NCBI RefSeq assembly: GCF_001458435.1
Contig: NZ_CYSF01000018.1
Span: forward strand, 62,001 to 126,000
Direction: 5' to 3'
Source of the DNA: Thalassovita mediterranea
GTDB taxonomy: Bacteria > Pseudomonadota > Alphaproteobacteria > Rhodobacterales > Rhodobacteraceae
Length of the DNA stretch: 64,000 bases
Made by a program: the position numbers and the translations under genes. This document shows positions 1 through 64,000 of this stretch, piece after piece; within the stretch, counting starts at the first letter, position 1, and each line of letters begins with the position of its first letter. Below the pieces are notes generated by a model. That model saw only the letters and a program-made list of their open reading frames with translations, made no database searches and had not been told where the DNA came from.

Positions 1-269
1 GCATCGGCAAAGAGCGGGTCAGCCAATGCTTCGCGCATGTCGCTGACCATCCGTTCACTGTCCCCTGTGCTAAGTTCGGTGACGTCGAACCCAAACTCCT
101 GCGCCAAGGCCAGCACAACCGTGGTCGAGACCGGGCGGTTGTTGTTTTCCATCTGGTTCAGATAGGGCAGGGAAACGCCGAGCTTGGTGGCGAAATCCTT
201 TTGCGTCAGGCCAAGGCGCTGGCGTGTTTCGCGTAGTTTGGCGCCTGCATAGAGTTTCTGAGTGGCCAT
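1..269 (-). CDS. pccR: ScfR-family (PccR-like) XRE transcriptional regulator, 3' end cut by window edge
   Basis: Only the first 89 residues are inside the window. They begin MATQKLYAGAKLRE and form an XRE helix-turn-helix (LGLTQKDFATKLGVSLPYLNQMENN, residues about 19-43). The family of short-chain fatty-acyl-CoA responsive regulators (ScfR) has this HTH followed by a large effector domain, which lies off the left edge. PccR of Rhodobacter sphaeroides controls propionyl-CoA carboxylase and mutase genes by binding TTTGCAAA elements, and such elements lie just upstream here and before pccB. The assignment rests on the HTH plus the pcc neighbourhood, so the symbol is an inference. The start ATG at 267-269 is the only Met preceding the HTH. 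Confidence 0.8.
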   Translation of the reverse strand, partial: MATQKLYAGAKLRETRQRLGLTQKDFATKLGVSLPYLNQMENNNRPVSTTVVLALAQEFGFDVTELSTGDSERMVSDMREALADPLFAD

Positions 270-292
270 TTCGCCCCCGCCGGATTTACAGA

Positions 293-323
293 TTTGCTTT
301 TGCAGTATGATAGATTTGCAAAT
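293..323. promoter_or_regulatory. Candidate PccR operator upstream of pccR-like gene
   Basis: A perfect TTTGCAAA palindrome lies at 315-322. Degenerate TTTGC half-sites lie at 293-297 and 299-304. They sit 25-55 bases before the start codon of the regulator. The same octamer occurs before pccB (1721-1728), which suggests autoregulation by the short-chain-acyl-CoA regulator. The spacing does not match the two-octamer arrangement I recall for R. sphaeroides, so this is a candidate only. Confidence 0.5.
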
Positions 324-370
324 CCTGCGACACAAGAGGGGTGGGGGAAGCCTCTCATCCGTGCGCCAGT

Positions 371-1588
371 TTATCCGCCCGCCAGTTGGCGATCGCGGCG
401 GATGACGTAGAGGATGCACAGAACGGACAGAACCGACGACAGCGCCATCAATCCGATCAGTGGCAGGTCGCTGTCTGCCCCCTGTACCAATCCACCGCCA
501 TAGCCCGACAGGGCCGCGCCGCCGCCGATCAGCAGTGTGCTGCCCAGGCCCGCCGCGGTGCCTGCCAGTTGTGGGCGTACGGACAGCATGCCTGCGGATG
601 CGTTGGGCAGCACCAGACCATTGCCCAGTCCCACCAATACCATTGCGCCAAAGAAATTCAGCGGTGTGGTGGTGCCGCTCAGGCTGATGGTATAGGCGAC
701 GGTCATGCCGAATGTGGCCAGTAGGGTGCCCCACAGGACCATCTTGTTCACCCCGACACGCGCGGCGTAGCGGCCAGTGATATAGTTGCCAAAGAAGTAG
801 CCCAGGCCGGGTGTTGCCATCCAGATGCCCAGAGTGCTGGGCGGGATCTGATACAGGTTCGCACCCAGATACGGTGCCCCGCCGAGGTAGGCAAAGAATG
901 CGCCTGAGGCCAGGGCTGATGCCAGCGCGTAGCCCCAGAAACGATGGGAGGTCAGGATAATCGGGTATTCGCGGATTTGCTGAGCCATCGGGGTGCCAGT
1001 GTTTGCGGCGGTTTCGCCCACATCCATCCAGATCAGCGCCAACAGCATCAGGCTACACACCAGCAGCAAAAGAAAAGAGGCCTTCCAGCCGAACCAGATA
1101 TCCAAAGTGCCGCCCAATGCGGGCGCCAGCATTGGGATCAGCGCCATGCCCATGGTGACATATCCCATGACCGATGCGGCCTTGTCCTGTGGGTATAGAT
1201 CCCGGATCACCGCGCGGCTGAGCACCATAGAGGCGGCAATCACCGCCTGCATCATGCGAAACACCATAAAGACCTCAGCGCTGCTGGCCAGCAAGCAGCC
1301 CAGTGTCGCCAGTGCAAACAGTCCCGTTGACCACAGCAGGACAGGGCGCCGGCCATACCGGTCGGACAGGGGGCCAATGAACAGCTGCAAAACCGCGTTC
1401 ACCCCCAGATACAGCGCCACGGCCAGCTGCATAAAGGCATAGTCGGCCTGATAGTAGGTCGCCATATTGGGGAGAGAGGGCAGAAAGACATTCATTGCCA
1501 ATGCCGCCATCCCCGCCAAAACCACTAGGGTTGCAACATGCGGGGGCGTACGGCGGTCAAGAAACTTGATGGTGGGGAGGTCTGTCAT
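371..1588 (-). CDS. Bcr/CflA-type MFS multidrug efflux transporter
   Basis: The protein has 405 residues and about 12 hydrophobic segments. The MFS signature GPLSDRYGRRPVLLW lies after the second helix and an acidic/aromatic first helix precedes it, as in Bcr/CflA drug:proton antiporters. The start was set at MTDLPTIKFL (ATG 1586-1588) because an AGGA ribosome site precedes it; the longer open frame would run through the TTTGCAAA operators. It shares the intergenic region with pccB in a divergent arrangement and follows the PccR-like gene on the same strand only at a distance. Its substrate is unknown, and a link to propionate metabolism is only positional. Confidence 0.85.
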   Translation of the reverse strand: MTDLPTIKFLDRRTPPHVATLVVLAGMAALAMNVFLPSLPNMATYYQADYAFMQLAVALYLGVNAVLQLFIGPLSDRYGRRPVLLWSTGLFALATLGCLLASSAEVFMVFRMMQAVIAASMVLSRAVIRDLYPQDKAASVMGYVTMGMALIPMLAPALGGTLDIWFGWKASFLLLLVCSLMLLALIWMDVGETAANTGTPMAQQIREYPIILTSHRFWGYALASALASGAFFAYLGGAPYLGANLYQIPPSTLGIWMATPGLGYFFGNYITGRYAARVGVNKMVLWGTLLATFGMTVAYTISLSGTTTPLNFFGAMVLVGLGNGLVLPNASAGMLSVRPQLAGTAAGLGSTLLIGGGAALSGYGGGLVQGADSDLPLIGLMALSSVLSVLCILYVIRRDRQLAGG

Positions 1589-1680
1589 CGGGTGTCCTGC
1601 GGGAATGTCGTGGGGAACCCGAGTCGATCCACCGGGTGTTAGCGCCAACCTAGGGTAGGGTGTAGAGGAAGGGTAGGGGG

Positions 1681-1734
1681 TTCGCAAGTTTGCAATTAGC
1701 TTGGGGTCATCTGCCAAGTTTTTGCAAATTTGCC
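1681..1734. promoter_or_regulatory. Candidate PccR operators between the MFS gene and pccB
   Basis: Two tandem pairs of TTTGCAAA-like half-sites occur. TTCGCAAG followed directly by TTTGCAAT is at 1681-1696; TTTGCAAA followed by TTTGCC is at 1721-1734. Within each pair the cores are 8 bp apart, on the same DNA face only approximately. They lie about 65-118 bp before the pccB start and fit recognition by the ScfR regulator encoded at the left edge. Confidence 0.55.
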
Positions 1735-1798
1735 GGATTCTCCTTTGAGCAACGGTATGACGCCCCTATACCTGTTCCAAACCATGAAGAGGTCCGTC

Positions 1799-3331
1799 AT
1801 GAAAGATATTCTCCAGCAACTGGAAGACCGCCGTGCCGCCGCCCGTCTTGGGGGTGGTCAGCGCCGCATCGACAGTCAGCATGCCAAAGGCAAGCTGACC
1901 GCCCGTGAACGCATCGAACTGCTGCTTGATGAAGACAGCTTTGAAGAGTTTGACATGTTCAAGACACACCGCTGCACCGAGTTCGGGATGGAGGCTGACA
2001 AGCCTGCAGGCGACGGTGTGATCACCGGCTGGGGCACCATCAACGGCCGTATGGTCTATGTCTTCTCGCAGGACTTTACCGTATTCGGCGGTTCGCTGTC
2101 GGAAACCCACGCGCAGAAGATTTGCAAAATTCAGGACATGGCGATCCAGAACGGTGCGCCGATCATCGGTCTGAACGATTCCGGTGGCGCACGTATTCAG
2201 GAAGGCGTCGACAGCCTTGCGGGTTATGCCGAGGTGTTCCAGCGCAACATCATGGCCTCGGGCGTGGTGCCGCAGATTTCCGTCATCATGGGCCCGTGCG
2301 CCGGTGGTGCGGTGTATTCGCCTGCGATGACCGACTTCATCTTTATGGTCAAAGACACCTCTTACATGTTTGTGACCGGTCCTGACGTTGTAAAAACCGT
2401 GACCAACGAGGTTGTGACCGCCGAAGAACTGGGCGGCGCAAGCACCCACACCAAGAAATCGTCGGTTGCCGACGCGGCCTTTGAAAACGATGTTGAGGCC
2501 CTAGCCGAAGTGCGTCGTCTGGTCGACTTCCTGCCGCTCAACAACCGCGAAAAGCCGCCGGTGCGTCCCTTCTTCGATGAGCCGGGCCGGATTGAAAACT
2601 CGCTCGACACGATCGTGCCGGAAAACCCCAACACGCCCTACGACATGAAGGAACTCATCACCAAGGTGGCGGATGAAGGGGATTTCTACGAGATTCAGGA
2701 AGACTACGCCAAAAACATCATCACTGGCTTCATCCGTCTGGAAGGTCAGACCGTGGGTGTTGTGGCCAACCAGCCGATGGTTCTGGCGGGCTGTCTGGAC
2801 ATCGACGCCAGCCGCAAGGCCGCGCGTTTTGTCCGCTTCTGCGACTGTTTTGAAATTCCGATCCTGACGCTGGTTGATGTTCCGGGCTTCCTGCCGGGCA
2901 CGTCGCAGGAATATGGCGGCGTGATCAAACACGGTGCGAAACTGCTGTTCGCCTATGGTGAAGCAACCGTTCCCAAGGTGACTGTGATCACCCGTAAAGC
3001 CTACGGCGGTGCCTATGACGTTATGGCGTCCAAGCACTTGCGCGGTGATTTCAACTACGCTTGGCCCACTGCTGAAATCGCGGTGATGGGTGCCAAAGGC
3101 GCGACCGAGATTATCCACCGTGCCGATCTGGGCGACGCCGACAAGATCGCGGCGCACACCAAAGACTACGAAGACCGTTTCGCTACCCCGTTTGTGGCGG
3201 CAGAACGTGGCTTCATTGATGAGGTGATCCAGCCGAAATCGACCCGTCGTCGTGTGTCCCGTGCGTTTGCCAGCCTGCGTAACAAGCAGCTGAAAAACCC
3301 GTGGAAAAAACACGACAACATTCCGCTGTAA
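1799..3331 (+). CDS. pccB: Propionyl-CoA carboxylase beta subunit (carboxyltransferase)
   Basis: The 510-residue protein is the usual length for PccB. It transfers CO2 from biotin to propionyl-CoA, giving (S)-methylmalonyl-CoA, as a hexamer within the alpha6-beta6 PCC complex. Hallmarks are [15 protein letters not shown] near residue 40, the first crotonase-like oxyanion region ([31 protein letters not shown]), and a second one ([23 protein letters not shown]). ATG at 1799 follows AGAGG and matches the conserved MKDILQ N-terminus; upstream ATGs at 1784 and before lack family support. The partner pccA lies 4 kb downstream on the same strand. Confidence 0.97.
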
Positions 3332-3436
3332 GCAACCTGTCGCCACATCTGTGGCGTCCTGCACCCGTCCGATTTTGCGGCGGGTGCCATTCTCCCCCCG
3401 TTGGGCGGTCGATGACTGCCATCAAGGAACCTTTGT

Positions 3437-3820
3437 ATGACCCGCCGCACCCGCAGCACATGGCATATCCAACGCGAAGGCGACACCCTGACGGTGGCGC
3501 GGCGTATGCCTGTGCGGCTGGACGTGGCGGCAGAGGCGTCCTTTCCGGCCTGCAATCGTTTGGTGCTGGCGCAACAGATCCGTCAGGATTTGTGGCGGCG
3601 CCTGCAACGGTTGCGCGGCTTTGCCCCCGTGGTGCAGGTGGTGCGCGAAGCAGATGGTCTGCGCGTCACGGCAGGCGGTCAATTGGACGCGGCAGCGCCC
3701 GAGCATACGTCGGCGCATGTCGCTGATATGCTGAACGCCCCGCATCTGCGCCAGCGCTGGATTGCGCATGCCAGCAAACAGGCCGCGACACCATCCGTCG
3801 GGGAGGCGCGTGATGTTTGA
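3437..3820 (+). CDS. Conserved hypothetical protein between pccB and pccA
   Basis: The protein has 127 residues, is soluble and Arg-rich, and has no signal peptide or domain that I recognise. A good AAGGA site lies 8 bases before the ATG. The final eight bases overlap the start of the next gene (ATGTTTGA), so the two are probably translationally coupled. I recall small proteins of this kind between pccB and pccA in other Roseobacter genomes. This would make it part of the propionyl-CoA cluster, but its role is unknown. Confidence 0.7.
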   Translation: MTRRTRSTWHIQREGDTLTVARRMPVRLDVAAEASFPACNRLVLAQQIRQDLWRRLQRLRGFAPVVQVVREADGLRVTAGGQLDAAAPEHTSAHVADMLNAPHLRQRWIAHASKQAATPSVGEARDV

Positions 3821-4241
3821 TCGTTCCCTGACCACTGTGGCAACCCTATGCACCCTTTGCGCCGCGTCTGTCACCGCATCTGCCGCCATGGCACAACCGG
3901 TGGAGGCCGCAGCGCCCTCTGGTCTGGCGCTACGTCTGCTCGATCAGCGGATCGAGGCACACTATGACGGCAGCACCCTAGCGCGCTATCGCTTCGTGGC
4001 GCCTGCGCTGGCCGAAGGTGTGCAATACGATTCGGTCGCGGATGATTTTGCGTACCTGTGCGAATCCTATGCTTTGCCCGATTTGGCTATGTCGCAGAAT
4101 GATTCCTCGCGCGATGTGGCGCAGATCATTATCTCTTTTTCGTCCAAAGAACTGGAGTTTGGGGCAACAGCCCCTGAAATCGTCCAATTTTTTGAGGTTT
4201 TCCGTGTCGAAAACGACCGCTGCATCTGGGAGGCATTCTGA
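3813..4241 (+). CDS. Secreted DUF6497-like protein
   Basis: The protein has 142 residues. The N-terminus (MFDRSLTTVATLCTLCAASVTA...AMA-QP) is a clear Sec signal peptide with a predicted cut after AMA, near residue 28. The mature part has a conserved-looking core, ARYRFVAPAL...DFAYLCESYALP and a C-terminus IVQFFEVFRVENDRCIWEAF. That pattern resembles the small DUF6497 family confined to Rhodobacterales; the family name is from memory. The start is the ATG overlapping the previous stop codon and preceded by GGGAGG. The two cysteines may form a periplasmic disulfide. Function unknown. Confidence 0.75.
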   Translation: MFDRSLTTVATLCTLCAASVTASAAMAQPVEAAAPSGLALRLLDQRIEAHYDGSTLARYRFVAPALAEGVQYDSVADDFAYLCESYALPDLAMSQNDSSRDVAQIIISFSSKELEFGATAPEIVQFFEVFRVENDRCIWEAF

Positions 4242-4455
4242 TGTCTCTACAATATGTTGCGGCTTCTTCCCTTTCTCAGGCTTCGGTTGCGGCTTTGGTG
4301 ACACAGCTGCGTGTGCAGCGTGCGGTTTTGTGGCCCTTTGATGCGGTTCGCTGTATGATCACCGCGGGCGCACGCAGTGGCGCCCATACCTCAACTTGGG
4401 GGCAGGTAGGGGCACATGCCCTTGTTTTATTGGTGAAGAACGACAGGAGAATCAC

Positions 4456-4599
4456 ATGTCGAACCGTATCAAAGCTGTTCTGGCCGTTGGCCTCGTTGCT
4501 GCTCTGGCAGCCTGCGCACAGCAAGCAGAAGAAGAATTCGTTGTGGTCGAGCCCGAACCGATCTCGGTTGAGCCCGTCTACACCGGCAAATACAAGTAA
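4456..4599 (+). CDS. Small lipoprotein (47 aa)
   Basis: The 47-residue product begins MSNRIKAVLAVGLVAALAAC and has a lipobox Leu-Ala-Ala-Cys at residues 17-20. After cleavage only a 28-residue acidic tail rich in Glu, Val and Pro would remain, anchored through Cys20. An ACAGGAG ribosome site lies upstream. It sits in the string of small genes between pccB and pccA. Such micro-lipoproteins are easily missed, and its function is unknown. Confidence 0.7.
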   Translation: MSNRIKAVLAVGLVAALAACAQQAEEEFVVVEPEPISVEPVYTGKYK

Positions 4600-4623
4600 C
4601 GCAGGCACTCGCCTCGTCACACA

Positions 4624-4650
4624 GGAACAGGCCGTGGGTCGGCCTGTTCC
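4624..4650. terminator. Strong hairpin after the small lipoprotein gene
   Basis: A perfect 10-bp stem GGAACAGGCC/GGCCTGTTCC with a 7-base loop lies 24 bases after the stop codon. It has no T-run, so it is better read as an mRNA-stabilising or attenuating hairpin than as a full terminator. Confidence 0.5.
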
Positions 4651-4686
4651 GGTCTACCCGCGCGCCCTTACACAAGGGAGCAGACC

Positions 4687-5037
4687 ATGCTGAAACATCG
4701 CGGGTTTCCGGGCCGTATGCCCAGCACCGATTACCAATTCACCATCCGCCGTGCGAACCCCAAGGGGGCGACCCCTTTGATTGCGCGCGAACGCTACCGC
4801 GACCGCCGTCCACCGGATCGGCGCGCCGATACCGCCTTCATGAAGGCGTTGTGGGAACATTTCGGCGATCAGCCGTTTGAGCGGGGCAATCTGGATGGGG
4901 GCCGCCTCAGTTGGCTGTTTGGCCGAGAGGTCGTATCTGCCGAAGAAAATTTCGATCCCGTAAGCTACGAAGCGCTGCTCGTCATTGACGAAGCCAAGGC
5001 GCGCGCCGCTTTCCCAGAGGCGTTTGAGGATATTTGA
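4687..5037 (+). CDS. Conserved hypothetical protein (116 aa)
   Basis: A soluble basic protein with no signal peptide or membrane segment. The first half is Arg/Pro rich (ARERYRDRRPPDRRAD), and the C-terminal half is more structured (GRLSWLFGREVVSAEENFDPVSYEALLVIDE). AAGGGAG precedes the ATG. I do not recognise a domain. It is the last plus-strand gene before the oppositely oriented porin and lies within the interval that separates pccB and pccA. Confidence 0.65.
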   Translation: MLKHRGFPGRMPSTDYQFTIRRANPKGATPLIARERYRDRRPPDRRADTAFMKALWEHFGDQPFERGNLDGGRLSWLFGREVVSAEENFDPVSYEALLVIDEAKARAAFPEAFEDI

Positions 5038-5136
5038 TGGGGCGCACGGGTGCATATCACACCTGTGGTCGTCAAAAGACGGCCCCGCCGCAGGTGCGCA
5101 GCATGGGCTGCGCGCCGTTTGGGCGGGACCGCATCG

Positions 5137-5157
5137 AAGGGCCAGTTGCTGGCCCTT
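5137..5157. terminator. Hairpin between the convergent 116-aa gene and porin gene
   Basis: A perfect 9-bp stem AAGGGCCAG/CTGGCCCTT with a 3-base loop lies 18 bases beyond the porin stop codon on the minus strand. No T-run is present. The position between convergent genes suggests transcription termination or mRNA end protection. Confidence 0.55.
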
Positions 5158-5174
5158 CCGAGGGATCGCACAGA

Positions 5175-6311
5175 TCAGAAGTTCAGCTGGGCCGACAACT
5201 GGATCCGATCGTCATTGAACGACTGCCCCGTAAGGGTGTCGTTGCGTTCCCCGAAGAAGTATTCCGCACCGAGGGTCAGATCGTCCGTCAGGTTATAAAA
5301 GGCATTGACGTGGACGGTTTCCAATTCGGTGAAGGACCGCGCGCCGGTCGAGGTGGGCAGGTCGTATTCCTCACGTCCGTAGGCGATGCCGACGTTCCAT
5401 TTGTCGCCGATGCTGTGGCGGTATTCGATGGTGAAACCTTCGACATCGTTGGCCACACCGCCGACCGCTGCACTGCCGCCGCCGATCAACAGCGGGCCCA
5501 GCGCTTCGCCGCTGACGTAGGTGGCCTGAAACAGTCCGCCCGCCCAGGGGCGGATGCTGCCGGACACGGTGACACCGGTTTGGTCGATCTCGGTGCCGCC
5601 CACCTGCACGCTGCCGGTCAGGCCAGCGATGCGTGCGTTCCATTTGTCGCCGTTATAGGCGGCAGCCGCGGTGAAAACCGGATCCGCCGAGGCGGCGCTG
5701 TTTTCCTCGATCGAGGCCGAGAAGGTCACGTTATCCCATGTGTTGGTGTAGCGAATTTGGGGAACACGGGCGAAACTGATTCCGACGGGGCCAGTGAACT
5801 CTACCGTGGTGGGGTAGTGGTTCAGCGGCATGAAGTTGGTCCAGTCCTGACCGATCAGCCATCTGCCGTCGATATCAATGCTGGCATGGCGCAGGCGCAG
5901 CTCTGCGGTGCCGTTCGACCCGAACAGATCCAGTTCCAGCTTGCCGGTCACATCACCAAAACTGGTTGCGGTGGTGCTGCGAATACCCAGCCGCGATTGG
6001 CGCGCTGTGGCACCGAAATCACCGTCGATCGCGTTGGCGGGTTCGCCGATGCTGGTGACCGACGCGCTGTCACCTTGAGCAAAGTCGTTTTCAAGGAAGA
6101 AGTCGGCCTTGAGATAACCGTAGATATCAACGGACGTGCCGCCGAAACTGAGGTCACCGACCGGACCTGTGCCCGCTTCCAGTGCGGCGACACGCGCGCG
6201 CAGTTCGTCCAATTCGGCTTTGGTGCCGTGACCATCGGCGAAGGCAGCTGTGCCAGCGGCGCTGACACCCAGCGCGGCCAGTGTCAGCAGCTTGGTTGGT
6301 TTGATCGTCAT
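5175..6311 (-). CDS. DcaP-type trimeric outer-membrane porin
   Basis: The 378-residue precursor starts MTIKPTKLLTLAALGVSAAGTAAFADG, a Sec signal peptide cut after AFA or ADG. A short coiled-coil follows (KAELDELRARVAALEAG, residues about 31-47). The remainder is a beta-barrel rich in Gly, Asp, Asn and aromatics (VDIYGYLKADFFLE; RQSRLGIRSTT; IGQDWTNFMPLNHYP) ending in the outer-membrane signature LSAQLNF with terminal Phe. These are features of DcaP porins, which pass dicarboxylates and other small acids. The start was chosen for its AAAGGA site and signal peptide. It lies opposite to the pcc genes; a role in uptake of propionate-yielding substrates is speculative. Confidence 0.85.
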   Translation of the reverse strand: MTIKPTKLLTLAALGVSAAGTAAFADGHGTKAELDELRARVAALEAGTGPVGDLSFGGTSVDIYGYLKADFFLENDFAQGDSASVTSIGEPANAIDGDFGATARQSRLGIRSTTATSFGDVTGKLELDLFGSNGTAELRLRHASIDIDGRWLIGQDWTNFMPLNHYPTTVEFTGPVGISFARVPQIRYTNTWDNVTFSASIEENSAASADPVFTAAAAYNGDKWNARIAGLTGSVQVGGTEIDQTGVTVSGSIRPWAGGLFQATYVSGEALGPLLIGGGSAAVGGVANDVEGFTIEYRHSIGDKWNVGIAYGREEYDLPTSTGARSFTELETVHVNAFYNLTDDLTLGAEYFFGERNDTLTGQSFNDDRIQLSAQLNF

Positions 6312-6964
6312 GAGATGGGTCCTTTCCCTAGCGTAGCCTGCCACATGCGTCCCATGGTCGCGCCCCACGACGAAATGACATCGGTGCGAGCCGCCGTGAC
6401 TTTCTCATCGCCCAAAAATGAGTGGAATGTGACGCCGGGGCTAAATCAGGCGAATTTGCCTGCTATGGCATTGGAAACCCGTTCCGCTGGATTGTGCGCC
6501 CTGCGTGAAAGACAGATCCGATTTGCGCACTACGCTGCCGCAACCGGCGATCTGTGTAACGGTTTTGTGACGCCTGCATGTGGCGCGCTACCCTTCAGCG
6601 TAGACGCTGGTTTCGGCGGGAACTTGCCTTGGTTGTCCACAATTGAGCAGGAAGCGGCCCATTTCGCGGAGGTTGCTGGCGCGCGCTTGGCTGGGGCGAT
6701 GGCCTCAGGCACCGTGGAGACAGTTGCGAACGCCCCAAAGCCTGGGGGCGCCGCAATCGCTTGTGTCCCAAGCCCAAACCCTTCCCCTCAAGGGCGGAGG
6801 TGCCAGTCTGCGGCACCTTCGTCCTCTTTTTTTGCCGCAGCGTGCCCGCCCGCGCCGCGCAAGCAGAGCTTTGCCGATTTCACCCGTATGGCGCCTCAGC
6901 GCTTGGCAAAGTGTGGCAAAGGCGGTGAACTCTCTTTGGAAACAACACAAAAGAGAGGCCACTC
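6312..6964. other. 653-bp region without a convincing gene; carries an orphan terminator
   Basis: No open frame here has a credible ribosome site or protein-like composition. The frames that cross it on either strand are Arg/Pro/Ser-rich shadows. The left end holds the porin promoter. A compact terminator-like hairpin on the plus strand at 6798-6833 has no plus-strand protein gene before it. A GC-rich imperfect hairpin (GCGAACGCCCC...GGGGGCGCCGC) lies near 6727-6754. A small RNA gene is possible. Confidence 0.5.
6798..6833 (+). terminator. Rho-independent terminator with no upstream protein gene
   Basis: The stem AGGTGCC/GGCACCT (6798-6804 and 6812-6818, 7-base loop) is followed after eight bases by seven T residues at 6827-6833. 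It reads on the plus strand, yet the nearest upstream plus-strand gene ends at 5037 and a minus-strand gene intervenes. Confidence 0.6.
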
Positions 6965-7168
6965 ATGTCTGCAAAAATCTGGATTCTCGCAGCGGTCGCG
7001 GCGACCGGCCTGTCGGCCTGCGGTGACACGGTCGGCGAGCGCGCGCTTTATGGCGCAGGCGCAGGTGTCGCAACTGCCGCGGTCATTGATGGAAACATCG
7101 GTGCCGGCGCAATTGCTGGCGCTGCGGCCAACGTCGCTTACTGCGAAGCATACCCGTCACGCTGCTGA
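6965..7168 (+). CDS. Small glycine/alanine-rich lipoprotein (67 aa)
   Basis: The signal MSAKIWILAAVAATGLSAC has a lipobox LSAC ending at Cys19. The mature part, GDTVGERALYGAGAGVATAAVIDGNIGAGAIAG, is a Gly/Ala repeat with glycine-zipper character, and the C-terminus has two Cys (YCEAYPSRC). AAGAGAGG precedes the start. Glycine-zipper lipoproteins tend to insert into or span membranes. It precedes pccA and is followed by its own terminator, so it is an independent unit. Function unknown. Confidence 0.75.
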   Translation: MSAKIWILAAVAATGLSACGDTVGERALYGAGAGVATAAVIDGNIGAGAIAGAAANVAYCEAYPSRC

Positions 7169-7217
7169 TGCGGCGCTGACTGCTGTGCAGGTTCGTCCTG
7201 CGCAGCCTGTAGAATTG

Positions 7218-7254
7218 AACCCCACCGTGGCCCTGCGCTGCGGTGGGGTTTTTG
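7218..7254 (+). terminator. Rho-independent terminator of the glycine-zipper lipoprotein gene
   Basis: The stem CCCCACCG (7220-7227)/CGGTGGGG (7241-7248) closes a GC-rich loop and is flanked by AA and by TTTTTGTT. This separates the upstream gene from pccA. Confidence 0.8.
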
Positions 7255-7308
7255 TTGCCATGTGTCCGGACGCGATGCGTGCGGGCGCCAATTTGGAAGG
7301 GACGAGAA

Positions 7309-9357
7309 ATGTTCAATAAGATCCTGATCGCGAACCGGGGCGAAATCGCCTGCCGCGTTATCAAGACGGCCCGCAAGATGGGCATTCAGACCGTGGCCAT
7401 CTATTCGGACGCCGACAAACAGGCGCTGCATGTGAAAATGGCGGATGAAGCCATCCACATCGGCCCGCCGCCGGCGAACCAATCCTACATCGTCATCGAC
7501 AAGGTGATGGACGCGATCCGCCAGTCGGGCGCGCAGGCGGTTCACCCGGGCTACGGCTTCTTGTCCGAAAACTCCAAGTTTGCCGAGGCGCTGGAAGCCG
7601 AAGGCGTCGCCTTCGTCGGCCCGCCTAAAGGCGCAATTGAAGCGATGGGGGATAAAATCACCTCCAAGAAGATCGCCCAAGAGGCAGGCGTGTCTACCGT
7701 TCCGGGCTACATGGGCCTGATCGAGGACGCCGAAGAAGCGGTGAAAATCTCGAACCAGATTGGCTATCCGGTGATGATCAAAGCCTCCGCCGGTGGTGGT
7801 GGTAAAGGCATGCGGATCGCATGGAACGACGACGAAGCGCGCGAAGGCTTCCAGTCGTCTAAGAACGAAGCGGCCAACAGCTTTGGCGATGACCGTATCT
7901 TTATTGAAAAGTTCGTGACCCAGCCGCGTCACATCGAAATTCAGGTTCTGTGCGATGCGCACGGCAACGGCATCTACCTGAACGAACGTGAATGTTCGAT
8001 CCAGCGCCGGAACCAGAAGGTTGTCGAAGAGGCGCCGTCGCCCTTCCTGGACGAAGCGACCCGTAAAGCGATGGGCGAACAGTCCGTCGCACTGGCCAAA
8101 GCCGTGGGCTACGCCAGCGCCGGTACTGTGGAATTCATCGTTGATGGCGATAAGAACTTCTACTTCCTCGAAATGAACACCCGTCTGCAGGTGGAACACC
8201 CTGTGACCGAACTGATCACCGGTGTTGATCTGGTCGAACAGATGATCCGCGTCGCCAATGGCGAAGAGCTGACCATCAAGCAAGAAGACGTGCAGATTAA
8301 CGGCTGGGCGATTGAAAACCGCGTCTACGCCGAAGATCCCTATCGTAACTTCCTGCCGTCGATCGGTCGTCTGACCCGCTACCGTCCGCCAGCGGAAATC
8401 GCTGCAGGTCCGATGCAGGACAACGGTAAATGGGCCGATGACGCCACCATTGGTGACAGCTTTGCTGTGCGTAACGATACCGGCGTCTTTGAAGGCGGCG
8501 AGATTTCGATGTACTATGACCCGATGATCGCGAAACTCTGCACATGGGCGCCGACCCGTGGGGAGGCGATTGAGGCCATGCGCAACGCGCTGGATGGCTT
8601 TGAACTGGAAGGCATTGGTCACAACCTGCCGTTCGTCAGCGCCGTGATGGACCATCCGAAATTCATCAGCGGTGACATGACCACCGCCTTCATCGCCGAA
8701 GAATACCCCGAAGGTTTCGAAGGTGTGGACCTGCCGGAAGAGGCGCTGAAGCGTATTGCCGCGGCCTGTTCCGCAATGCACCGCGTTGCTGAAATTCGCC
8801 GCACCCGCGTGTCGGGCCGTATGGACAACCACGAACGCCGCGTTGGCACCGATTGGGTTGTGACCCTGCAGGGCACCGAATTCCCCGTGTCCATCGCTGC
8901 GGATCACGATGGGTCCACCGTAACCTTCGCAGATGGCAGCAGCCACCGCGTTGCGTCCGAATGGACGCCGGGTGATCAGCTGGCGAACCTGACCGTTGAC
9001 GGTGACCCGCTGGTGCTGAAGGTCGGCAAAATCTCGGGCGGTTTCCGCATCCGCAGCCGTGGCGCCGACCTGAAGGTGCACGTGCGCACCCCGCGTCAGG
9101 CCGAACTGGCCAAGCTGATGCCGGAAAAACTGCCGCCGGACACCTCGAAAATGCTGCTTTGCCCGATGCCGGGTCTGATCGTGAAGGTCGACGTGGAAGT
9201 GGGCGACGAAGTGCAGGAAGGTCAGGCGCTGTGCACCGTTGAGGCGATGAAGATGGAAAACATCCTGCGCGCCGAGAAGAAAGCCGTGGTCAGCAAGATC
9301 AACGCGGCACCGGGCGACAGCCTTGCCGTGGATGATGTGATCATCGAGTTCGAGTGA
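7309..9357 (+). CDS. pccA: Propionyl-CoA carboxylase alpha subunit (biotin carboxylase plus biotin carrier)
   Basis: The 682-residue protein carboxylates its own biotin with ATP and bicarbonate and hands the carboxyl group to PccB. The biotin carboxylase part begins MFNKILIANRGEIACRVIKTARK. Its ATP-grasp loop GGGGKGM is at residues 162-168, with further markers EIQVLCD, SIQRRNQKVVEEAPSP and FLEMNTRLQVEHPVTE. A BT linker domain follows. The C-terminal carrier has EAMKMEN with the biotinyl lysine at 648. ATG 7309 follows GGAAGGGACGAGAA and matches the conserved N-terminus. The Ruegeria pomeroyi homologue was used for the PCC holoenzyme structure. The mutase gene follows at 10190. Confidence 0.97.
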   Translation: MFNKILIANRGEIACRVIKTARKMGIQTVAIYSDADKQALHVKMADEAIHIGPPPANQSYIVIDKVMDAIRQSGAQAVHPGYGFLSENSKFAEALEAEGVAFVGPPKGAIEAMGDKITSKKIAQEAGVSTVPGYMGLIEDAEEAVKISNQIGYPVMIKASAGGGGKGMRIAWNDDEAREGFQSSKNEAANSFGDDRIFIEKFVTQPRHIEIQVLCDAHGNGIYLNERECSIQRRNQKVVEEAPSPFLDEATRKAMGEQSVALAKAVGYASAGTVEFIVDGDKNFYFLEMNTRLQVEHPVTELITGVDLVEQMIRVANGEELTIKQEDVQINGWAIENRVYAEDPYRNFLPSIGRLTRYRPPAEIAAGPMQDNGKWADDATIGDSFAVRNDTGVFEGGEISMYYDPMIAKLCTWAPTRGEAIEAMRNALDGFELEGIGHNLPFVSAVMDHPKFISGDMTTAFIAEEYPEGFEGVDLPEEALKRIAAACSAMHRVAEIRRTRVSGRMDNHERRVGTDWVVTLQGTEFPVSIAADHDGSTVTFADGSSHRVASEWTPGDQLANLTVDGDPLVLKVGKISGGFRIRSRGADLKVHVRTPRQAELAKLMPEKLPPDTSKMLLCPMPGLIVKVDVEVGDEVQEGQALCTVEAMKMENILRAEKKAVVSKINAAPGDSLAVDDVIIEFE

Positions 9358-9383
9358 GCCTTGGCCCGCCGTTACGCCATATC

Positions 9384-9437
9384 CCCCGCGACAAAGCGGG
9401 GAGAGGCCTACGCAAATACCTCTGTGTATTTGCGTAG
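9384..9437. repeat. Two adjacent hairpins downstream of pccA
   Basis: The first hairpin is CCCCGC/GCGGGG (9384-9389 and 9396-9401) with a 6-base loop. The second is a perfect 12-bp stem CTACGCAAATAC/GTATTTGCGTAG (9408-9419 and 9426-9437) with a 6-base loop. No T-run follows. They begin 26 bases after the pccA stop codon and could act as terminator, mRNA end-stabiliser or mobile palindrome. Confidence 0.7.
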
Positions 9438-9485
9438 CGCTTCTTGTGATGTGACGGCGGGCGCAACACTCGATATTGAATTGCC

Positions 9486-9567
9486 GCGCCTGACCCGCAG
9501 GGGTGGGTGCGAAGCGCCCGCCCCATGGGGGGCGGGTCGGGCGCTGCCTGTGACTGTGTCACAGGCA
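9486..9567. repeat. Double-hairpin repeat element, copy 1
   Basis: The first hairpin has stem AGCGCCCG/CGGGCGCT (9513-9520 and 9538-9545) around the palindrome CCCCATGGGG. It abuts a second hairpin, TGCCTGTGAC/GTCACAGGCA (9545-9554 and 9558-9567), with a 3-base loop. An upstream arm GCGCCTGACCCGC (9486-9498) can alternatively pair with 9532-9544. Copy 2 (12476-12533) has the same plan. It lies between the convergent pccA and DUF4174 genes. Confidence 0.75.
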
Positions 9568-9581
9568 ATGAATGCTGGGCC

Positions 9582-10034
9582 TCACTCCTTGCCCAGCTCT
9601 ACCCGTATCTCTTGTTGCCGTGTTGGCCATTTGTCGATGGACCGGGTGATTTCGCGCACCGTCCACGGGGCCGGTTTGCGCAGTTTGATGCCGCCGTCCT
9701 TGTCGATCAACGCCAGCATGAAGCCGCGCGGGCGCAGTTTCTTGCGCAGGGCAGACTTTGCCTTTGGGTCGGTGTCCGTCAGGATCACCACATCGCGCAG
9801 CAGCAATTCCTCTACGTCGGCTTCCAGAAACCGCATCTGTTCCACAAAACGTGGGTCCGCAGCGGCATCGGCAAAAACGACGATGGGCCGTTTGGTCCAC
9901 AGAAAATCCTCCAGCGCAACCTCCGCGCTGTCGACGATAGGTAACTCTGGCGTTGCACTCGCCTCTTGTGCCAATCCGGCGCTGGCGCCGAAGGGCAGGG
10001 ATAAAACCGCAAGAATTCCAAATACGTGTCGCAT
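9582..10034 (-). CDS. Secreted DUF4174-domain protein
   Basis: The protein has 150 residues with a Sec signal peptide (MRHVFGILAVLSLPFGASAGLAQEA). The mature part, DFLWTKRPIVVFADAAADPRFVEQMRFLEADVEELLLRDVVILTDTD...LRPRGFMLALIDKDGGIKLRKPAPWTVREITRSIDKWPTRQQEI, matches my memory of DUF4174, a thioredoxin-fold-like periplasmic family without the CxxC motif. AGGAGG lies 10 bases before the ATG; a TTG one codon earlier (10037) is equally placed for initiation. It lies between pccA and the mutase but on the opposite strand. Function unknown. Confidence 0.75.
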   Translation of the reverse strand: MRHVFGILAVLSLPFGASAGLAQEASATPELPIVDSAEVALEDFLWTKRPIVVFADAAADPRFVEQMRFLEADVEELLLRDVVILTDTDPKAKSALRKKLRPRGFMLALIDKDGGIKLRKPAPWTVREITRSIDKWPTRQQEIRVELGKE

Positions 10035-10189
10035 CAAAGCAAAGCCTCCTGTCGATCAAGATATAGGCATCTCTGCGCCGATTGCGACCACGAAACACAT
10101 GAAAACACCTGTGGCCCCATCATCTGGGACCACCTGCCACAGCCATCCGCATAGCGCGCCCCTCCTGGCGCAGACGAAAGGACGATAGC

Positions 10190-12319
<2,130 letters not shown>

Positions 12320-12350
12320 TCGGGTCAAAGCGATCCGTTAAACAACTAGA

Positions 12351-12385
12351 AAGCCCCGGCAGCTGCGCGCTGTCGGGGCTTTTTG
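12351..12385 (+). terminator. Rho-independent terminator of the mutase gene
   Basis: The stem AAGCCCCGGCAGC pairs with GCTGTCGGGGCTT, with one mismatch, across a 5-base loop and runs into TTTTT. It begins 32 bases after the stop codon. Confidence 0.9.
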
Positions 12386-12470
12386 TTAGGCTATTGGAGT
12401 ACCCAGCAACTCCTCTGAGAAGATACGATAAGTGAACAAGTGATGTAGCCGCGCACGAACCGAGGGGCGA

Positions 12471-12533
12471 AGCGAAGCGCCCGCCCCGTGGGGGCGGTTC
12501 GGGCGCTGCCAAATCTTTGATTTGGCATTTTTT
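12471..12533 (+). repeat. Double-hairpin repeat element, copy 2, ending in a T-run
   Basis: GCGAAGCGCCCGCCCC...GGGGCGGTTCGGGCGCT (12476-12507) forms the first hairpin. Stem TGCCAAATC/GATTTGGCA (12507-12515 and 12519-12527) with loop TTT forms the second, followed by TTTTTT. The plan equals copy 1 at 9513-9567, but the inner bases of the second stem differ in both arms, which preserves pairing. It lies between the convergent mutase and nhaA genes. Confidence 0.75.
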
Positions 12534-12554
12534 CTTGCTCGTTTGCAGCACGCG

Positions 12555-12594
12555 AAAAAGGCGCCCACCTGCATGAGGGGGCGCCTTTCTTAGG
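12555..12594 (-). terminator. Terminator of nhaA
   Basis: GGCGCCC (from 12559) pairs with GGGCGCC (to about 12585). On the minus strand it ends in TTTTT, 21 bases beyond the nhaA stop codon; the other orientation is weaker (TTTCTT). Confidence 0.8.
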
Positions 12595-12614
12595 TCTCCT
12601 GATAGCGTTGGGGG

Positions 12615-13814
12615 TTAGGCGTTGGCCGCCTCACCTGTGGCCTCAGTAGCCTCATCCGCTTCTTTGTTGCTGGCCACCCACAGGGCCGCCGCGCCAAGGA
12701 TCGCAGAGATGGCAGAGCCGGACAGAACGCCCATGCGCACCTGGTTCATCATCGCCGCATCCGAGAAGGAGAGCGAGCCGATGAACAGCGACATGGTAAA
12801 GCCGATACCAGCCAAACAGGCGACGCCATAGATGTGTAGCCAGTTGGCGCCATGCGGCATACGGGCCAGGCCCGCCTTGACCATCAGGAAGGTGACGCCA
12901 AAAACGCCCGCCTGCTTGCCCAGGATCAGACCCAGCGCGATGCCCAGCGGCAGCGGTGCAAACAGATCGGCAATGGTCATGCCCTGCAGCACCACACCAG
13001 CGTTGGCAAAGGCAAAGACGGGGATGATCAGGTACAGCACATAGGGTGTCAGCGCGTGTTCCAGCGAATGCAGCGGGCTCTTGCCCCATTTGTCCTTCAT
13101 CGGGATGCAGAAGGCGGTGATCACACCGGCCAGCGTCGCGTGAACGCCCGATTTCAGCACGAAGAACCACATCACCACGCCCAGAAGGATCATAGGCGCC
13201 ATGCGGTGTGCGCCTTTGAGGTTCAGCCAGATCAACCCGCCCAGCGGTATCAGGGCCAGATAGAGGTAGTCGATTTTCAGCTCAGCCGTATAGAACAGCG
13301 CAATGATGATGATCGCGCCAAGGTCGTCCAAAATGGCCAGCGTCAGCAGAAATACCTTTAGCGAGGCAGGCGCACGGCTGCCCATCAGCGCCAGAATGCC
13401 CAGCGCAAAGGCAATATCGGTGGCCGCAGGGATCGCCCAGCCGGTGACCGAAGGCAAGCCCCAGTTCAGCGCCACAAAGATCAGCGCCGGCATCACCATG
13501 CCGCCCACGGCCGCCATACCGGGTAGCACGACATCTGCGGGGTTCTTCAGCTTGCCCTCCATCATCTCGCGCTTCAGCTCAAGACCGATGAGGAAGAAGA
13601 AGATCGCCATCAAACCGTCGTTGATCCACAGGATCAGCGGCTTTTTCAGGCCAACACCATCCAGAGTCACCGCGAAATAGGCGCCCAGAAAATCTTCATA
13701 AAAAACCGAAAGGGCAGAGTTTGCCACGATAAGTGCGGCGACCGCAGAGAGCATCAAAAGGATGCCTCCGGAGGCTTCGTGCCTGAAAAACTTGTCGATT
13801 GCCCGTAGAAGCAT
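12615..13814 (-). CDS. nhaA: Na+/H+ antiporter NhaA
   Basis: The 399-residue protein has about 11-12 membrane helices and exchanges protons for cytoplasmic Na+, keeping pH and salt balance in the inner membrane. The transport site is evident in AIPAATDIAFALGILALMG and in LTLAILDDLGAII, which holds the adjacent aspartates equivalent to Asp163-Asp164 of E. coli NhaA. The helix IFFFLIGLELKREMMEG is also diagnostic. AAAGGA lies before the ATG. The C-terminus is a hydrophilic acidic tail (NKEADEATEATGEAANA). It stands alone between two terminators and a divergent gene. Confidence 0.96.
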   Translation of the reverse strand: MLLRAIDKFFRHEASGGILLMLSAVAALIVANSALSVFYEDFLGAYFAVTLDGVGLKKPLILWINDGLMAIFFFLIGLELKREMMEGKLKNPADVVLPGMAAVGGMVMPALIFVALNWGLPSVTGWAIPAATDIAFALGILALMGSRAPASLKVFLLTLAILDDLGAIIIIALFYTAELKIDYLYLALIPLGGLIWLNLKGAHRMAPMILLGVVMWFFVLKSGVHATLAGVITAFCIPMKDKWGKSPLHSLEHALTPYVLYLIIPVFAFANAGVVLQGMTIADLFAPLPLGIALGLILGKQAGVFGVTFLMVKAGLARMPHGANWLHIYGVACLAGIGFTMSLFIGSLSFSDAAMMNQVRMGVLSGSAISAILGAAALWVASNKEADEATEATGEAANA

Positions 13815-13906
13815 TGCGTTTCCTTTACTCTCTATCCGCGTTACCTATCAAACTGGATTTCACGATACTCAGTTTAATAACAACGACGTGGGGAAAGATC
13901 TGTTTA

Positions 13907-14518
13907 ATGCTCACCTTAGATCATCTGGCCGTGGCGGCAAATACACTTGATGAAGGACAGGCCCATGTTCTTCAAACTTTGGGCATAAAAATGCAGCCCG
14001 GTGGGCAGCATGAACGGTTCGCCACCCATAATTTGCTGATCGGCCTGGCGGATGGCCTGTATCTGGAGGTGATCGCCATCGATCCTGCCGCGCGGGCGCC
14101 TGTGGATGCGCGGTGGTTCAACTTGGATCGTTTTGCAGGGGCAGCGCGTTTGCACAATTGGATCTGTCGCACGGATGACATGACCACAGCACTGGCGCAA
14201 ATGCCCGCAGGGGCGGGGCGTATTGTTGATCTGGCCCGTGGGGATCTGCGCTGGAAAATGGCGGTGCCTGAGGATGGCAAACTGCCCTATGACGAGATGT
14301 GTCCGGCGTTGATTGAGTGGCAGGGGGCACATCCGGCGCCCCGTCTGGTGCAATCGGGCGCGCGGCTGACACGGTTGGAGGTGACCCACCCCCAAGGCGA
14401 AGCGCTGGCTGCTACTCTAGCGCCGCTGCTGGACGATCCGCGTGTGGTGATCACCGCTGGCGATGCGCCACTGATGCGCGCCTGTTTTGATGTGGCTGGG
14501 CAGGAACGCTGGCTATGA
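13907..14518 (+). CDS. VOC-family (glyoxalase-like) protein
   Basis: A protein of 203 residues starting MLTLDHLAVAANTLDEGQ, the canonical opening of glyoxalase_3/VOC proteins. The first metal ligand is His6, and there is a second betaalphabetabetabeta repeat (THNLLIGLADGLYLEVIAIDP). Family members are metal-dependent isomerases or dioxygenases, or metal-free binding proteins; the substrate cannot be inferred. The upstream open frame is rejected as start because GGGAAAG lies just before ATG 13907 and the VOC fold begins there. The stop overlaps the next start by four bases (ATGA), so the pair is co-translated. Confidence 0.82.
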   Translation: MLTLDHLAVAANTLDEGQAHVLQTLGIKMQPGGQHERFATHNLLIGLADGLYLEVIAIDPAARAPVDARWFNLDRFAGAARLHNWICRTDDMTTALAQMPAGAGRIVDLARGDLRWKMAVPEDGKLPYDEMCPALIEWQGAHPAPRLVQSGARLTRLEVTHPQGEALAATLAPLLDDPRVVITAGDAPLMRACFDVAGQERWL

Positions 14519-15009
14519 CCGTTGTGATCAGACCCGCAGAACCGACCGACGCGCCAGACATTACTGTGATCTGGAACCGGATCATCGCGGACACCACAGT
14601 GACCTTCACCACCGATCTGAAAACAACTGATGGCATCGCTGCCGACATCACCGCTCGTCAGGCGGCAGGGCAGGGGTATCTGGTGGTGGTTGCGGGGGAT
14701 CAGCTGCTGGGACTGGCCTGTTATGGGCCGTTTCGCGCAGGTCCGGGATATGCGCAGACGATGGAGCATACGATCTATCTGGCAGAGGGCGCGCAGGGGC
14801 AGGGACTGGGCCGCCGTTTGTTGACCGCGTTAGAGGATCACGCGCGCCATGCGGGTCTGCGGTGCCTGATTGCGGGGATCAGTGGCGAAAACAGTGGCGC
14901 GCAGCGATTTCATGCCGCGCAAGGCTATACAGAGGTGGGCAGACTGCCGCAGGTGGGCACAAAGTTCAGCCGTGCCCTTGATCTTGTGCTGATGCAGAAG
15001 CTTCTATAG
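14515..15009 (+). CDS. GNAT-family N-acetyltransferase, Pat/phosphinothricin-like
   Basis: The 164-residue protein begins MTVVIRPAEPTDAPDITVIWNRIIADTTVTFTT. The acetyl-CoA-binding motif A is AEGAQGQGLGRRLLTALEDHAR (around residues 90-112), followed by the C-terminal SGENSGAQRFHAAQGYTEVGRLPQVGTKF typical of the Pat/Bar subfamily, whose members acetylate small amines such as phosphinothricin or methionine sulfoximine. The physiological substrate is unknown. It overlaps the VOC gene by four bases, suggesting a two-gene operon. Confidence 0.88.
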   Translation: MTVVIRPAEPTDAPDITVIWNRIIADTTVTFTTDLKTTDGIAADITARQAAGQGYLVVVAGDQLLGLACYGPFRAGPGYAQTMEHTIYLAEGAQGQGLGRRLLTALEDHARHAGLRCLIAGISGENSGAQRFHAAQGYTEVGRLPQVGTKFSRALDLVLMQKLL

Positions 15010-15106
15010 GCGGGGCTTAGGCGTGTTTCGGCTGTTCAAGCGTTGTTGACCCCGATGTAACACAATAAACCCTGACAGCCTTAGAACGGCAGGATAAACT
15101 AACCGC

Positions 15107-15799
15107 ATGTCCATTTGGAAACGCATAAGCGACGCGCTCAGCGCACTGACCAGTGGGGAACCGCTGAGCGAGATCTTTGATCGGCTGCGCACGCCGCCGG
15201 AACGCTCTGTTGCGTTTACCATCGCGGTGATCGCGCTGTCGGCGAAAATGGCCAAAGCAGATGGTCAGGTGACCCGTGATGAGGTTACCGCCATGCGCGA
15301 GGTGTTCCAGATCGCCCGTGAGGATGAGGCAGGGGCGGCACGTGTGTTCAATCTGGCCCGTCGCGACGTGGCAGGGTTTGAAGATTACGCGCTGCGTATT
15401 CGGCGAATGTTTGAAAACTCCGATGCCTGTCTGTGTGACCTGATGGAGGGGCTGTTCCACATCGCGATGGCGGATGGGACCTATCATCCGGCGGAAAACG
15501 ATTTCCTTGCCCAAGTGGCTGAAATTTTTGGTCTGGAAGAACATGACTTCCGCGCGCTGCGCGCCCGGTTCGTTCCTGATGCAGCGCCTGATCCCTACAC
15601 TGTTCTTGGGGTTAGCCCCGATACACCGGTGGCTGACATCCGTAAGGCGTGGAAGCAACAGGTGCGCGACACCCATCCTGATGCGATGATGGCCCGTGGG
15701 GTGCCGCAGGAAATGATCCGGATGGCGGAAAAACGGATGATTGACCTAAACAACGCCTGGGAAGAGATTACCTCTCTACGTGGTCCCGAAGCAGCCTGA
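15107..15799 (+). CDS. TerB-like plus J-domain protein (DjlA/DjiA type co-chaperone)
   Basis: The protein has 230 residues. Residues about 30-150 form a TerB/DjlA-type helical domain (FTIAVIALSAKMAKADGQVTRDEVTAMREVF; IAMADGTYHPAENDFLAQVAEIFGL). Residues about 165-227 are a J domain (DPYTVLGVSPDTPVADIRKAWKQQVRDTHPDAM) with the HPD tripeptide needed to stimulate DnaK ATPase. Unlike E. coli DjlA there is no N-terminal membrane helix, so it is likely cytosolic. The terminal TGATG overlaps the start of the following gene. Confidence 0.88.
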   Translation: MSIWKRISDALSALTSGEPLSEIFDRLRTPPERSVAFTIAVIALSAKMAKADGQVTRDEVTAMREVFQIAREDEAGAARVFNLARRDVAGFEDYALRIRRMFENSDACLCDLMEGLFHIAMADGTYHPAENDFLAQVAEIFGLEEHDFRALRARFVPDAAPDPYTVLGVSPDTPVADIRKAWKQQVRDTHPDAMMARGVPQEMIRMAEKRMIDLNNAWEEITSLRGPEAA

Positions 15800-16815
15800 T
15801 GCGCATCGCCACCTATAACGTGGAATGGTTCAACGCCTTGTTTGATGACACGGGCGCATTGCTCGAAGATGGCCGCTGGTCCAAACGTCGCGATGTAACC
15901 CGTGCCGAACAGCTACAGGCGCTGGGCGATGTGTTTCGGGCCATGGATGCCGACGCGGTTATGGTGATCGAGGCGCCGGATGACAGTCGTCATCGCAGCA
16001 CTGTTGTCGCCTTGCAGGCTTTTGCAGAACGGTTTGGGTTGCGCACCGATCATGCGCTGATTGGGTTTGCCAATCACACCCAGCAGGAAATCGCGCTGCT
16101 TTATGATCCAAACGTGCTAAAGGCGCGGCATGATCCACAATCGGACCCCGAAGCGCCACGTTTTGATCAGACGCTGGCGATTGATCTGGATGTGGATGCA
16201 CGCGCCGACAAGGTGCAGTTTTCCAAGCCACCGCTAGAATTGGCATTGGAAACAGCGGGCGGGTTCCAATTTCGCATGATCGGCGCTCATCTGAAATCAA
16301 AGGCCCCCTATGGCGCGCAGGGCCGTGATGCGGTGATGCGCGCATCCATCGCCAATCGGCGCAAACAGTTGGCGCAGGCGATCTGGCTGCGCCGTCGGGT
16401 CGAAGCGGTGCTGGCAGAGGGTACGCCGCTGATGGTGATGGGTGATCTGAATGATGGTCCGGGACTGGATGAGTATGAGGATCTCTTTGGTCGGTCATCG
16501 GTCGAGATTGTGCTGGGGGCGCAGGATCACGCAGGGGCGGAGAGGTGCCTTTATGATCCCCATGCCACAGGGGCATTGCGCAATCGCTGGGCGCAACCTT
16601 CGACCTCTCGGTTTTATCTGCCGCATGAAAAACGCTACCTTCAGGCACTGTTGGATTATGTGATGATTTCGCCAGATCTACGGGCGAAACGCCCTGAATG
16701 GCGGATCTGGCACCCGTTTGAGGATGAGGGTTGTTTCGGCGATGCGGATTTGCAGGCGGCGCTGTTGATGGCGTCGGATCATTTTCCGGTGGTGCTGGAT
16801 ATCGACATCGATTGA
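15799..16815 (+). CDS. Endonuclease/exonuclease/phosphatase (EEP) fold hydrolase
   Basis: The 338-residue protein starts MRIATYNVEWFNALFDD, the first EEP motif with catalytic Asn. Further motifs are DAVMVIEAPDD (metal-binding Glu), MIGAHLKSKAPYG, MVMGDLNDGPG (catalytic Asp/Asn), LLDYVMIS and the C-terminal SDHFPVVLDI (catalytic His). The fold serves DNases, phosphodiesterases and lipid phosphatases, and the substrate here is open. No signal peptide is present. The start overlaps the stop of the J-domain gene by one base, so the two form an operon. Confidence 0.88.
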   Translation: MRIATYNVEWFNALFDDTGALLEDGRWSKRRDVTRAEQLQALGDVFRAMDADAVMVIEAPDDSRHRSTVVALQAFAERFGLRTDHALIGFANHTQQEIALLYDPNVLKARHDPQSDPEAPRFDQTLAIDLDVDARADKVQFSKPPLELALETAGGFQFRMIGAHLKSKAPYGAQGRDAVMRASIANRRKQLAQAIWLRRRVEAVLAEGTPLMVMGDLNDGPGLDEYEDLFGRSSVEIVLGAQDHAGAERCLYDPHATGALRNRWAQPSTSRFYLPHEKRYLQALLDYVMISPDLRAKRPEWRIWHPFEDEGCFGDADLQAALLMASDHFPVVLDIDID

Positions 16816-16905
16816 TCGGGCGCAAATAGGCGAACTTTGGCCCGCCACATCACCCTATCCGCGCGCCACTCGGAATTGGGTGAGTTCGCGCCTATACTTG
16901 CTGCT

Positions 16906-17310
16906 ATGACACATCGCCTGATCCCCGCCACGCTTTGCGTGTTTTTGACCCTGAGCCCCCTGACATTTGCGGCCGCCCAAGATGCAGCCCCAGATAAAGC
17001 GCCGGAAGAAGATGGTTTTTCCCTGATGGAGGAGGGCGCGAAGCTGTTCCTGAAAGGCATCATCGAAGAGATGGAGCCTGCGATTGACGGTCTCAACGAT
17101 CTGACGGCAGAAATGGAACCCGCGTTGCGGCAGTTGCTGGATGAAATGGGGCCAGCATTGGCGGACCTGCTGGATCAGGTGGAGGATTTTACCCAATACC
17201 ACCCACCGGAAATCCTGCCTAATGGCGATATCATCCTGCGCCGCAAACAGCCCGAGGAGGCGCCGGAAGAGGCACCAGAGGCGGGAACAAATGAGGCGAT
17301 TGATCTCTGA
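16906..17310 (+). CDS. Secreted helical hypothetical protein
   Basis: The protein has 134 residues with a Sec signal peptide (MTHRLIPATLCVFLTLSPLTFAAAQ-DA). The mature part is acidic and helical, with a repeated pattern of roughly ten residues (EEMEPAIDGLNDLTAEMEPALRQLLDEMGPALADLLDQVEDF). It then has YHPPEILPNGDIILRRK and a Glu/Pro tail. I have seen this architecture in Rhodobacterales proteins annotated only as hypothetical. The ATG at 16906 was chosen for its signal peptide, although no clear ribosome site precedes it; the longer frame begins at a TTG. It converges on ppx with adjacent stop codons. Confidence 0.72.
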   Translation: MTHRLIPATLCVFLTLSPLTFAAAQDAAPDKAPEEDGFSLMEEGAKLFLKGIIEEMEPAIDGLNDLTAEMEPALRQLLDEMGPALADLLDQVEDFTQYHPPEILPNGDIILRRKQPEEAPEEAPEAGTNEAIDL

Positions 17311-18894
17311 TCAGCGGATTTTGACCGTGACCTCAGCCTCCAACGCGCGGGCGAGGGACGCAAGGCGCGACCGCGCCACTTCGCCAAACAGCGGTTCTGC
17401 ATCGGGGCTGAGTTTCAGGTGCAGCTCTTTCTTTTTCGGGAACAAGGTCAATTCGCCGATCTGTTGATCCGCGCGCGGCCACAGCATCGCGCCCAGACGC
17501 ATCGCTTTGCCCAGCACTTCAGCGTCTTTGAGGTCTTTTTCATCCAGCAGATCGAAAATCCCCGGAAACCGGCTATCGGTGCTGCTGTTTTTGTAGCGGT
17601 TCATCAGCGCCAGCCCCAGAAACACCCGTTCCGAATGGCGCAAACCGCCAAGGTTGGCGCGGGTCACGTTGTCAAAACACAGTTCTGCTCGATAATCGGG
17701 GTGCGCGCGCCAGCTGACGTCATGCAACAGGCACGCAGCCTTGATCAGGCGTTTGCGTTCCCATTTCGCCGATTTGAACAGGGGCGAGACAAATTCATAC
17801 AGCGTTTTACCGAACCCCGGCAGGCGGGCATCCTTGGCTTCGGCAAATCGGGCCGCCTCAATCAGCGGGTCGCGTTCACGCAATTCATCCGACATCTGTT
17901 CATACAGCATCCCCTCGCGGATCCCGTAGGAGGACACCGCGATGTCATGGGGTTTGAAGGTGCGGATCAGCCGTTTCAGCACTTCGCAGGTGATAGGGAC
18001 GAGAATGATCCGTGCCTCGGAAATCCCGCAACTGCGGCGCAGCTCATCAATGCTGCGCTCTTCGATATAAGCGATGGTGTCGCGCACGGATTTGGCGTTC
18101 ATCCGGTATTCATGCAGCACGTGTAGCGGGTAGCCGCGCCGGACCATGTCGATCTTGGCAATGGCACGCCATGAACCGCCGACCAGAAACAGGCGGTTGG
18201 GCTGTGGGCCCATTTCCTGCGCCAGATCTTCCATCACCGCGGCGATATGGGCTTTGCGGCCCTTCTTGCCGCCTTTCACATCGCGTAGTTTCAGCGGCCC
18301 GAGGGAAGAGGTGACGCGCTTGCCAACCTTGCCATCGTTAATCTCGGCCAGTTCCAGCGATGAACCACCGATATCACAGATTAGACCATAGGCCCCGGGC
18401 CAGCCGAGCAGCACGCCCTGCGCTGACAACCGCGCTTCTTCTTCACCATCAATGACATGCACGGTGATGCCGGTCTCTGCCAGCACCTCGGCGACGAAAT
18501 CGGGGCCGTCGCTGGCCTCGCGCACGGCGGCGGTGGCAACGGCGGTGAGGGTGGATGCGTTCATCCCGTCGGCCAGTTTTTGGAACCGCCGCATTGCCGA
18601 CAGCGCGCGTTTGCGTCCTTCGGGGTTCAGCTTGCCGGTTTCGGCGAGGCCTGCGCCAAGGGCACACATGATCTTTTCGTTGTAAAAATAGGCGGGCGAG
18701 CGTGCCGCGCCGTCAAAAACCACCATCCGAACAGAGTTGGACCCAACATCAATCACCCCAACACGGCTAAGCGCGCGGGACGAGGGATCGTTGAACAATG
18801 GTCGGCCAAAGGGCCCCCAATCCTCACCCACATCCCCCTGATTGGAGAGGGAGGTATTCCCGTTCTTTGGCGTCAGATCGGCGGGTGCTACCAT
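17311..18894 (-). CDS. ppx: Ppx/GppA exopolyphosphatase with C-terminal HD-like domain
   Basis: The protein has 527 residues. The actin-like Ppx/GppA domain has phosphate loops GVIDVGSNSVRMVVFD and ICDIGGSSLELAEI plus LVGGSWRAIAKIDM. The C-terminal part (LIKAACLLHDVSWRAHPDYRAELCFDNV) is an HD-like helical domain, as in longer Ppx proteins. It cleaves terminal phosphates from polyphosphate and may act on pppGpp. The N-terminal 45 residues are poorly ordered. ATG 18894 follows AAGGA. It follows ppk1 on the same strand, so synthesis and breakdown of polyphosphate are probably co-expressed. Confidence 0.93.
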   Translation of the reverse strand: MVAPADLTPKNGNTSLSNQGDVGEDWGPFGRPLFNDPSSRALSRVGVIDVGSNSVRMVVFDGAARSPAYFYNEKIMCALGAGLAETGKLNPEGRKRALSAMRRFQKLADGMNASTLTAVATAAVREASDGPDFVAEVLAETGITVHVIDGEEEARLSAQGVLLGWPGAYGLICDIGGSSLELAEINDGKVGKRVTSSLGPLKLRDVKGGKKGRKAHIAAVMEDLAQEMGPQPNRLFLVGGSWRAIAKIDMVRRGYPLHVLHEYRMNAKSVRDTIAYIEERSIDELRRSCGISEARIILVPITCEVLKRLIRTFKPHDIAVSSYGIREGMLYEQMSDELRERDPLIEAARFAEAKDARLPGFGKTLYEFVSPLFKSAKWERKRLIKAACLLHDVSWRAHPDYRAELCFDNVTRANLGGLRHSERVFLGLALMNRYKNSSTDSRFPGIFDLLDEKDLKDAEVLGKAMRLGAMLWPRADQQIGELTLFPKKKELHLKLSPDAEPLFGEVARSRLASLARALEAEVTVKIR

Positions 18895-19013
18895 GGCGAT
18901 GTTCCTTCTTTCCAATACCTTGATGCCCCGCCAAGGCGGCGGGGTCAATCATTGGAAGTGGGGAAAAGGGCTGCGGTCTATCGCCGCCCTAGTGACGGGG
19001 GCGGTCGCCCGCA

Positions 19014-21188
19014 TCAATCGTCGGTATGGGTCAGTTTCGGCACATCCTTCGCCCCGGCAGAGCCGCGACCAGACAGGGATGGGTTTTCCATAAAGAAACG
19101 GTGGCAGTTGAAATTGAACACACCTTCGGGGCGTTCGGCGCGGGTAAAGCTGCCATCGGGCGCCATCACCCAGCTTTGCGCCACATCGGCAAGGTTCGCC
19201 GCCATCACCTGGCTGACAATCTGCGCCTTCACGGTGGGGTTGGTGATTTCCACCAGCGTTTCCACGCGGCGGTTCAGGTTGCGGCCCATCCAGTCGGCGG
19301 AGGACATGTAAACCTTGGCCTTTTTCGACGGCAGCCCGTGGCCATTTCCGAAACAGGCGATGCGCGAGTGTTCAAGGAAACGACCGACAACCGATTTAAC
19401 CCGAATGTTTTCGCTTAACCCTTTGATGCCCGGACGCAGCCCGCAGATGCCGCGGATCACGAGGGAGATCTTCACGCCCGCCTGACTGGCCTTGTAGAGC
19501 GCGTCGATAATCTCTGGATCGATCAGCGAGTTCATCTTCGCCCAAATCTCAGCAGGGCGTCCGGCGCGGGCGTGTTCGGCCTCTTTCTCGAAGTTTTCCA
19601 GAAGCCGCTGTTTCAGACCTTTGGGTGAAATAGCAAGGTTTTCTAGGCCTTGGGGTTCCACATAGCCCGACAGGTAGTTGAATACCTTGGTCGCATCGCG
19701 ACCCAGATCCTCGTCACAGGTGAAGAGGCTCAGGTCTGTGTAAATCCGTGCGGTGATCGGGTGGTAGTTGCCGGTGCCGTAGTGGGTGTAGGTGACCAGC
19801 TTGTCACCCTCACGGCGTACCACGGTAGAGATTTTGGCGTGGGTTTTCAGATCCACAAACCCATACACCACATGCGCCCCCGACCGTTCCAGACGGCGGG
19901 ACTGACGGATGTTCGCCGCCTCATCAAAACGCGCCTTCAGCTCGACCAGTGCGGTGACGGATTTGCCATCCTCCGCCGCTTCGCACAACGCCTCAACGAT
20001 GGGCGATCGTTTGGAGGTCCGGTAAAGCGTCTGTTTGATCGCTACCACATTGGGGTCAGCCGCGGCCTGTTTCAGGAACCGCACCACCATATCAAAGGTT
20101 TCATAGGGGTGGTGCAGCAGCATGTCCTTCTGCTTGATCGCGGCAAACATATCGCCGTCGAAATCCTGCACCCGCTCCGGCACACGCGGGGTGAAACCCG
20201 GCCACAGCAGATCAGGGCGCTGATCCAGAACCAGTTCCTTCACATCGGCGATGCCGATCATGCCGTCCACTTCGACGATTTCATCGGTGTCGACGTGCAG
20301 TTCCTGCGTGATCACCGACTTCAGCATCGCTGGCGCGCCGGAAGAGATTTTCATACGCACCACCTCACCACGGCGGCGTCGTTTCAGGGCGACCTCAAAT
20401 TCGCGCACTAGGTCTTCGGCCTCTTCCTCAACCTCCAGATCGCTGTCACGCAGCACGCGGAAGGTGCAGTGGCCCTTGATCGTGTAGCCGGGGAACAGTT
20501 TGTCGGTGAACAGCAAAAGCAGCTCTTCCAACGGCAGAAAACGATGCACGCCCTTGTCGCTGGGCAGTTCGACAAAACGACTGATCTGCGCGGGGATCGG
20601 CAACAGGGTGATCAGCTGGCGTTTGCTGGGGCGGCGTTCCAGTTGCAGCGCCAGTGAAAAACCAGTGTTGGGGATGAACGGAAACGGGTGCGCCGGATCC
20701 ACCGCTAGTGGTGACAGGACAGGGAACACCTGATTAAGGAACACATCCTCAAGGTATTTCATATCCGCCTCAGGCACGCCGGACTGGTCGAGGATATGGA
20801 TATCCTCATCCGCCAGTTGCTGACGCAGATCGTCAAAAATGCGCTGCTGACTCATCATCAGATTGCGGGCGTCTTCGTTGATCAGTTCCAGCTGCTGCCA
20901 CGGCGCCAACCCATCGGCGGCGGGGGTTGTGCGCCCCTCACGCTTCAATTCGCGCAAGCCCGCGACGCGCACAGTGTAGAACTCATCCAAGTTGGTGGCC
21001 GAGATCGACAGGAAACGCACCCGTTCGAGGAGCGGCACCTTGGGATTTTCCGCCTCTTCCAGCACGCGCCAGTTAAAGCCCAGCCAGCTCAGCTCGCGGT
21101 TATGAAACCGTTCAGGGCCTTCGAGGTCCAGATCGGGCAGGGCGACGGGCGCGGGGAATGGGGCGTTCAGGAAATCGGCGTTCGACAT
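19014..21188 (-). CDS. ppk1: Polyphosphate kinase 1
   Basis: The 724-residue protein has the N domain ([52 protein letters not shown]), a head domain, and two phospholipase-D-like catalytic domains. Diagnostic segments are [31 protein letters not shown], the phospho-histidine site [39 protein letters not shown] and the second conserved His in [16 protein letters not shown]1 makes long-chain polyphosphate from ATP at the membrane. MSNADFL (21188) was taken as the start because the family N-terminal domain begins soon after. It precedes ppx in the same orientation. Confidence 0.96.
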
Positions 21189-21321
21189 GGGGGTTCCGGC
21201 GGGCTCTTCTTGGGGGTGCCTTGGGGGCAAGGGTCTGAAGCGTGCTTATGCGCGCAACATGTAAAGGATTGGTGACGCCTGCGGGTGTTGCCGCAATTGG
21301 CACATCTGCAGGATCGCGTGC

Positions 21322-22023
21322 TTAGGCTGAATTGTCCAGCAAATCAGGCAGTTCGCTTTGGCCCAGCACCTCTGCCGCCAGTTTGCGCGTCACGGGACGT
21401 TTGCGTTCCAGTGCGGCGCGGTCCAGTGCGGCGACCAGATCGCGTGCGGCATCAAAGCTGCGGTCCATGCGTGCGACCAGATAGGTGATCACGTCAGGTG
21501 CGGGCATCAATTGGCGGTCGGCAAACAGTTTGGTGATCACAGCGGCCAGAAGTTGATCATCGGGTTGGTCCAGCGTCACCGATTGCGTGCCCTGCATCCG
21601 GCTTTGCAGATCGGGCAGGGTCAGCCCCCACAGATGCGCCGGTTTGTCGGCAGTGACCAGCAGCGGAAACCCTTCGGCCAGCACCAGGTTGTGCAGGTGA
21701 AACAACGCTTCTTCCAGCTCGCGATTGCCTGCGATGTCCTGCACATCCTCGACCACAACGGGGCCCATGGCGACGGCGGGAATCGGCACATCGCCCAGAT
21801 CAGTGGCCTTGAGGATCAGCGCGCCCGATGTGGCGGCCCAAACGTGGCTAAGATGCGTTTTGCCGGCGCCCTTGGGGCCGATGAGGGCCAGTTTGTGACC
21901 CGCCCAGTCCTGCCAGCGTTCAAGCAGAACAACCGCCATCGCATTGGCGGGGGACACAAAAAAGTCCCCGCGCCCCAGTGCTGGACGCACGGGTAGATCA
22001 AAACTCAGCTGGCGATGGTTCAC
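21322..22023 (-). CDS. hdaA: DnaA-related replication regulator, HdaA type
   Basis: The 233-residue protein has an AAA+ fold with an NTP-binding loop GPKGAGKTHL and the aspartate-rich VVVEDVQDI in place of the Walker B motif. It lacks the DNA-binding domain IV of DnaA. The opening QLSFDLP is the clamp-binding motif (QL-[SP]-[LF]-type) found at the N-terminus of Hda proteins, which with the sliding clamp stimulate DnaA-ATP hydrolysis and so stop over-initiation. The GTG start overlaps the stop codon of perM by four bases (GTGA), so the two are coupled. Confidence 0.88.
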   Translation of the reverse strand: MNHRQLSFDLPVRPALGRGDFFVSPANAMAVVLLERWQDWAGHKLALIGPKGAGKTHLSHVWAATSGALILKATDLGDVPIPAVAMGPVVVEDVQDIAGNRELEEALFHLHNLVLAEGFPLLVTADKPAHLWGLTLPDLQSRMQGTQSVTLDQPDDQLLAAVITKLFADRQLMPAPDVITYLVARMDRSFDAARDLVAALDRAALERKRPVTRKLAAEVLGQSELPDLLDNSA

Positions 22024-23087
22024 TCGTTATGCTTTCCGGCATGTCCTTGATAGAGTCGCCCGCCCTTGTAATTGCCGATGGCAAAACGGGCAACCACACC
22101 AATAGAGGCGGCGACAGGAACAGCCACCAGCATACCGACAAACCCAAACAGCGTGCCAAAGACCGACAGGGCAAAGATCAGCCAAACCGGATGCAGGCCC
22201 ACCGAATGACCCACCAGCTTGGGCGTCAGCACGTTGCCCTCGATCACCTGACCCAGAACAAAGATCCCAGCAACCAGCCCGATCGAAACCCAGTCGCCCC
22301 AGAATTGGAAAAGCGCCAGGCCGATGGCCAGCGCACCGCCAAACAGCGCGCCGATATAGGGGATGAAGGTCAGGCCACCAGCGACAAAACCGACCACAAG
22401 GCCGAACTGCAGCCCCACCACCATCAGCGCGATGGCATAATAGGTGCCCAGCACCAGACAGACAGTGCCCATGCCACGAATGAAGGAGGCGAGCGTTTTG
22501 TCGATTTGACCTGCCAGATCACGAATGACCGGCGCATGATCGCGCGGCAGCATATCGTCGACCTTGGCCACCATGTTGTCCCAATCCAGCAGCAGGTAAA
22601 ACGCCACCACCGGCACGATCACCAACAGCATCACCACATTGATAATCGACATCGCGGACGAGAAGATCGCGTTCAGCAATTCGCCGCCTTTGGATTCGAT
22701 GGTTTGCCCCACCTGCATAAGCGACTGGTTCAGGGTAGAGTTTTCATCGAGCAGCTGCGGGAACCGCCCGGTGAGGAAGGTCCAAAGATCGTTGAACGCT
22801 TGCGGCGCGACTTCGAACAGGGCCAGCGACTGGTTGATCAGCGACGGAACCACCAGAAACACAGCCAGCACAAACACCAAAACCGCGCCCAGCGATATCA
22901 GCACGGTTGCCAGAACACGGCTGGCGCCCAGATCCTCTAGCTTGTCGGCCACAGGATCGAGGAAATAGGCAATCGCACCGCCCAGCACAAACGGCAGGAT
23001 CACATCCCCCAGATACCAAAGCGCCAGCGCCGATGCGGCGGTGGCGGCGGTCCAGTAGCCAACTTGTTCTTTGACGGGCAGTGCCAT
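22020..23087 (-). CDS. PerM/AI-2E family transporter
   Basis: The 355-residue protein has about eight membrane segments, beginning at residue 10 (YWTAATAASALALWYLGDVILPFVLGGAIAYFLDPVADKLE). The family pattern GNVLTPKLVGHSVGLHPVWLIFALSVFGTLFGFVGMLVAVPVAASIGV is clear near the C-terminus. The family includes exporters of AI-2 and Na+(Li+)/H+ antiporters, and the substrate is uncertain. AGGGGA precedes the ATG. Its linkage to hdaA is common in alphaproteobacteria and does not inform function. Confidence 0.87.
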   Translation of the reverse strand: MALPVKEQVGYWTAATAASALALWYLGDVILPFVLGGAIAYFLDPVADKLEDLGASRVLATVLISLGAVLVFVLAVFLVVPSLINQSLALFEVAPQAFNDLWTFLTGRFPQLLDENSTLNQSLMQVGQTIESKGGELLNAIFSSAMSIINVVMLLVIVPVVAFYLLLDWDNMVAKVDDMLPRDHAPVIRDLAGQIDKTLASFIRGMGTVCLVLGTYYAIALMVVGLQFGLVVGFVAGGLTFIPYIGALFGGALAIGLALFQFWGDWVSIGLVAGIFVLGQVIEGNVLTPKLVGHSVGLHPVWLIFALSVFGTLFGFVGMLVAVPVAASIGVVARFAIGNYKGGRLYQGHAGKHNE

Positions 23088-23241
23088 GCGGGATCCCCTA
23101 ATGTGGAGTTGCGGTGTCATCGCGTAAAATTCTGCCTACCTATGTCGTCTGTTCAGCGGCGTAGATCAAGGGGCGTTGGGGCCGCTATCCTTTGCCCCTA
23201 ACAGCGCATTCAGCCTCGAGTGTTTATGGCAAACGGTGAAA

Positions 23242-23338
23242 GGGGGGGGACGGACTGTTAGCTCTAAATCTGGCGTTTGGTAGACGTTGCCTATTCTTGT
23301 AAGATGCGTTGCATCGTAGGTGCTAGAAAAGGGGGGGG
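23242..23338. repeat. Two eight-G homopolymer tracts before an orphan membrane gene
   Basis: Each tract lies in nearly the same context, AAAGGGGGGGGACG, with G runs at 23242-23249 and 23331-23338. The second sits two bases before the likely GTG start at 23341, where it doubles as the ribosome site. Such tracts are prone to slippage. Confidence 0.6.
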
Positions 23339-23340
23339 AC

Positions 23341-23757
23341 GTGTGGACAAGGATTAGAGCAACAATCTCTGAGGCGTTCGATATTTTGTTTGGCCCCATA
23401 CTTCTTTTATTGTTTTTGTCATTTGTGTTGTTGATCGTGGCGTGTGTGATTGGCTGGATAGAATTCGATTTTGACTATTGGTCCATCCGGTTCCTCGCTG
23501 TGATAATGGGGGGATATTGGTGCTACGCCTCTTGGGTTTTTGTGCGGGCAAAGGAATTTGAAACGCTTGCCGCCTTGTGGGCGGTTCCCGTTGTGTTCGG
23601 GATTTATGCAGGCTTTACGTATGTCCTGACCTTCACCTTTGATTTACCCAAAATCGTGACTTGGTTGGTGGGCCTTCTATTGGGGGCAGCGACGATGGGG
23701 ATATGTGGTTTGTTGGCATCCCACGTATCCGAGCGGCTGAAAGCGCTTACCGAGTGA
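23341..23757 (+). CDS. Hypothetical four-helix membrane protein, atypical composition
   Basis: The protein has 138 residues with four predicted membrane helices (ILFGPILLLLFLSFVLLIVACVIGWI; FLAVIMGGYWCYASWVFV; LAALWAVPVVFGIYAGFTYVLTF; IVTWLVGLLLGAATMGICGLLASHV). The codons are more A/T-rich than those of neighbouring genes, which suggests recent acquisition or weak expression. GTG 23341 directly follows a poly-G tract; an alternative GTG at 23320 would put the tract inside the coding frame. It stands alone between perM and proS. I recognise no family. Confidence 0.6.
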   Translation: MWTRIRATISEAFDILFGPILLLLFLSFVLLIVACVIGWIEFDFDYWSIRFLAVIMGGYWCYASWVFVRAKEFETLAALWAVPVVFGIYAGFTYVLTFTFDLPKIVTWLVGLLLGAATMGICGLLASHVSERLKALTE

Positions 23758-23901
23758 GGTGAAGTGCGTCGAGACTCGGGGTGTTGAAACTTGTTGCTTG
23801 GCGCCCTTGGGCGCCGAGAGGGGAGCCACCCCTTGCTTGCCTTTGCAACAGCAACTAAACCGGTCGAAACGTTGAAACTCTGTACCTCTAGAGAGAGCCC
23901 C

Positions 23902-25254
23902 ATGCGCCTGTCCCGATATTTCCTGCCCGTTCTGAAAGAAAACCCGTCCGAGGCGCAGATTGTCAGCCACCGTCTGATGCTGCGCGCCGGTATGATCAAA
24001 CAGCAATCTGCTGGTATCTATTCCTGGCTGCCGCTTGGCTTCAAGGTGCTGCGCAAGATCGAAAACATTGTTCATCAGGAACAGGCTCGCGCCGGTCACA
24101 TTCCGATGCAGATGCCGACGCTGCAATCTGCGGATCTGTGGCGCGAGTCGGGCCGGTATGACGGCTACGGCGAGGAAATGCTGCGCATGCAGGACCGCCA
24201 TGGCCGCGACATGCTGTTTTCGCCCACTGCTGAGGAGCTGTTCACCGATGTGTTCCGCGCCCACGTGAACAGCTACAAGGATCTGCCGCTGACCCTGTAT
24301 CAGATTCAGTGGAAATTCCGCGATGAGATCCGTCCGCGTTTCGGCGTGATGCGGGGGCGCGAGTTCTACATGAAAGACGGCTACACCTTCGACCTGACCA
24401 AGGAAGATGCGCTGCACGCCTACAACCGTCACCTCGTCAGCTACCTGCGCACCTATGAGCGTATGGGCCTGCAGGCGATCCCGATGCGCGCTGATTCCGG
24501 TCCCATCGGGGGTGACAACACCCACGAATTCCTGGTGCTGGCTGAAACGGGTGAGTCCGAGGTGTTCTATGACCGCGAAATCACCGATCTGAAATTCGGC
24601 GATCGTCAGATTGATTACGACAACGTCGAACAGTGTCAGGCCGTGCTGGAGGAATTCACCTCGCGCTACGCTCGCACGGATGAAACCCATGACGAAGCGC
24701 TGTTCAACGAAGTCCCCGAGGAACGCCGCCGCGTTGCCCGTGGCATCGAGGTTGGCCAGATCTTCTACTTCGGCACCAAGTATTCCGAGGCGATGGGCGC
24801 CACTGTTCAGGGCCCCGATGGCAAACCGGGTGAGGTCCACATGGGCAGCCACGGCATCGGTGTCAGCCGTCTGCTGGGCGCGATCATCGAGGCGAGCCAT
24901 GATGAAAACGGCATCATCTGGCCCGAAGGCGTGACGCCTTTCCACGTTGGGATTGTGAACCTGAAACAGGGCGATGACGAGGCTGACGCTGCCTGTGACG
25001 CACTCTACCAGAGCTTCACCGCCGCTGGGCTGGAGCCGCTTTATGATGATCGCAAGGAACGCGCGGGTGGCAAGTTTGCCACCATGGACCTGATCGGTCT
25101 GCCCTGGCGTATCACCGTTGGCCCGCGTGGTCTGAAAAACGGCGTTGTGGAACTGACCTGCCGCCGCACCGGCGCCAGCGAGGAGCTGCCGCCCGAACAG
25201 GCCGTGCAGAAGATCATCGAGATCTACGCACCGCATCGCGTCCACGTCTTCTGA
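23902..25254 (+). CDS. proS: Prolyl-tRNA synthetase, short alphaproteobacterial form
   Basis: The 450-residue class II synthetase lacks the editing insertion present in the 570-residue E. coli enzyme, as is normal for alphaproteobacterial ProS. Segments are [67 protein letters not shown] (motif 2); [17 protein letters not shown] (motif 3); and an anticodon-binding domain ([29 protein letters not shown]). ATG 23902 matches the conserved [10 protein letters not shown]. It lies alone, with two small GC hairpins at about 23800-23835 in its leader and a strong terminator after it. Confidence 0.96.
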
Positions 25255-25271
25255 TTTTGGCGATAAGAGCG

Positions 25272-25955
25272 TTAGAAAGGCCATCCTACGGGGTGGCCTT
25301 TTTGCATTGAGGGCTTTGGGCGCCGCCGTGCGCGGCGGGTCAGGGTAAGGATCAGCCAGATGTTGAGCGGCCACGCCAGCACCTGCAGCGTCTCCTCAAT
25401 CATTAGAGAACTGCCGCCGAACAGCAGTAGGACCAGCATCACTGGCGTCATCAGAAATGGCAGCGTGCCTGCGGTCAGCGCCAGGCCGTAGGTGGCCAGT
25501 ATCCAGCGCCCGTGATTGCGGTAGTCCCGCAGCGCCAGCGCGTGCAGTGCAAGGATCAGTGCGACCACCCAGAAACTGCCCGCGATCAGGCGCCCATAGT
25601 AAAGGATTGATCCGCTGACATCCGGCCAGCGCAGCGGTAGGTAAAGCCCGCTGAGCGCGCCGAACATCGACAACAGCCAGAGGACCAGCCCCAGTTGCCG
25701 ATGCTGGTGTCTGGCAAGCGGGGCCAGCGGCAGGCGCAGGATTTGCCACGCGCCCAGAATCAGAAACAGCGTTGCAGGCACGCCGTGTATCAGCAGCGCG
25801 GCAACCGGCACCTGTGACCGTGGGATGACTGTGGTGGCAAGGCTGACCTCGTATCCGCGGATGATCATCACGGCAGTCGGGGTCAATGCGGCGGCAAAGA
25901 TTAGAACGCCCAGCATGAGCGATAGCGGCTGACGGTGGGAATATGCGGTTTGCAT
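25272..25955 (-). CDS. DUF2306-like integral membrane protein
   Basis: The 227-residue protein has about seven hydrophobic segments. The pattern of conserved polar residues resembles the DUF2306 family of unknown function (VIPRSQVPVAALLIHGVPATLFLILGAWQIL; RQLGLVLWLLSMFGALSGLYLPLRWP; HGRWILATYGLALTAGTL). GGAGACACAG precedes the ATG. Its last nine or so codons read through the proS terminator in the opposite direction, giving a basic tail (RRARRRPKPSMQKGHPVGWPF) that may be an artefact of this overlap. It is divergent from lolC. Confidence 0.72.
   Translation of the reverse strand: MQTAYSHRQPLSLMLGVLIFAAALTPTAVMIIRGYEVSLATTVIPRSQVPVAALLIHGVPATLFLILGAWQILRLPLAPLARHQHRQLGLVLWLLSMFGALSGLYLPLRWPDVSGSILYYGRLIAGSFWVVALILALHALALRDYRNHGRWILATYGLALTAGTLPFLMTPVMLVLLLFGGSSLMIEETLQVLAWPLNIWLILTLTRRARRRPKPSMQKGHPVGWPF
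25277..25303 (+). terminator. Rho-independent terminator of proS
   Basis: The stem AAGGCCATCC/GGGTGGCCTT, with a G-T pair and loop TACG, runs into TTT from 25299. It lies 22 bases past the stop codon and inside the C-terminal codons of the convergent DUF2306 gene. Confidence 0.88.
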
Positions 25956-26208
25956 CTGTGTCTCCTATCCTGCGGGCGGTGGTGTGTTCGGGTTTTGGCA
26001 GTGCGGTGCGCACCAGTCACTTGGCGAACTCCGTATGCGACTTATGCGGGAATGTTTGGCGCGCGCCGCAGCCCTTGAAAATCAAGCTGTTGGCGCGATG
26101 CGACACAGGCACAGTGCCGCCTGTTAAGCCGTTATGGGGCGCGTAGACCTTGACCGCGCGCCAAGGCTGCGTCACCTCTGTGGCCGAACAACCCATATGA
26201 GGTCTCCC

Positions 26209-27498
26209 ATGGCTGCAACGCCCCCCCCATTTGCCCGCTTTGAGTGGATGATCGCCTGGCGTTACCTGCGCGCGCGCCGTGCGGAGGGTGGGGTCAGCGT
26301 GATGACATGGATCTCTCTCATCGGGATCACGCTGGCGGTCTTTGCACTGATTGCCACGCTGGCGGTGCGGGCCGGGTTTCGGGCCGAATTTGTGGATACG
26401 ATCCTTGGCGCCAATGCCCATGTGACCGTTTACAGCATTGGTCGCGTGGATGAGCGCACGGGCCGCATTGATCGCAGCATCCCTGATTATCAGGCGATGG
26501 CAGACCGTATCCGCGACGTCGATGGCGTGACGCGCGTTGCCCCGCTGATCAAGGGGCAGGTGATGGCCAATCGCGGCACCTACAATGCGGGGATCGAGGT
26601 TTATGGCATCGCGGCTGACGATCTGAAAACCATCCCCCGCATCGTCAACGCGGAAACCGGATTGGGCGACATCAGCCGCTTTGGCGAGGGGATTGCCATC
26701 GGATCCGGTGTGGCGCGGGAATTGGGCGTCACTGTGGGTGACAAGATCAAGGTCATCTCTCCCAACGGGGTCAAAACTGCCTTTGGCACCTCCCCACGGG
26801 TGAAGGCCTATGAGGTGGTCTATGTCTTCTCTGCCGGGCGGTATGACATTGATCGGGTGCGGGTCTACATGCCCTTTGTTGAGGCACAGCAGTACTTTAA
26901 CCGTGACGATACGGCGGATGAGCTGGAGGTGATGGTCAAGGTGCCAGAGGCGATTGACGCCCTGCAGCTGGATCTGTTGCGGGCAGGGGGCAATGGCACC
27001 CAGTTGTGGACGTGGCGCGATGCCTCCGGCGGGTTCCTGCGGGCGCTGGATATCGAGGATAACGTGATGTTCGTCATCATGGCCATTCTGGTGTTGATCG
27101 CGGCGATGAACATCGTGTCGGGCCTGATCATGCTGGTAAAGAACAAGGGCCGCGACATCGGCATCCTGCGCACCATGGGCCTGACAGAGGGGGCGGTTTT
27201 GCGTGTCTTCTTCATCTGCGGATCACTGACGGGGATGGTGGGCACGGCGGCAGGTGTGCTGTTTGGGTGCCTCTTTGCTTATTACATTGACCCGATCTTT
27301 GGGCTGGTGAACTGGATGTCCGGTGGGCAGGCGTGGGATGCGTCGATCCGGGGCATCTACCATTTGCCAGCCAAACTGCAGGCGGGCGATGTCGCCACCG
27401 CGATGGCGCTTTCACTGGGGTTGTCCTTTGTTGTCACCATCTTTCCGGCCCGTCGCGCGGCCCGTATGAACCCTGTGGAGGCGCTGCGCTATGAGTGA
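26209..27498 (+). CDS. lolC: Lipoprotein-releasing ABC transporter permease LolC/E
   Basis: The 429-residue protein has an N-terminal helix, a large periplasmic MacB-like domain (residues about 60-270) and three C-terminal helices with the FtsX-type core MFVIMAILVLIAAMNIVSGLIMLVKNKGRDIGILRTMG. It ends with the family tail [18 protein letters not shown]. With LolD it extracts mature lipoproteins from the inner membrane and passes them to LolA. Alphaproteobacteria usually have one hybrid permease acting as a homodimer. ATG 26209 follows GAGG. Its end overlaps lolD by eight bases. Confidence 0.95.
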   Translation: MAATPPPFARFEWMIAWRYLRARRAEGGVSVMTWISLIGITLAVFALIATLAVRAGFRAEFVDTILGANAHVTVYSIGRVDERTGRIDRSIPDYQAMADRIRDVDGVTRVAPLIKGQVMANRGTYNAGIEVYGIAADDLKTIPRIVNAETGLGDISRFGEGIAIGSGVARELGVTVGDKIKVISPNGVKTAFGTSPRVKAYEVVYVFSAGRYDIDRVRVYMPFVEAQQYFNRDDTADELEVMVKVPEAIDALQLDLLRAGGNGTQLWTWRDASGGFLRALDIEDNVMFVIMAILVLIAAMNIVSGLIMLVKNKGRDIGILRTMGLTEGAVLRVFFICGSLTGMVGTAAGVLFGCLFAYYIDPIFGLVNWMSGGQAWDASIRGIYHLPAKLQAGDVATAMALSLGLSFVVTIFPARRAARMNPVEALRYE

Positions 27499-28174
27499 TC
27501 CTGTTCTGGCCCTTAACGGCATTACCAAAACCTACGCCAAAGATACCGCCAATCCTGTGACCGTATTGCAGGGCGTGGACCTGTCGATTGCGGCGGGTGA
27601 GGTTGTGGCGCTGGTTGCGCCGTCGGGCGCGGGTAAATCAACGCTACTGCATATGGCGGGTCTGCTGGACACGCCTGACGGTGGCACCGTGACGCTGAAC
27701 GGGCAGGAAATGACCGGTGAAAGCGACCGTCGCCGCACCCGCGCACGGCGCGAGGATGTGGGATTTATCTATCAGTTTCATCACCTGCTGCCGGAATTTA
27801 CCGCGCTGGAAAACGTGGTGCTGCCGCAACTGGCCAATGGCGTGTCCAAGGCGCAGGCACAGACACGCGCCGCTGACCTCTTGGCCCGTGTGGGGGTGGG
27901 CGAACGCGCTGATCACCGCCCTGCGGCCTTGTCTGGTGGTGAACAACAGCGCGTTGCTTTTTGCCGGGCACTGGCGAATGAACCGCGCTTGCTGCTGGCG
28001 GATGAACCGACGGGCAATCTGGACCCCGGCACATCGGATCAGGTGTTTGACGCGTTGATGGCGCTGGTGCGATCCACAGGCATGTCGGCGCTGATCGCCA
28101 CCCACAACATGGAACTGGCCGCGCGGATGGACCGCGTGCTGCGGCTGGAGGTGGGACAGCTAAGTGCGATCTGA
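27491..28174 (+). CDS. lolD: Lipoprotein-releasing ABC transporter ATPase
   Basis: The 227-residue ABC ATPase has Walker [11 protein letters not shown]-loop [17 protein letters not shown], signature LSGGEQQRV, Walker [14 protein letters not shown] and H-loop ATHN. The FHHLLPEF segment is typical of LolD. It powers the LolCDE complex in the inner membrane. The eight-base overlap with the permease gene indicates translational coupling. Several predicted lipoproteins encoded in this window (4456, 6965, 28259, 28736) would be clients. Confidence 0.95.
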
Positions 28175-28258
28175 TCCGCATCAATGTGCAATTGCCGCAT
28201 GAAAGCGTAGGGTCATCGACAACGAGATGTGCGGTGCGCACCAATGGGAGGCCATTCA

Positions 28259-28726
28259 ATGATCACCAAACCAAAGATGCAGAGCCGTGTGAAACCCACC
28301 GTTTTGTTGACCGCTCTCGTACTCTCGGCCTGTGCGCCGGAAAAGGACGTGGCGATGCCCGAAGCACGCGAGGGTGCGATGCTGTTTGCTGAAAACTGCG
28401 CTATGTGCCACGGAACCGACGGGCGCGGGGCGGCCAGCGAAACGGCTGTGATCCGTAATGACGTGACCCCAGCGGCGGACCTGACGGTCTTGGCGCAAGG
28501 AAATGATGGTGTGTTCCCCCGACAACGGGTGCTGGCCACGATTGATGGGTACAACCGTCAAACCATTGCGCGGGACCGGATGCCTGAATTTGGCGGTTTC
28601 CTTGGTGGCGATACGGTGCCGGTCGCCTTGACCGATGACGCCCTGACGGATGAGGCACAGCTAACGCCAGTGCCGCGCCGGTTGGCTGCGCTGATGGCCT
28701 ATCTGGAAACGCTGCAAACGCCCTAA
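28259..28726 (+). CDS. Lipoprotein-type monoheme cytochrome c
   Basis: The protein has 155 residues. The signal region ends LLTALVLSAC, a lipobox with Cys at about residue 25, so the cytochrome is probably membrane-anchored. The heme motif is CAMCH (residues 48-52, in AMLFAENCAMCHGTDGRGA), and a likely Met ligand lies in ARDRMPEFGGFLG. The C-terminus forms the usual class I helix (RRLAALMAYLETLQ). GGGAGG lies before ATG 28259. It sits 84 bases after lolD and could be co-transcribed. The electron partner is unknown. Confidence 0.85.
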   Translation: MITKPKMQSRVKPTVLLTALVLSACAPEKDVAMPEAREGAMLFAENCAMCHGTDGRGAASETAVIRNDVTPAADLTVLAQGNDGVFPRQRVLATIDGYNRQTIARDRMPEFGGFLGGDTVPVALTDDALTDEAQLTPVPRRLAALMAYLETLQTP

Positions 28727-28735
28727 TGCCGTGCG

Positions 28736-29464
28736 TTAATCGCAGATGCCCTGCACCTCGACCCCTTTCCAAGGGACCGCTGCGATGGCGTCTGCGCGCG
28801 ATTGAAGCAGTTGCACAGGCATCACCTCTGCCAGCATGTCATGCAGGCGTTTGGTGCGTGCCGCCTGCGGTGCCAGCGCGCGACAGCAGGTAAATTCTTC
28901 GACGATGGCTGCTTGCTGTTCAAAGGGGAAGCTTAGGAAATCAGGCTGACTGTTTATGTCGAAAAGATAGGGATCACGGCCGCCACCATGTTCCCCCGCC
29001 GCCCGCCACGGGCTGTAGTTGGTGCGCGACCGGTTCTGCCATTGCCAGACGTGCGCCATTTCATGTGCAAACAGCATCAGGTCATATAGATTCGTGGCAG
29101 GGCGTGTCTTGGGATCTGTAGCGTTGCCGCGGAGTGCGTAGACTTGAGTGAAGTCGTCGCGATAGAGATCGCGGCGCACAAAGACCCGTTGGTAGAGCGC
29201 AATTGCCCCCGGCGAGGTTTCCAGAAACTCACCAGTGACTGGTGGAAAAATCCGTTCCTGACAGGTGACACGCGGGCGCGGCGCATAGCGCCATTTGACA
29301 CTGCGGGCAAAGTGGCCGTCCACCAATCTCACCCGGTCCAAATCCAGCTGATCCCCATAGAGCGTTTGTGCATAATGACGCTCTCCCTCTGTCAGTGGGC
29401 GACCGCAGGCGGTCATTGTCAGGCAGGTCAGGCACAGGCAGAAAAACAGGAACAGACGTTGCAT
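28736..29464 (-). CDS. Lipoprotein with HExxH zinc-protease-like motif
   Basis: The protein has 242 residues. MQRLFLFFCLCLTCLTMTAC gives a lipobox ending at Cys20. A conserved-looking core carries YDLMLFAHEMAHVWQWQNRSRTNY with HExxH at residues 134-138, followed by an aromatic/basic region and a late Glu in AIVEEFTCCRAL that could be the third zinc ligand. That layout resembles minimal gluzincin-type peptidases and DUF4157-like proteins. Peptidase activity is an inference. It converges with the cytochrome gene and follows two tiny peptide genes on the same strand. Confidence 0.72.
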   Translation of the reverse strand: MQRLFLFFCLCLTCLTMTACGRPLTEGERHYAQTLYGDQLDLDRVRLVDGHFARSVKWRYAPRPRVTCQERIFPPVTGEFLETSPGAIALYQRVFVRRDLYRDDFTQVYALRGNATDPKTRPATNLYDLMLFAHEMAHVWQWQNRSRTNYSPWRAAGEHGGGRDPYLFDINSQPDFLSFPFEQQAAIVEEFTCCRALAPQAARTKRLHDMLAEVMPVQLLQSRADAIAAVPWKGVEVQGICD

Positions 29465-29526
29465 GGCGCTATCAAGCCACGCTTGGCCTAGGGCGTCCAG
29501 CCCGATTACCGATTACAGTCTGTCGA

Positions 29527-29640
29527 TCAGTTGATCACTGCGGCAGGCAGGACCCGATCCGGCGTGGCGGCATAGGTCGACATCATCGAGAACGCGGTGA
29601 TGGTGACAGCGGTGCCAAGGACAAGGGTGATGAAACGCAT
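29527..29640 (-). CDS. Tiny secreted peptide, paralogue A (37 aa)
   Basis: The frame encodes 37 residues beginning MRFITLVLGTAVTITAFSMM and ending RVLPAAVIN. It is a signal-peptide-like hydrophobic helix followed by a short tail. TAGGAG lies 8 bases before the ATG. The next gene upstream on the same strand (29785-29919) starts with a similar MRF-x3-VLG pattern, which supports both as real paralogues. No function is known. It is too short for most gene finders. Confidence 0.5.
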   Translation of the reverse strand: MRFITLVLGTAVTITAFSMMSTYAATPDRVLPAAVIN

Positions 29641-29784
29641 TAAACAAACTCCTACTGATACTGAATTGCACGAACTGCGCATTCGGCAACCGTCCCATTC
29701 CCGCTAGGGCGGATGGAACGTGGGTATTTGCAGGGGCAGTGGGGCTGCCCCCTGTTGTGTCATGTGTGATCCGCGTTGGATGCG

Positions 29785-29919
29785 TCAGCCTGCACTATGG
29801 GCAGCAGGCAGGTCTGACAGATCATTTGCGCCATGGACCGAAGGGCCCGGAATAGAGGCGATGGCGGACAGGGCTGAGGCAGCTATTACCCAGCCCAACA
29901 CGATGGGCAGAAATCGCAT
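29785..29919 (-). CDS. Tiny secreted peptide, paralogue B (44 aa)
   Basis: The frame encodes 44 residues, beginning MRFLPIVLGWVIAASALSAI and ending DLPAAHSAG. GAAGG lies about 8 bases upstream of the ATG. A signal peptide with a predicted cut near ASALSA/IAS would leave a 20-25-residue peptide. It resembles the 37-aa peptide at 29527-29640 in both the first ten residues and hydrophobic pattern. A GC hairpin (GGGGCAG/CTGCCCC, 29733-29751) separates the two frames. Confidence 0.48.
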   Translation of the reverse strand: MRFLPIVLGWVIAASALSAIASIPGPSVHGANDLSDLPAAHSAG

Positions 29920-30151
29920 TGGTTTGGCCTTCTGTTGGACGACAAGAGGTTCGCAGCAGATCGCAAAACTCTTGCCAAGTGGTTAAGAAAACGGCCAAAA
30001 CCCCTGTGTATTTTACTGCATTCCTGTGGGTAACTTGTGCAATTCCTGTGGATAACCGCACTTCCCTCAGGGCAGGCTGTGCAACAACACATCAGCGCTG
30101 ACAGCAGTTGGCACATCTGTGTGATGTTTGCACGCCGGAGAGGGGGCAATC

Positions 30152-31048
30152 TTGGCCGGACAAACAATGGAACTGGCGGGCGCTGTGCTGGCCGTGGACG
30201 GGGGCGGTAGCCGATGTCGAATGGCGCTGGTGCTGGGCGATGGTCAGCGCTGGATGGTAGAGGCTGGGCCAACCAACGTATCCAGTGATTTTCAGGGTGC
30301 TTGTGACACCTTGCGGCAGGGCTTGCGGGATCTGGCCAATGCTGCCCAGGTGCCGTTTGAACGACTTGTGGCGGTGCCGGCCTATTTGGGACTGGCGGGG
30401 GTGACGCATGCCGAACTGGCGCAGCGGGTCGCAGCGGCGCTGCCGCTCGCCCAGTGCGAAGTGGGAGAAGATCAACGAATTGCCCTGCGTGCAGCTCTTG
30501 GCAGGGATGCGGGTGCTGTGGCCCATTGCGGCACCGGATCGTTTTTCGGTGTGCAGGCTGGTGCTCAGATCCGTCTATGCGGCGGTTGGGGGCTGACCTT
30601 GGGGGATGAGGCATCGGCCGCCTGGCTGGGCCGGCGGGCGTTGAACCTGACATTGGCAGAAGCAGACGGCTTGCGCGCGCGCAGTGATCTGGGGCAGGGC
30701 CTGCTTCAGGATCTGGGACCTGCGCCGCAGATTGTCGCGTGGGCCGCACAGGCGAGCCCGGCGCACTTCGGTGCGCTGGCGCGTCGGGTGACTGCGGCGG
30801 CAGCGACAGGCGATGTTATGGCGGCCGAAGTGATGCAGGCGGGCGCGGGTCATATCGCGCATGTGCTTGAGCAAATGGGATGGCAGACTGGGCAGACCCT
30901 GTGCCTGACTGGTGGGCTTGGGCCGCAATACGCATCCTATCTGCCAGACCGGATGCAGGCAGCCGTGACCCCGCCACAGGCTGAGCCACTGGAAGGCGCG
31001 GTGGATTTCGCCCGTGCCCGCGTCGCAGCGCAGGAGGCAGGACAATGA
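30152..31048 (+). CDS. BadF/BadG-family N-acetylglucosamine kinase
   Basis: The protein of about 298 residues has an ASKHA/actin-like fold. The phosphate-1 loop is LAVDGGGSRCRMAL, with GPTNVSSDF, the phosphate-2 region VAHCGTGSFFGV, and GGWGLTLGDEASAAWLGRRAL typical of bacterial GlcNAc and GlcN kinases. It makes GlcNAc-6-phosphate in the cytosol. A TTG at 30152 follows the strong site AGAGGGGG; an ATG at 30167 is the alternative start. It overlaps nagA by four bases, and a shared amino-sugar salvage operon is likely. Confidence 0.85.
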   Translation: MAGQTMELAGAVLAVDGGGSRCRMALVLGDGQRWMVEAGPTNVSSDFQGACDTLRQGLRDLANAAQVPFERLVAVPAYLGLAGVTHAELAQRVAAALPLAQCEVGEDQRIALRAALGRDAGAVAHCGTGSFFGVQAGAQIRLCGGWGLTLGDEASAAWLGRRALNLTLAEADGLRARSDLGQGLLQDLGPAPQIVAWAAQASPAHFGALARRVTAAAATGDVMAAEVMQAGAGHIAHVLEQMGWQTGQTLCLTGGLGPQYASYLPDRMQAAVTPPQAEPLEGAVDFARARVAAQEAGQ

Positions 31049-32214
31049 CGGCAGTGATATATCACGGCGGGCCAATTTTTGACGGCCACGACCTGCGTGC
31101 GGACCATGCCCTGCATATCGAGGCCGGGAAGGTTGCGGCGCTGGGCCCGTTGGACCAGGTTCGGGCGACAGCACAGGACGCGGAGCAGGTTGATCTGAAT
31201 GGGGATATTCTAAGCGTCGGCTATGTGGACCTGCAACTGAACGGTGGCGGTGGTGTGATGTTGGGGGATGCACCCGATAAAGCGACCCTGCATCGAATGG
31301 CACAGGCGCATCGCAGTCTTGGGGCAACGCATATCCTGCCCACCTTGATCACGGACCGTCCGCAGGTCACACGTGCGGCCATTTCCGAGGTGCGTCAGGC
31401 TGTGGCTGAAGGGCAGGCCGGTATTTTGGGGCTACATCTGGAGGGGCCACATCTGTCCGTGGCGCGCAAGGGCGCCCATGACGGCGCCCTGATCCGCCCG
31501 ATGCGTGAAGAAGATCTGGCCGAACTGGTCGCCGCCGCGCGCGACTTGCCCGCATTGATGGTGACCGTGGCGCCGGAAAACGTGACGCTGGATCAGGTCC
31601 GCGCATTGGTTGCTGCGGGTGCGGTGGTGTCGCTGGGGCATACAGACACGGATTATCAGACCGCGTACGCCTATTTCGACGCGGGCGCGCGGTGCGCCAC
31701 ACATCTGTTCAACGCGATGAGTGGTCTTGGCAGTCGTGCGCCAGGTGTTGTTGGCGCGGCGCTGGATCATCCCGGGGTATGTGCAGGGGTAATTGCAGAC
31801 GGGGTGCATGTGCATCCTGCGACCCTGCGTTTGGCATCGCGGGCCAAGGCGGGGGGGATATTTTTGGTATCTGATGCGATGGCGGTTGCAGGGACTGATT
31901 TGACCGGGTTCCAATTGGCTGGTCGCCAGATCAATCGCCGCGATGGACGGTTGACGTTGTCGGACGGGACATTGGCGGGTGCGGACCTCGACCTGACAAC
32001 GGCGGTGCGGATTATGCATCATCAGGTTGGCCTGCCACTGGCAGAGGCCCTGAATGCAGCAACCGCAGCCCCGGCGTGCTTGATCGGCGCTGAGCCGGGG
32101 ATCGGACGACTGGAAGTGGGCGCGCCCTGTGAGCTGATCCGTATTCGCTCAGACCTAAGTGCCGCCCGTCCGGTCGGGCCGCGTGACCCACAGGAGGGCG
32201 GCCATGCTGGATGA
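31045..32214 (+). CDS. nagA: N-acetylglucosamine-6-phosphate deacetylase
   Basis: The 389-residue amidohydrolase has the metal-binding Glu in LGLHLEGPHLS, metal His residues in VSLGHTDTDY and ATHLFNAMS, the substrate loop GVIADGVHVHP and the catalytic Asp in FLVSDAMAVAG. It deacetylates GlcNAc-6-phosphate to GlcN-6-phosphate. VDLQLNGGGGVML, with the NGG motif after the first strand, is also typical. Overlaps at both ends (ATGA with the kinase, eleven bases with the LuxR gene) indicate a tight operon. The kinase and this enzyme form a short GlcNAc/peptidoglycan or chitin salvage route; NagB is not in the window. Confidence 0.94.
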   Translation: MTAVIYHGGPIFDGHDLRADHALHIEAGKVAALGPLDQVRATAQDAEQVDLNGDILSVGYVDLQLNGGGGVMLGDAPDKATLHRMAQAHRSLGATHILPTLITDRPQVTRAAISEVRQAVAEGQAGILGLHLEGPHLSVARKGAHDGALIRPMREEDLAELVAAARDLPALMVTVAPENVTLDQVRALVAAGAVVSLGHTDTDYQTAYAYFDAGARCATHLFNAMSGLGSRAPGVVGAALDHPGVCAGVIADGVHVHPATLRLASRAKAGGIFLVSDAMAVAGTDLTGFQLAGRQINRRDGRLTLSDGTLAGADLDLTTAVRIMHHQVGLPLAEALNAATAAPACLIGAEPGIGRLEVGAPCELIRIRSDLSAARPVGPRDPQEGGHAG

Positions 32215-32980
32215 ATTCAAATTGACCGGTGCGCTACCTGATCTGTCGGCCCCCTTGTCGAGTGTGACGCCGTTGATGGCGGCCATTGGGCGGCCGGATT
32301 TTGTGGCAGCAGCTGTGCGGTTTGCCCATGCGCTGACCGGGGCGGATTTTGCATCGCTTTATTGCGAGGGCGACAGGGATGCGCCCTTGTTGATGGGCAC
32401 AGCATCGCAATTGGGGCAACGGCGCGCCGATCGTGCTGCCGAGGGCTACGGGCGCCATTGGGCGCAGGATCGAAACGCCCGTTTGTTGCTGGGTGAGGAA
32501 GGCGATGGGGATTTCTTTACCCATCATGAAGCAGGCGATCTGACCTCTTTTCCCTATCGGCGCGATTGTTATGACCTGCCCGGTATCACCAGTCGGGTGT
32601 CGCTGGTGCGGCGGCGGGCGGGGTTCGGTCTGGCGGTCAGCCTTTACAGTTCGACTGAATTTGGCACCTTCCCGCGCACGGCGCGTGACGGATTGATCGC
32701 CACGATGGCCACCATAATGGTCGCCGCAGAACGCCATGTTGGTCAGACCCTGAAAGAGGCCGAAGCCCATGATCAGGATGTTCAGGCACGTCTAGCCCTC
32801 AATCATCCCAGCCTAACAAAACGCGAACGCGAAGTGGCGGCGATGACAATCAAAGGGCGCACCGCGGCTGAGATAGCGGAGATCCTGGGGGTTGCTGAAA
32901 CCACGGTGATCACCCATCGCAAAAAGGCCTACAAACGGATGAATGTCACCTCTATGCGGGAATTGCTGACGCGGATCTGA
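32204..32980 (+). CDS. LuxR-family transcriptional regulator with non-AHL N-terminal domain
   Basis: The 258-residue protein has a C-terminal LuxR/GerE HTH (LTKREREVAAMTIKGRTAAEIAEILGVAETTVITHRKKAYKRMNV, residues about 203-250). The N-terminal 190 residues look GAF-like (FVAAAVRFAHALTGADFASLYCEGD...) and lack the conserved Trp/Tyr/Asp set of acyl-homoserine-lactone binding domains. AGGAGGG lies upstream of ATG 32204, inside the last codons of nagA. It may regulate the amino-sugar operon, or simply share its transcript. Confidence 0.82.
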   Translation: MLDEFKLTGALPDLSAPLSSVTPLMAAIGRPDFVAAAVRFAHALTGADFASLYCEGDRDAPLLMGTASQLGQRRADRAAEGYGRHWAQDRNARLLLGEEGDGDFFTHHEAGDLTSFPYRRDCYDLPGITSRVSLVRRRAGFGLAVSLYSSTEFGTFPRTARDGLIATMATIMVAAERHVGQTLKEAEAHDQDVQARLALNHPSLTKREREVAAMTIKGRTAAEIAEILGVAETTVITHRKKAYKRMNVTSMRELLTRI

Positions 32981-33009
32981 TCCGCATCAGCAGGGACGTC
33001 GGTAGTGGA

Positions 33010-34512
33010 TTAGACGGTCATTGTTGCAGCGACCGCGCGTTTCCAGCGGCTGTATTTTTGATCCCGCAACGCCACATCCATTGCTGGATCAAACCGTTGG
33101 TCCTGTGCCCATCCAGCAGCAAAACCGTCCATGTCAGGATAGAGACCGGCCTGCATCCCCGCCAACCATGCGGCCCCCAAAGCGGTGGTTTCCAGCACTT
33201 CGGGGCGGTCAACAGGGGCGCCTAGAATGTCGGACAGGAATTGCATCGCCCAGTCAGAGGCACTCATCCCGCCATCAACACGCAACACCTGTTCTGCGGT
33301 TTGTGACCCACCTGTATGTTTGGCCCAGTCGTCAGTCATCGCCTCTAGGAGGTCACGGGTTTGATACCCCACACTTTCCAGTGCAGCCTTGGCAAATTCT
33401 GCAGGACCTGAATTGCGGGTCAGCCCGTATACCGCACCACGGCAGTCCGCATTCCAATAGGGCGCGCCAAGGCCGGTAAAGGCAGGAACCATCACCACAT
33501 CCTGCGTCGGATCCGCCGCTTCGGCCAATGGCTGAGTGTCTTGGGCGGACTGGATAACCTGCAGCCCGTCGCGCAGCCATTGTACAACGGCGCCTGCGAT
33601 GAAAATCGACCCTTCCAGTGCATAGGTAGGGGTGCCGTTTAGCTGATAAGCAATGGTGGTCAGCAGCCGGTTATGGGACTGCACCGGTGTGGTGCCAGTG
33701 TTCAGCAGCGCAAAGCAGCCAGTGCCATATGTGGATTTGAGCATGCCGGGCTGAAAACAGGCCTGACCGATGGTGGCAGCTTGTTGGTCGCCAGCCACGC
33801 CCGTAATGGGGATTTCGCGCCCCAGTAACTCTGCGGTGGTGACGCCGAAATCGGCGGCGCAGTCTTTCACCTCGGGCAGCATCTGCATCGGGATATTGAG
33901 GAGATCGCAGATCGTCTGGCTCCACCGGCCTTTGCGGATGTCATAAAGCAAGGTGCGCGCGGCGTTGGTGGCATCGGTCGCATGTACTTTGCCGTCAGTC
34001 AGCTTCCAGATCAGAAAACTGTCGACGGTGCCAAACAGCAAGTCGCCTGCTTCGGCGCGCGCGCGGGCGTTTGGCACATTGTCGAGTATCCATGCCAGTT
34101 TGGTGCCTGAGAAATATGGATCCAGCAGCAGGCCTGTACGATTTGTGACCATCTCTTCGTGTCCTGCATCACGCAAGGCACGGCAGGCGTCGGCTGTGCG
34201 CCGGTCTTGCCAGACGATCGCGTTATGAATGGGGGTGCCTGTCAGGCGGTCCCAGACCACGGTGGTTTCGCGTTGATTGGTGATGCCGATGGCAGTCACG
34301 TCCTGCGCAGTGATGGATGCCTGTTCCAGCGCGGCGCGACAGGTGGCGAGTGTGGTGTTCCACAGGTCTTCTGGATCATGTTCGACCCAGCCCGAGGCGG
34401 GGAAGTGCTGTGTGAACTCTTCCTGCGCTGTGGCGGTGATGCGCATTCCTTTGTCAAACAGGATCGCCCGTGTGGATGTGGTGCCCTGATCAATGGCCAG
34501 AATATGCGTCAT
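33010..34512 (-). CDS. glpK: Glycerol kinase
   Basis: The 500-residue FGGY-family kinase starts [20 protein letters not shown] and has family segments [77 protein letters not shown] and [23 protein letters not shown]. It phosphorylates glycerol to sn-glycerol-3-phosphate in the cytosol. The upstream longer frame is rejected because GGGGGAACC lies just before the chosen ATG. It follows glpD on the same strand after 140 bases, so glycerol is phosphorylated and oxidised by one transcription unit. Confidence 0.96.
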
Positions 34513-34652
34513 TTGGTTCCCCCGAGGTGTTGGTATTGTGTGTGGCCTTCCCACGGCCGCAGTGGGCGACACAGTGGGCGCAGTCGCGCAGAAATTGCAA
34601 GGCCGCTTTGGTGCGCCGCGCACAAGGCTTCCGCCCGGTGCGGCACGCTGCG

Positions 34653-36251
34653 TTAACAGCGCAGTTTGGCGCGATGTCGGTTGTCCTGCATCCAGGCGTC
34701 CAGCACAGTGACTTGTTCCGCTGTCAGGCGCAGGCCCAGTTTGCTACGACGCCACAGGACGTCCTCGGCGGTTTGGGCAAATTCGCGCTGCATCAGCCAT
34801 AGCACTTCGGCTTCGGTCAGTGTGGCGCCGAAATCCTGCCCCAGATCGGCGGCACTGCGTGCTTCGCCCAGAATGGTGGGGGCTTCGGTGCCGTAGGCCT
34901 TGATCAGGCGCAGGGCCCATGTGGGGCTGAGGAACGGGTGCGTGCGTTGCAGGTCATCCACAAGGAAATCACGGCTGCCCACTTCGAAGTTGCCACCGGG
35001 CAGGGGAACACCTGCGGTCCAGTCGCCTTTGGGCAAGGGCAGTTGTGTGCCGATTTTGGCCAGCGCGCTTTCGGCCAGTTTGCGATAGGTTGTGATCTTG
35101 CCGCCAAACACGTTGAGCAGCGGCGCACCCGCTTCGGTGTCGAGTGTCAGCGTATAGTCACGGGTCGCTGCAGTGGCGGAACTGGCCCCGTCATCATAGA
35201 GGGGGCGCACACCGGAATAGGTCCACACCACATCATCACGGGTGACAGGCTGCTTGAAATAGCGGCTGGCAAATCGGCACAGATAATCCTGTTCCTCATC
35301 CGTGCAGGTTGGAGGCGTTGCGGGATCACTGTGGTCATGATCGGTGGTGCCGATCAGGGTGAAATCGTTTTCATACGGAATGGCAAAGATGATGCGCCCG
35401 TCTTCGCCCTGAAAGAAGTAGCATTTGTCGTGATCGAACAGTTTGCGCGTGACGATATGGCTGCCACGCACCAGACGTACACCTTCGCGACTGTTGCTGC
35501 GCAGTTTCTGTGTCAGTACATCGCCAACCCATGGGCCAGCGGCGTTGATCAGCATCTTGGCTTGGTGGGTGGTGGTTGCGCCCGTGGATGTGTTGCGGGT
35601 GGTGATCTGCCACAGGGCGCCACGCCGTTCAGCGCTGACCACTTCGGTGCGGGTCATGATATCCGCGCCGCGGCATCCTGCATCACGGGCATTCAGGGTC
35701 ACCAGTCGGCTGTCTTCGATCCAGCAATCTGAATATTCAAACGCTTTGGCGAAACGGTCCTGCAGCGGCGCCCCTTCGGCGGCGTCTGTCAGGTCGATCG
35801 CGCGCGTGGCTGGTAGAATGTCACGCCCCCCAAGGGTGTCATACATAAACAGGCCCAGACGGATCATCCAAGCGGGGCGGCGCCCCTTCATCCAGGGCAT
35901 GATACGGCTCAACAGGCGCGATGCCGGGGTTTCCGCATCAAATCGCATATCTGTATGATAAGGCAGGACAAACCGCATCGGCCAAGAGATGTGGGGCATT
36001 GCGCGCAGCAGGGTTTCGCGTTCGATCAGGGCTTCGCGGACCAGCCGTACTTCGAAATACTCCAGATAGCGCAGCCCACCGTGAAACAGTTTGGTTGAGG
36101 CCGATGATGTGGCCGAGGCCAGGTCGTTCATTTCTGCCAAGCGCACAGTCAATCCACGCCCTGCTGCATCACGGGCAATGCCACAGCCATTGATGCCACC
36201 ACCGATGATGAACAGATCTGTGGGGTGGGGGCGGGTTTCTGGGGTCAGCAT
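34653..36251 (-). CDS. glpD: Aerobic glycerol-3-phosphate dehydrogenase
   Basis: The 532-residue flavoprotein has the FAD dinucleotide loop [53 protein letters not shown]. It also has [32 protein letters not shown] and [15 protein letters not shown]. It oxidises glycerol-3-phosphate to dihydroxyacetone phosphate and feeds electrons to the quinone pool from the inner membrane face. It is the first gene of the glpD-glpK unit. The promoter region carries TTTCGT repeats of the sort bound by GlpR. Confidence 0.96.
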
Positions 36252-36654
36252 GGCGTAGCTCGGGCGGTTTAATATGGAGTCTCAGGGCAAATGCGCCCCA
36301 TAGGTCGATGTCATACGGCGGACACTATCGGAGTCAATTAAAACTTTCGTAAATGTTCTTTTGTGTCGCATGTGGCTTTCGTTTTTTAAACCTTTGAGGA
36401 AGGCGAACGGAAAGTGGGTCTATTTTTCTGATTCTGGCGCTGTTTTAAAATCTATCGGCATTTTGAAACACGCGTAAATATTCGTTTTATGTGCAGGCTA
36501 GGATGGCACTTTTGCATTCTGGGGTAGTGTTGCCTTTTTATTCTAACCGCCTGGGTAATCTCTATATTCGGTTTTCTATACCTAAGGGTGGCCCCATCCC
36601 GCGAATCCGTAGGGGTGGTGAGTTTTGCTGATATTTCGAGGTTATGGTGGCGGC
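36252..36654. promoter_or_regulatory. 403-bp AT-rich region with the glpD promoter and the MCP-operon promoter
   Basis: TTTCGT motifs at 36345-36350 and 36377-36382, with TTTTGTGTCGC between them, resemble the TTTCG-rich operators of DeoR-type GlpR repressors. They lie about 95-130 bases before glpD. The rest is A/T-rich and holds the divergent promoter for the 36655-38315 pair. A possible hairpin (CCCCATCCC...GGGGTGG, about 36593-36619) lies in the leader of the plus-strand unit. No convincing gene is seen. Confidence 0.5.
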
Positions 36655-36981
36655 ATGAAAAACGTGTCTGCGTACCTGCTGATGTCGGGTGGGGTCGCTG
36701 CTGTGTTGGGTTTAGAGGTGGCAAATGTCGCCATTGCCGCGCAGCTGCCGGCCAAATCTGGCGTTCTGGATGAGCCTGTTCTGGTGGTTGCCCCCCCGTG
36801 GTCCGGTGGGGCCGAAGCTGTTGTGGCCGCCGCTGGTGGTGCCATCGTTGGACCAACGCAGGCACCATTGTCGGTGTTGGCCACAGGGGCCAGCGCGTCT
36901 GACTTTCGCCAAAGTGGTGCTTGGTTTCTGCTCGATCCCAGTGCGCTTGAGCTATTTTGTGTAACGAAGGAAACGGTATAA
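36655..36981 (+). CDS. Small exported/anchored protein encoded with a chemoreceptor
   Basis: The protein has 108 residues and starts [30 protein letters not shown], a signal peptide or membrane anchor. The remainder is Ala/Gly-rich with [39 protein letters not shown] and a C-terminal [22 protein letters not shown]. The stop codon overlaps the start of the following methyl-accepting chemotaxis gene (TAATG), so the two are translated together. I do not recognise a family. A role as an accessory or periplasmic partner of the receptor is a guess from coupling only. Confidence 0.65.
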
Positions 36982-38315
36982 TGTCGGTAAATATGCTGGA
37001 GACGTCGAAAGACTTCTCGGGAACGGCGCGGTTGGTGGCCTTGGGGATGATGCCCCTTGGTCCGATTGCCGCTTTTGTTGTTGGCGGACCGCTGATGACG
37101 GTTGTGGCTTCGGCTGTGATCTTTGCGGTGATGGCGCTGGTCGCTGGGCGTTTGGATGCAAAAATGCGCCCGATCATGCTGGCGGTGGCGCTGGTGGGGC
37201 AATGTGTTGCCTTTACCTCGGCCTTTGCAGGGCACGCCTGGCAGGTTGATACCCACATGCTGTTCTTTGCGGTTCTGGCGATTGTGGCTACGATGGGATC
37301 GCTGCCCGCGCTGATCGCTGGCGTTGCCGTGACCGCAGTGCATCACCTTAGCTTTGGTTTGCTGCTGCCCAGTCTGGTGTTTCCTGAGATGTCGCTGATG
37401 GAAACCCTGGGACGTGTGATTCTTCATGCCGTGATCGTTCTGTTTGAGGCAGGTATTTTGGCTTGGTCGATGATCCGCTCCGCCGCTGTCGATGCCGAGG
37501 TGCGCAGTGCCCGCGAAGAATTGGCCTTAACGGTCGAACGCGCCGAAACCGCCAAACTCGAAGCGGAAGCAGCCCGCGCTGCCGCTGTGGAAACTGCCGA
37601 TCGTACCCGCCGCGAAGGTCAACGTGCCGCTGCCGCAGTGGAACAGATCGCAACCTCCGCCGAAGCGTCTGCTGATCATGCCAGCAACGCCCAAAGCGTG
37701 ATGACACAAACCCGCGACGAAGCTGCGCGGTCCAGCGAAGTGGTCACCCGTGCCCACGAAGCAATGGACGCGATCAAGGCAAGTTCGGAAAAGATCACCA
37801 CCATTATTGGGGTGATTGATGAAATTGCGCGCCAGACGGACTTGCTGGCTCTGAACGCTGCGGTGGAATCGGCGCGCGCTGGCGAGGCTGGACGCGGCTT
37901 TGCAGTTGTTGCGACCGAAGTGCGAAAACTGGCGCAGCGCTCTGCTGATGCCAGCAAGGAGATCCGCGATCTGGTCATCACCTCGTCCGAACAGGTGGAC
38001 CATGGGGTGACCTTGGTGGGTGAAACCGGTGACGCACTGTCGCGCATTTCAGGCGCGGTTTCGGAACTGAACGATGTGCTGAGCCAGATCGTTGCAGGTG
38101 CCGCCGATCAATCCGAAGGTCTGGCGCAGGTCAACGTCGCCATCGCGCGTATCGACACCATCCGTGATGAATGCGACGAAGAGGCACGCAAGCCTTCCGC
38201 GACCAAGGCAACTGCCGCATCCGCCCCGGCGACCACCAGCACTGCGGCGGCAGGAATTGCCTTTGACATGGGGGATGACGACGACGTCGATTTCATCTCT
38301 AGCCAGGCGGCCTGA
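36981..38315 (+). CDS. Methyl-accepting chemotaxis protein with integral-membrane N-terminal module
   Basis: The protein has 444 residues. About six hydrophobic helices occupy residues 15-165, with no periplasmic sensor loop of any size ([51 protein letters not shown]). A coiled coil follows, then the MCP signalling tip [53 protein letters not shown]. The C-terminus is a low-complexity linker with an acidic end ([14 protein letters not shown]) and no NWETF-like pentapeptide. It probably senses membrane or energy state or a hydrophobic ligand. GAAGGAA lies upstream of the start. Confidence 0.9.
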
Positions 38316-38344
38316 GGCAATAGCCGCTTCTGACTGAGTGACAC

Positions 38345-38382
38345 AAAACGCCCCGCTGTTGAAAAACGGCGGGGCATTTTGT
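38345..38382. terminator. Terminator after the chemoreceptor gene
   Basis: Stem GCCCCGC.../...GCGGGGC (about 38350-38376) is flanked by AAAA on one side and TTTTGT on the other, so it can act in both directions. Confidence 0.85.
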
Positions 38383-38555
38383 CATTCAGGGTTTCCCACT
38401 CAGTGGAATGAAGGGCGTGTTCTCTTTGCAATCTACCGATTTCTCCATCTTTGCATTGTGGGTGGTTTGGAGAACGATCTCACGCCGGAAAAATTTTAAC
38501 ATCAGAAAAGCAAGGCGGCGGGTGTGCAAGAGTTGCTGTTGCCCAGCGGATTACA

Positions 38556-39944
38556 ATGCATTTGATCAACTATCGCCTTTGGGCCGCTGTGTCCTTTTTG
38601 ATGTTTTTACCCGCTTGCTACGCCACCACGCGGGTGTATTTCCTGACTTCGCTACCCGACACCGGCACGATCAGCATCGCCGCGCAGGCTGCGTGGCTGC
38701 ATCTGGCGTTTGAAGTCGCATCAGAGGCACTCTTGATGCCGTTGTATTTTGTGTTGGGGGCCGTCGCGACAGGGATTGCGGCGTTGCGTCATCGGATCAG
38801 TGCTGCATTGCGCCTAACGGTGTTGGTCTATGGTGTTCTGGTCGCGGTTGGCTGGTTCTGTGCGCACTCTTGGGTGGTGGCAATGGCGGTGCCTGAACCT
38901 ATGCAGACGATCACTGCGCAATTCCTACGGCTCGAAGCCTTGGGGCAAGGCGTGCAGGCGATCGGGGACCTGGCGCTGGTGGTTGTTGTGGTTCTGGGGC
39001 GCCACCGGATTGTCACCTGTCTGGCGATGGCGAAGACCACAGTGGTGATTGCCCTCGATACTGTGTTGGTGGGGACGAACGGTCTGGCGTTGGGGGTGAT
39101 GGGCGTGGCCTACACGAACCTTATCGCCAGCGTTCTATTTTCATTGTTAGGCTTGTGGTTTTTGTGGCGTTGGCGGCTGCTGGCGGTCGCGCCGCACAAG
39201 CCACGTCAAAATGTGCGGCAAGCAGGTCAGCAATTGTGGCGCCTCGAATGGCGCCGCATCGCTGTGCGCGCCGGATTCGAAGCATTTGTGCGCAATGCCG
39301 CCTTTGCGGTGATGATCCTGCGTCTGGTCAATCAGGCCCAATCCGCTGATGTGTACTGGTTGGCCAACACCTTTGTCTGGAGCTGGCTGTTGCTGCCGGT
39401 TCTGTCCTTGGGGACGGTGATCCGACAGGATGCGGGGCGCTGCGCGGGGCAGTTGGGTGTTCGGTGGCGGGCCTACCTGTCGCTGACCGTTGTGATCACT
39501 ACGGTCTGGTTGCTGACGATTCCGTTCTGGCACGCCTTTGTTTCCGGGGTGATGGGGTATGAGGATGCACAGGCAGTGGTGGATGTGCTGCTGGTCCTGT
39601 TGGTGTTCTACACTGTGTTTGCGTTTAACTCGGCTCTCGACAGCTATTTTTACGGCATCGGGCGCACTGATTTGTTGTTGCAACAAACATTGGTTGTCAG
39701 TCTGGGATATTACGGATCTGCCTTTGCGGCCTATCATCTGGGCCTGTTTCAGCCGGACCTGCACGGTATCGCGGTGATGTTTGGCATGGGGATCGTATTG
39801 GACGGTGCCTTAACGCTCTGGCAATTTCGGCGCTGTGGGTATGATCAGCAACTACAGCCGGATGGTGGGCTCGCTATCGTTGAGCCGCCCAAGGAGCGTC
39901 CCCCGCCGCAAGCTGCTCAAAGCGTGCCCATATTGCCGCAATAA
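38556..39944 (+). CDS. MATE-family efflux transporter
   Basis: The 462-residue protein has about 12 membrane helices. It shows the MATE two-fold repeat: each half begins with a basic loop and a Gly/Ala-rich helix (ISIAAQAAWLHLAFEVASEALLMPLYFVLGAVATG; QAQSADVYWLANTFVWSWLLLPVLSLGTVIRQDAG). It probably exports organic cations or drugs with Na+ or H+. MHLINYRLW was chosen as start since the first helix begins there, but the ribosome site is weak. The C-terminus is hydrophilic, and its last 28 bases overlap the convergent flavin reductase gene. Confidence 0.82.
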   Translation: MHLINYRLWAAVSFLMFLPACYATTRVYFLTSLPDTGTISIAAQAAWLHLAFEVASEALLMPLYFVLGAVATGIAALRHRISAALRLTVLVYGVLVAVGWFCAHSWVVAMAVPEPMQTITAQFLRLEALGQGVQAIGDLALVVVVVLGRHRIVTCLAMAKTTVVIALDTVLVGTNGLALGVMGVAYTNLIASVLFSLLGLWFLWRWRLLAVAPHKPRQNVRQAGQQLWRLEWRRIAVRAGFEAFVRNAAFAVMILRLVNQAQSADVYWLANTFVWSWLLLPVLSLGTVIRQDAGRCAGQLGVRWRAYLSLTVVITTVWLLTIPFWHAFVSGVMGYEDAQAVVDVLLVLLVFYTVFAFNSALDSYFYGIGRTDLLLQQTLVVSLGYYGSAFAAYHLGLFQPDLHGIAVMFGMGIVLDGALTLWQFRRCGYDQQLQPDGGLAIVEPPKERPPPQAAQSVPILPQ

Positions 39945-40417
39945 AACGTCAGTGCGTCGCCCGGCGTGCCGATTTCGGCGCGCAGCACTTCGCCTAGAAT
40001 GATCTTGTGATCCCCGCCGGGGTAAACGGCATTCTGGCGGCATTCAAAACGGGCCAGACAGCCAGACAGCAATGGCACGCCGTGGGCGTTTGTTGCCAAA
40101 TCCAGATCGTTCAGCGCTGTGCCATCACGCACCACTTTCCACGCCAGATCCTGTTGATCGGCGCGCAGGATATGGATCGCGTAATGCTGCGCATCCTTGA
40201 ATGCCTGATAGCGGTTTGAGTCTTCGGCCAAGGCCCACATCACCATCGGCGGGTCCAGTGACACCGACGAAAAGCTGTTTGCAGTGATCGCAACACCGCC
40301 TGTGTCGGATCCGGTTGTCACAATGGTGACACCGGTGGCGAAACGGCCAAAGGCATCGCGCAGCGCGCGGGTGTTTTCCGCGTCGGGCACAAAGTCATGA
40401 GGCAAGGCGGTGTCCAT
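39917..40417 (-). CDS. Flavin reductase-like FMN-binding protein
   Basis: The 166-residue protein has the split-barrel signature ALRDAFGRFATGVTIVTTGSDTGGVAITANSFSSVSLDPPMVMWALAEDSNRYQAF and the C-terminal GGDHKIILGEVLRAE. Such proteins reduce FMN/FAD with NAD(P)H and feed two-component monooxygenases. No oxygenase component is adjacent, so the partner is unknown. AGAGGACC precedes the ATG. It is convergent with the MATE gene, overlapping its last codons. Confidence 0.88.
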   Translation of the reverse strand: MDTALPHDFVPDAENTRALRDAFGRFATGVTIVTTGSDTGGVAITANSFSSVSLDPPMVMWALAEDSNRYQAFKDAQHYAIHILRADQQDLAWKVVRDGTALNDLDLATNAHGVPLLSGCLARFECRQNAVYPGGDHKIILGEVLRAEIGTPGDALTFYCGNMGTL

Positions 40418-40613
40418 TGGGGGTCCTCTCGGGCGCGGTGAAACTGTCTGGGACAGGCGTGATCGTTGTGCCCCTCTCTGCCCATTTGTGCAAGCATGGA
40501 GATGGTCAAAGGCGGCACACGACCTGCCGTCTGCGTCGAAGCGTAGTTAGCGCTGCATATTTTCGGGGCAAGTCTATGAGGGGGAAAGAAAAAAATGCGG
40601 TTGTTTCGCTGAC

Positions 40614-40654
40614 CGTAAAAAAGGCCGCGCTGCACGGGGGCAGGCGGCCTTTGG
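40614..40654 (-). terminator. Terminator of the APH-M23-aminotransferase gene
   Basis: On the minus strand the stem AAAGGCCGC/GCGGCCTTT closes a 16-17-base loop and is followed by a run of T residues (AAAAAA at 40616-40621 on the plus strand). It starts 11 bases after the stop codon. Confidence 0.8.
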
Positions 40655-40664
40655 TGTTTTGTTG

Positions 40665-43600
40665 CTAGGTCTTAGACCTCTCTGCTAGGATCTGGTCCAG
40701 CGCATCCAGGATCATATCGATCCCTTCTGCGTCCACGGTCAGCGGCGGGCGGATTTTCAGGATGTTGTCCTTTGGTCCCTCACTGCCCAACAGGATCCGG
40801 TGCGCCCGCATCCGGTTTTTGACGTAGGAGGCAATGGCGGTGCCTTCGGTGCGGGTGGCTGCATCGGTGATCAGTTCGACCCCCACAAACAGTCCCATGC
40901 CGCGCACGTCGCCCACGACCTCATACTTCGCCTCTAGCGCTTTGAGGCCACTCATCAGCCGATCGCCCATCGCCTTGGCATTGGCTTGCAGGCCTTCGTC
41001 ATCGACGATGTCCAGCACCTCTTTGCCAATGCGGCACGACAGTGTGGAGCCGCCGAAGGTCGAAAAGAACTCCGGCCCCTGCGCAAAACTTTCGGCAATC
41101 GCTTTGGTCGTCACTAGAACGCCCAAGGGGTGCCCGTTGCCGATCGGTTTGCCCATCACCACGATGTCGGGCAGGGCGCCCTGATGTTCAAAGCCGAAAT
41201 AGTAATCGCCCAGACGCCCCAGACCTGTCTGCACCTCATCCGCGATGCAAACGCCACCCGCAGCGCGGATTTTTTCATAAACCGCAGGCAAATAACCTTT
41301 GGGTGGGATGATTTGACCGCCGACTGAGGGGAAGGTTTCCGCGATGAAACCAGCAACGCCGTGGCCCTTCGCCTGCAATGCGGCAATCGCAGGATCGACC
41401 AGATCGGCGTATTTCTGGGCGCGGTTAGCGTCGTCGCGGCCAAAACGTCCGCGATAATCATCGGCCACCTCAACCAACTCGACCCAATCAGATTGCCCCA
41501 CGCCGCCCTTGGCGTTGAATTTATAGGCTGAAATGTCGATCGCGCCGGTGGTGTTGCCGTGATAGCCGTGATCGGGCGTCACCATACCCTTCGCACCCGT
41601 ATGGGCGCGGGCGAGGCGCAGCGCCAGCTCGTTTGCCTCGGTCCCAGAGTTGACGAAGAAGCAGACCTCCAGATGGTCGGGCATCTTCGACAGAACCTTG
41701 TCGGCAAAGGCGGTCTGGGCGGGGTGCAGGTAACGGGTGTTGGAATTCATCCGCTTCAGCTGATCCGCAGCCACCGCCTGAATGCGCGGGTGGGCGTGGC
41801 CGACGTGCGGCACGTTGTTGTAGGCATCCAGATAGGGGCGGCCCCATTCGTCAAACAGGTGATGTTTCCACCCCCGCACCAACATCACCGGATCGCTATA
41901 GGTGAGCGACAGGTTGCCACCAAAGTTGGCGCGCCGTCCGGCCAGTACCTGCGCCTTGTCTGTCGGGGCATAGCGCACCTTGTTGGCGGGCAGGTTCAGC
42001 AGGGCCGCGGGGTTCGGACAGACCGCTTCCCACAGATACATCTCATCTGGATCGCCAACACCGGGCCAGTCATGGCCCATGCCATCGGTGGTCATCGCCA
42101 GTTGGAAATGCACATGCGGCGCCCAGCCGCCGTTCTGGCTGGGATCGCCGAGGCGGGCAAAGACCTCTCCCTTCGTCAGCTCTTGTCCGACGTTCAGGGT
42201 CTCGACCACATCAGCGGCCAGATGACCGTAGAGGGTGTAGAAGGTATCGCCATCCGGGGTGTCGTGGCTGAGGATCACCACACCGCCATAATCCAGATGA
42301 CCGGTGCGGTTTTCCACCACATGCACCTTGGCGGCCATCGGCGTGGCGACGGGTGTGTCTGTGGGGGCGAACACGTCCACGGCCAGATGCACAGTGCGGC
42401 GGTTCGATGCCTTCCACGGTCCCTTGCGGAAGGCGTCGGCGGTGTAGATCAGGCGGGGTTCGTTATAGTAGCCCAGCCACCAGCCGTCCTGATCGCCGTA
42501 GTCTGCGCCCAGCTGCGCAGCCTCTTCAATCGGCAGATCGAAAGGGTTCTGCGGTTCGGCGCTGTTTTCGACGGACAGCGATCCCATCGGCATTTCGCTC
42601 AGGTCACGGCCCATCACGGGGGCGAAGTTGCCATTCTCAGCCGCGAGGAAGGCATGGATGCGCTCTGCCGCATTGGTCACGGGCAGGCCACATGCGGCGC
42701 GCAGGCGGGCGCGCAAGAGGCCTGCATCCTCGCCGTCGCGTTCCAAATAGCGCCATGCGGGCGCTTGCGAGATGGTGATGTAGGGATCGTCGGGATTTTC
42801 GGCCGCTTCGATGGTGGAGTTCACCACAGACACGGCTAGCCGCAGCCGCAACAGGGGCAGGATCATGTCCACCTCTGCCGCGCTCAGCGGGTTCTGAATG
42901 TGATAGCCCGCCACCAGATGCGCCAGCGCGGTTTCCGGTTCTGGGTGATCCAGCACCATATAGGCCGCGGCGATGGCCAGATTGCAGATGCGCGGCGCGG
43001 CGCACATGTCCCCGAAATCAATCACGCCAGAGATCTGGTGCGGTTGATACGCGCCGCCAGTGACCAAGACGTTGTAATCGTTCACGTCATTGTGGATCGC
43101 CTGTTTCGGCAGCATCATCAAGTGCGGCCAGATTTGCGCCACCTCTGCCAGAATGCCGTGGATGATCGCCTGACGGTTCAGATCGGTGATCACCTGCGTG
43201 TGGCCGCCGATCCACTGACCCTGCATCAAATCCCATTTGAAGTCCCGCTGCAGCGTCGGGTGCTGGAAATCCGCCAGTGCCACATCTGTCGCGCCAAGGA
43301 TCTGGCCCAGCTCACCGATCAGTTCAGGTGATTTTGGGGTGTGGTCGGCATAGCACTGCCCTGGCAGTTTTTCGAGCAGCCAGCACAGACGTTCCTCCCC
43401 GTCCTCATCACGCAACGTCTGGATCGCGGCGCCGTCCTGACCGGCAATGACGCGCGGGTAGGGCAGGCCGTCGGACTTGGCGGCGATATGCGCCATTGCT
43501 TTGATCTGCATGTCGATCAGGTCAGGGGCGCAGCCCGCGCGCATCACCTTCAGCACAAAATCGCCGCGTTCACCGGCGTTGGCCAGAATGTTCAGGTCAT

Positions 43601-43676
43601 ATTCACCGTCCAGCCGTTTTAGCGTCGCCTCGATGCCCCAGGCCGCCTGCAGCGCGGTTTGCCAATGTGGTGTCAT
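40665..43676 (-). CDS. Three-domain fusion: APH-type kinase, M23 LytM domain, class III aminotransferase-fold phospholyase
   Basis: The protein has 1003 residues. Residues 1-350 form an aminoglycoside/choline-kinase-like domain with the Brenner motif H195-x-D197...N202 and DFGD at 220-223. Residues about 400-550 form an M23 metallopeptidase domain with H430xxxD434, YGHL (H485) and H521-x-H523 all present. Residues about 570-1003 form a PLP class III domain with DEVQTG (Asp813) and Lys843 in MGKPIGNG. Fused APH plus AGXT2L-like proteins guided the discovery of hydroxylysine kinase and phospho-hydroxylysine/phosphoethanolamine phospholyases, so kinase-then-lyase action on an amino alcohol is the best inference. 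The role of the M23 domain is unclear. No signal peptide is seen. Confidence 0.9.
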   Translation of the reverse strand: MTPHWQTALQAAWGIEATLKRLDGEYDLNILANAGERGDFVLKVMRAGCAPDLIDMQIKAMAHIAAKSDGLPYPRVIAGQDGAAIQTLRDEDGEERLCWLLEKLPGQCYADHTPKSPELIGELGQILGATDVALADFQHPTLQRDFKWDLMQGQWIGGHTQVITDLNRQAIIHGILAEVAQIWPHLMMLPKQAIHNDVNDYNVLVTGGAYQPHQISGVIDFGDMCAAPRICNLAIAAAYMVLDHPEPETALAHLVAGYHIQNPLSAAEVDMILPLLRLRLAVSVVNSTIEAAENPDDPYITISQAPAWRYLERDGEDAGLLRARLRAACGLPVTNAAERIHAFLAAENGNFAPVMGRDLSEMPMGSLSVENSAEPQNPFDLPIEEAAQLGADYGDQDGWWLGYYNEPRLIYTADAFRKGPWKASNRRTVHLAVDVFAPTDTPVATPMAAKVHVVENRTGHLDYGGVVILSHDTPDGDTFYTLYGHLAADVVETLNVGQELTKGEVFARLGDPSQNGGWAPHVHFQLAMTTDGMGHDWPGVGDPDEMYLWEAVCPNPAALLNLPANKVRYAPTDKAQVLAGRRANFGGNLSLTYSDPVMLVRGWKHHLFDEWGRPYLDAYNNVPHVGHAHPRIQAVAADQLKRMNSNTRYLHPAQTAFADKVLSKMPDHLEVCFFVNSGTEANELALRLARAHTGAKGMVTPDHGYHGNTTGAIDISAYKFNAKGGVGQSDWVELVEVADDYRGRFGRDDANRAQKYADLVDPAIAALQAKGHGVAGFIAETFPSVGGQIIPPKGYLPAVYEKIRAAGGVCIADEVQTGLGRLGDYYFGFEHQGALPDIVVMGKPIGNGHPLGVLVTTKAIAESFAQGPEFFSTFGGSTLSCRIGKEVLDIVDDEGLQANAKAMGDRLMSGLKALEAKYEVVGDVRGMGLFVGVELITDAATRTEGTAIASYVKNRMRAHRILLGSEGPKDNILKIRPPLTVDAEGIDMILDALDQILAERSKT

Positions 43677-43905
43677 GCCATCCCTCCTGACATTGCCCGA
43701 TCCTCACGCCGGATCCGACGCCACCTTAGGGCGTTGATTTGGGCAGATTTCTTTTGGTCTTGGTAGACGGTTTTGATCAGCGGCCCAAGGTGGAATGCGG
43801 AAAATTTCCGCCAGACTATGTGCGTTTTGATCAACCCGCAGTCTGGCGTTGGGCGATGGCATGGTGCAGTCTGGGGGTATTGTAGTTTGTGATTGGATTA
43901 TTCAG

Positions 43906-45099
43906 ATGCTTCGTTTGGCTTTCGCATCTTTGGCTTTGGTGGTTCATCTGGGGGCGGGTGCCGCTGCGCAGACCGCTTCGGACCAGGTGGCATTTCAGCA
44001 ATGGTTGCAACAAAAGGTCTGGCCCGATGCCCGGTCAGCTGGGGTGTCCAAAGGCACGTTCAACAAGCTGATGAAGGGCAAATTGATGCTGGCGCCAACC
44101 CGCCCTGACAAACAGGCGGAATTTGGTCGGCCCGCGCGGTACTTTGGGGCCAACACACTGGGCTATACTACCCGAGAAGGCCAAAAGCTGCGAAAAACCC
44201 ATGCGGATCTGCTTAAAAGTCTGGAACGCGACTCTGGCGTGCCGGGTCAGATTTTGCTGGCCATCTGGGGACGGGAAAGCGGCTTTGGGCGGGTCAAGAT
44301 CCCACAGGATGCGTTTCAGGTGCTGGCCAGCAAGGCCTACCAAGATGCCCGCGCGGAATATTTCCGCACTGAACTGATCGCCGCGCTCAAACTGGTGCAG
44401 GAGGGGCGTGCGCCCAAGGCGTTGAAATCCAGCTGGGCGGGCGCCTTGGGGCAGCCGCAGTTCATGCCGACGAATGTTGCGAAATATGGTCGTGATGGGG
44501 ATGGGGACGGTCGCGTCGATATTTGGCAGTCAGAGGCGGATACACTGGCGTCTATCGCGCATTACCTGTCCGAACATGGCTGGCAGCGCGGGCGTGATTG
44601 GGGATTTGAGGTGAAGGTTCCGGCAGATGTGTCATGCACGCTGGAGGGTCCGGATCAGGGGCGGCGCATTGCCCAGTGGGCCGATATGGGCGTGACCCGC
44701 GTCAACGGGCGTGCTTTTCCAAAGCATGAGGCAATGGGGCAGGGCTATTTGATGATGCCTGCGGGGCGGCATGGTCCGGCCTTTCTGGTGACGCCCAATT
44801 TCTATGTGCTGAAAGAGTATAATGAGAGCGATCTTTATGCGCTGTTTGTTGGCCATGTGGGGGACCGCATCCGCTACAACATGGCCGATTTCAAGGGGGC
44901 ATGGGCCCCGACCGACACCCTGTTGCGCGCAGATGTGGCGGCGATGCAGCGTGGTCTGGAGCGGTTGGGCCATGACGTAGGCGGCGCAGATGGTCTGGCA
45001 GGGTTCCGCACACGCCGTTCAATCGGACGTTGGCAAGAGGCTGGCGGGCAGGCGGCGACCTGTTGGCCGAGCAAGGCGATTGTGAAGCGGTTGCGATAA
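43906..45099 (+). CDS. Secreted lytic murein transglycosylase, MltB family
   Basis: The 397-residue protein has signal MLRLAFASLALVVHLGAGAAA-QT. The SLT_2 domain carries the catalytic Glu124 in LLAIWGRESGFGRVKIP, then SSWAGALGQPQFMPTNVAKYGRDGDGDGRVDIWQSEADTLASIAHYLSEHGWQRGRDW. A C-terminal peptidoglycan-binding-like repeat follows (DVAAMQRGLERLGHDVGGADGLAGFRTRRSIGRWQ). It cleaves glycan strands in the periplasm, giving anhydro-muropeptides. The start is the Met at the signal peptide; earlier in-frame starts (43849, 43861) would add a hydrophobic extension. It is divergent from the M23 fusion gene, an intriguing pairing of wall-related functions. Confidence 0.9.
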   Translation: MLRLAFASLALVVHLGAGAAAQTASDQVAFQQWLQQKVWPDARSAGVSKGTFNKLMKGKLMLAPTRPDKQAEFGRPARYFGANTLGYTTREGQKLRKTHADLLKSLERDSGVPGQILLAIWGRESGFGRVKIPQDAFQVLASKAYQDARAEYFRTELIAALKLVQEGRAPKALKSSWAGALGQPQFMPTNVAKYGRDGDGDGRVDIWQSEADTLASIAHYLSEHGWQRGRDWGFEVKVPADVSCTLEGPDQGRRIAQWADMGVTRVNGRAFPKHEAMGQGYLMMPAGRHGPAFLVTPNFYVLKEYNESDLYALFVGHVGDRIRYNMADFKGAWAPTDTLLRADVAAMQRGLERLGHDVGGADGLAGFRTRRSIGRWQEAGGQAATCWPSKAIVKRLR

Positions 45100-45100
45100 G

Positions 45101-45135
45101 AAAATGCCCCGGACTGAAATCCGGGGCATTTTTTG
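45101..45135 (+). terminator. Rho-independent terminator of the lytic transglycosylase gene
   Basis: AATGCCCCGGA pairs perfectly with TCCGGGGCATT across CTGAAA, followed by TTTT and TGTTT. Confidence 0.93.
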
Positions 45136-45170
45136 TTTCTGAGTGTCCGCTGCAGCGGTGCCTGAAAAAA

Positions 45171-47486
45171 TCAGACGAAATCCACAAAGTTGGCAAAGGG
45201 CATTTCCCGCAGACGGGTGCCGGTCGCGGCAAAGATCGCGTTGGCCAGCGCAGGTGCGGCCGGCGGCACGGGCGGTTCACCAATGCCACGGATGTTGTCG
45301 CCGTTTTCCAGCCCACGCACCATGATGTCGGGGCACTGATACAGACGCATACCTTCGTGGCTGTCAAAGTTTGACTGTTCTGCCATACCGTCGGAATATG
45401 TGATCTCGCAGTTCATTGCGTGACCCAGCCCCCAGATCACACCGCCTTGCATCAAGTTTTCAAAGTTCACCGGATCGACAATACGCCCGACCTCGGCCAC
45501 GACAAAGGCTTTGTCGATTTTGATGCCGTCTTCGGTCGCAGTGACCTCGATCACCTCGGCGGTGGGCACGCCGAAGCTTTCGACCATAGCGATGCCGCGG
45601 CCACGGTTCGGGCCCAGAGCGCTGCCCCAGTTGGACATTTCGCCAACCGCTTCTAGTGCCTTGCGGTGCAGCGGGTTGTTCACCAGACGCAGGCGTTCCT
45701 CTAGTGGGTCAACACCCGCAGCATGGCACAGTTCGTCAAAGAACCCTTCGGCAAAGAAACCTTGCGACGACGCACCGACCGAGCGCCACGAGCTGATGGG
45801 GGCCAGTTCTGGCGCACGGTAGCCGCGTACCCGCAAGTTCGGGATGTCAAAAGGCATGTTCCAGGCGCCTGCGACGATCTGGTTATCTGGTCCCGCCACC
45901 GGCTGACCCACCCGTGACATTTGTGAGGCCACGACAGATGGCATGGCGATCTGCATGTCCAGTGCGTCTACCTTGCCATCCTTTGCCGCGCCGCGCCCAC
46001 GGGCCATGGCGATCTGGCGGGGGAAGTCATGGGCAAAGTCCTCTTCGCGTGAGAAGGTCAGTTTTACCGGTACACCGGGCATCTGACGGGCGATCTCGGT
46101 CGCGATGGTGACGTTTTCAAATTCCAGCCGGTGACCAAAGCTGCCGCCGATGAACTGGTTGTGCAGGGTGACTTTCTCAGGATCATCCAGCCCCAGAATG
46201 GCGGCAACTTTCATCTGGGCAAAACGCTGCATCTGGTGGCCGACCCAAACTTCGGCGCTGTCTTTGTCCGCACGCACAATTGCGCTGATCGGCTCCAGCG
46301 GGGCATGGGCCACATAGGGGGCGCGATATTCGGCCTCCAGCACCTCGGCACCGTCGAGTGCGGCTTCGACATCGCCATCTGTGCGCCATGCGCTGTCCAG
46401 CTTGTCTTCGGTAAAGCTATCGCTCAGGGTCTGCCAGTGGGCGTCCATCTCTGCCGGATAGGGGGCGCTGCCCCATTCGATGTCGATGGCCTCCAACGCC
46501 TGAAAGGCGCGCCAAGTGTTGTTGGCAATGACCGCAACGCCCACTTTGGTGCGCCGGCGGGTCAGGCTGCCGTCCAGTTCCGGGTCCAGCATATCGCCTT
46601 GCAGTACCAGAACCTTCTGCACGCCGGGCATCTCCAGCGCGGCAGAGGCGTCATAGCTCAGCATCGCACCGCCTTGACGTGGGTTTACCTTCGCGGCGGC
46701 ATGGACCATGCCGTCGACTTTCAGGTCAATGCCGTAGGTCAGTGTGCCTGTGGATTTCGCCACCACATCAACACGCTGCATCGGTTTGCCGATCATGCGC
46801 CATTGCGATGGGTCGCGCAGGGCAACGTCGGTTACAGGTTCCATGCTTGCGGCGGTCGCTGCCAGATCGGTGTAGGGCAGTTCCGTGCCGTCGGGCAGGA
46901 TCACCATACCACGGGCGGTCTTCAACTGGGTGACCGGCACGCCGGTTTGTTGTGCGGCGGCGGCCTTCAGGGTTTCACGGGCGACAGCACCCGCGCTGCG
47001 CAGTTTTTCAAACTGATCGGGCATGGTGCTGGATCCGCCGGTGACCATCAGACCCATGACTTTGCCGAGGGAGCTTACAGCGCCGCGTGCCGCGCGCGCC
47101 TTGAAGCTTTCGTCAAAGGCAGAAAAGGGCACAGCATCATTGGCAAGGCCGGTGTTCCAATAGGCCGGCGCGGGTTTGCCAAAGCTGATCTCGACTTGAT
47201 CCAGTTCAACGTCCAGCTCTTCGGCAATCAGTGCCGCCTGCGAGTGGTGGACGCCCTGACCTTTATCAGTGTGCGATGCGATCAGGGTGATCCGATCGCC
47301 AGTGATTTTGACGTAGGGGTTAAACGTGGCTTCGCCGTCCTGCAGATCAGCGGCCAGCGGATTGTCGTGCGGGCGTTTGACCACATAGGTGCCAAAGGCC
47401 ACGCCGCCAGCAACAGCGGTCGCCCCGATCAGAAAGGCGCGGCGGGAATATTTGCGCAGGCGGGATTGGGGTTTCTTGTCAGACAT
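45171..47486 (-). CDS. Molybdopterin-binding subunit of an isoquinoline 1-oxidoreductase-like hydroxylase
   Basis: The 771-residue protein has an N-terminal Tat-like signal (RKYSRRAFLIGATAVAGGVAFG) with twin arginines. It contains two aldehyde-oxidase/xanthine-dehydrogenase Mo-pterin domains, segments ASHTDKGQGVHHSQAALIAEEL and QFIGGSFGHRLEFENVTIATEIARQMPGVPVKLTFSREEDFAHDF, and the active-site Glu loop IRGIGEPPVPPAAPALANAIF. This large-plus-small two-subunit form is the IorB/aldehyde dehydrogenase type that passes electrons to cytochromes in the periplasm. The substrate is likely an N-heterocycle or aldehyde. It follows the Fe-S subunit by three bases. No maturation genes are nearby. Confidence 0.9.
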   Translation of the reverse strand: MSDKKPQSRLRKYSRRAFLIGATAVAGGVAFGTYVVKRPHDNPLAADLQDGEATFNPYVKITGDRITLIASHTDKGQGVHHSQAALIAEELDVELDQVEISFGKPAPAYWNTGLANDAVPFSAFDESFKARAARGAVSSLGKVMGLMVTGGSSTMPDQFEKLRSAGAVARETLKAAAAQQTGVPVTQLKTARGMVILPDGTELPYTDLAATAASMEPVTDVALRDPSQWRMIGKPMQRVDVVAKSTGTLTYGIDLKVDGMVHAAAKVNPRQGGAMLSYDASAALEMPGVQKVLVLQGDMLDPELDGSLTRRRTKVGVAVIANNTWRAFQALEAIDIEWGSAPYPAEMDAHWQTLSDSFTEDKLDSAWRTDGDVEAALDGAEVLEAEYRAPYVAHAPLEPISAIVRADKDSAEVWVGHQMQRFAQMKVAAILGLDDPEKVTLHNQFIGGSFGHRLEFENVTIATEIARQMPGVPVKLTFSREEDFAHDFPRQIAMARGRGAAKDGKVDALDMQIAMPSVVASQMSRVGQPVAGPDNQIVAGAWNMPFDIPNLRVRGYRAPELAPISSWRSVGASSQGFFAEGFFDELCHAAGVDPLEERLRLVNNPLHRKALEAVGEMSNWGSALGPNRGRGIAMVESFGVPTAEVIEVTATEDGIKIDKAFVVAEVGRIVDPVNFENLMQGGVIWGLGHAMNCEITYSDGMAEQSNFDSHEGMRLYQCPDIMVRGLENGDNIRGIGEPPVPPAAPALANAIFAATGTRLREMPFANFVDFV

Positions 47487-47489
47487 GGA

Positions 47490-47954
47490 TCACGCCTCCT
47501 GCATGTTTTTGGCGGCGGTTTTCACTGCAGCGCGGATACGCGGGTAGGTGCCACACCGGCAGAGGTTGCCACTCATCGCGTCGTCGATATCTTCGTCGCT
47601 GGGGTTCGGGGTTTCTGACAGCAGGGCTGCAGCCTGCATGATCTGGCCCGACTGGCAATAGCCGCACTGGGCAACCTGATGTTCGACCCATGCCGCCTGC
47701 ACCGCATGCAGTGCGGGCGGGGTGCCCAGACCTTCGATCGTGGTGATTTGGTCGCCTTCTTCCAGACTGTCGGCGGTCACCTGACAGCTGCGCATCGCTT
47801 CGCCGTTTACATGCACGGTGCAGGCGCCACAGGCAGAGATGCCGCAGCCGTATTTCACACCGGTGATGTTCAGCTCATCCCGCAAAATCCACAGCAGGGG
47901 CATGTCATCTTCGACCTCCACCTGTTGTTCTTGTCCGTTCACAATAAGTTTCAT
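47490..47954 (-). CDS. [2Fe-2S] subunit of the isoquinoline oxidoreductase-like enzyme
   Basis: The 154-residue protein has a plant-ferredoxin type cluster (Cys37, Cys42, Cys45, Cys57) and a second helical cluster (Cys97, Cys100, Cys132, Cys134; [10 protein letters not shown] and CRCGTYPRI). It transfers electrons from the molybdopterin site. It carries no Tat signal itself and would be exported with its partner. It is the first gene of the pair and is divergent from the TetR regulator. Confidence 0.93.
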
Positions 47955-48096
47955 GCGCGTTCTCCTTGGGGCCTCACGCAGTGGCGTGGGTGCCTTGGTA
48001 TCCTGTTTTCAAATGCCCATTTCCTGTTCGTAAATTGGGGTGCCTGACGGAAATCATCAGTTTTGGGCAATTGTACATCTTTCGTATCTGTGTCCA

Positions 48097-48127
48097 ATAT
48101 TGACACTCAGGCAGTTTTTGTCAATAT
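48097..48127. promoter_or_regulatory. Inverted repeat overlapping the TetR start codon (candidate autoregulatory operator)
   Basis: The nine-base arms ATATTGACA (48097-48105) and TGTCAATAT (48119-48127) are perfect complements with a 13-base spacer. The right arm runs into the ATG at 48126, and the left arm contains TTGACA, a possible minus-35 hexamer. The spacing and symmetry suit a TetR-family dimer. Confidence 0.6.
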
Positions 48128-48695
48128 GTCCATCATGTCAGACAGCAAGATTGAAATTCTCGACGCCGCGATGCGGGTTATCATGCGCTTTGGGCTGCGA
48201 AAAACCACGATGAAGGACATCGCGGACGAAGCGGGTGTGGCCCGTCAAACGGTCTACAATGCGTTCCACAACAAGGATGAGCTGCTCTGCGATCTGATTC
48301 GTCACGCAGGCGGTCAGATGGAACAGCAAACCCGTGCGGACTGGCAGCGCCTGCCAACCCTGAAAGAACGGTTGGAGGTGTTTTATGAACACGCTCTGCT
48401 GATCGGTTTTCGTACACTGCGTGCAGAAGGTGCCAGTGTTGAAGACAGCCTGAGCGCCGCTGGGCATGTTGCTATTGCCGAGGTGGATCAGATTAAGGAC
48501 GCTTTGTTGCGCGACCTTTTTGCCGATCACGCAGAGGCGCTGGCACGTCAGGGCTGCACGGTGGATCAGATGGCGGATTGGGTGCGCTATACCTGCGTGG
48601 GCTACAAGCATCAGGCCCGAGATGAGGCGCACCTGATGGCGCTCTTGGGGCTGATGACGCAGATGGTGCTGAACCTGTGCGAACAGCCGGGGTGA
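48126..48695 (+). CDS. TetR-family transcriptional regulator
   Basis: The protein has 189 residues from ATG 48126 (186 from the alternative ATG at 48135). The TetR HTH is KIEILDAAMRVIMRFGLRKTTMKDIADEAGVARQTVYNAFHNKDELLCDLI. The C-terminal ligand domain is not diagnostic. It is divergent from the molybdoenzyme genes and probably represses them and itself, releasing in response to a substrate or product. No clear ribosome site is seen. Confidence 0.88.
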   Translation: MSIMSDSKIEILDAAMRVIMRFGLRKTTMKDIADEAGVARQTVYNAFHNKDELLCDLIRHAGGQMEQQTRADWQRLPTLKERLEVFYEHALLIGFRTLRAEGASVEDSLSAAGHVAIAEVDQIKDALLRDLFADHAEALARQGCTVDQMADWVRYTCVGYKHQARDEAHLMALLGLMTQMVLNLCEQPG

Positions 48696-48747
48696 GTCTA
48701 TTGCGGGCTTGAACTTTGCGTGCAGGCGTGCCCGCACGCAAGGATCA

Positions 48748-49404
48748 TCAGATGCGGAAAATCGGCTGGAACAGGCGCGGCATCAGGCTGTTGAAGCGCA
48801 GCGGCGCATCAGTGGCCGCCAGACAGATGCAGGGATCACCCGCATCGGCGACGGGCGTATGTTCCAGATCCTCATCCGCCACTTCCAGATCACCACGGGC
48901 AAATCGGCCTGTTTCATCGCTGAAACTGCCCTGTAGTACCAGTGTCAGCTCCATCCCGTTGTGCCCATGATCGGGGACAGCCTGTCCGGCGGGGATGTGC
49001 AGCAGGCGTAGCGATCCGCCCTCATCCGCGCTGAGGATGGCCTGTTTCATGCCCAACCCCAGCGATCGCCAGCGCGGTGGTTTGTTTTTCAACAATTCCA
49101 TCAGCGGGGCAGGGTAGACGCTGTGCGGCTTGGCTATGGGCTGCGGCGCAGGACGGGAGATCGCCTGTTCCATCGGCAGATCCAGCTGCGCCATGAGGTT
49201 CGATTTGAACCCATCGCTCAACTTGGATTCTGCGCAGGTGTCCAGCACGGCACCGCCCATCGCATGATGGCTTTCCAATGCCGCGCGGCATTCGCCACAG
49301 ATCGAAATATGGCTGGCAACCACCATCGCAAAGACCGGCGGCAGGCTACCAGCCGCATAGGCAGCCAACAAAGCGTCAGGGGTATGTTGGGTAATTGCGG
49401 TCAT
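48748..49404 (-). CDS. chrR: Zinc-dependent anti-sigma factor ChrR
   Basis: The 218-residue protein has an N-terminal zinc anti-sigma (ZAS) domain with His7, His32, Cys36 and Cys39 (SHISICGECR). It also has a C-terminal cupin with His146, His148, Glu152 and His182 (DHGHNGMELTLVLQGSF...DLEHTP). These match in order and spacing the zinc ligands of Rhodobacter sphaeroides ChrR, which holds sigma-E (RpoE) inactive until singlet oxygen or organic peroxide signals. It begins one base after the rpoE stop codon (TAA-G-ATG), so translation is coupled and stoichiometry likely fixed. Both ligand sets are intact. Confidence 0.95.
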   Translation of the reverse strand: MTAITQHTPDALLAAYAAGSLPPVFAMVVASHISICGECRAALESHHAMGGAVLDTCAESKLSDGFKSNLMAQLDLPMEQAISRPAPQPIAKPHSVYPAPLMELLKNKPPRWRSLGLGMKQAILSADEGGSLRLLHIPAGQAVPDHGHNGMELTLVLQGSFSDETGRFARGDLEVADEDLEHTPVADAGDPCICLAATDAPLRFNSLMPRLFQPIFRI

Positions 49405-49405
49405 C

Positions 49406-49987
49406 TTAGCGCATTCCCTTGAGGTCGTGGCGCAGGCGTTCCAGCCCCAGCCGAATACGTGATTTGATCGTGCCCAGGGGCAGGCCGGTCGCGGTTGAGA
49501 TGTCCTGATGGCTCAACTCGCCCAAGTAGGCTTTTTCGATCATGTCACGCTGGTTGGGTGCCAGACGTCCTAGCGCGTCTTTTAACTGTTGCGTTTCCTG
49601 CTGAACGGCAATGATCTGACTGGCATCGGGTTCTAGGCCCGGCTCTTCTTTCAGTTCTTCGGGAACGGGGCGCCCTAGCTTGCGGTGCAGGTCGATCTGT
49701 CGGTTGCGGGCGATTTGATAGATCCACGCTGACACCTGCGCGCGGTGCGGGTCAAACTGTTCAGCCTTGTGCCAGACCGTCAACATCACATCCTGCACGA
49801 TCTCTTCGGCCTGAGCGCCTGCGCTGCCGGACCGAATGATAAACCCCTTGAGGCGTGGCGCAAAGTGATCAAACAGATTGGCAAATGCCACCTTGTCCCG
49901 ATGGTCGCGAACGGCCAGCATCCAGCGTGTTTCAGGCGCCAGATCGGATCCGTTGGACCCATTGCTGTCTGTTTGCTGTGGCGACAC
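49406..49987 (-). CDS. rpoE: ECF sigma factor RpoE (singlet-oxygen response type)
   Basis: The protein has 193 residues from the preferred GTG start. Region 2 is ANLFDHFAPRLKGFIIRSGSAGAQAEEIVQDVMLTVWHKAEQFDPHRAQVSAWIYQIARNRQIDLHRK; region 4 is LKDALGRLAPNQRDMIEKAYLGELSHQDISTATGLPLGTIKSRIRLGLERLRHDL. GTG 49987 follows AAAGGAG at nine bases and gives a length normal for the family. ATGs at 50122 and 50116 would add an Ala/Ser-rich stretch and lack ribosome sites. An autoregulatory sigma-E promoter lies upstream, giving a leader of about 135 bases. ChrR is its anti-sigma factor. Confidence 0.92.
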   Translation of the reverse strand: MSPQQTDSNGSNGSDLAPETRWMLAVRDHRDKVAFANLFDHFAPRLKGFIIRSGSAGAQAEEIVQDVMLTVWHKAEQFDPHRAQVSAWIYQIARNRQIDLHRKLGRPVPEELKEEPGLEPDASQIIAVQQETQQLKDALGRLAPNQRDMIEKAYLGELSHQDISTATGLPLGTIKSRIRLGLERLRHDLKGMR

Positions 49988-50127
49988 GGGGGGACGCTCC
50001 TTTGAGACGGACGCAGCAGCTGCCGCAGCAGGCGTTGACGCGGCGCGTGCAGCAGGGGTGTGTGTCCCTGCATGTCCGGCACCATTTTCAGAGCCCGCGT
50101 TATGATAACTGTCCATCAGCATAAAGG

Positions 50128-50156
50128 CGTTACGCGACAGCGAAAGGGCTGGATCA
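50128..50156 (-). promoter_or_regulatory. Sigma-E-type promoter of rpoE-chrR
   Basis: On the minus strand TGATCC (50151-50156) is followed after exactly 18 bases by TAACG (50128-50132). This agrees with the TGATCC-N18-TAA pattern of the Rhodobacter RpoE regulon as I recall it. Transcription would start near 50122. Confidence 0.8.
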
Positions 50157-50194
50157 CTTTTTTCAGTATATTTTCGCAATTCCTGTCAAATGAG

Positions 50195-50223
50195 TGATCC
50201 GATTGCGTTTTTCCTGCGTAGTT
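50195..50223 (+). promoter_or_regulatory. Sigma-E-type promoter of the lipid-modification operon
   Basis: TGATCC (50195-50200), 18 bases, then TAGTT (50219-50223). The two divergent minus-35 elements are separated by 38 bp. Transcription would start near 50228, shortly before the AGGAG and ATG at 50248. Confidence 0.78.
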
Positions 50224-50247
50224 CCTTTAATCAGTTCAGGAGTTCCC

Positions 50248-51567
50248 ATGTCTTTTGACGCCCAGCCGACCGCGCCGCAGCGCATTGCCATCATCGGCGC
50301 CGGTATTTCCGGCCTCGCCTCTGCTTACCTTTTGGCGGGGCGTCATGACGTCACCGTATACGAGGCCGCGCCGCGACTTGGCGGGCATGCGCGTACCGTC
50401 GTCGCGGGGCGCAATGGCAATCAACCGGTCGATACGGGCTTTATTGTTTTTAACTACGCCAACTACCCGCACCTGACCCGCATGTTCCGCGATCTGGATG
50501 TGCCGGTGATCAAGAGCGATATGAGTTTCGGCGCCTCGATCAACGGTGGGTCGGTGGAATATGGCCTGCGCAACCTGACCGCGCTGACGGCGCAGAAATC
50601 GAACCTCTTGCGCCCCGGTTTTCTGCGCATGATCCGCGACGTGTTGCGCTTCAATGCACGGGCCGAGGCGCTGGCCGATAATGACGACAGCACCATCGCC
50701 GATCTGATGGATGACCTCAATCTGGGCGAGTGGTTCCAGACCTACTACCTGTTGCCGCTTTGTGGGGCGATCTGGTCTACCCCGCCGCAGGAAATCCGCA
50801 GCTTCCCCGCCCGCGCGCTGGTGCAGTTTTTCCGCAACCACGCGCTTCTCTCTGCCAGCGGTCAGCACCAGTGGTGGACTGTCGATGGCGGTAGCATCGA
50901 ATATGTGACCCGTCTGGCGGGCTATCTGCAAAGCCAAGGTGCTGATCTGCGTACCAATGCACCGGTGCAGTCGGTTGCTCGCGATGCGCTGGGCGTCACT
51001 GTGACCGCGAAGGGGGGCGAGCCGGAGCGCTATGATCAGGTGATCTTTGCCTGCCATTCGGATGATGCGTTGGCGATGATTGCTGATCCGTCTGCGCAGG
51101 AACAATCGGTTCTGGGCGACATGCGGTTTCAGGATAATGAGATGTTCCTGCACTGTGACGAAACCCAGATGCCGCAGCGCCGGTCGGTCTGGTCGTCCTG
51201 GGTTTACAAGGCCGACACCCGCCGTCCTGAACCCGCCATTGGCGTCACCTATTGGATGAACCGCCTGCAGGGCATCCCGGAGAGTGATCCGCTGTTTGTG
51301 TCGCTCAATCCCTCCGTTCCAGTGCGGGAAGAGGCGATTTATGATCAAACCTCCTTCCGCCATCCGGTGTTTGACCGCGCGGCGCTGCGGGCGCAGGTGG
51401 CGATGCGGACCATGCAGGGCGAAAACCGCAGCTGGTTTGCTGGTGCCTACACGCGGCACGGCTTCCACGAGGATGGATTTGCCAGCGCCGTGCGTATCGT
51501 GCGTGAGCTGGAGGCGCGGAGCGTGCTCGAATTGACCATGCCTGAGTTGGCGCGGCGCAGCGCATGA
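50248..51567 (+). CDS. FAD/NAD(P)-binding oxidoreductase of the sigma-E operon
   Basis: The 439-residue protein is an amine-oxidase/phytoene-desaturase-like flavoprotein. The FAD loop is RIAIIGAGISGLASAYLLAGRHDVTVYEAAPRLGGHARTV, with GFIVFNYANYPHLTRMFRDLDVPV and C-terminal WFAGAYTRHGFHEDGFASAVRIVRELE. It lacks a signal peptide. This family heads the cfa operon of many proteobacteria (flavoprotein-DUF1365-CFA synthase). In R. sphaeroides sigma-E-controlled genes of this type make furan fatty acids on phospholipids, so a fatty-acyl desaturase role is plausible. The ATG follows CAGGAGTTCCC. It overlaps the next gene by four bases. Confidence 0.9.
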   Translation: MSFDAQPTAPQRIAIIGAGISGLASAYLLAGRHDVTVYEAAPRLGGHARTVVAGRNGNQPVDTGFIVFNYANYPHLTRMFRDLDVPVIKSDMSFGASINGGSVEYGLRNLTALTAQKSNLLRPGFLRMIRDVLRFNARAEALADNDDSTIADLMDDLNLGEWFQTYYLLPLCGAIWSTPPQEIRSFPARALVQFFRNHALLSASGQHQWWTVDGGSIEYVTRLAGYLQSQGADLRTNAPVQSVARDALGVTVTAKGGEPERYDQVIFACHSDDALAMIADPSAQEQSVLGDMRFQDNEMFLHCDETQMPQRRSVWSSWVYKADTRRPEPAIGVTYWMNRLQGIPESDPLFVSLNPSVPVREEAIYDQTSFRHPVFDRAALRAQVAMRTMQGENRSWFAGAYTRHGFHEDGFASAVRIVRELEARSVLELTMPELARRSA

Positions 51568-52319
51568 GCGACCGGGTGACATATATCCCCGGTGTGACCA
51601 CCCATACCCGACGCGGCGCAATCAAAAACGCGTTTCGCTACAGTGTGGACTACGTGCTGCTGGATCCAGAGGCGCAGCTGCGCACGCCCACGCTGTTCGG
51701 GCGCAACCGTCGTGCCTTGGCTGCAGTGCATGATCGTGACCACGGTGGGGTGATCGGGCAGGGGCAGGGCGCGCCGTGGGCGCGTCAGGTTCTGGCGGAT
51801 CATGGCTTACCTGCGGATGGTATCACCCTGCGCCTGCTGACCCAGCCGCGCTGGCTGCACTACGGGTTCAATCCGGTGAGTTTCTGGTTCGCTTACCGCG
51901 ATGCGGATCTGGTGGCCGTGATCGCCGAGGTGTCGACGCCCTTCAATGACCGTCATTCCTATATCTGCCACGCAGAGGGATTTCTGCCGATCACGCGGGA
52001 AACGAAACTGAACAAAGCCAAGCAGTTACATGTTTCCCCGTTCCAAGAGATCGCCGGAGGCTATGATTTCCGCTATGATATCCGCGAAGATCAGATTGCC
52101 ATCCAGATCCTGCATCGCAACGGCGAAGAGGGGCTGATGGCCACATTGTCAGGGCCCTGCCAGCCGCTGACCAACACCGCACTGATCCGCGCCAGCCTGC
52201 GTCGTCCCCTTGGCGGTCTGCGGACAATGGCGCTGATCCACTGGCAGGCCTTGGTGCTAAAACTAAAAGGGGCGCGCTATCGTACGCGGCCTACCCCACC
52301 CAAACAGGAGGTGTCGTAA
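51564..52319 (+). CDS. DUF1365-family protein
   Basis: The 251-residue protein starts MSDRVTYIPGVTTHTRRGAIKNAFRYSVDYVLLDPE. It has the family motifs LTQPRWLHYGFNPVSFWFAYR, VSTPFNDRHSYICH and KAKQLHVSPFQEIAGGYDFRYD. DUF1365 genes are nearly always next to CFA-synthase-like genes, and the biochemical role is unknown; the Tyr/His/Phe-rich core suggests a lipid-binding or oxidase partner. Overlaps at both ends (ATGA before, TAATG after) show tight coupling with its neighbours. Confidence 0.92.
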   Translation: MSDRVTYIPGVTTHTRRGAIKNAFRYSVDYVLLDPEAQLRTPTLFGRNRRALAAVHDRDHGGVIGQGQGAPWARQVLADHGLPADGITLRLLTQPRWLHYGFNPVSFWFAYRDADLVAVIAEVSTPFNDRHSYICHAEGFLPITRETKLNKAKQLHVSPFQEIAGGYDFRYDIREDQIAIQILHRNGEEGLMATLSGPCQPLTNTALIRASLRRPLGGLRTMALIHWQALVLKLKGARYRTRPTPPKQEVS

Positions 52320-53476
52320 TGCTGTTCCTTAGCAAACGTGTGAAACAAGATTTTCTGGCCACATGTGAGCGCATGCGCCACGGCACGCTGCATCTGTCAA
52401 CGCCCGAGGGTGAGCGTTACACCTTCGGCGCGGGGGACCCCGTCGCGGAAATGCGGCTGCACGATTGGTCGGTTGTGACCACGCTGGCCAGCCGTGGCGA
52501 TATCGGTCTGGGCGAGGCTTATGTGGCCGGCCTGTGGGACACCCCGTCGATTGAGGCGCTGTCGCAGGTGGCGCTGTTGAACCTGGAAGAGTTCGCAGGC
52601 TACGCCTATGCCGGTTTCTGGGCGACGCTGAAATTCCGCGTGGTGGATCGGCTGATGCGCTCCAACTCCCGCCGTGGGGCGGCGCGCAACATCCGTGCGC
52701 ATTATGATGTGGGCAACGAGTTTTACCAGCTGTGGCTGGATGACACGATGACCTATTCATCGGCCATCTATGCGGCGGGGGACAATGATCTGACCCGCGC
52801 GCAGAACCGCAAATATGACCGTATTCTGGACCGCCTCAGCGATGGTGAACAGGTGCTGGAAATTGGCTGCGGCTGGGGTGGCTTTGCCGAACGCGCCGCA
52901 GACCATGGGCGTCATGTCACCGGCGTCACCATTTCGCCTAGCCAAAAGGGCTACGCTGACGCCCGCCTTGATGGTCGTGCTGAAATCCGACTGCAAGATT
53001 ACCGCGCCATCAAGGGTCAATTCGACAATATTGTCTCGATTGAGATGATCGAAGCGGTGGGCGAACGCTATTGGCCGATCTATTTCAATACCCTGAAACA
53101 GCGCCTGTCCCAAGGTGGTCGCGCGGTCATTCAGGCGATCACTGTGCCGGATGATTACTTCCCTATCTATCGCAAAGGGTCCGACTATATCCGCCAGTAC
53201 ACCTTCCCAGGTGGCATGCTGTTGAGCAGTCAGGTGATCCGCGATCAGGCGGCACAGGCGGGGCTGAAGGTGGTGGGTAGTCACGGGTTCGGCCCTGACT
53301 ATGGCCGCACCTGCGCCACCTGGGATCTGCGGCTGGAGGAGCAATCCGACCGCGTGCGCAAACTGGGCTATGGCGAAGAGTTCATTCGCAACTGGCGCTT
53401 CTACCTCGGGATCTGCGCGGCCTCCTTCAATGTGGGTCAGACCGATGTGGTGCAGGTGGAGCTGGCCCATGCCTGA
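52319..53476 (+). CDS. Cyclopropane-fatty-acyl-phospholipid synthase family methyltransferase
   Basis: The 385-residue protein has an N-terminal CFA domain (RGDIGLGEAYVAGLWDTPSIEALSQVALLN) and a class I SAM domain with motif I VLEIGCGWGGFAERAADHG. It also has the substrate-recognition region IRAHYDVGNEFYQLWLDDTMTYSSAIY and SIEMIEAVGERYWPIYF, VPDDYFPIYRKGSDYIRQYTFPGG. It would methylate unsaturated acyl chains of membrane phospholipids, giving cyclopropane or, as UfaM of the furan-fatty-acid pathway, branched methylene/methyl products. It overlaps the following SDR gene by eight bases. Placement behind a sigma-E promoter favours a stress-induced membrane function. Confidence 0.93.
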   Translation: MLFLSKRVKQDFLATCERMRHGTLHLSTPEGERYTFGAGDPVAEMRLHDWSVVTTLASRGDIGLGEAYVAGLWDTPSIEALSQVALLNLEEFAGYAYAGFWATLKFRVVDRLMRSNSRRGAARNIRAHYDVGNEFYQLWLDDTMTYSSAIYAAGDNDLTRAQNRKYDRILDRLSDGEQVLEIGCGWGGFAERAADHGRHVTGVTISPSQKGYADARLDGRAEIRLQDYRAIKGQFDNIVSIEMIEAVGERYWPIYFNTLKQRLSQGGRAVIQAITVPDDYFPIYRKGSDYIRQYTFPGGMLLSSQVIRDQAAQAGLKVVGSHGFGPDYGRTCATWDLRLEEQSDRVRKLGYGEEFIRNWRFYLGICAASFNVGQTDVVQVELAHA

Positions 53477-54218
53477 CCCCCGCACCACTGAGCGTGTCTG
53501 GATTATCGGCGCCTCTGACGGGATCGGCGCGGCACTGGCTCGCGCTTATGCTGCGCGCGGGGATCGGGTGATCCTGTCCGCACGCTCGACCGACCGGCTT
53601 CAGGCTCTCGCCGGCGAGATGCCGAAGGGCGCGGCAGAGGTGGTGGGAATTGATATTGCGGACGCCGCCGACGTGGCGGACGCGGCCCTTCGGGTCAAAG
53701 CAGGCGGGCCAGTGGACCGTGTGATCAACATGGCCGCGCTGTATGATCCCGGTCAGGTCGAAGAGATTGACCTGACCCAAGCCGCCAACATTGTGCAGGT
53801 CAACCTGACCGGCAGCCTGCTGGTGGCGCGTGCCGCGCTGGACGTTCTGCGCCCACAGGGACAGATCGCGCTGTGCGGCAGTGTCGCGGGCTACTTTGGT
53901 CTGCCGCAGGGGCAGATCTATTCCGCGACCAAGGCGGGGGTCGCCAATCTGGCCGAAACGCTGCGAAATGAGGTGGCAGGCCGGTTTGACGTGCGGCTGA
54001 TTTCGCCGGGGTTTGTCGATACACGGCTGACCCAGAAAAACGACTTCACTATGCCGGGCCTGCTGACCGCGGACCGCGCGGCGGCAGAGATCCTGCAAGG
54101 GCTGGATGCGCGCCGGTTCGAGGTGCATTTCCCCCGCCGCCTGACCATGCCGCTGAAGCTGCTCAGACGATTGCCATATGCGCTGTCGCTGCCCTTGACC
54201 CGCCGATTGGTGCGCTAG
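53469..54218 (+). CDS. Short-chain dehydrogenase/reductase in the sigma-E operon
   Basis: The 249-residue Rossmann protein has the nucleotide loop WIIGASDGIGAALARAYAARG, NMAALYDPG in the NAG position, and the catalytic set Ser (CGSVAGYFG) with Tyr and Lys in IYSATKAGV (YxxxK present). A hydrophobic basic C-terminus (RRLTMPLKLLRRLPYALSLPLTRRLVR) may contact the membrane, suiting action on lipids. The start ATG lies in the last codons of the methyltransferase gene. Its substrate is unknown; a long-chain alcohol or ketone from the methylated acyl chain is a guess. Confidence 0.88.
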   Translation: MPDPRTTERVWIIGASDGIGAALARAYAARGDRVILSARSTDRLQALAGEMPKGAAEVVGIDIADAADVADAALRVKAGGPVDRVINMAALYDPGQVEEIDLTQAANIVQVNLTGSLLVARAALDVLRPQGQIALCGSVAGYFGLPQGQIYSATKAGVANLAETLRNEVAGRFDVRLISPGFVDTRLTQKNDFTMPGLLTADRAAAEILQGLDARRFEVHFPRRLTMPLKLLRRLPYALSLPLTRRLVR

Positions 54219-54261
54219 ATCTCTTGCTGTCACCCCAATACGTACCCAGAAAGAAGACCCC

Positions 54262-54660
54262 ATGAGTGTTGTTTACCTTTACCTCACCACCGCCGCCATC
54301 TTCCTGATCGTGGATATGATCGGGCTGCGGTTGCTGATTAAACCGGTGTTTGAACAACACGTAGGCCATCTCTTCGCAGAAGAGTTTCGCATGGGGGCGG
54401 CAGGTCTGTTTTACCTTGGCTATGTGGCGGGGATCCTGTGGTTTGTGTCGCTGCCTGCGCTGCGTGATGATGATGCGATGCAGGCGTTAGTGGGTGGTGT
54501 GGTGTTGGGCCTGATGGCTTATGGCACCTATGAGTTCACCAATTACGCCACATTGCGCGATTGGACGATGCAGCAGGTGGTGCTGGATACGCTGTGGGGT
54601 GGCGCGCTGACGGGCCTTTCTGCATGGGGTGGTGTGTCGGTGATGCGCAGTTTCGGCTGA
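54262..54660 (+). CDS. DUF2177-family membrane protein
   Basis: The 132-residue protein has four membrane helices (YLYLTTAAIFLIVDMIGLRLLIKPVFEQHVG; GAAGLFYLGYVAGILWFVSLPAL; LVGGVVLGLMAYGTYEFTNYATLRDW; VLDTLWGGALTGLSAWGGVSVM). It shows the DUF2177 signature GTYEFTNYATLRDW and DTLWGGALT. The family is known from CFA operons and elsewhere but has no assigned function. AAGAAGA precedes the ATG. It is the last gene before a terminator, completing the five-gene sigma-E unit. Confidence 0.88.
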   Translation: MSVVYLYLTTAAIFLIVDMIGLRLLIKPVFEQHVGHLFAEEFRMGAAGLFYLGYVAGILWFVSLPALRDDDAMQALVGGVVLGLMAYGTYEFTNYATLRDWTMQQVVLDTLWGGALTGLSAWGGVSVMRSFG

Positions 54661-54710
54661 TCGCGCGGGTCGCTGAAAACCTGCTATTCTGGCTCAAAAA
54701 CGACATTTGA

Positions 54711-54748
54711 AAAACACCCTGCGTCACTGCGGGGTGTTTTTGTTTTTG
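54711..54748 (+). terminator. Terminator of the sigma-E lipid-modification operon
   Basis: Stem AAAACACCC/GGGTGTTTT (54711-54719 and 54732-54740) is followed by TGTTTTT. It lies about 50 bases past the DUF2177 stop codon. Confidence 0.88.
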
Positions 54749-54799
54749 CAACTAAATTCAACGCGAAACGGTATTGTGTGAAATTTTTGCAACAAAATT
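54743..54799. repeat. Direct repeat TTTTTGCAAC-N-AAATT upstream of the betaine/carnitine transporter operon
   Basis: TTTTTGCAAC-T-AAATT (from 54743) and TTTTTGCAAC-A-AAATT (from 54784) are spaced 41 bp apart, close to four helical turns. They lie in an A/T-rich 391-bp intergenic region (54661-55051) that also holds the previous terminator and the long proX leader. They could be operators of the transporter operon, but no regulator can be named. Confidence 0.4.
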
Positions 54800-54973
54800 G
54801 GGGTTGTGTAGATAATTAAAATTTCCCCAATGCCGTATTATTCCGGGAATGACTGTTTACATTGAATTTTTCCTGTGGTCTGTTTGCGACATGGGCTTGG
54901 CGAAAATAGACTTTCCCGACTGGCAAGACGCCATTGTGGCACGACCGGTAACGGGAGCGGGCGCTGGGCAAAT

Positions 54974-55045
54974 CGCCTGTTACAGGCGGTGCCGGACCGC
55001 GCAATGCGCGTGGCGGACCACACTGAACAAGTCTTTGGGAGACTT
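54974..55045 (+). promoter_or_regulatory. Structured 5' leader of the proX-like gene, with the ribosome site in a hairpin
   Basis: Three successive hairpins can form: CGCCTG/CAGGCG (54974-54979 and 54983-54988), GCGC-AAT-GCGC (54999-55009), and AAGTCT/AGACTT (55029-55034 and 55040-55045). The last one contains the ribosome site GGGAGA. This could limit translation of the binding protein. It matches no riboswitch that I recognise. Confidence 0.35.
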
Positions 55046-55051
55046 CTTATC

Positions 55052-56059
55052 ATGAAAAAACAAAATGCCTTCGGCGCGATCACTGTCGGTGCATCGCTGA
55101 TGATTGGTACGGCTGCGATGGCCGATTGCGGTGATGTGACAATCGCTGAAATGAACTGGGCGTCTGCGGAACTGATGGCCAATGTAGACGCCATCATTCT
55201 GGAAGAGGGTTACGGCTGCAACGTGGAACTGGTGCCCGGCGCGACCACTACGACCTTTGCTTCGATGAACGAAAAGTCCGAACCTGATATTGCCGGTGAA
55301 TTGTGGATCAACGCGGTGCGTGATCCGCTGGCGAAAGCCACCGCCGAAGGCCGCCTGCATTCTGTCATCGAAGGCCCGATTACCGGTCTGGGCGAAGGCT
55401 GGTGGGTGTCCCCCGCCTTTGTTGAAGCGCATCCTGAGCTGGACACCGTCGAAAAGGTTCTGGCGCGTCCTGATCTGTTCCCCGATGCCGAAGATCCCAG
55501 CAAGGGCGCCTTCCTCGGTTGTCCGGCGGGCTGGGGCTGTCAGCTGTCGAACGCCAACCTATTCCGCGCCTTTGACATGGAGGCGAAAGGCTGGACGCTG
55601 GTTGATCCCGGTTCAGCCGCAGGTCTGGACGGCTCTATCGCCAAAGCGGTGGAACGTGGCGAGAACTGGTTTGGCTACTACTGGGCCCCGACCGCGATTA
55701 TCGGCAAGTATGAGCTGACCATGCTGGAATGGGAAACCCCGTGGGCTGGATCGGAAAACTGGGACGGCTGCATCGTGAAACCGGAACAGGAATGTCTGGA
55801 CCCGCAGAAAAGTTCCTACACCGAGTCCGAGGTGCATTCCGTTGTCACTGACCGTTTCCTGAAAGAGGGCGGCGTTGCTGTGGACTACCTGAAAACCCGC
55901 GTCTTCCCTGGTGAGGTGATGAACGCCATGCTGGTTTACATGAACGACAATCAGGCAACCGGCGGCGATGCAGCATGGCATTTCCTGGAAACCTACCCGC
56001 AGATCTGGGAAGCCTGGGTCAACGAAGATGCGGCAACCGCAATCAAAAAAGAGCTGTAA
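55052..56059 (+). CDS. Quaternary-amine ABC transporter substrate-binding protein (ProX/OpuAC type)
   Basis: The 335-residue precursor has signal MKKQNAFGAITVGASLMIGTAAMA-DC. The OpuAC fold has VTIAEMNWASAELMANVDAIILEEGYGCNVELVPGATTTTFASMNEKSEPDIAGELWINA and the aromatic cage residues expected for trimethylammonium ligands (GEGWWVSPAF; NWFGYYWAPTAIIGKYELTMLEWETPWAG). It would capture glycine betaine, carnitine or gamma-butyrobetaine in the periplasm. Adjacent carnitine-pathway genes favour carnitine or gamma-butyrobetaine. Four to six Cys residues may form disulfides (FLGCPAGWGCQ; DGCIVKPEQECLD). Confidence 0.9.
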   Translation: MKKQNAFGAITVGASLMIGTAAMADCGDVTIAEMNWASAELMANVDAIILEEGYGCNVELVPGATTTTFASMNEKSEPDIAGELWINAVRDPLAKATAEGRLHSVIEGPITGLGEGWWVSPAFVEAHPELDTVEKVLARPDLFPDAEDPSKGAFLGCPAGWGCQLSNANLFRAFDMEAKGWTLVDPGSAAGLDGSIAKAVERGENWFGYYWAPTAIIGKYELTMLEWETPWAGSENWDGCIVKPEQECLDPQKSSYTESEVHSVVTDRFLKEGGVAVDYLKTRVFPGEVMNAMLVYMNDNQATGGDAAWHFLETYPQIWEAWVNEDAATAIKKEL

Positions 56060-56076
56060 GCAGCTGATGCACCATG

Positions 56077-56104
56077 AACAGGGGGCTGCGGCCCCCTGTT
56101 TTAT
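56077..56104 (+). terminator. Intra-operon hairpin between proX-like and proW-like genes
   Basis: A perfect 10-bp stem AACAGGGGGC/GCCCCCTGTT with tetraloop TGCG is followed by TTAT. It is typical of mRNA processing or attenuation that gives more binding protein than permease. Confidence 0.7.
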
Positions 56105-56201
56105 GCGCACGACCATGTGCCCAGTTAGGCGTCCCGATGGGGTTTGATCCCGCCCCGCATCCGGCGCAACAAGAATACGGGACAGCAATGAAGGAGGAAC
56201 C

Positions 56202-57092
56202 ATGTGGGAGTTCCTGACCGAGTTTCCGTCGCTGGGGCGACGCGATCTCGCTGATTTCAAGAACACGATCGACGGTGCCTTTCGCAGCTTTTCGCGTGCC
56301 TATGGCGAGTCGTTGGAGATTTTCTTTTCACCGCTGCTGAAGTTTCTGGTGTGGTTCGAAAAACTGTTGCAGGCGACACCATGGCCGTTGATCATCGCGA
56401 TTATTGCCGGGCTGGCATGGCTGGGCGCGCGCAGTTGGAAAATCACTGTTGGCACCATCGCGGCCTTCCTGCTGATCGGGTTTCTAGGCATGTGGGAAGA
56501 TACGATGGCGACCTTGGCCATCATCTCTGTGGCGACCTTGATGTGTATCCTGATCGGCATTCCCATTGGCATTTTGATGGCGCGATCTGATCGAACACAG
56601 GCGGTGATCACGCCCATTCTGGATGTGATGCAGACGATCCCGTCGTTTGTGTATCTGATCCCGGTGGTGATGCTGTTGGGCATCGGCAAGGTGCCGGGGC
56701 TCTTGGCCGTGTTGATCTATGCAATCCCACCAATCGTGCGTCTGACCAACCTTGGCATTCGTCTGGTGGATAAGGATGTGCTGGAGGCGGCGGATGCCTT
56801 TGGCGCCTCACCTCGGCAGAAACTTTGGGGTGTGCAGGTTCCGCTGGCGCTGCCCAACATCTTTGCTGGTGTGAACCAGACGATCATGATGGCGCTGTCG
56901 ATGGTGGTTATCGCCTCGATGATCGGGGTGAAGGGGCTGGGCGTGCCGGTATTGCGCGCGATTTCCAACCAGTACCTTGCGCTGGGTTTGATGAACGGTC
57001 TGGCCATCGTGGCGCTGGCGATCATTTTTGACCGTATTTCACAAAGCTACGGCCAACGTCTGCAGGCACATCGGGGGCAGGGACATGAGTGA
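56202..57092 (+). CDS. Quaternary-amine ABC transporter permease (ProW type)
   Basis: The 296-residue protein has about six to seven membrane helices and the OpuAB/ProW pattern ISVATLMCILIGIPIGILMARSDRTQAVITPILDVMQTIPSFVYLIPVVMLLGIGKVPGLLAVLIYAIPPIVRLTNLGIRLVDKDVLEAADAFGASPRQKLWGVQVPLALPNIFAGVNQTIMMALSMVVIASMIG. The EAA loop is EAADAFGASPRQKLWGVQVPLALP. AAGGAGG lies before ATG 56202. It shares an eight-base overlap with the ATPase gene. Confidence 0.93.
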   Translation: MWEFLTEFPSLGRRDLADFKNTIDGAFRSFSRAYGESLEIFFSPLLKFLVWFEKLLQATPWPLIIAIIAGLAWLGARSWKITVGTIAAFLLIGFLGMWEDTMATLAIISVATLMCILIGIPIGILMARSDRTQAVITPILDVMQTIPSFVYLIPVVMLLGIGKVPGLLAVLIYAIPPIVRLTNLGIRLVDKDVLEAADAFGASPRQKLWGVQVPLALPNIFAGVNQTIMMALSMVVIASMIGVKGLGVPVLRAISNQYLALGLMNGLAIVALAIIFDRISQSYGQRLQAHRGQGHE

Positions 57093-58128
57093 TCACAGCA
57101 TGACCACAGAACCCAAGATCAAGATTGAAAACCTCTACAAGATCTTTGGCGCAAACCCGAAAAAACACCTGCCCAAGGTGCAGCATGGCATGTCCAAGGA
57201 TGAGCTGCTGGAACAGCACAATCATGTTCTGGGGGTGCATAATGTGTCGCTCGACATCATGCCGCGCCAGATACAGGTGGTGATGGGGCTGTCGGGGTCG
57301 GGCAAATCCACCCTGATCCGCCACATCAACCGGCTGATCGAACCTACGGGCGGAGAGATTTTCATCGATGGCGAAGATGTGCTGGCGATGAATGACGATC
57401 AGCTGCGGGATTTGCGACGGCATAAAATGTCGATGGTGTTTCAGAAGTTTGGCCTGCTGCCACACCGTACCGTGCGTGAAAACGTAGCCTATGGTCTGGA
57501 AGTGCAGGGCGTCGATGAGGCCGAGAGGAACAAGCGCAGCGCCCATTGGATCGACCGCGTTGGCCTGTCGGGCTATGAGGATCGCTATCCCGGGCAACTC
57601 TCAGGCGGTATGCAGCAGCGCGTGGGGCTGGCCCGTGGTCTTGCGACAGATGCGGATATCCTGCTGATGGACGAAGCGTTTTCCGCGCTGGACCCGCTGA
57701 TCCGTTATGACATGCAGTCGATCCTGCTGGAACTGCAGGAAGAGTTGCATAAAACCATCGTCTTTATCACCCACGACCTTGATGAGGCCCTGCGTCTTGG
57801 CGACAAAATCGCCATCCTGCGTGACGGCGCTATGGTGCAGGAGGGCGACGCGCAGCAGATCGTGTTGAACCCTGCTGATGACTACATCCGCGACTTTATC
57901 AAGGACATCAACCGCGGTCGGGTGATCCAACTGCGTGCGATTGCATCGGCCGACGCGCTGGCCGCAGCACCAGCTGATGCGCCCCAGCTGGCGGGCAACA
58001 CAGTGTTGGAGGATGCGCTGTCCACCATGGCAGAGGCGGAAGGTCAGACCATCAAGGTCACAGGCCCTGACGGCAGCATTGCTGGTGCGGTGTCGTTGAC
58101 CAGTGCCATTCAGGCGCTGCACAGCTAA
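57085..58128 (+). CDS. Quaternary-amine ABC transporter ATPase (ProV type)
   Basis: The 347-residue protein has the ProV-type N-terminal extension (IKIENLYKIFGANPKKHLPKVQHGMSKDELLEQHNHVLGVHNV). It also has Walker A GLSGSGKST, signature QLSGGMQQRVGLARGLATD, Walker B ILLMDEAFSALDP and H-loop ITHDLDEAL. The C-terminus has a short remnant of a CBS-like domain (VLEDALSTMAEAEGQTIKVTGPDGSIAGAVSLTSAIQALHS), whereas osmosensing OpuA ATPases have two full CBS repeats; this suggests catabolic uptake rather than osmotic control. It is followed by a strong terminator. Confidence 0.93.
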   Translation: MSDHSMTTEPKIKIENLYKIFGANPKKHLPKVQHGMSKDELLEQHNHVLGVHNVSLDIMPRQIQVVMGLSGSGKSTLIRHINRLIEPTGGEIFIDGEDVLAMNDDQLRDLRRHKMSMVFQKFGLLPHRTVRENVAYGLEVQGVDEAERNKRSAHWIDRVGLSGYEDRYPGQLSGGMQQRVGLARGLATDADILLMDEAFSALDPLIRYDMQSILLELQEELHKTIVFITHDLDEALRLGDKIAILRDGAMVQEGDAQQIVLNPADDYIRDFIKDINRGRVIQLRAIASADALAAAPADAPQLAGNTVLEDALSTMAEAEGQTIKVTGPDGSIAGAVSLTSAIQALHS

Positions 58129-58154
58129 GACCAAGTGGGGATTTGAACAGCCAA

Positions 58155-58184
58155 GAGGCCGCCTGTTTTGGGCGGCCTTTTTCG
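58155..58184 (+). terminator. Terminator of the transporter operon
   Basis: AGGCCGCC (58156-58163) pairs with GGCGGCCT (58171-58178) across TGTTTTG and is followed by TTTTT. It lies about 25 bases after the stop codon. Confidence 0.9.
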
Positions 58185-58217
58185 TGTGTTTTATCATTGT
58201 TGCTTTGGTTGGGGGGC

Positions 58218-59168
58218 TTAGGTCGCGTTAATCATCTGGCGGACCTGTCTGGGGGTGACCCCAAATTCCGCGCGAAAGGCGCGTGTCAGGGCTGTCGGGT
58301 CATGATAACCGCAGCGCAGCGCCACCTCTGTGACGCTGGCTTGGGTCTGTTCCAGACGACGGCGGGCTTCGGCCAGCCGGATCTTGCGATAGATCTGGGC
58401 TGGGGTCTGACCGGTTTCCGCCCGTGCGATCTGTTCCAAACGTCGGGCACTGATGCCGATGCGCTGCGCCAGTGCGGGGATGGGCAGTGGCGCCTCGATG
58501 TGGCGGCGCATCAGGGCGGCAGCAGCGCGCAGCAGTTGATCTTCGGGCCAGCGCCGAAGCGGGTTCATTTGCGGATCGCGTTCCCCGAACATGAACAGCG
58601 ATGAAACCTCAAGGGCCAGCGTGGCACCGTGATGGCGTTCTATCATTTCAAGTAGCAGTTCCAGCGTTGTCGTCGCGCCGCCGCAACTGGCGCGGTTGCC
58701 GTCGATGACCCAGCGGGTATCAACCACATCAATGGTTGGAAAGGCCTCGGCCAGATCGCCCAGCACATCCCAATGTGCGGTGGCGCGGTGCCCGTCCAGC
58801 AGCCCCGCCGATGCCAGCAGCCACGCGCCAGTATCCAATCCCGCCAGCACATCAAACCGCCCCGCCGCCGCCCGCAGGCTGCGGCGCAATTCCGGGGTGT
58901 CCAGTGTTTCGTAGCCGTAGCTGGGCATGACCAGCAATGCGGCGCCGCCGGTGTCGGCGCTCAACGCTTTGGGGTGTACGGGCAGCGCAGAAGAGGACAG
59001 AAGAACCTCACCCCGCTGGCTATAATACCCCCAGTCATAAAGCCTGCGCCGAGACAGCGAATTTGCAGCGCGTAGCGGTTCCACCGCGTTGGCAAGGCAG
59101 AGGTTTGAAAAACCGTCAAACAGCATCAACCCGATATGTCGGGGTGTATCTGATTGCGCTTTATGCAC
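58218..59168 (-). CDS. GlxA-type AraC regulator, CdhR/GbdR-like
   Basis: The protein of about 316 residues has an N-terminal DJ-1/PfpI-like amidase-fold domain (HIGLMLFDGFSNLCLANAVEPLRAANSLS; FDVLAGLDTGAWLLASAGLLDGHRATAHWDVLGDLAEAFPTIDVVDTRWVIDGNRASCGGATTTLELLLEMI). A C-terminal AraC double HTH follows (IPALAQRIGISARRLEQIARAETGQTPAQIYRKIRLAEARRRLEQTQASVTEVALRCGYHDPTALTRAFRAEFGVTPRQVR). CdhR and GbdR of Pseudomonas activate carnitine and betaine genes, and this gene is divergent from the carnitine-type genes here. The start is uncertain: GTG at 59168 or TTG at 59189, neither with a good ribosome site. Confidence 0.87.
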   Translation of the reverse strand: MHKAQSDTPRHIGLMLFDGFSNLCLANAVEPLRAANSLSRRRLYDWGYYSQRGEVLLSSSALPVHPKALSADTGGAALLVMPSYGYETLDTPELRRSLRAAAGRFDVLAGLDTGAWLLASAGLLDGHRATAHWDVLGDLAEAFPTIDVVDTRWVIDGNRASCGGATTTLELLLEMIERHHGATLALEVSSLFMFGERDPQMNPLRRWPEDQLLRAAAALMRRHIEAPLPIPALAQRIGISARRLEQIARAETGQTPAQIYRKIRLAEARRRLEQTQASVTEVALRCGYHDPTALTRAFRAEFGVTPRQVRQMINAT

Positions 59169-59198
59169 GTTTTTTATCCAATTCTGCAAGGTCAGGTG

Positions 59199-59215
59199 GC
59201 TAACCCTGCGTTAGC
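59199..59215. promoter_or_regulatory. Inverted repeat in the regulator/acyl-CoA dehydrogenase intergenic region
   Basis: GCTAAC-CCTGC-GTTAGC is a perfect 6-bp repeat with a 5-base spacer between the divergent genes. It could be the binding site of the GlxA-type activator or another regulator; the region is only about 90 bp long. Confidence 0.4.
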
Positions 59216-59262
59216 GTCCGGCAAAAGGCAATCTTAAACCACTGTCGTGAGGGGAGGGCATC

Positions 59263-60456
59263 ATGCCACAAGACGCAGATACAGCCGCTTCGGGTCTGAA
59301 CTTTGGCCTGAGCGCGGAGCAGGAGATGATCGCCTCCACCGTGCGCAGTTTTGTCGAACAAGAGATCTACCCGCACGAGGCCGAGGTTGAGCGCACCGGT
59401 CATGTGCCGCCTGAACTGGGCAACGCGATCAAGCAGAAGTGCATCGATCTGGGATTTTACGCCTGCAACTTCCCCGAAGAGGTCGGCGGCGCGGGGCTGA
59501 GCCACATGGATTTCACTCTGGTGGAACGGGAACTGGGCCGTGGCAGTATGGCCTTGACCCATTTCTTTGGCCGGCCGCAAAACATCCTGATGGCCTGCGA
59601 AGGGGATCAGCGCGACAAATACCTGTTGCCTGCAGTGCGCGGGGACAAGATGGATGCGCTGGCGATGACCGAACCGGATGCCGGATCTGACGTGCGCGGC
59701 ATGAAATGTCAGGCGCGTCGCGACGGAGGGGATTGGGTGATCAACGGCTCCAAGCATTTCATTTCAGGGGCAGAGCATGCGGATTTCTTCATCGTGTTTG
59801 TCGCCACAGGCGAAGATGACACACCGCGCGGGCCGAAGAAGCGGATTACCTGTTTTCTGGTCGATCGTGGTCATCCCGGTTTTGAGGTCCGCGAGGGATA
59901 CAATTCGGTCAGTCACAAGGGATACAAAAACTACATCCTTACCTTCGATGATTGCCGCCTGCCGGATGCGCAGGTTTTGGGCGCCGTTGATGGCGGATTT
60001 GATGTGATGAACGAATGGCTTTACGCCACACGTCTGACCGTGGCGGCGTTTTGTGTCGGACGGGCGCGGCGCTGTTTTGACCATGCGCTGCACTACGCGG
60101 CGGAACGCAAACAGTTCGGCCAACAGATTGCCAAGTTTCAGGGGATCAGTTTCCAGATCGCTGATATGATTACCGAAATTGACGCCGCCGACTGGATGAC
60201 TCTGTCTGGCGCCTGGCGGCTGGATCAGGGGCTGCCTGCCAACCGCGAAATTGCCAGCGCCAAGCTGTACGCCAGTGAAATGCTGGCTCGGGTGACGGAC
60301 ACCACGTTGCAGATTTTTGGTGGTATGGGGCTGATGGATGATTTCCCCATCGAACGGTTCTGGCGCGATGCGCGGGTGGAACGGATCTGGGACGGAACCA
60401 GCGAAATTCAGCGCCACATCATCAGCCGGGATCTGTTCCGGCCCTTGGGTGCCTAA
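59263..60456 (+). CDS. Acyl-CoA dehydrogenase, probable gamma-butyrobetainyl-CoA dehydrogenase
   Basis: The 397-residue protein has the ACAD signature DALAMTEPDAGSDVRGMKCQARRDGGDWVINGSKHFISGAEHADFFIVFV, a helix ERKQFGQQIAKFQGISFQIADMITEIDAA and IFGGMGLMDDFPIERFWRDARVERIWDGTSEIQRHIISRDLF. In this last motif the usual catalytic Glu of medium-chain enzymes is replaced by Asp377. With the CoA ligase and hydratase genes it matches the gamma-butyrobetaine-to-carnitine route described in Sinorhizobium meliloti, where it would oxidise gamma-butyrobetainyl-CoA to crotonobetainyl-CoA. GAGGGGAGG precedes the ATG. Confidence 0.88.
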   Translation: MPQDADTAASGLNFGLSAEQEMIASTVRSFVEQEIYPHEAEVERTGHVPPELGNAIKQKCIDLGFYACNFPEEVGGAGLSHMDFTLVERELGRGSMALTHFFGRPQNILMACEGDQRDKYLLPAVRGDKMDALAMTEPDAGSDVRGMKCQARRDGGDWVINGSKHFISGAEHADFFIVFVATGEDDTPRGPKKRITCFLVDRGHPGFEVREGYNSVSHKGYKNYILTFDDCRLPDAQVLGAVDGGFDVMNEWLYATRLTVAAFCVGRARRCFDHALHYAAERKQFGQQIAKFQGISFQIADMITEIDAADWMTLSGAWRLDQGLPANREIASAKLYASEMLARVTDTTLQIFGGMGLMDDFPIERFWRDARVERIWDGTSEIQRHIISRDLFRPLGA

Positions 60457-62505
60457 GTGGGCGCTCGCGATCTTACCCGCCTGCTGACACCACGGTCCAT
60501 TGCGGTGATCGGCGGCGGCACATGGGCGGGCAATGTCATTGCTGAATGCCGCAAAATCGGGTTTTCCGGTCCTCTTTACGCTGTGCATCCCAGTCGCGAT
60601 GAGGTGGCAGGCGTGCGTGCCGTCCCCTCCGTCAATGATCTGCCAGAGGCGGTGGATGCGGCCTTTGTCGGGGTGAACCGCAATGCCACGGTGGATGTGG
60701 TGCGCGATCTGGCTGCGCGCGGTGCGGGCGGCGCGGTGTGCTTTGCCTCTGGTTTTCTGGAGGCGGACGCCGAAACAGGTGATGGCGCGGATCTGCAGGC
60801 GGCACTTCTGTCTGCGGCGGGGGATATGCCTATTCTGGGGCCCAATTGCTATGGGTTCATCAACTATTTGGATGGGGTTGCGCTGTGGCCGGATCAGCAC
60901 GGTGGTCGCCCAGTTGATCGGGGTGTCGCCATCCTGACCCAAAGTTCCAATATCGCGATCAACCTGTCGATGCAGCGTCGTGGCCTGCCATTGGCCTATC
61001 TGGTGACGCTGGGCAATCAGGCGCAGACGGGCCTTTCGGAGGTGGCGCAGGCGCTGCTGGCCGATCCGCGCGTCACCGCGCTGGGCCTGCATATTGAGGG
61101 GATCGATGATCTGCGCGGCTTCGAGGCGCTGGCGCATGCCGCATATGACGCGGGCAAAGCGATCGTCGCGCTAAAGGTTGGCGCATCGGAACAGGCGCAG
61201 GCCGCCACGATTTCCCACACCGCGTCATTGGCGGGATCTGCTGCGGGGGCGACCGCGTTGTTGCGGCGTTTGGGCATCGCGCAGGTCGGCAGTCTGGACA
61301 CCATGCTGGAGGCGTTGAAAATCCTGCACGTGGCGGGACCTTTGCCGCATGCTGGGATAGTCTCGGCCTCTTGCTCGGGCGGCGAAGCCAGCCTGATGGC
61401 CGATATCGGCGCCGCCGCTGGCGTGACCTATCCGCCGCTGTCAGAGGCGCAGCAAACAGGGTTGCGTGCCGCGCTTGGCCCCCATGTGGCATTGGCCAAT
61501 CCGCTGGATTATCATACCTACATTTGGGGGGATGAGGCGGCGATGCAGGCTTGCTTTGGCGCCATGATGACAGCGGATGTTGCACTGGGCGTGTTGGTTC
61601 TGGATCTGCCGCGTGCGGATCGGTGTGCGCCCGATGACTGGATGCCGACCGTGCGCGCCCTTTGTGCCGCGCGCGCTGCGCAATCCCGTCCGATGGCGGT
61701 TTTAACCTCGCTGCCCGAAGGATTGCCAGAGGAGGTATCGCAGGATCTATTGGCGGCGGGGATTATTCCAATGCACGGAATGGACCCCGCGTTACAGGCC
61801 ATTGCCGCTGTGGCAGACATGCGCACGCCTGATCCCCAGCAATTGTTGTTGCCGCCGGGCGACTTAGAGGAGGGCGTGGTTCTGCATGAGGCCGAGGCCA
61901 AGGCCGCATTAGTGCACTATGGCCTAACCGTTCCCCGCCGGTTGGAGGTGACGCGCGATCAGCTGGCCCAAGCTGCGCAAGAGTTGGGGTATCCGCTGGT
62001 GCTGAAAACCGCTGGGCTGGCCCATAAATCCGAGGCAGGTGGTGTCGCCTTGAACCTGACAACCGTGGAAGCGGTTGAGCAAGCGGCGCAGGCGATGGGC
62101 GGGCAGGCGTTTTTGCTGGAACAGATGGTGACAGGCGCGGTGGCCGAACTGTTGATCGGCGTCACCTGTGACGCGGCGCATGGCTACGTTCTGACGCTGG
62201 CCGCAGGTGGGGTGACCACCGAGCTGTTGCAGGACAGCACGCAGTTGCTGATCCCCGCCGCCCGTGCCGATGTGGCGACCGCGCTCGACCGGCTGAGGAT
62301 TGCGCCGCTATTGTATGGGTTCCGTGGCAAACCCGCTGCTGACTTAAACAGCATTCTGGACGCGGTGATGGCGGTGCAGGACTATGTCATCGCAAAACGC
62401 CCCAGTGAGATTGACATCAACCCATTGATCTGCGCGCCGCATATGGCTGTGGCCGCAGATGCCTTGATCAAGACAGGAGGTCACGATGACAGAAGTGACA
62501 GCTGA
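60457..62505 (+). CDS. ADP-forming acyl-CoA synthetase family protein (alpha-beta fusion), probable betainyl-CoA ligase
   Basis: The 682-residue protein has a CoA-binding Rossmann domain (SIAVIGGGTWAGNVIAECRKIGFSGPLYAVHP), a succinyl-CoA-synthetase-like domain with the phospho-histidine loop ATISHTASLAGS (His254), and a C-terminal ATP-grasp domain (EAEAKAALVHYGLTVPRRLEVT...LGYPLVLKTAGLAHKSEAGGVALNLTTVEAV...EIDINPLI). It attaches CoA to a carboxylate using ATP. In context, gamma-butyrobetaine or crotonobetaine/carnitine is the likely substrate (analogue of BcoAB). The GTG start directly follows the previous TAA without a gap, and the end overlaps the next gene by 20 bases. Confidence 0.88.
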   Translation: MGARDLTRLLTPRSIAVIGGGTWAGNVIAECRKIGFSGPLYAVHPSRDEVAGVRAVPSVNDLPEAVDAAFVGVNRNATVDVVRDLAARGAGGAVCFASGFLEADAETGDGADLQAALLSAAGDMPILGPNCYGFINYLDGVALWPDQHGGRPVDRGVAILTQSSNIAINLSMQRRGLPLAYLVTLGNQAQTGLSEVAQALLADPRVTALGLHIEGIDDLRGFEALAHAAYDAGKAIVALKVGASEQAQAATISHTASLAGSAAGATALLRRLGIAQVGSLDTMLEALKILHVAGPLPHAGIVSASCSGGEASLMADIGAAAGVTYPPLSEAQQTGLRAALGPHVALANPLDYHTYIWGDEAAMQACFGAMMTADVALGVLVLDLPRADRCAPDDWMPTVRALCAARAAQSRPMAVLTSLPEGLPEEVSQDLLAAGIIPMHGMDPALQAIAAVADMRTPDPQQLLLPPGDLEEGVVLHEAEAKAALVHYGLTVPRRLEVTRDQLAQAAQELGYPLVLKTAGLAHKSEAGGVALNLTTVEAVEQAAQAMGGQAFLLEQMVTGAVAELLIGVTCDAAHGYVLTLAAGGVTTELLQDSTQLLIPAARADVATALDRLRIAPLLYGFRGKPAADLNSILDAVMAVQDYVIAKRPSEIDINPLICAPHMAVAADALIKTGGHDDRSDS

Positions 62506-63289
62506 GACCCTAAACCCGATTGAAACCCGCCGAGACGGTCATGTGTTGGAGGTGACACTGAACCGTGGCAAGGCCAATGCCATTGATCTGGCTACCAGCC
62601 GTATCATGGGCAAGGTGTTCCAGGATTTCCGCGATGATCCAGAATTGCGCGTTGCGATCATCACCGCCGCGGGAGAGAAGTTTTTCTGCCCCGGCTGGGA
62701 TCTGAAGGCTGCCGCCGATGGCGATGCAGTGGATGGAGACTATGGCGTCGGCGGCTTTGGCGGCCTGCAGGAATTGCGCGGGCTCAACAAACCGGTGATC
62801 GCGGCGGTGAATGGCATCTGCTGCGGTGGCGGTCTGGAACTGGCGCTGTCTGCCGATATCATCATGGCGGCGGATCACGCGACCTTTGCCCTGCCGGAAA
62901 TCCGATCCGGCACAGTGGCCGATGCGGCATCAATCAAGCTGCCCAAACGTATCCCGTATCATATCGCGATGGAGATGCTGTTCACGGGCCGTTGGCTGGA
63001 TGCGGAAGAGGCGGCGCGTTGGGGGATGATCAATCAGGTGCATCCTGCGGATCAGCTGCTGGCGCGAGCACGGGAGATGGCGCAGCTCATCGCCTCTGGT
63101 CCGCCGCTGGTCAATGCCGCGATCAAAGAGATCGTGCGCGAGGCTGAGGATATGAAATTTCAGGACGCGATGAATCGCATCACCAAAAGCCAGTTCGCGA
63201 CTGTCGAAACACTCTACACATCTGAGGATCAGCTAGAAGGCGCGCGCGCCTTTGCGGAAAAACGCGATCCCGTCTGGAAAGGAAAATAA
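62486..63289 (+). CDS. caiD: Enoyl-CoA hydratase, probable crotonobetainyl-CoA hydratase (carnitinyl-CoA dehydratase)
   Basis: The 267-residue crotonase-fold protein has oxyanion segments AAGEKFFCPGWDLKAAADGDAVDGDYGVGGFGGL and VNGICCGGGLELALSADIIMAADHATFALPEI. It also has RSGTVADAASIKLPKRIPYHIAMEMLFTGRWLDAEEAARWGMINQV, as in CaiD-type enzymes. It would add water to crotonobetainyl-CoA, giving L-carnitinyl-CoA. The ATG lies inside the last codons of the ligase gene and has AGGAGG upstream. The symbol follows the family name and the substrate is inferred from context. Confidence 0.85.
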   Translation: MTEVTAETLNPIETRRDGHVLEVTLNRGKANAIDLATSRIMGKVFQDFRDDPELRVAIITAAGEKFFCPGWDLKAAADGDAVDGDYGVGGFGGLQELRGLNKPVIAAVNGICCGGGLELALSADIIMAADHATFALPEIRSGTVADAASIKLPKRIPYHIAMEMLFTGRWLDAEEAARWGMINQVHPADQLLARAREMAQLIASGPPLVNAAIKEIVREAEDMKFQDAMNRITKSQFATVETLYTSEDQLEGARAFAEKRDPVWKGK

Positions 63290-63291
63290 TC

Positions 63292-64000
63292 ATGCCACTG
63301 ACTATGAACCGCGATGTTTTCATCACCTGCGCTGTCACCGGATCAGGCGGTACACAGGATCGCAGCCCGCATGTGCCACGCAGTCCCGAACAGATCGCCA
63401 ATTCCGCCATTGATGCGGCCAAGGCTGGCGCCGCCGTGGTGCATTGCCATGTGCGCGATCCTGAAACCGGTGCGCCCAGCCGTGACCTTGGGCTGTACCG
63501 TGAGGTGACAGATCGTGTGCGCGATGCTGATGTGGATGTTGTTTTGAACCTGACCGCAGGCATGGGCGGCGATATGGTCTTTGGCTCGACCGAGGCGCCG
63601 CTGCCGGTGAACGCGGCGGGAACGGACATGGTGGGCGCCACCGAACGGATGGCGCACATCGCCGAATGCCTGCCCGAGATTTGCACGCTGGATTGCGGCA
63701 CCATGAACTTTGCCGAAGCCGACTATGTGATGACCAACACCCCCGGCATGTTGCGCGCGATGGGGCAGATGATGACGGATCTGGGCGTAAAGCCCGAGAT
63801 CGAGGCCTTTGATACCGGTCATCTTTGGTTCGCCAAGGAATTGGTGAAAGAGGGTATCTTGGAACCCAACGCGCTGGTGCAGCTGTGTATGGGCGTGCCG
63901 TGGGGCGCACCGAATGATCTGAACACCTTTATGGCGATGGTGAATAACGTGCCCGATGACTGGAACTGGTCTGCGTTCTCATTGGGGCGCGATCAGATGG
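63292..64000 (+). CDS. Beta-keto acid cleavage enzyme (BKACE), probable 3-dehydrocarnitine cleavage; cut by the window edge
   Basis: The first 236 residues are visible. MPLTMNRDVFITCAVTGSGGTQDRSPHVPRSPEQIANSAIDAAKAGAAVVHCHVRDPETG carries the zinc ligands His51 and His53, and later segments are LNLTAGMGGDMVFG, CTLDCGTMNFAEADYVMTNTP and EIEAFDTGHLWFAKELVKEG. BKACE (DUF849) enzymes transfer the acyl part of a beta-keto acid to CoA; dehydrocarnitine cleavage yields betainyl-CoA and acetoacetate. It begins two bases after the hydratase gene (GGAAAGGAAA precedes ATG) in the same operon. A carnitine dehydrogenase would be expected just beyond the edge. Confidence 0.9.
   Translation, partial: MPLTMNRDVFITCAVTGSGGTQDRSPHVPRSPEQIANSAIDAAKAGAAVVHCHVRDPETGAPSRDLGLYREVTDRVRDADVDVVLNLTAGMGGDMVFGSTEAPLPVNAAGTDMVGATERMAHIAECLPEICTLDCGTMNFAEADYVMTNTPGMLRAMGQMMTDLGVKPEIEAFDTGHLWFAKELVKEGILEPNALVQLCMGVPWGAPNDLNTFMAMVNNVPDDWNWSAFSLGRDQM

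Follow-up and report, generated by a model that had tools for sequence, protein, structure and literature searches.

A probable furan-fatty-acid operon under RpoE/ChrR control in Thalassovita mediterranea, with an SDR and the membrane family DUF2177 as added genes

Gene content and control of the locus

The window (the whole 64-kb stretch of T. mediterranea DNA that was analysed) carries a five-gene operon on the forward strand, nt 50248–54660, whose gene order and location, as given in the first-pass annotation, are borne out by family matches and ORF coordinates. The first gene (nt 50248–51567) encodes a member of the flavin amine-oxidoreductase family (PF01593, E 1e-26; also PF13450) and is a candidate ufaD, specifying an FAD-dependent acyl desaturase. 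It is followed by a DUF1365 gene (nt 51564–52319; PF07103, E 4e-62), the candidate for ufaO, an O2-dependent furan-forming protein, and by a CMAS/CFA gene (nt 52319–53476; PF02353, E 2e-74), the candidate for ufaM, a SAM-dependent acyl methylase of the CFA superfamily. The last two genes encode an SDR that is a divergent counterpart of RSP1087 (nt 53469–54218; PF00106) and a four-helix membrane protein of family DUF2177 (nt 54262–54660; PF09945, E 8e-37). The first four genes overlap successively by 4, 1 and 8 nt, a gap of 43 nt precedes the DUF2177 gene, and the operon ends at a terminator-like hairpin of 14 pairs with a T tail (nt 54710–54741, forward strand).

Divergent from the operon, on the reverse strand, lie rpoE (nt 49406–50116; PF04542/PF08281; start assumed at MDSYHNAG), encoding an ECF11-type sigma factor, and the adjoining chrR (nt 48748–49404), encoding the zinc/cupin anti-sigma factor of RpoE (TIGR02451, 216.8 bits against a cut-off of 124.5), which is about 55% identical to the R. 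sphaeroides ChrR of PDB 2Z2S. The ECF11 promoter motif, TGATCC-N16-CGTA, has only two matches in the window, one before rpoE (nt 50131–50156, reverse strand) and one before the ufa operon (nt 50195–50220, forward strand). The sigma-E promoter proposed earlier is an ECF11 (RpoE/ChrR) motif. A genome-wide scan gave 54 matches. Most of them fall inside genes or repeats, and the analysis was restricted to matches immediately preceding a gene; the genes so preceded include those for an rpoH-type sigma factor and a photolyase, each of which RpoE is known to control in R. sphaeroides (PMC6852236, PMC5507510). The locus combines a ChrR anti-sigma partner with TGATCC-N16-CGTA promoters, as is typical of an ECF11 RpoE-ChrR regulon. 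Family assignments, synteny, clade membership, promoter, regulon and genomic linkage are established here from sequence.

The three-gene core and the identity of the methylase

Orthology to the ufa genes was judged by synteny, gene order and clades, with syntenic genomes carrying RSP-type operons as references. R. sphaeroides itself is absent from the 299 family genomes sampled, as the best ChrR match to the crystal-structure sequence is only 70% identical. The ufaD candidate is 54–56% identical to the first gene of operons of the RSP1091-1087 type; its product belongs to an FAD/NAD-binding amine-oxidoreductase/desaturase family, and its place as first gene of the locus agrees with synteny. 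The ufaO candidate, a single-copy gene adjoining ufaD in the RpoE/ChrR locus, shares 51–60% identity with the gene in second place in RSP-type operons, and its DUF1365 domain is full-length (PF07103, residues 9–245, 210 bits). DUF1365 had at first been listed among the parts with no assigned step. This was mistaken, and the family is not a new part of the pathway, because RSP1090 is UfaO, a DUF1365 protein already known to carry the O2-insertion step (Lemke 2020; PMC7380195). The structure model of UfaO gave weak matches to nitrobindin-type barrels alone (E 4e-3, TM 0.3–0.47), too weak for a heme to be claimed.

In the tree, the window methylase falls within a UfaM clade of 48 members (support 99/95), which comprises all ufa-locus methylases together with the photolyase-adjacent methylases of RSP-type genomes, while the solved CFAs and the FufM-like proteins lie outside it. 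Its active-site signature is S148/A246/Q272, with E245 and Y328 kept (equivalent to CFA E239 and Y317), and S and Q occupy the positions of the bicarbonate ligands C139 and H266 of cyclopropane synthases. These two residues are strictly conserved in non-plant CFA enzymes (PMC3132707) and are retained by the CFAs in the tree, but both are replaced in 48/48 members of the UfaM clade. The operon might still be a cyclopropane stress operon, with cyclopropane lipids as the product of the methylase and some other function for DUF1365 and the flavoprotein: the enzyme does belong to the CFA superfamily, and cotton cyclopropane synthases also carry C139S/H266Q (PMC3132707). The S/Q signature is hence not exclusive to UfaM; it was withdrawn as proof against cyclopropane formation and leaves the choice between a methyl and a cyclopropane product undecided by sequence. 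Nevertheless, a cyclopropane operon is very improbable given the clade of the methylase, its synteny with ufa loci, the replacement of both ligands throughout that clade and the fact that operons of the same type, when tested, yield furan fatty acids. No other full CFA-family gene was detected in the genome; besides the methylase there is one partial match of 23 bits, where the same query gives FufM-like proteins 58–80 bits, and no second methylase of FufM type was found.

Gene order, methylase clade and ECF11 promoter together support the original proposal of furan-fatty-acid synthesis controlled by the RpoE/ChrR stress sigma factor, a reading that is well supported and mostly already known. 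It is highly probable that this light-stress-controlled operon makes membrane furan fatty acids by the known three-enzyme route. From the sequence we infer all of the chemistry in T. mediterranea, and any role of the SDR and DUF2177. Singlet oxygen or organoperoxide would cause ChrR to free RpoE, which would transcribe rpoE-chrR and the five-gene operon. UfaM would then methylate cis-vaccenoyl chains on phospholipids, UfaD would desaturate the methylated acyl chain, and UfaO would insert an oxygen atom from O2, closing the furan ring. As no FufM was found in the genome, the furan fatty acid produced is predicted to be of the monomethyl kind. The window-type SDR and DUF2177 may serve this stress response as an accessory pair: the SDR would reduce carbonyls, and DUF2177 would act within the membrane.

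The SDR and DUF2177

The window SDR is the best match in the genome to an RSP1087-type SDR (38%), and we therefore rejected the reading in which it is a paralogue and the true RSP1087 lies at another locus. It forms a clade of its own, apart from the RSP1087-type SDRs, which co-segregates with DUF2177, and the SDR–DUF2177 adjacency is seen in three different gene arrangements. Its presence in the operon is as first described, but its proposed role in synthesis is weak, since deletion of RSP1087 in R. sphaeroides left the fatty-acid profile without detectable change, furan fatty acids included, and ufaM, ufaD and ufaO are enough for 9M5-FuFA in that species (PMC7380195).

DUF2177 occurs in 60 of 329 Pseudomonadota genomes, 50 of which also have DUF1365 (Fisher p 3.6e-12, related species not being independent), and in 17 genomes the two lie within 8 kb of each other, often beside FufM-like and DUF1295 genes. 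Unlinked DUF2177 genes have an ECF11 promoter of their own, 21–37 nt 5' of the start codon, in 13/71 cases against 6/1264 control genes (OR 47; here too related species are not independent). The first-pass annotation had named DUF2177 as a pathway part, and on the evidence of linkage, promoter and SDR co-segregation it is supported as a genuine recurrent partner of the furan pathway and its regulon. This supports DUF2177 as the new element of the locus, a recurrent companion of the furan route across bacteria. The structure model (pLDDT 96) has four long helices, and a Foldseek search of it against the PDB gave no significant match. Some giant viruses of algae carry DUF2177; a scan of viral contigs gave two matches of no evident bearing. 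In the literature searched, DUF2177 is mentioned by three papers only, none of which treats it as a furan-lipid gene.

What the pair does can be stated only tentatively. DUF2177 could well be, though we stop a little short of calling it probable, a membrane component so far missing from furan-fatty-acid metabolism, conserved between bacteria and green algae and also carried by some algal giant viruses; its partner in acting on furan lipids, or on the products these form with singlet oxygen, would be an SDR or a DUF1295 reductase. A narrower proposal, which we hold with some reserve, places the SDR and DUF2177 after synthesis and not at O2 insertion: they would process or recycle furan lipids, or else the dioxo products that arise as these lipids quench singlet oxygen. 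The earlier idea that they add synthetic steps, converting the furan fatty acid to a variant lipid, draws on their co-transcription and co-segregation and on the frequent placing of DUF2177 beside FufM-like and DUF1295 genes, but seems unlikely when RSP1087 is dispensable, three genes suffice in R. sphaeroides and no variant lipid is known. A role for DUF2177 as a general membrane-stress protein, sharing the regulon but with no tie to furan lipids, is a possibility of some weight, if less than probable. The family has other settings, as it is often unlinked, lacks DUF1365 in 10 of the 60 genomes and is present in Lactococcus, and it is found in heliorhodopsin operons too. Against such a general role stand its recurrence next to UfaD/UfaO/UfaM/FufM-like genes, in several Pseudomonadota families and a Marinimicrobia MAG, and its co-induction with pathway homologues in the alga Chlamydomonas.

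Furan fatty acids are widespread antioxidants that quench singlet oxygen, and their turnover following quenching is little understood. A small, highly conserved membrane family that had no assigned function is now singled out, and is tied to the pathway by genomic linkage, SDR co-segregation, its own RpoE-type promoter and co-induction with the pathway homologues in an alga. This link makes a direct genetic test possible in standard laboratory bacteria.

Comparison with known systems

In Chlamydomonas reinhardtii, CFA1, CFA2, DUF1365, DUF1295 and DUF2177 are co-induced in a SAK1-dependent singlet-oxygen set (PMC4067076). As in the window, CFA-family, DUF1365 and DUF2177 genes respond together, but the algal set has a eukaryotic regulator, no operon and an additional DUF1295; furan lipids are not reported for it in the passages of that paper drawn on here. 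Rhodopseudomonas palustris RPA2571-2570-2569 (ufaD-ufaO-ufaM), the characterised 9M5-FuFA pathway, has the same gene order, families and three-gene core. To this core the window operon adds the SDR and DUF2177, whereas R. palustris owes its dimethyl product to an additional methylase, FufM (RPA0924), of which no counterpart was found in the T. mediterranea genome. In R. sphaeroides the genes are divided between RSP1091-1087 (ufaD, ufaO, RSP1089, RSP1088, SDR) and RSP2143-2144 (photolyase, ufaM). The window shares with it the divergent rpoE-chrR, the promoter type, the ufaD-ufaO start (RSP1091-1090) and an SDR in the terminal region. It differs in having no transporter or DUF3833 gene in the operon (T. 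mediterranea has DUF3833 at another locus), in carrying ufaM there and not with photolyase, in having an SDR of another clade, and in the addition of DUF2177.

Operon, promoter and known enzymes

The five-gene operon (nt 50248, an ATG, to 54660, + strand) is followed by a terminator-like hairpin, and the genes, order, overlaps and promoter claimed by the first-pass annotation were all found in the window. The genes divergent from it encode an ECF sigma factor and an anti-sigma factor of the ChrR type; the anti-sigma factor is ~55% identical to R. sphaeroides ChrR, the structure of which has been solved. Across many compared loci, the regions upstream of rpoE and ufaD share the ECF11 motif TGATCC-N16-CGTA, which matches twice in the 64 kb window, once ahead of each divergent operon. 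Elsewhere in this genome it directly precedes genes for an rpoH-type sigma factor, a photolyase and a second apparent photolyase/cryptochrome relative (identified by eye from translations, not by family search); R. sphaeroides RpoE targets include RpoHII and photolyase (PMC6852236, PMC5507510).

A chalcone-isomerase-like gene, likewise recognized by eye, lies outside the window (L328, nt 558–1121, + strand) with an ECF11 match 41 nt upstream, and PF16036, of the same kind, occurs within the ufa operon of another genome (L067); its product is a candidate accessory part of the ufa set. Upstream of the region, an apparent molybdenum-hydroxylase pair (large subunit and small 2Fe-2S subunit; nt 45171–47954, minus strand) and a TetR-type regulator (nt 48138–48695) seemingly have no relation to the operon.

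In R. sphaeroides the monomethyl furan fatty acid 9M5-FuFA is made by RSP2144 (UfaM), RSP1091 (UfaD) and RSP1090 (UfaO, a DUF1365 protein), the furan oxygen coming from O2 via UfaO, and RPA2571-2570-2569 of R. palustris are ufaD-ufaO-ufaM (Lemke et al. 2020, PMC7380195). Because of these assignments, the flavoprotein, DUF1365 protein and methylase, rightly placed in a furan pathway by the annotation, correspond to the three enzymes already characterized, and DUF1365 drops out of the list of new parts. Orthology was judged by synteny and clades, through syntenic genomes, and the synthesis steps in T. mediterranea would be those of the tested enzymes. The UfaO model (nt 51564–52319) is beta-rich (pLDDT 90), and its best PDB matches, nitrobindin-type barrels, are weak. 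Its invariant residues, among them H14, R16, D59, E122, H131 and K153, are possible cofactor ligands of an oxygenase without a known cofactor.

In a tree of 68 methylases, the window protein groups with those of ufa loci and those adjacent to photolyases (48 rows, support 99/95), separate from solved cyclopropane synthases and from proteins like FufM, the second methylase (dimethyl product). All 48 have Ser/Ala at E. coli C139, Ala at the His after E239 and Gln at H266; seven CFAs and 13 FufM-like proteins retain His at the latter two positions. Since cotton cyclopropane synthases likewise have Ser (2/3) and Gln at the C139 and H266 positions (PMC3132707), the Ser/Gln signature is not exclusive to the UfaM clade and leaves the product, predicted to be of furan type, to measurement. 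A search of this genome found no FufM-like gene, from which a monomethyl product is predicted.

Association of DUF2177 and the SDR with ufa genes

DUF2177 occurs in 60 of 329 Pseudomonadota genomes and is accompanied by DUF1365 in 50 of the 60 (odds ratio 9.5, p 3.6e-12, in phylogenetically non-independent samples), and the two lie no more than 8 kb apart in 17. A smaller alphaproteobacterial sample, compared by hand, agrees (DUF2177 in 27/241, a UfaO relative in 25 of these). Within 8 kb of DUF1365, DUF2177 keeps company with UfaD, UfaO, UfaM, a FufM-like methylase and DUF1295, around rpoE-chrR. Among 80 relatives chosen by DUF2177 (the co-occurrence and co-segregation tests rest on other samples only), it adjoins the SDR in three arrangements: the window order (Octadecabacter, Iodidimonas, Celeribacter naphthalenivorans), divergent from SDR-chrR-rpoE (Celeribacter persicus, Alloyangia, Paracoccus shanxieyensis), and divergent from SDR-ufaM-ufaO-ufaD (Salipiger thiooxidans). 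A Marinimicrobia MAG also carries the set. Two SDR clades occur in ufa loci; in a set not chosen by DUF2177, the window type accompanies DUF2177 in 4/4 loci and the other type in 0/29 (p 2e-5, also for non-independent genomes). The window SDR is the genome's best counterpart of an RSP1087-type SDR (38%).

DUF1295, a steroid-reductase-like membrane family, recurs next to DUF2177 and ufa genes outside Rhodobacterales (loci L132-L138, L142-L147, L280, L290 and L293), and is a second family without an assigned role in this gene set.

Away from ufa genes, DUF2177 has an upstream ECF11 motif in 13/71 cases vs 6/1264 for the other genes at those loci (odds ratio 47, p 2e-13, again for non-independent genomes); the same strict pattern finds 41/91 ufaD genes. 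In all 13 the motif ends 21–37 nt ahead of the start codon, and one locus (L272) has an additional match at 110 nt. The plant protein AT4G33110 is presumably a methyltransferase of the coclaurine N-methyltransferase kind. It is a FufM homologue (38% identical; PMC10940516), and Chlamydomonas CFA2 is also given as CPLD27, coclaurine N-methyltransferase, in the relevant part of PMC4067076, Table 5 of which lists CFA1, CFA2, DUF1365, DUF2177 and DUF1295 as requiring SAK1 for singlet-oxygen induction. In the three papers of the searched literature that mention DUF2177, no passage presents it as a furan-lipid gene.

The DUF2177 model is confident (four helices, pLDDT 96) and had no match in the PDB; invariant in the family are D18, F50-Y51, T89-Y90, T93-N94, A96, W101, D109 and W112-G113. 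DUF2177 is also encoded by giant viruses, two or more of which are algal (Klosneuvirus KNV1, Tetraselmis virus 1, chlorovirus ORF A624R; BFVD and other sources), and a singlet-oxygen-linked lipid gene may serve viruses infecting phototrophs.

Possible roles of the SDR and DUF2177

In furan chemistry generally, singlet oxygen yields dioxo-enes. Furan fatty acids are destroyed by singlet oxygen (PMC6852236). The SDR, as a carbonyl reductase, would fit the disposal or recycling of dioxo-ene chains, as would DUF1295, in other genomes, as a C=C reductase, with DUF2177 as a putative membrane partner. An additional synthetic step for the SDR and DUF2177 is possible, and the annotation had proposed that they or DUF1365 supply oxygen insertion or an extra redox step. 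The oxygen step belongs to DUF1365 (UfaO); single deletions of RSP1087, RSP1088 and RSP1089 left the profile unchanged (PMC7380195), and RSP1087 is an SDR within the core RpoE-ChrR regulon (PMC5507510, citing Dufour 2008). Because of these deletions, the data argue against the SDR and DUF2177 being makers of 9M5-FuFA, with the qualification that a DUF2177 gene may lie at an unlinked site in R. sphaeroides. DUF2177 could also be a stress protein unconnected with furan lipids.

Comparison with R. sphaeroides

A UfaO relative is present in 126 of 151 genomes of the family (an even draw, mostly one per genus). Of 40 loci examined, nearly all have UfaD directly adjoining UfaO; in the loci of this family, rpoE-chrR is usually divergent. 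Many loci follow the RSP1091-1087 plan (UfaD, UfaO, MFS_2 transporter, DUF3833, SDR); in the window's genome, DUF3833 sits elsewhere. At one such locus (L079) the first-start ORFs encode 431, 251, 429, 186 and 245 aa, near the published 250, 402, 186 and 245 of RSP1090-1087. In 15 genomes, nearly all of this plan, a UfaM-like gene lies outside the ufa locus, mostly right behind a photolyase gene, as in RSP2143-2144 of R. sphaeroides.
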